Assembly (NCBI GenBank): GCA_009779045.1
Contig: WREZ01000016.1
Coordinates: forward strand, 1-12,355
From: Candidatus Bathycorpusculum sp.
GTDB taxonomy: Archaea > Thermoproteota > Bathyarchaeia > Bathyarchaeales > Bathycorpusculaceae
DNA: 12,355 nt
Direction of reading: 5' to 3'
A program made the translations under genes and the position numbers. Numbering within the stretch: position 1 is the stretch's first letter; every line of letters begins with the position of its first letter. The notes beneath the pieces were generated by a model. It searched no databases. It saw only the letters and a program-made list of their open reading frames with translations, and was not told the DNA's origin. Of the stretch, positions 1 to 12,355 are shown piece by piece.

Positions 1-108
1 GCATTGCTAAGATAATGTTTTCTCTTGTTTTATCGTCTGTTGCCCTCACATCAAACAACTGCCTGAAGAAACCTACACAACCAAGATATATAAACTATCA
101 ATGTAAAA

Positions 109-516
109 TCAAGTTGCTATATTCTCATCCAGCTGATTAAAAGTATCAGCTAATTCCTGTCGCCGCGTTTGGATGGCAAAATATGTTTGACCCAACGCAA
201 TAATTTCTTTACGCGGATCACCATTCTGAACAATAAGATAACACGCATACCTAGTAAGTTTATAGTCAATAACCTGCTTCTCTGCAGTTTTAGGCATCTG
301 TATCGTTTTGCTGATGTTAGCAAAATGATCCCTAACAGCAAATCCACTGTTCTTACACGCAAGCATAGCTCTATCAATGACCTTGTGAAAATTACGCCAC
401 TGCGTATACCGCAAAACGCTCTGCAAATCCCTTGCAAACCAAAACTCTACACCACTATCAGTGGTTTGCTTAATAGTTTCAAAGGATTCATATTCAGTGG
501 CATCTAACTTAGTCAT
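109..516 (-). pseudogene. dinD: DinD-like protein (Bro-N type domain), C-terminal half missing
   Basis: The 135-residue product matches the N-terminal half of DNA-damage-inducible protein D. Visible marks are the opening SFETIKQT, the central YTQWRNFHKVIDRA at about 37-50, CKNSG at 54-58, DYKLTRYACYLIVQNGDPRK at about 84-103 and QTYFAIQTRRQELAD at about 110-124. Full DinD proteins are roughly 270-290 residues and continue after the QTRRQEL segment with a conserved helical half. Here the frame ends 11 residues later, and I see no continuation of that half in any frame of the 108 bases left of it. It is therefore probably a decayed or truncated gene, although a stand-alone Bro-N-like domain is possible. 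The ATG at 516 is preceded by GAGGAAGAG, a plausible ribosome site. In bacteria DinD is linked to the SOS response and RecA; its archaeal role is unknown. An AT box at 582-590 (minus strand) may be its TATA element. Confidence 0.7.
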
Positions 517-1035
517 TTGTGCTCTCTTCCTCTTTAATCTCTAACCGTATAGTAGCTGAAGTTACTCTTTTGAATGTATCCATAAATTATTGAAAACCAC
601 AAATTTCGTGCCATTACATGTGCAAACAGTGAAAAAAGGACAATAATAAAAATTCAACTTCACCAGCAAACGACAAAAACAGGTTACACATGTTGGGTAT
701 AGCTACAAAAACAACAGTAAAGAGCTATCAAAAGGTTCTGTATGCTGATTTTATTTTTTCCCTCAGTAGGCGCATTTAGGTAAATCTGTAACCATAGTAA
801 CTAAAATGCCATCTTCACTTTGCAACAACAAATGCAGGCAATCTTTGCCAACTTGAAAACCAAACTTGTCTACTCGGCGGCTGGACAGTCTACTATATAG
901 TAAATGATAACTTTTAAAGTAGGTCAATAACATGGCAATTTATGGGGTTGTCTGCATTTTCAGAAGGTGTTAGGCGCGTGTATTATTTTTGGAAAAGAAA
1001 AGTAGCTTTAGGTTTGTTATGCTTTTTATACGATG
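517..1035. other. intergenic stretch between dinD remnant and MITE
   Basis: Apart from the 56-residue minus-strand ORF at 763-933 I find no gene here, no tRNA-like cloverleaf and no tandem repeat. The part next to 516 is AT-rich and should hold the dinD promoter. The region 934-1035 contains only very short frames. Confidence 0.5.
763..933 (-). CDS. small hypothetical protein, 56 aa
   Basis: An uninterrupted minus-strand frame runs from ATG at 933 to TGA at 763. The product begins MLLTYFKSYHLLYSRLSSRR and ends DLPKCAY. A basic N-terminal part is followed by a segment of alternating hydrophobic and polar residues (HLLLQSEDGILVTMV, about 34-48) that would suit beta strands. Codons such as GAT, GTT, ACT and TTA resemble those of the neighbouring genes, which argues mildly for real coding. 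I do not recognise a family. No clear Shine-Dalgarno site precedes the ATG and no poly-T tract closely follows the stop. It lies between the dinD remnant and the MITE, so it could also be a gene fragment or a chance frame. Confidence 0.3.
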   Translation of the reverse strand: MLLTYFKSYHLLYSRLSSRRVDKFGFQVGKDCLHLLLQSEDGILVTMVTDLPKCAY

Positions 1036-1043
1036 TGTCTGTT
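1036..1043. repeat. target site duplication, left copy (TGTCTGTT)
   Basis: This 8-base word directly abuts the left terminal inverted repeat of the 132-bp element. It is repeated exactly at 1176-1183, directly abutting the right terminal repeat. Confidence 0.7.
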
Positions 1044-1079
1044 GTATGTATTCAGCTTGTGTGTTTTTATTAGAGTGAC

Positions 1080-1099
1080 TATACACGAATCTGTGTATA
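1080..1099. repeat. inner inverted repeat TATACAC-6nt-GTGTATA
   Basis: Perfect 7-base arms with a 6-base loop, nested inside the MITE-like element. Transcribed, it would form a short hairpin; as DNA it could be a two-fold protein site. Confidence 0.5.
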
Positions 1100-1127
1100 C
1101 AACCATGTTTGTTGAGTAAAAACAGCA

Positions 1128-1142
1128 TTAAAATTTAAATTC
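1128..1142 (+). promoter_or_regulatory. candidate TATA region for the tautomerase gene, inside the MITE
   Basis: TTAAAATTTAAATTC lies 63-77 bases before the ATG at 1205. With the usual archaeal distance of about 25 bases to the start site, the transcript would begin near 1160-1165, inside the right end of the inserted element. This is inferred from position and composition only. Confidence 0.35.
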
Positions 1143-1175
1143 TAACGACATTTTCCCTGAGAGCTGAATACATAC

Positions 1176-1183
1176 TGTCTGTT
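1176..1183. repeat. target site duplication, right copy (TGTCTGTT)
   Basis: Exact second copy of the word at 1036-1043, beginning at the first base after the right terminal inverted repeat. Confidence 0.7.
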
Positions 1184-1193
1184 TAGGTATGTG
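1183..1193 (+). repeat. TTAGGTATGTG, left arm of inverted repeat flanking the tautomerase gene
   Basis: The word recurs as its exact reverse complement, CACATACCTAA, at 1450-1460 just after the tautomerase stop. The core AGGTATGT also appears at 5621-5628 and 6930-6937, always between genes. Confidence 0.4.
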
Positions 1194-1204
1194 GAGAATT
1201 TGAT

Positions 1205-1438
1205 ATGCCGCATATTGTAATAAAAACTATTAGTGGCCCCTCTCAAAAACAGCTTCAACAAGCCGCTGAACAGATTGCTGATGTTATAAACAAAACAATG
1301 GATAAACCAAAAGAATACATATCTGTATCAGTGGAAGAATACTCCTTTGACACATGGAAAAATGTATACAACGAATACATAAAAGACAAAAACAACATAC
1401 TAATCAAACCCAAATATGACCCAAAAATATTCGAATAA
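1205..1438 (+). CDS. 4-oxalocrotonate tautomerase family protein, PptA-like
   Basis: This 77-residue protein begins Met-Pro. In this superfamily Met is removed and Pro1 acts as the catalytic base for keto-enol tautomerisation. Length and layout match E. coli PptA (YdcE), also 77 residues: MPHI at the start, a helix with an AADI/EQIADVI-like segment around 21-29, a strand ISVSVEE at about 39-45, then the W-centred segment SFDTWKNVY (47-55), and ILIKPKY (65-71) corresponding to the IKKPGY end of PptA. The physiological substrate of this subgroup is not known. GGAG at 1193-1196 gives a ribosome site 8 bases before ATG. Coding bases are A/C-rich, unlike the G/T-rich nop5. The gene stands alone, directly downstream of the MITE, and is bracketed by an 11-base inverted repeat (1183-1193, 1450-1460). 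Confidence 0.85.
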   Translation: MPHIVIKTISGPSQKQLQQAAEQIADVINKTMDKPKEYISVSVEEYSFDTWKNVYNEYIKDKNNILIKPKYDPKIFE

Positions 1439-1449
1439 TGCCTACATTA

Positions 1450-1460
1450 CACATACCTAA
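1450..1460 (-). repeat. CACATACCTAA, right arm of inverted repeat flanking the tautomerase gene
   Basis: Exact reverse complement of 1183-1193. It is located 12 bases after the tautomerase stop codon. Confidence 0.4.
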
Positions 1461-1568
1461 CATTTACAGTCAATTTAGAATACTTGATTACTTGGCCAAC
1501 GACAAAAATAGAAAGTAGAGTTTGCTTCACACAGTCACACAATAGAAAATACGTGTTAATGCACTAAG

Positions 1569-1593
1569 AAAAAGAAATCCTAAAGGTAAAAAA
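1569..1593 (-). terminator. poly-T tracts downstream of the GNAT gene
   Basis: On the minus strand, T6 (1588-1593) and T5 (1569-1573) follow the GNAT stop codon within 32 bases. Runs of T in the non-template strand are the common archaeal intrinsic termination signal. Confidence 0.4.
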
Positions 1594-1599
1594 CACTTC

Positions 1600-2142
1600 C
1601 TACACATTAGGTGGCAACTTTAAACACATCATCTGATAATCATCACCAAGACGTGACTTAATCGGTTTAAAACGACGTTTAACATAAAAATCTACCCTAT
1701 ACCCCTTCTTAGTAGCTAAAGTAACAAACCGACAACCAACACTACTTTTAGACAAAAAAACAGCAATACCAACACAATATTTAATAAAAAAAGTGCCAAG
1801 TCCTTGACCTTGCATTTTTTCAGCAACAGCCAAACGCCCCAAAAGCAACGCAGGATCAACAGGCTTAACATCAGAACCTTTAACACTTTTTTCCACATTT
1901 TTCACCTTAAAAATAGAACCCATGGCCAACGTAACATAACCAACAAGTTTCCTTGTTCCACGTAAATAAAACAAATGAGTAACGCCCATACCTGAACGGT
2001 AAAACGTTTTAGCATCATTCAAAAGAAAATCATTCAAACCTAAATCATCATGTTCGCCACAGCTAAACTTGGGAATCTTTGTATCACTATCAACTATTTT
2101 TATAACAAAATCGTTAATAGTCCAATTACGCTTAGAAGACAT
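1600..2142 (-). CDS. GNAT family N-acetyltransferase, TacT/AtaT-like toxin candidate
   Basis: The 180-residue protein shows the acetyl-CoA loop of GNAT enzymes as QGQGLG (111-116) after the strand LLLGRLAVAEKM (99-110). It also has a late FYVKRRFKP segment (152-160) equivalent to the FYerfGF motif, in which Tyr153 matches the catalytic Tyr of TacT-type toxins. LNDFLLNDAKTFYRSGMGVT (36-55) followed by YLRGTRKLVGYVTLAMGSI (about 59-77) is the arrangement typical of toxin GNATs that acetylate the amino acid on charged tRNA; the chemistry here is inferred. It starts at ATG 2142, three bases after the stop of a 50-residue ORF, so the two are surely co-transcribed. No strong ribosome site precedes it, which fits coupled translation. 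An ordinary protein acetyltransferase is the alternative. Confidence 0.75.
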   Translation of the reverse strand: MSSKRNWTINDFVIKIVDSDTKIPKFSCGEHDDLGLNDFLLNDAKTFYRSGMGVTHLFYLRGTRKLVGYVTLAMGSIFKVKNVEKSVKGSDVKPVDPALLLGRLAVAEKMQGQGLGTFFIKYCVGIAVFLSKSSVGCRFVTLATKKGYRVDFYVKRRFKPIKSRLGDDYQMMCLKLPPNV

Positions 2143-2145
2143 AAA

Positions 2146-2298
2146 CTATTTCTTACTCTTTACTGAAGTTTTTTTACAAGCCATAAGACTCTGCTTGATA
2201 AACTCCTGTTCCGAAGGCGTTAAAGGTTCTGCTGCCCATTTATCAAAAGCGTCAGCATCCTCATCAAACAATACAGGAATAGGTATTGGTTTTGCCAT
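2146..2298 (-). CDS. small acidic protein, putative antitoxin partner of the GNAT protein, 50 aa
   Basis: The minus-strand frame from ATG 2298 to TAG 2146 encodes 50 residues beginning MAKPIPIPVLFDEDADAFDK and ending in a Lys-rich tail. A proline-rich start and an acidic patch (12-20) are followed by a likely helix, LTPSEQEFIKQSLMA (26-40). It lies 3 bases upstream of the GNAT start, the usual antitoxin-first order. It does not resemble the ribbon-helix-helix DUF1778 antitoxins (TacA) normally paired with GNAT toxins and seems too short for a full DNA-binding domain plus toxin-neutralising tail. No better family is recognised. The function is inferred from position only. Confidence 0.55.
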   Translation of the reverse strand: MAKPIPIPVLFDEDADAFDKWAAEPLTPSEQEFIKQSLMACKKTSVKSKK

Positions 2299-2337
2299 AG
2301 TGTTTCAATCCTTGAACAAGCATTGTATCACGTTTAA

Positions 2338-2347
2338 CTAATAAAAA
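2338..2347 (-). promoter_or_regulatory. TATA-like box for the small ORF-GNAT operon
   Basis: Read on the minus strand the bases are TTTTTATTAG, 40-49 bases before ATG 2298. This would place the transcript start near 2316 with a leader of about 18 bases. Confidence 0.35.
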
Positions 2348-2620
2348 CTTTATCACAACCGTGCACACTATTTACCAAACACGCTTAAGTTATTGATGTA
2401 GTACAACATTAAACGTTTAGGGTGTACAAACTGGTTTTAGAACGTTTGAAATTATGTGTGGTTGGAAAAGTTTATGGTTTTTACGTACTTATTCATTGGT
2501 TTAGGTTGGTAGTTTAGCTAAGTTTGTGGTTTGGTGCTTGATTGACTGTTGGAGTTTGAATCTGTGGGGTGTAGCGTTTTTGTTTTTGTTTGTTCAATGT
2601 TTAGTGTTTTGGTGACAAAA

Positions 2621-2630
2621 CTATTTATTA
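2621..2630 (+). promoter_or_regulatory. TATA-like box for nop5-flpA
   Basis: CTATTTATTA lies 41-50 bases before ATG 2671, predicting a short leader of about 18 bases that would include the GAGG ribosome site at 2660-2663. Confidence 0.4.
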
Positions 2631-2670
2631 GGTCTTAGTGTTGTTTTAGTTGTTTATATGAGGCTTAGTG

Positions 2671-4476
2671 ATGAAAGCGTTTGTAATTCATTATCCGTTT
2701 GGCGTTGCCGCTTTTGGTGAAGAGAACCATTTAGTTGAGAAGGTTTTGTTTTCTAAAAAGCCTCAGGCAGCTGCGAAGTGTTTGCTTAAAATTGAGTCAG
2801 GTAAACCGTCTGATGAGTTTTTTTCTTTAGTGTCTTTGCTTTGTGATGTTGGTTATGACGTATTTGTGTTTGAGAATGCTAGTATTGCATCTGAGGTTCA
2901 AAAGAGTAATGATAATTTAAAGGTGGCTGTTGCTTCTTCTGTTGAGGCTGAGGCGTTGCGTGGTAGGATGAGTGAGGTGGCTCTTTCTTTATATTTTGTT
3001 GATGATGAGCAAGAGTTGGCTCTTTGGAATCGTAATGTTAGTTTAGAGTTGGCAAAGTTGCGTATTAAGGGGGCTTCTGAGAAGCGTGATTTAATTGTTG
3101 GTCAGGCTATTCAGACTTTGGATGATTTGGATAGATCGGTTAATTTGTTTATGGCTCGTTTGCGTGAGTGGTATGGTGTTTATTTTCCTGAGATGGATCG
3201 TTTAATTGAGAAGCATGAGACTTATGCTCGTTTGGTTTTGAATTTGGGTGATAGGGATAATTATACTTTTGATACTGTGGTGGCTGAGGGGCTTCCTAAG
3301 GAGCGTTCTGAGTTGGTGGCAAAGACTGCGCAGTCTTCTATGGGTGCTGATGTTTCTGAGGTTGATTTGAAGCAAATTCAATGTCTTAGTCGTGATGTTC
3401 TTAATTTGTATGAGTTGCGTAAGAACATGGAATCCTATGTTGATAATTCCATGGAGGAGCTTGCGCCAAATGTTAAGGCGGTTGCGGGTGCTCTTTTGGG
3501 TGCTCGTTTAATTGCTATGGCGGGTAGTTTGCAGAATTTGGCTATGCGTCCTGCTAGTACTATTCAAGTTTTAGGTGCTGAAAAGGCTCTGTTTCGATCA
3601 TTAAAGACAGGTGCTAGGCCTCCTAAGCATGGCTTAATTTTTCAACATACTTTGTTGCATGATGCAAAGCGTTGGCAGAGAGGAAAAATTGCGCGTGTTA
3701 TAGCTGGTAAGCTTTCTATAGCTGCAAGGGCTGATGCTTTTGGCGGGAACTTTATTGGTGATCGACTAAAAGCTGAAATTAATAAGCGTCTTGACGAGAT
3801 TTATGAAAAATACAAAGACGCGCCTCCTCCAAAAGAGCCTAAACCTAGAGAAGAACACCGTGACCGTGAACCACGATTCAACCGTGGCGGTGGTGGTGAG
3901 CGTCGGGGTCGATTCGGAGGCGGTGGTGGTGAGCGTCGGGGTCGATTCGGAGGCGGTGGTGGTCGAAGAGGTAACTATGGTGGCGGTGGTGGTGGTGATC
4001 GTAACCGTAACCGTAGCAGTGGTGGTGACGGTGGCGATAGGGGTCGCAGTGGCGATGGTGGTGGCGATCGATTCCGTAGAGACGACAAAAAGTTCTATGG
4101 CGACGATGGTGGCAGTGGTAAATTCCGCACCAACAGCGACAGTAATACCGTTAACAGTACCAGTGTCAGTGGCAGTAGTGACAATAGCAGTAGTGGTGGC
4201 AGTGGCGGTAGTAGCAATAGTGGTAAGTCCCATAGTGACGATGGTGGTAGTGGTAAATTCCGTGGCCATAACGATGGTGGTGGTAAAAGTAGTGGCAGCG
4301 ATGGCGGCGGTGGTAGTGGTGGTGGTGAGCGGCGAAACCGATTTGGCGGTAGTGGTGGTGGTGAGCGGCGAAACCGATTCGGAGGCGGTGGTGGTGAGCG
4401 TCGGAGACGATTTAGTGGTAGCGGTAGTGGCAGCAGCAGTAGTGGTGGTGGTGGTGAGCGTCGGAGACGCGAGTAG
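2671..4476 (+). CDS. nop5: Nop5 (archaeal Nop56/58), box C/D RNP scaffold with long GAR-like tail
   Basis: Nop5 bridges L7Ae-bound box C/D guide RNA and fibrillarin in the RNA-guided 2'-O-methylation complex. Residues 1-120 form the fibrillarin-binding N-terminal domain, about 125-260 the coiled-coil region used for self-association, and about 265-357 the Nop domain. The Nop domain carries the signature GARLIAMAGSLQNLA (278-292), then GAEKALFR and HGLIFQH. The core ends near 392, normal for archaeal Nop5. About 210 further residues follow, made of Gly, Arg, Ser and Asp in units such as GGGGERRGRFG and GGGERRNRF. Usual archaeal Nop5 tails are short and Lys-rich. I chose ATG 2671 because GAGG (2660-2663) lies 7 bases before it; a GTG one codon earlier is also in frame. 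Flanking composition is G/T-rich. The fibrillarin gene follows after 1 base. Confidence 0.93.
   Translation: MKAFVIHYPFGVAAFGEENHLVEKVLFSKKPQAAAKCLLKIESGKPSDEFFSLVSLLCDVGYDVFVFENASIASEVQKSNDNLKVAVASSVEAEALRGRMSEVALSLYFVDDEQELALWNRNVSLELAKLRIKGASEKRDLIVGQAIQTLDDLDRSVNLFMARLREWYGVYFPEMDRLIEKHETYARLVLNLGDRDNYTFDTVVAEGLPKERSELVAKTAQSSMGADVSEVDLKQIQCLSRDVLNLYELRKNMESYVDNSMEELAPNVKAVAGALLGARLIAMAGSLQNLAMRPASTIQVLGAEKALFRSLKTGARPPKHGLIFQHTLLHDAKRWQRGKIARVIAGKLSIAARADAFGGNFIGDRLKAEINKRLDEIYEKYKDAPPPKEPKPREEHRDREPRFNRGGGGERRGRFGGGGGERRGRFGGGGGRRGNYGGGGGGDRNRNRSSGGDGGDRGRSGDGGGDRFRRDDKKFYGDDGGSGKFRTNSDSNTVNSTSVSGSSDNSSSGGSGGSSNSGKSHSDDGGSGKFRGHNDGGGKSSGSDGGGGSGGGERRNRFGGSGGGERRNRFGGGGGERRRRFSGSGSGSSSSGGGGERRRRE
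3886..3951 (+). repeat. nop5: tandem 33-bp repeat in the nop5 tail, two copies
   Basis: Two identical in-frame 33-base units (3886-3918 and 3919-3951) each encode GGGGERRGRFG. A third copy starts at 3952 but departs after GGGG. Repeat slippage of such units probably built and varies the tail. Confidence 0.85.
4318..4389 (+). repeat. nop5: tandem 36-bp repeat in the nop5 tail, two near-identical copies
   Basis: Units at 4318-4353 and 4354-4389 encode GGGERRNRFGGS and GGGERRNRFGGG. A diverged third unit follows, encoding GGGERRRRF. DDGGSGKFR is also encoded twice elsewhere in the tail (near 4102 and 4237). Confidence 0.75.
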
Positions 4477-4477
4477 C

Positions 4478-5173
4478 GTGCATATTAAAATTCGTCCTCA
4501 TCCTCAGTTTAAAGAGATTTATCAGGCCATGTTAGAGGGTGGGGCTCAGCGTCTTGCCACTCGTAATTTAACTCCTAGTTTAACTGTTTATGGTGAGCGG
4601 TTAATTCATGTTAAAAATGTAGAGTATCGTATTTGGGATGCTTTCCGTAGTAAACTTGCCGGCGGTATAATTAAAGGCGTGCAGAATGTGCCTATAGAGC
4701 CTAATTCTCAAGTTCTCTATTTAGGCGCCGCGTCTGGCACAACTCCTAGTCATATATCTGATATTGTAGGCGAAGCTGGTCATGTTTACTGTGTAGAATT
4801 TGCCTCCCGCTCCCTACGTGACCTAGTAAATAATGTAGCTGCATACAGAGCAAATATTTCCCCCTTCCTTGAAGACGCACGTAAACCCGAAAAATACGCC
4901 ATATTCATACCTGGAAAAGTAGATGTAATATACTGCGATGTAGCCCAACCCGAGCAGGCAAAACTTTTAGCTGATAACGCAGACGCCCTCCTAAAACCCT
5001 CCGGATGGGTAATGCTGGCCTGCAAATCTCAAAGCATAGACGTCACCCTAACTCCAGAGGTAGTCTACAGACAAGAAGCAAACATCCTGCGCAGCAGAGG
5101 TTTTACCGTAAAAGAAGTAGTGGATCTAGAACCATACGATAAAGCTCACGCTATGATAATAGCCCAAAGATAA
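4478..5173 (+). CDS. flpA: fibrillarin-like rRNA/tRNA 2'-O-methyltransferase
   Basis: This is the SAM-dependent methyltransferase of the box C/D RNP, recruited by Nop5. From GTG 4478 the product has 231 residues, the normal archaeal length. The SAM-binding loop is YLGAASGTTPSHISDIVG (81-98), followed by VEFASRS with acidic Glu107, EDARKPEKY (132-140), DVIYCDVAQPEQ (149-160), the ACKSQSIDVT segment with Lys183 (181-190) and PYDKAHAMIIAQ near the end. The same frame stays open far upstream, through the nop5 tail, but that part would be an artefactual Val-rich peptide, so I place the start at GTG, one base after the nop5 stop. GGAG at 4463-4466, inside nop5, could serve as ribosome site. Codon endings change from T/G-rich to A/C-rich near 4790. 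Confidence 0.93.
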   Translation: MHIKIRPHPQFKEIYQAMLEGGAQRLATRNLTPSLTVYGERLIHVKNVEYRIWDAFRSKLAGGIIKGVQNVPIEPNSQVLYLGAASGTTPSHISDIVGEAGHVYCVEFASRSLRDLVNNVAAYRANISPFLEDARKPEKYAIFIPGKVDVIYCDVAQPEQAKLLADNADALLKPSGWVMLACKSQSIDVTLTPEVVYRQEANILRSRGFTVKEVVDLEPYDKAHAMIIAQR

Positions 5174-5174
5174 A

Positions 5175-5202
5175 CCCTTTTTCACAGGTTACCCTATTTT
5201 TT
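5175..5202 (+). terminator. poly-T tracts after fibrillarin
   Basis: Two runs of T (T5 near 5179 and T6 near 5197) follow the stop codon within 30 bases, a typical archaeal terminator arrangement. Confidence 0.45.
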
Positions 5203-5295
5203 GAGCAGGCTAAGAGAGATAAACTTGTTTTATGGAAAAATGTATTTAACCCTAATTTCCTGTTTTAAGTAATAAGGGTGCTTTAGAGATTCTAG

Positions 5296-5314
5296 AAGGG
5301 TGTTATTTTTTTTT
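5296..5314 (+). terminator. AAGGGTGTTA + T9, repeated terminator-like motif, copy 1
   Basis: AAGGGTGTTA is followed by nine T. The same 17 bases (ten plus seven T) recur at 6766-6782, also downstream of a plus-strand gene. This may be a conserved termination element or part of a dispersed repeat. Confidence 0.4.
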
Positions 5315-5540
5315 GGTAGCTTCACTTAGGTACATTTGATTATTTATTTTAATCTTAAAGTTATAGTGTTTTGACGCGTTAGTGTTTGGGTGGGTAAATG
5401 TTTGATGTTGAGGTGCTCAATATGTAGGTCAACTTGGGAAAAGGCTGAAATAATTCTGTTAAACACGTAAATTGGTATTTGGTCACAAAACAAGTGAGTG
5501 TTACACTAAAACATTTATGGCCTAACTTATAATGTGGTTA

Positions 5541-5554
5541 AAGCAATATTGCTT
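5541..5554. promoter_or_regulatory. 14-bp perfect palindrome upstream of the FilR1-like gene
   Basis: AAGCAATATTGCTT reads identically on both strands. It lies 80-93 bases before the ATG at 5634 and 33 bases upstream of the AT box. This is a good place for a dimeric winged-helix regulator to bind, possibly the product of this gene itself. Confidence 0.45.
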
Positions 5555-5587
5555 ACTTAAGGACATTGTGACTTCAATTTCAACTTA

Positions 5588-5599
5588 ATATTTAAATAT
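5588..5599 (+). promoter_or_regulatory. TATA-like box for the FilR1-like gene, palindromic
   Basis: ATATTTAAATAT is a perfect 12-base palindrome 35-46 bases before ATG 5634. It predicts a transcript start near 5620 and a short leader. Confidence 0.45.
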
Positions 5600-5633
5600 G
5601 TAACTGTGGTTTGAAATAACAGGTATGTAGTTT

Positions 5634-6440
5634 ATGAGTTCTCTTCCTATTAAGAAAAAATCTGTAAAGGAATTCATTTTGCTTAGTTTACTTGATGGTG
5701 AAAAGGCTTTAGGGACTCTTGTAAATGAAAGTGAGGTGAAGATTGGAGACGGTGAGAGGAAGGGTGGCTCTACTGTTTCACATGATTTAAGGAAATTAGA
5801 GGATTTAAACTTAATTGTGAAGCGTAATGGTAAATGTTCGTTAACTTCACGTGGACTTATTGAAGCACAAATCTGTAAATCGTCTTATGCATCTACGGCT
5901 GTACTTGACTCTTATCAAGACTTCTGGTTAACCCATGATATAACACGTCTACCTCCTACATTAATGGTAGATATTGGTGCTTTATCAGGATCGACTGTAC
6001 TTACAGCTACGCCATCTGACCTTCATTTTGTTCATTCACATTGCGTAGAAGCGATTCATTCTGCAAAAGCTATTCGTGCTATCGCCCCCATATATCATCC
6101 AGATTATATCTCTGCCTTTAGAGAACGTCTCAATTTAGGAATCAAAATACAATTAATTGCTACTCCAATTATTATGGAAAAACTTGAAACAGAAGCACCT
6201 GACTTGTTCAGCAAATATGTTGATACGGGTGATTTTCAACTATTTATAAACGACGATTTAGGAATTGCTATGGTTTTAACTGACAGCAGTTACACATTTG
6301 GATTATTTGATTTGAATAAACGATATGATGCTAATGCTAATATGTTTGGTACTGGGCAGAAAGGGCTTGTTTGGGCTTCCCGCTTATTTGCTTTAACTCT
6401 TTTAGATAGTGTACCATATGTATATCCAAAAAAACCCTGA
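5634..6440 (+). CDS. FilR1-like transcriptional regulator (winged helix + FilR1 middle domain)
   Basis: The 268-residue protein has an N-terminal winged helix at about 8-80. STVSHDLRKLEDLNLIVKRN (about 46-65) is the recognition helix and wing start, and KCSLTSRGLIEAQ follows. A linker leads to a C-terminal domain of the FilR1_middle type (formerly DUF1724): FWLTHDITRLPPTLMVDIGAL (about 97-117), then a region reading IHSAKAIRAIAPIYHPDY, LGIKIQLIATPIIMEKL, an acidic IND segment, and YTFGLFDLNKRYDANAN. This architecture is essentially archaeal; the founding member regulates filament formation and methanogenesis genes in Methanothrix. The ligand and targets here are unknown. ATG 5634 has only a weak AGGT site 9 bases upstream. 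The gene is monocistronic, and the upstream palindrome suggests autoregulation (inference). Confidence 0.82.
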   Translation: MSSLPIKKKSVKEFILLSLLDGEKALGTLVNESEVKIGDGERKGGSTVSHDLRKLEDLNLIVKRNGKCSLTSRGLIEAQICKSSYASTAVLDSYQDFWLTHDITRLPPTLMVDIGALSGSTVLTATPSDLHFVHSHCVEAIHSAKAIRAIAPIYHPDYISAFRERLNLGIKIQLIATPIIMEKLETEAPDLFSKYVDTGDFQLFINDDLGIAMVLTDSSYTFGLFDLNKRYDANANMFGTGQKGLVWASRLFALTLLDSVPYVYPKKP

Positions 6441-6471
6441 GCAATGTCTGATATAGATTTGTTAACTATCC

Positions 6472-6531
6472 TTTTTGTGTTACATTAAGGGGTTTTGGGT
6501 AGTAGTAGTATTATTTGTGCCAGTTTTTTTT
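6472..6531 (+). terminator. poly-T tracts after the FilR1-like gene
   Basis: T5 at 6472-6476 and T8 at 6524-6531 lie 32 and 84 bases after the stop codon, giving one or two plausible archaeal terminators. Confidence 0.4.
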
Positions 6532-6765
6532 GGGTTTATATCTTCAAGGTAGTATTACAGCATAATATCTAAAAATTTATGCTTTTGATTGCTGTGTTAT
6601 TTTGTATTGAGGCAAAAATATGTGCGATAAATATGTAAGCATAAAATTAAGTCGTAACTTTCAGGTTTTAGTATTTTACGAGTGAAATTCTTTGTAAATC
6701 GCACAGAAAATTAAATCAAGAATAGATAACACTACAAAGACTCCTCACTATTACCAGATACGGTA

Positions 6766-6782
6766 AAGGGTGTTATTTTTTT
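6766..6782 (+). terminator. AAGGGTGTTA + T7, repeated terminator-like motif, copy 2
   Basis: Exact 17-base match to 5296-5312. It lies 326 bases after the FilR1-like gene, too far to be that gene's first terminator, so it may end a separate transcript. Confidence 0.35.
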
Positions 6783-6812
6783 CTCTTTTCATAAAACTAG
6801 TTTTGGTTTCGG

Positions 6813-6822
6813 CTCAGCTGAG
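6813..6822. promoter_or_regulatory. 10-bp perfect palindrome CTCAGCTGAG
   Basis: Perfect two-fold symmetric site in otherwise AT-rich DNA with no gene close by. It could be a protein binding site; no other support. Confidence 0.2.
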
Positions 6823-7043
6823 TTGGGGAATATGTTTTGTGTGAAAACGTGTTTTTGAGGTTAAAATCTAAAAATAACCATTTTTTGACCACTTTGTACT
6901 TTAGTTTAGATTCAGACATGTGTCCTGATAGGTATGTAGGTTACGTTATTCAAATTTTCGTAATTTGTTTCTAAATAATAATATTCAACTAAGTTTGTGT
7001 TTATTATTCTTAAATATTAAAAGTTAACCTCTGATTTCATTAA

Positions 7044-7354
7044 TTATGGTGCAATAATCAAAAGATATGTGTTGTATAAAAACTGAAATTTATGGATTAA
7101 TCCGTTTATGGTTATGTCGGGTTGTTGTTCTCTTTTGGTGAGGATTTTTTCCATTGTGGTGGCTAGAGTGATTTTTGGTTTTCTTCCGCTGTTTTTAGGT
7201 TTGGGTGTGATGTTTCCTATGGTTAGGTATTGTTGCCCTGCTTGTCTACCTAGTTTGTTTGTGGATCATTAGCTATTTTGCGATTTCTTGCCTGATTTAC
7301 CTGTTGTTTGTGTTTCACAATTATGTCTCTATCTTGTAACGATATAAGCGCCAT
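7044..7354 (-). pseudogene. frameshifted remnant, probably N-terminal HTH part of a transposase
   Basis: On the minus strand, ATG 7354 opens a frame MALISLQDRDIIVKHKQQ...RNRKIANDPQTN ending at TAG 7250-7252. The neighbouring frame, open from 7265 to TAA 7044, continues in the same style: KLGRQAGQQYL, PKPKNSGRKPKIT, then a helix-like EKILTKREQQPDITINGLIHKF. Joined by one frameshift this gives about 100 residues. They read like the helix-turn-helix, linker (GRKPKIT) and second helical part (PDITINGL) of IS630- or IS21-type transposases. The catalytic DDE part is absent. The ATG has GGGTG upstream. The family call is from motif style only. The opposite strand also carries a 54-codon hydrophobic frame, which I take to be its shadow. 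Confidence 0.4.
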
Positions 7355-7380
7355 AAACTTTAACACCCAACACAATACAC

Positions 7381-7386
7381 TATAAA
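7381..7386 (+). promoter_or_regulatory. TATA box candidate for the leader ORF-NRPS transcript
   Basis: TATAAA, preceded by AATACAC, lies 27-32 bases before the ATG at 7413. Transcription would therefore begin at or just before that ATG, giving a leaderless first ORF. A second AT box, AAATATTTAA (7422-7431), is a possible alternative. Confidence 0.45.
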
Positions 7387-7412
7387 CTAGAAAAAGTCAA
7401 ACTATTATACTG

Positions 7413-7520
7413 ATGAAAGAGAAATATTTAATCTTAAGCAACACCATTATTAACATAAAGGAAATAGTGGTGACCTATAGTATGGAAGCTAAACGCTTAG
7501 GGGACACAACTAAAAAATGA
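7413..7520 (+). CDS. leader ORF (35 aa) overlapping the NRPS start by ATGA
   Basis: A frame from ATG 7413 to TGA 7520 encodes 35 residues beginning MKEKYLILSN and ending LGDTTKK. Its last bases form ATGA with the NRPS start (ATG 7517, TGA 7518-7520), a classical translational-coupling overlap. An internal in-frame ATG at 7482, with GGTGA (7469-7473) eight bases before it, could give a 12-residue version. The NRPS ATG itself has only a distant G-run (7500-7503), so entry by coupling is plausible. The peptide is not an MbtH protein (those are about 70 residues) and resembles no family I know. It may be purely regulatory or a chance frame in the leader. Confidence 0.35.
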   Translation: MKEKYLILSNTIINIKEIVVTYSMEAKRLGDTTKK

Positions 7521-10500
7521 GAAGAGATCCTCAATGTTATCCGCTTTCTATTCCACAAAAAGGAATATGGTACACTGAAAAATTCTATTCCGGTACTAAC
7601 ATTGCAGGGATATCAGCAACGGTGCGCCTAAAAATGCCTCTTGATTTTTCTTTATTGGAGCAGGCTATAAATTTAGTGATTGAACACAATGATTCTATGC
7701 GCATCAATGTCTGTATGATTGACAACAAGCCGCACCAATTTGTAGTTCCGTACATCTATAAAAAACTTGAGGTCAAGGATTTTACTGCTACAGACGATAG
7801 TGATATCTATACGTGGAGTATGAATATGACTAAAACACCACTTTTTGCGGAGAATGCTGATCTCTATAGGTTTGTGGTGCTTAAAATTGATGCGAATACA
7901 TGTGGTTATTTTGTTATGCTCCATCATTTGATAAGCGACGCGTGGAGTATGATTATGGTCGGCAATGAAATCATGCGTTATTATTTTAACCTGCAGAAAG
8001 GCGTAATAGATAGGATGTCAAAACCGTCCTATCTGGTTTATTTGGCGGAAGAAAACGTTTATGTCAACTCTGAACGTTATAAAAAAGATGCCACATTTTG
8101 GCGTGAACAATTTGAGACCATACCCGAACATGTTGGAATAAAGGCGCGTAAAAGCAATGAAATAAGGTCTGATGCCGTACGCAAGAGCTATGTCCTGAAA
8201 AGTGAGTTGTGTCACGCGATACAAAAATATTCTAAAGACTCCCAAGTGTCGGTTTTCGTAATATTGATGAGTTCTTTTATGCTATATTTAAACCGCCTTA
8301 CCGGAAGCGACGATACGGTGTTAGGTGTGGCCGTGCATGGGCGGTATAACGCGGAAGCAAAGAAAACGTTGGGAATGTTCGTCTCGTCTATCCCTTTCCG
8401 CTTTAAAGTAGACCCGAAGGATACATATTCCACTTTCATTCAGAAGCTCTTCAGGTGCTGGCTGAGCGTTTTGCGCCACCAACGCTATCACATAGATCAT
8501 ATTCTGCAGGATATGCGTAACCGTTTCGGAGAGGTGACCCGACTTTATGATATCGTGTTTTCTTATCAAAACGCTAAATTCGAACAGCAAGAAGGTTCTT
8601 TGCAGTTGGGTTCCAAATGGCATTTCAACGGTCATCAGAACGAGTCCCTCATAATTAACTTCAATGAACGCGATAATGACGGCGTTATCATGTTAGATTA
8701 TGATTTTTTAACAGACCTCTTTCATACCGAGGATATTGACGCAATGCACGACCATTACGTCAACATACTTTGGCACGCACTGAGCGCCCCATCAAAACAG
8801 GTAAAAAATATTGAGATAGTTTCTGAAAAAGAAAAGAATTTAATTCTAAACGAGTTTAATGATACGGCAAAAGATTTCTCTAACGACCGTACGGTGCTAG
8901 ATTTTTTTGAGGCACAAGTGGCGTGTTGTCCAAACAAAGTCGCCGTCCTTTTTGAAGACAACTCGCTTACTTATTCTGAACTTAATGTGCGGGCAAACGC
9001 TCTGGCGATGTTACTAAGAAGCAAAGGGGTTAAACGCGGGAGCATTGTCGCGATGATGCTTTACCGTTCTTTTGAAATGATGATAGGTATCTTGGGCATT
9101 TGGAAAGCGGGGGGCGCTTACCTGCCTATTGACCCCGAATATCCAAAAGACCGCATAGAATATATGCTTAAAGATAGCAAATCGTCTATATTGCTAACTA
9201 CAGCGTCAATTGAAAAACAACTAACTTTCAAGGGTGAAATCCTACAGATTGACAATGATTCTTACAGTGCAGATAAATGCCTTGAAAATGCAGCGGAGCC
9301 CAGCGATGTCGCTTATGTGATTTACACATCGGGTTCTACCGGACAAGCGAAAGGTGTAATGGTGGAACACCGTGCCCTCGTGAATCGCATACAATGGATG
9401 AACCGTAAATACCCCTTGTTGGACGACGATGTTATTTTACAGAAAACCACTTACACATTCGACGTTTCAGTCTGGGAACTTGTATGGTGGTTTTTTGCGG
9501 GCGTAAAACTGGTGTTTCTCCCACCTGCCGCCGAAAAATATCCAGACAAGCTTATTGATGCGATAAACTCCTACCAAATAACCACATTGCATTTTGTGCC
9601 GTCTATGCTAAACGCGTTTCTTTGCTTTGTCGATACGAATCATAATCACAACTGCCTCATCAGTAGTCTTAGAAAAGTGTTTGCAAGTGGTGAGGTGCTT
9701 ACCCCCCAGCAAGTTAACCGGTTCAATACCTGCATACATTCGGTTTCTGGTGCGCGACTCTACAATCTTTACGGTCCAACGGAAGCAGCTATCGATGTTT
9801 CATATTATGACTGCCCAATAGAACCCGACCAGCGCATAGTTCCCATAGGTAAACCCATTGACAATATACAATTATACATTGTTGACAAACACATGAACCT
9901 GCAACCTATCGGGGTTTCCGGGGAACTTTGCATCGGCGGGGTCGGCCTTGCTCGTGAGTATATCAATAAACCTGAACTTACAACGGAAAAATTCGTGCCT
10001 AATCCTTTCAAACAGGGTGAGCGTCTTTATAAGACCGGTGACTTGGTTCGGTGGTCTCAAAAAGGGGATATTGAATATTGTGGGCGAATGGATTTTCAGG
10101 TAAAAATCCGTGGATTCCGTATCGAGCTAGGCGATGTCCAATATCATCTTGAACAGATTCCGTCCGTGAGAGAAACGGTGGTCACCTGTTTTGAAAATCC
10201 TGCAGGCGGCAAATACCTTGCTGCTTATTATGTTTCTGATACTGACCTCCTTGTATCTGATATACGTGATTTCCTAGTTAAACGGCTTCCAGACTATATG
10301 ATCCCTTTCTGTTTCATTCGTGTAGACCAGATTCCGCTTTTTAGTAACGGTAAGGTAAACGTGTCTCTTCTTCCAAAACCACCTGCCACGATATGTGCCG
10401 CTCACCTACAAAAAATCATTTTGCCGAGAAACAAAACGGAGGCGCTTGTGATGCGAGTCTGGTCTGAAACGCTTGGCATAAACGAGTTAAGCGTGACCGA

Positions 10501-11431
10501 TAATTTCTTCACAATGGGTGGCGATTCTATAAGCGCAATCAATATGGTCTGTCGTATGCCCACTACGGTTAACGTCAGCAAAGTTTATGAGTATCCCGTT
10601 TTGGCAGATTTTGCGCGCTATTACAACGAAAAAGATAGCAGCGGGATCCTCGTGCGGCTATCCGGAGAGGAAAATGCTACACGGAGCTATATACTCTGTC
10701 CTTACGGCGGTGGTGGCGCATATACATATCTGAGTCTCGCTAAGGCGCTTTCCCTACAGGATCCATCGTGTTGCGTTTATGCCGTGAATCTTCCGGGGCA
10801 TGATTATGAGTCAAAAGACGGTTCTTTTCTGCCGATTAACGACGTTGCTGCATTGATTCTGAAAGAAACGACGAAACGAGTTTCCGGTAAGATAGTCATC
10901 TATTCGCATTGCGTCGGCGCGGCACTAGGTGTTGAACTGGTCCACCTGTTGGAACTTGCCAAAGCCAACATAGAAGCGTTCTTTGTCGGGGGTGTTATTC
11001 CTCCCGCTAATGTTGGTATATATGGCTGGTTTTTTGATCCTTGGATGTTTGTTAGAGATAAACGGCTCCTAAAGTTTTTGATTTCGCTGGGGCTTTCTGA
11101 GGGGAATGTGGTTCAAACGCCTCAAACATCTCAAACAGGCCTAAAAGAGATGCAAAAGTTGCTGAAAGCATTCCGGTATGACGTGCGTTCTTATTACCGG
11201 TATTTCGCTAAACGAGCGTCTAACAAGCAAAAAAAGCTAGGTGTTCCCATTTTTTCAATTCTTGGGGAATTAGATCAAATGACAAAGCGTTCGGGTGGAA
11301 CTCGTAATTGGCAGCTAATCTGCGATGCGCCGATGCAAACTATTAAAATTAAAGGAGCGCGTCATTATTTTATTAAAACGCATGCGACGGAATTGGCCGA
11401 GATAATGACGCGGACTTTACAAAATAAATAA
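7517..11431 (+). CDS. non-ribosomal peptide synthetase, C-A(Ser)-T-TE, EntF-like layout
   Basis: A 1304-residue cytosolic synthetase. The condensation domain (about 7-430) has HHLISDA at 136-142 (Ala in place of the usual Gly of HHxxxDG). The adenylation domain (about 455-950) has YTSGSTGQAKG 603-613, FDVSVWE 648-654, YGPTE 752-756, GELCIGG 802-808, YKTGD 838-842 and NGK 944-946. The carrier domain has GGDS with Ser1004 for phosphopantetheine. The thioesterase (about 1055-1300) reads SHCVG 1130-1134, with Cys1132 at the nucleophile position, Asp1253 and His1283. By alignment with GrsA in my head, the pocket residues are D649 V650 W653 H692 F722 S724 L751 I759 D760 K946, reading DVWHFSLIDK, the serine code of EntF-type enzymes. 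EntF is about 1290 residues with the same order. An N-terminal C domain implies an incoming acyl group. GC looks higher and codon use more even than in neighbours, suggesting transfer from bacteria. A phosphopantetheinyl transferase must lie elsewhere. Confidence 0.93.
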   Translation: MRRDPQCYPLSIPQKGIWYTEKFYSGTNIAGISATVRLKMPLDFSLLEQAINLVIEHNDSMRINVCMIDNKPHQFVVPYIYKKLEVKDFTATDDSDIYTWSMNMTKTPLFAENADLYRFVVLKIDANTCGYFVMLHHLISDAWSMIMVGNEIMRYYFNLQKGVIDRMSKPSYLVYLAEENVYVNSERYKKDATFWREQFETIPEHVGIKARKSNEIRSDAVRKSYVLKSELCHAIQKYSKDSQVSVFVILMSSFMLYLNRLTGSDDTVLGVAVHGRYNAEAKKTLGMFVSSIPFRFKVDPKDTYSTFIQKLFRCWLSVLRHQRYHIDHILQDMRNRFGEVTRLYDIVFSYQNAKFEQQEGSLQLGSKWHFNGHQNESLIINFNERDNDGVIMLDYDFLTDLFHTEDIDAMHDHYVNILWHALSAPSKQVKNIEIVSEKEKNLILNEFNDTAKDFSNDRTVLDFFEAQVACCPNKVAVLFEDNSLTYSELNVRANALAMLLRSKGVKRGSIVAMMLYRSFEMMIGILGIWKAGGAYLPIDPEYPKDRIEYMLKDSKSSILLTTASIEKQLTFKGEILQIDNDSYSADKCLENAAEPSDVAYVIYTSGSTGQAKGVMVEHRALVNRIQWMNRKYPLLDDDVILQKTTYTFDVSVWELVWWFFAGVKLVFLPPAAEKYPDKLIDAINSYQITTLHFVPSMLNAFLCFVDTNHNHNCLISSLRKVFASGEVLTPQQVNRFNTCIHSVSGARLYNLYGPTEAAIDVSYYDCPIEPDQRIVPIGKPIDNIQLYIVDKHMNLQPIGVSGELCIGGVGLAREYINKPELTTEKFVPNPFKQGERLYKTGDLVRWSQKGDIEYCGRMDFQVKIRGFRIELGDVQYHLEQIPSVRETVVTCFENPAGGKYLAAYYVSDTDLLVSDIRDFLVKRLPDYMIPFCFIRVDQIPLFSNGKVNVSLLPKPPATICAAHLQKIILPRNKTEALVMRVWSETLGINELSVTDNFFTMGGDSISAINMVCRMPTTVNVSKVYEYPVLADFARYYNEKDSSGILVRLSGEENATRSYILCPYGGGGAYTYLSLAKALSLQDPSCCVYAVNLPGHDYESKDGSFLPINDVAALILKETTKRVSGKIVIYSHCVGAALGVELVHLLELAKANIEAFFVGGVIPPANVGIYGWFFDPWMFVRDKRLLKFLISLGLSEGNVVQTPQTSQTGLKEMQKLLKAFRYDVRSYYRYFAKRASNKQKKLGVPIFSILGELDQMTKRSGGTRNWQLICDAPMQTIKIKGARHYFIKTHATELAEIMTRTLQNK

Positions 11432-11449
11432 ACTATTGAGTGTTGAATT

Positions 11450-12355
11450 ATGAGAAACAAAAATTATCCATTTTATGTGACTGAACCAGTGCGTAACCTG
11501 AAGGAGTTGATAGATTTTGCGGCGGAAAAATATGGTGACATGCCTGCTTTTACTTATGAAAGAAAAAAAGAAAGGGTTAGTGTTAGTTATCGTCAGTTTA
11601 AATTGGATATAGAAGCGTTGGGGGTGGGTTTGTTTCATGAATGTTCTGGTCGGTGTACTGTGGCGGTTATTGGTGAAAATTCTTATGAGTGGATATTGTC
11701 GTATTTTTCTGTGGTAAATAGTGGGAACGTTATTTTGCCGTTGGATAAGGATTTGTCTGTTGCGGAGATAAAGAATTTGTTGAATGCTTCTGGTGCGGTG
11801 GTGCTTGTTTTTTCGGATGATTATTCTGATGTTGCGGATCGTTTGTGTGAGGATGCAGTAAATATTAGGCGTTATATCAATATGAATCAGGTGCGCGAAT
11901 TAGTTAATTTAGGTGTTGAGATAATGCGAGATGGTAGTAGGGGTGTTGTGGATTGTGAAATAGTTGATGGTTCTTTGGCGGCGCTTTTGTACACGTCTGG
12001 AACGACTGGCACGTCCAAAGGTGTGATGCTTTCGCATGGTAATTTGGCGAATAATGTGGTGGCTGCTTGTCGGAATGTGGATATACTTGGGAGTAATATA
12101 TTGTTGCTTCCCCTTCATCATTCTTTTGGTTTTGTAGCGGGGGTTTGTGTTATGATATTGAAAGGTAGTGAAACCTGTATTAATTCAAGTTTTAAAAATA
12201 TGCTTTCGGATCTGCTAAAGTTTAAGCCGTATAATCTGTTTTTGGTGCCGTTGTTTGTTGAGACGTTTTATAAAAAAATATGGGCAGATGCTAAAAAGCA
12301 AGGTAAAGATAAATTGTTAAAGAGAATGATTGGTATTAGTAATATGTTGTTAAAA
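11450..12355 (+). CDS. AMP-forming acyl/aryl-acid ligase, 3' end outside the window
   Basis: The frame from ATG 11450 stays open for 302 codons to the window edge. It is an ANL-superfamily enzyme: the phosphate loop is YTSGTTGTSKGVMLSHGNL (181-199), and PLHHSFGFVAG (221-231) is the segment typical of long-chain acyl-CoA synthetases and fatty acyl-AMP ligases. The N-terminal part (LIDFAAEKYGDMPAFTY at about 20-36, SYRQF at 46-50, VAVIGENSYEW at 71-81) agrees. Full members have 500-600 residues, so about half is missing, including the C-terminal lid. The start lies 18 bases after the NRPS stop, so the two are almost certainly co-transcribed. It probably activates the acid that the NRPS condensation domain joins to serine, directly or through a carrier encoded downstream. 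Coding bases are G/T-rich, unlike the NRPS. Confidence 0.85.
   Translation, partial: MRNKNYPFYVTEPVRNLKELIDFAAEKYGDMPAFTYERKKERVSVSYRQFKLDIEALGVGLFHECSGRCTVAVIGENSYEWILSYFSVVNSGNVILPLDKDLSVAEIKNLLNASGAVVLVFSDDYSDVADRLCEDAVNIRRYINMNQVRELVNLGVEIMRDGSRGVVDCEIVDGSLAALLYTSGTTGTSKGVMLSHGNLANNVVAACRNVDILGSNILLLPLHHSFGFVAGVCVMILKGSETCINSSFKNMLSDLLKFKPYNLFLVPLFVETFYKKIWADAKKQGKDKLLKRMIGISNMLLK

Follow-up and report, generated by a model that had tools for sequence, protein, structure and literature searches.

What does a single-module nonribosomal peptide synthetase (NRPS) release in an archaeon of the termite gut, and how did such a gene come to lie there? The window, a stretch of 12,355 nucleotides, is an entire contig (C16) of a 1,375,305-base genome in 225 contigs (G000). 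Its assembly, WREZ00000000, is MAG Lab288P4_bin25 of lineage TB1, Ca. Termiticorpusculum, which comes from the P4 section of the hindgut of Labiotermes labralis, a termite (PMC7886697, Table 1, where Lab288P3_bin115 is a second MAG of this phylotype); in NCBI taxonomy the genus name has become Candidatus Bathycorpusculum. Completeness is put at 96.3% in PMC7886697 and at 87.87% by a completeness tool, presumably because these are separate estimates. We posit, with confidence slightly better than even, that the window encodes a one-module synthetase that was acquired from gut Clostridia and would release an N-acyl-serine β-lactone in the fashion of ObiF1, the obafluorin synthetase of Burkholderia diffusa.

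The NRPS gene (7517..11431, forward strand, as are all features below unless marked otherwise) encodes 1304 residues and is preceded by a possible 12-codon leader ORF (7482..7520), found by eye, which overlaps the NRPS start as ATGA and has GGTGA upstream at 7469–7473. Pfam places a condensation domain at residues 7–443 (E = 5.3e-75; 7535..8845) with the active-site motif HHLISD (residues 136–141) at 7922–7939, an AMP-binding match at residues 464–815 (2.7e-88) in an adenylation domain spanning 8906..10360, and a PP-binding match at residues 978–1035 (6.1e-8; 10448..10621) in a peptidyl carrier domain whose phosphopantetheine site is Ser1004 (codon 10526–10528). These domain matches are far beyond chance. 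The C terminus gives a weak thioesterase/abhydrolase match at residues 1059–1298 (7.3e-6 and 5.5e-6). The ORF, the Pfam domains and the protein search thus bear out the C-A-T-TE module of the initial annotation, and its serine pocket, DVWHFSLIDK, was reproduced by a motif-anchored alignment that reads residues 649, 650, 653, 692, 722, 724, 751, 759, 760 and 946, using what we take to be the GrsA pocket positions. Conservation was assessed in 39 proteins of 1000–1400 residues, the window's own included, from among the 120 matches listed: H136, H137 and D141 of the HHxxxD motif are intact in all 38 proteins that reach them, the carrier Ser is kept in 39 of 39, and the pocket reads DVWHFSLIDK in 32, DVWHFSLVDK in 5, and DVWHFSLIEK and DVWHISLIDK in one each. 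The window code differs at one position from what we take to be the code of EntF (enterobactin synthase F), and a serine substrate is predicted from the pocket alone. The subtype of the condensation domain is less distinct, with mixed PDB ranks and low scores for EntF and ObiF1. The hallmarks of a functional NRPS are all there, namely the HHxxxD motif, the adenylation core and the carrier Ser, with a phosphopantetheinyl transferase (PPTase) in the genome.

The chemistry of release hinges on the thioesterase domain (residues 1043–1304; 10643..11428), which by sequence and structure comparison is closest to ObiF1 and SulM. Its nucleophile is Cys1132 (10910..10912), embedded in SHCVG and conserved in all 38 aligned proteins that extend to the site; the triad is completed by Asp1253 (11273..11275), which aligns with IGGQDP of ObiF1, and by His1283 (11363..11365), each likewise invariant in 38 of 38. 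The triad Asp therefore sits after the penultimate strand (position II), as in RifR and ObiF, and none is found at position I, the EntF-type site, which is occupied by Gly1159 (10991..10993; equivalent to Gly1173 of ObiF in a register taken from the alignment of PDB relatives) and holds Gly in 33 and Ala in 5 of 38 proteins. ObiF1 (PDB 6n8e) is the best solved relative by sequence, and the modeled fold is closest to 6n8e and to 8w2c, a SulM structure, both ObiF1 and SulM scoring clearly above type II thioesterases. With ObiF1 the window enzyme shares the C-A-T-TE order, the Cys-His-Asp triad with Asp placed as in RifR, a Gly where EntF has its Asp, and a His before the Cys. The two differ at the first residue of the GXCXG motif, which is Ser in the window enzyme, and in substrate: ObiF joins an aromatic β-hydroxy amino acid to a dihydroxybenzoyl group, whereas the window NRPS has a predicted serine pocket and an adjoining ligase of the acyl-CoA type. 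ObiF also carries an integrated MbtH-like domain, as described in PMC6668435, whereas the window protein has no MbtH-like Pfam match. The SulM thioesterase of the sulfazecin pathway (PDB 8w2c, 8w2d) closes a β-lactam from a diaminopropionate residue and belongs to the terminal module of a larger synthetase, unlike the single-module window NRPS; its motif is described as Gln-Cys-Asn, against His-Cys-Val here. Among the 38 proteins the first position of GXCXG is A in 20, S in 8, G in 6 and T in 4, and SHCVG does not match the motif literally; SulM itself reads AQCNG in our alignment, and the literal motif thus does not define the ObiF/SulM-type group. A Cys nucleophile alone proves nothing either, because AB3403 combines Cys with an Asp at the usual position, according to PMC11298585, and Cys recurs in further NRPS thioesterases of the match list.

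How far, then, does the release domain point to ring closure? The initial annotation had likened the locus to EntF plus an EntE-like activator, and domain order and serine substrate do match EntF; an NCBIfam EntF model also scores 522.6 bits. If release followed EntF, iterative esterification would yield a cyclic oligo-(N-acyl-serine) ester able to bind metal in the manner of a siderophore, an outcome that we regard as highly improbable. The score is far under the EntF equivalog cut-off of 2400 bits, EntF is absent from the 10 thioesterase matches at E ≤ 0.01, a search of the genome at E ≤ 0.001 finds no free-standing aryl carrier, and neither EntE nor DhbE is named in the best 60 of 87 ligase matches or in the best 25 of 101 for the ligase relative P0127. 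The EntF thioesterase uses a Ser nucleophile; the window enzyme departs from it in its Cys and in having Gly rather than Asp at position I. In EntF the triad Asp lies on the usual strand (PMC6668435), and an EntF-like trilactone was rejected as the leading reading on account of the triad. VIA has no EntF row, an absence that carries no weight for a different fold. Hydrolysis is a more serious competitor, though still rather unlikely: a RifR-like thioesterase would cleave the intermediate, and the product would be linear N-acyl-serine, an amino acid of lipid-like character. The type II enzymes RifR and BorB place their Asp likewise and rank next in sequence comparison, as type II enzymes do in structure comparison, and the thioesterase tree leaves the families unseparated. 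In that tree the window domain falls with RifR, BorB, ObiF1 and SulM, apart from two domains of the Ser type (99/98), both of which are long-branched rows and one of which is short. ObiF1 itself sits with RifR and BorB (84/73), and the branching inside the group has no firm order. Yet RifR (the 3fla row) and BorB carry Ser in the alignments, the combination of Cys in 38 of 38 with Gly or Ala at the ObiF Gly site argues for ring closure, and ObiF1 and SulM score clearly higher. The EntF reading of the release domain is thus replaced by an ObiF/SulM-like one, and the Cys nucleophile, the repositioned Asp and ObiF1 as best relative, together with the lack of a stand-alone aryl carrier, make an N-acyl-serine β-lactone the predicted product in place of a serine ester, linear or oligomeric. 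Of the products proposed initially, an N-acyl-serine, its cyclic oligomer or a lactone, it is the lactone that we retain.

Formation of this β-lactone would begin with adenylation of L-serine and its loading onto the carrier domain, as the pocket suggests, after activation of that carrier, probably by the Sfp-like PPTase of the genome. The condensation domain would then acylate the serine amine from an acyl thioester; since it stands first in the protein, the donor must come from outside and is most likely an acyl-CoA made by the adjoining ligase. The N-acyl-serine would move onto Cys1132, where the serine side-chain hydroxyl, by analogy of triad and fold, could attack the thioester and close the ring. 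The product would be an electrophile with a plausible role as a signal, an enzyme inhibitor or an antibiotic. The ligase gene starts at 11450, with 18 bases between it and the NRPS stop codon. The contig end at 12355 cuts it short, leaving the first 302 residues of an AMP-binding enzyme (11450..12355) that the ORF, NCBIfam and PDB comparisons, together with Pfam, characterize as acyl-CoA-ligase-like, in agreement with the fatty-acyl enzyme first proposed for this operon-like neighbor. Its closest matches in NCBIfam and the PDB are acyl-CoA ligases, although it falls below every curated cut-off shown, and its named relatives include a protein of Enterocloster clostridioformis (53%). A search of the G000 assembly did not recover the C-terminal half, giving only weakly identical pieces (≤40%) of other AMP-binding enzymes; the window end overlaps none of five other contigs of the genome, and no viral contigs with P0127 turned up. 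Contig C92 was rejected as the missing end, its first residues continuing another ligase that ends contig C14: positions 1–531 of L015 (C92) and the end of L016 (C14) share an exact 11-base overlap and seem to form one acyl-CoA-ligase gene. L015 also encodes, at 623–1261 on the reverse strand, a protein of the chloramphenicol-acetyltransferase family (PF00302, E = 1.2e-27) in this archaeal genome.

The initial annotation had made the presence of a PPTase a check on its proposal, and one match exists in the genome, Sfp-like by two Pfam domains. It lies on contig C10 beside an FAAL-ACP-thioester-reductase protein of 1068 residues, and the pair (L003, 1129–5073) is a possible fatty-aldehyde-forming system; at E ≤ 0.001 that protein holds the one other carrier domain of the genome. 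PPTase and carrier domain co-occur in the same 8 of 32 genomes of the genus, and the pair appears to be older there than the NRPS because among those 8 only G000 has a full condensation domain.

Where the synthetase came from is suggested by its relatives. At E ≤ 0.001 a protein search gave 7833 scoring proteins, the best 120 of them listed; among these, full-length C-A-T-TE relatives range from 70% down to 42% identity, a partial protein (P0025) reaches 80%, and the named close relatives are Clostridia. The window protein or a near copy is also present on another contig (longest 33,828 bases). In a tree of 40 rows the window protein pairs with P0025 inside the C-A-T-TE family; most rows lack a named host, and other archaeal members may be among them. 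A scan of named genomes returned three loci, the closest (L019; 62%) in the Clostridiales MAG Lab288P3bin203. The name includes Lab288, the code shared by this sample series, Lab standing for Labiotermes labralis (PMC7886697, Table 1). Clostridial proteins with a serine adenylation domain and a Cys thioesterase (P0014 of Lab288P3bin203, P0024, P0026 and P0029; 47–62% identity) share the architecture, pocket and triad of the window NRPS, and a literature search found no product for them. NRPS clusters in archaea are not new as such, an antiSMASH survey having reported them (PMC10105419). Within this archaeal class, however, the condensation family is present in 5 of 256 genomes, exceeds the cut-off in 3, and covers a nearly full profile in G000 alone, which, for this class, bears out the rarity claimed at the outset. 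A search of 2544 plasmid records gave best places that were all below 60% identity.

The archaeal setting claimed initially is right at the level of contig and bin: the contig of the NRPS also carries an archaeal Nop5, a fibrillarin and a FilR1-type regulator, and Nop5 is present in 32 of 32 genomes of the genus. The Nop5 C-terminal tail is long and rich in Gly, Arg and Ser (3766–4476), with high local GC. Further left lie, on the reverse strand, a Bro-N/DinD-like fragment (109–516; 135 residues matching positions 5–135 of a 288-position profile at 205.6 bits, below the cut-off, which is 242) and a GNAT acetyltransferase-like protein with a weak Pfam match below the cut-off (1600–2142). The regulator (5634..6440), with relatives in 10 of 31 other genomes of the genus, is the nearest archaeal gene left of the NRPS, from which it is separated by 1.08 kb without an ORF of at least 80 residues; seven FilR1 relatives, on contigs of up to 3,855 bases, do not bridge this junction. 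Ten sister loci were fetched, none of which matches the window right of fibrillarin, and nine were examined for downstream genes, L095 being omitted because its contig ends soon after fibrillarin. Six of the nine have a common gene set downstream of fibrillarin (in L094, DsbD-like, HGD-D, BadF and BadF), an operon that in G000 sits on contig C101 (L193), where about 680 bases upstream of it hold a small antitoxin-like ORF and short remnants, noted by eye. The operon begins at most about 200 bases from fibrillarin in four sister loci; in the other two the distance is about 2.3 and 4.6 kb, and other material thus sits at the same place.

Could the junction instead be an artifact, the NRPS of a gut clostridium having been falsely joined, by chimeric assembly or misbinning, within the 1.08 kb that follow the regulator? 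The gene shares its contig with archaeal genes, and its composition is not native: measured against 439 of the genome's own ORFs of at least 250 codons, from 105 of the 225 contigs, its codon score lies below all and its GC3 at the 97.5th percentile. Recent transfer would explain such foreign codon usage, and a chimera would equally. The single full-length condensation match among the 256 class genomes and the clostridial names among the matches listed, one bearing the same host code, also suit a false join. Against it stand the archaeal genes that share the contig (Nop5, fibrillarin and the regulator), a GC3 of 0.44 compared with 0.75 in clostridial L019, codon fractions that correlate at r = 0.82 with a small, hand-picked archaeal gene set and at 0.10 with L019 (a larger comparison was not favorable), a ligase codon score within the genome's own range (9.8th percentile; the regulator is at the 83.6th), and the two sister genomes in which other sequence intervenes between fibrillarin and the operon. 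We consider a chimera unlikely. The clostridial relatives raise a further alternative, namely that the product is an intercellular signal whatever its release chemistry, read by bacteria through a seven-transmembrane (7TM) histidine kinase and emitted by the archaeon without a receptor. In L019 (2305–9050) the C-A(Ser)-T-TE(Cys) gene has no ligase next door, unlike the window NRPS, and is followed after 4 bases by a HisKA_7TM kinase and then by a response regulator; in L020 (8839–15171) a C-A(Ser)-T-reductase gene with the same serine pocket runs directly, at 0 bases, into a 7TM histidine kinase, and the ORF list again shows no ligase directly beside the NRPS. The two kinases are 43% identical and orthologous. 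Two release domains, predicted to give a lactone in one case and an aldehyde in the other, thus have one serine module and one sensor type in common; both products would be electrophilic, and the sensor points to a signaling role. However, these are just two loci, ligand binding by the kinase is a prediction, and a HisKA_7TM search of the archaeal genome, which the tool puts at 87.9% complete, found nothing at E ≤ 0.001. A signal role is possible but doubtful.

Combining these elements, a bolder proposal is that the termite-gut bathyarchaeon runs a clostridial N-acyl-serine β-lactone synthase on its own PPTase and that in Clostridia a 7TM histidine kinase is the partner of the same core, whether fitted with a lactone thioesterase or an aldehyde reductase; taken as a whole, this is speculative and has the odds against it. 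A narrow literature search, thin on subscription journals, found no report of a natural N-acyl-serine β-lactone synthetase; the “N-acyl-serine lactone” in the title of PMC8981730 denotes acyl-homoserine lactones, according to its abstract.

If the lactone prediction is right, the bathyarchaeon would be an archaeal producer of a strained electrophile. To our knowledge, assembly-line enzymes that close β-lactones are confined to very few pathways, and a family of compact, single-module enzymes that bear this catalytic signature, are predicted to use serine and have named members in Clostridia would be a source of reactive gut metabolites that is easy to test. If the bolder proposal also holds, electrophilic N-acyl-serine compounds would constitute a new class of signal, which an archaeon could emit or counterfeit. 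The occurrence of such an enzyme in this lineage would show how a PPTase already in place can give archaea access to natural-product chemistry acquired from bacteria.
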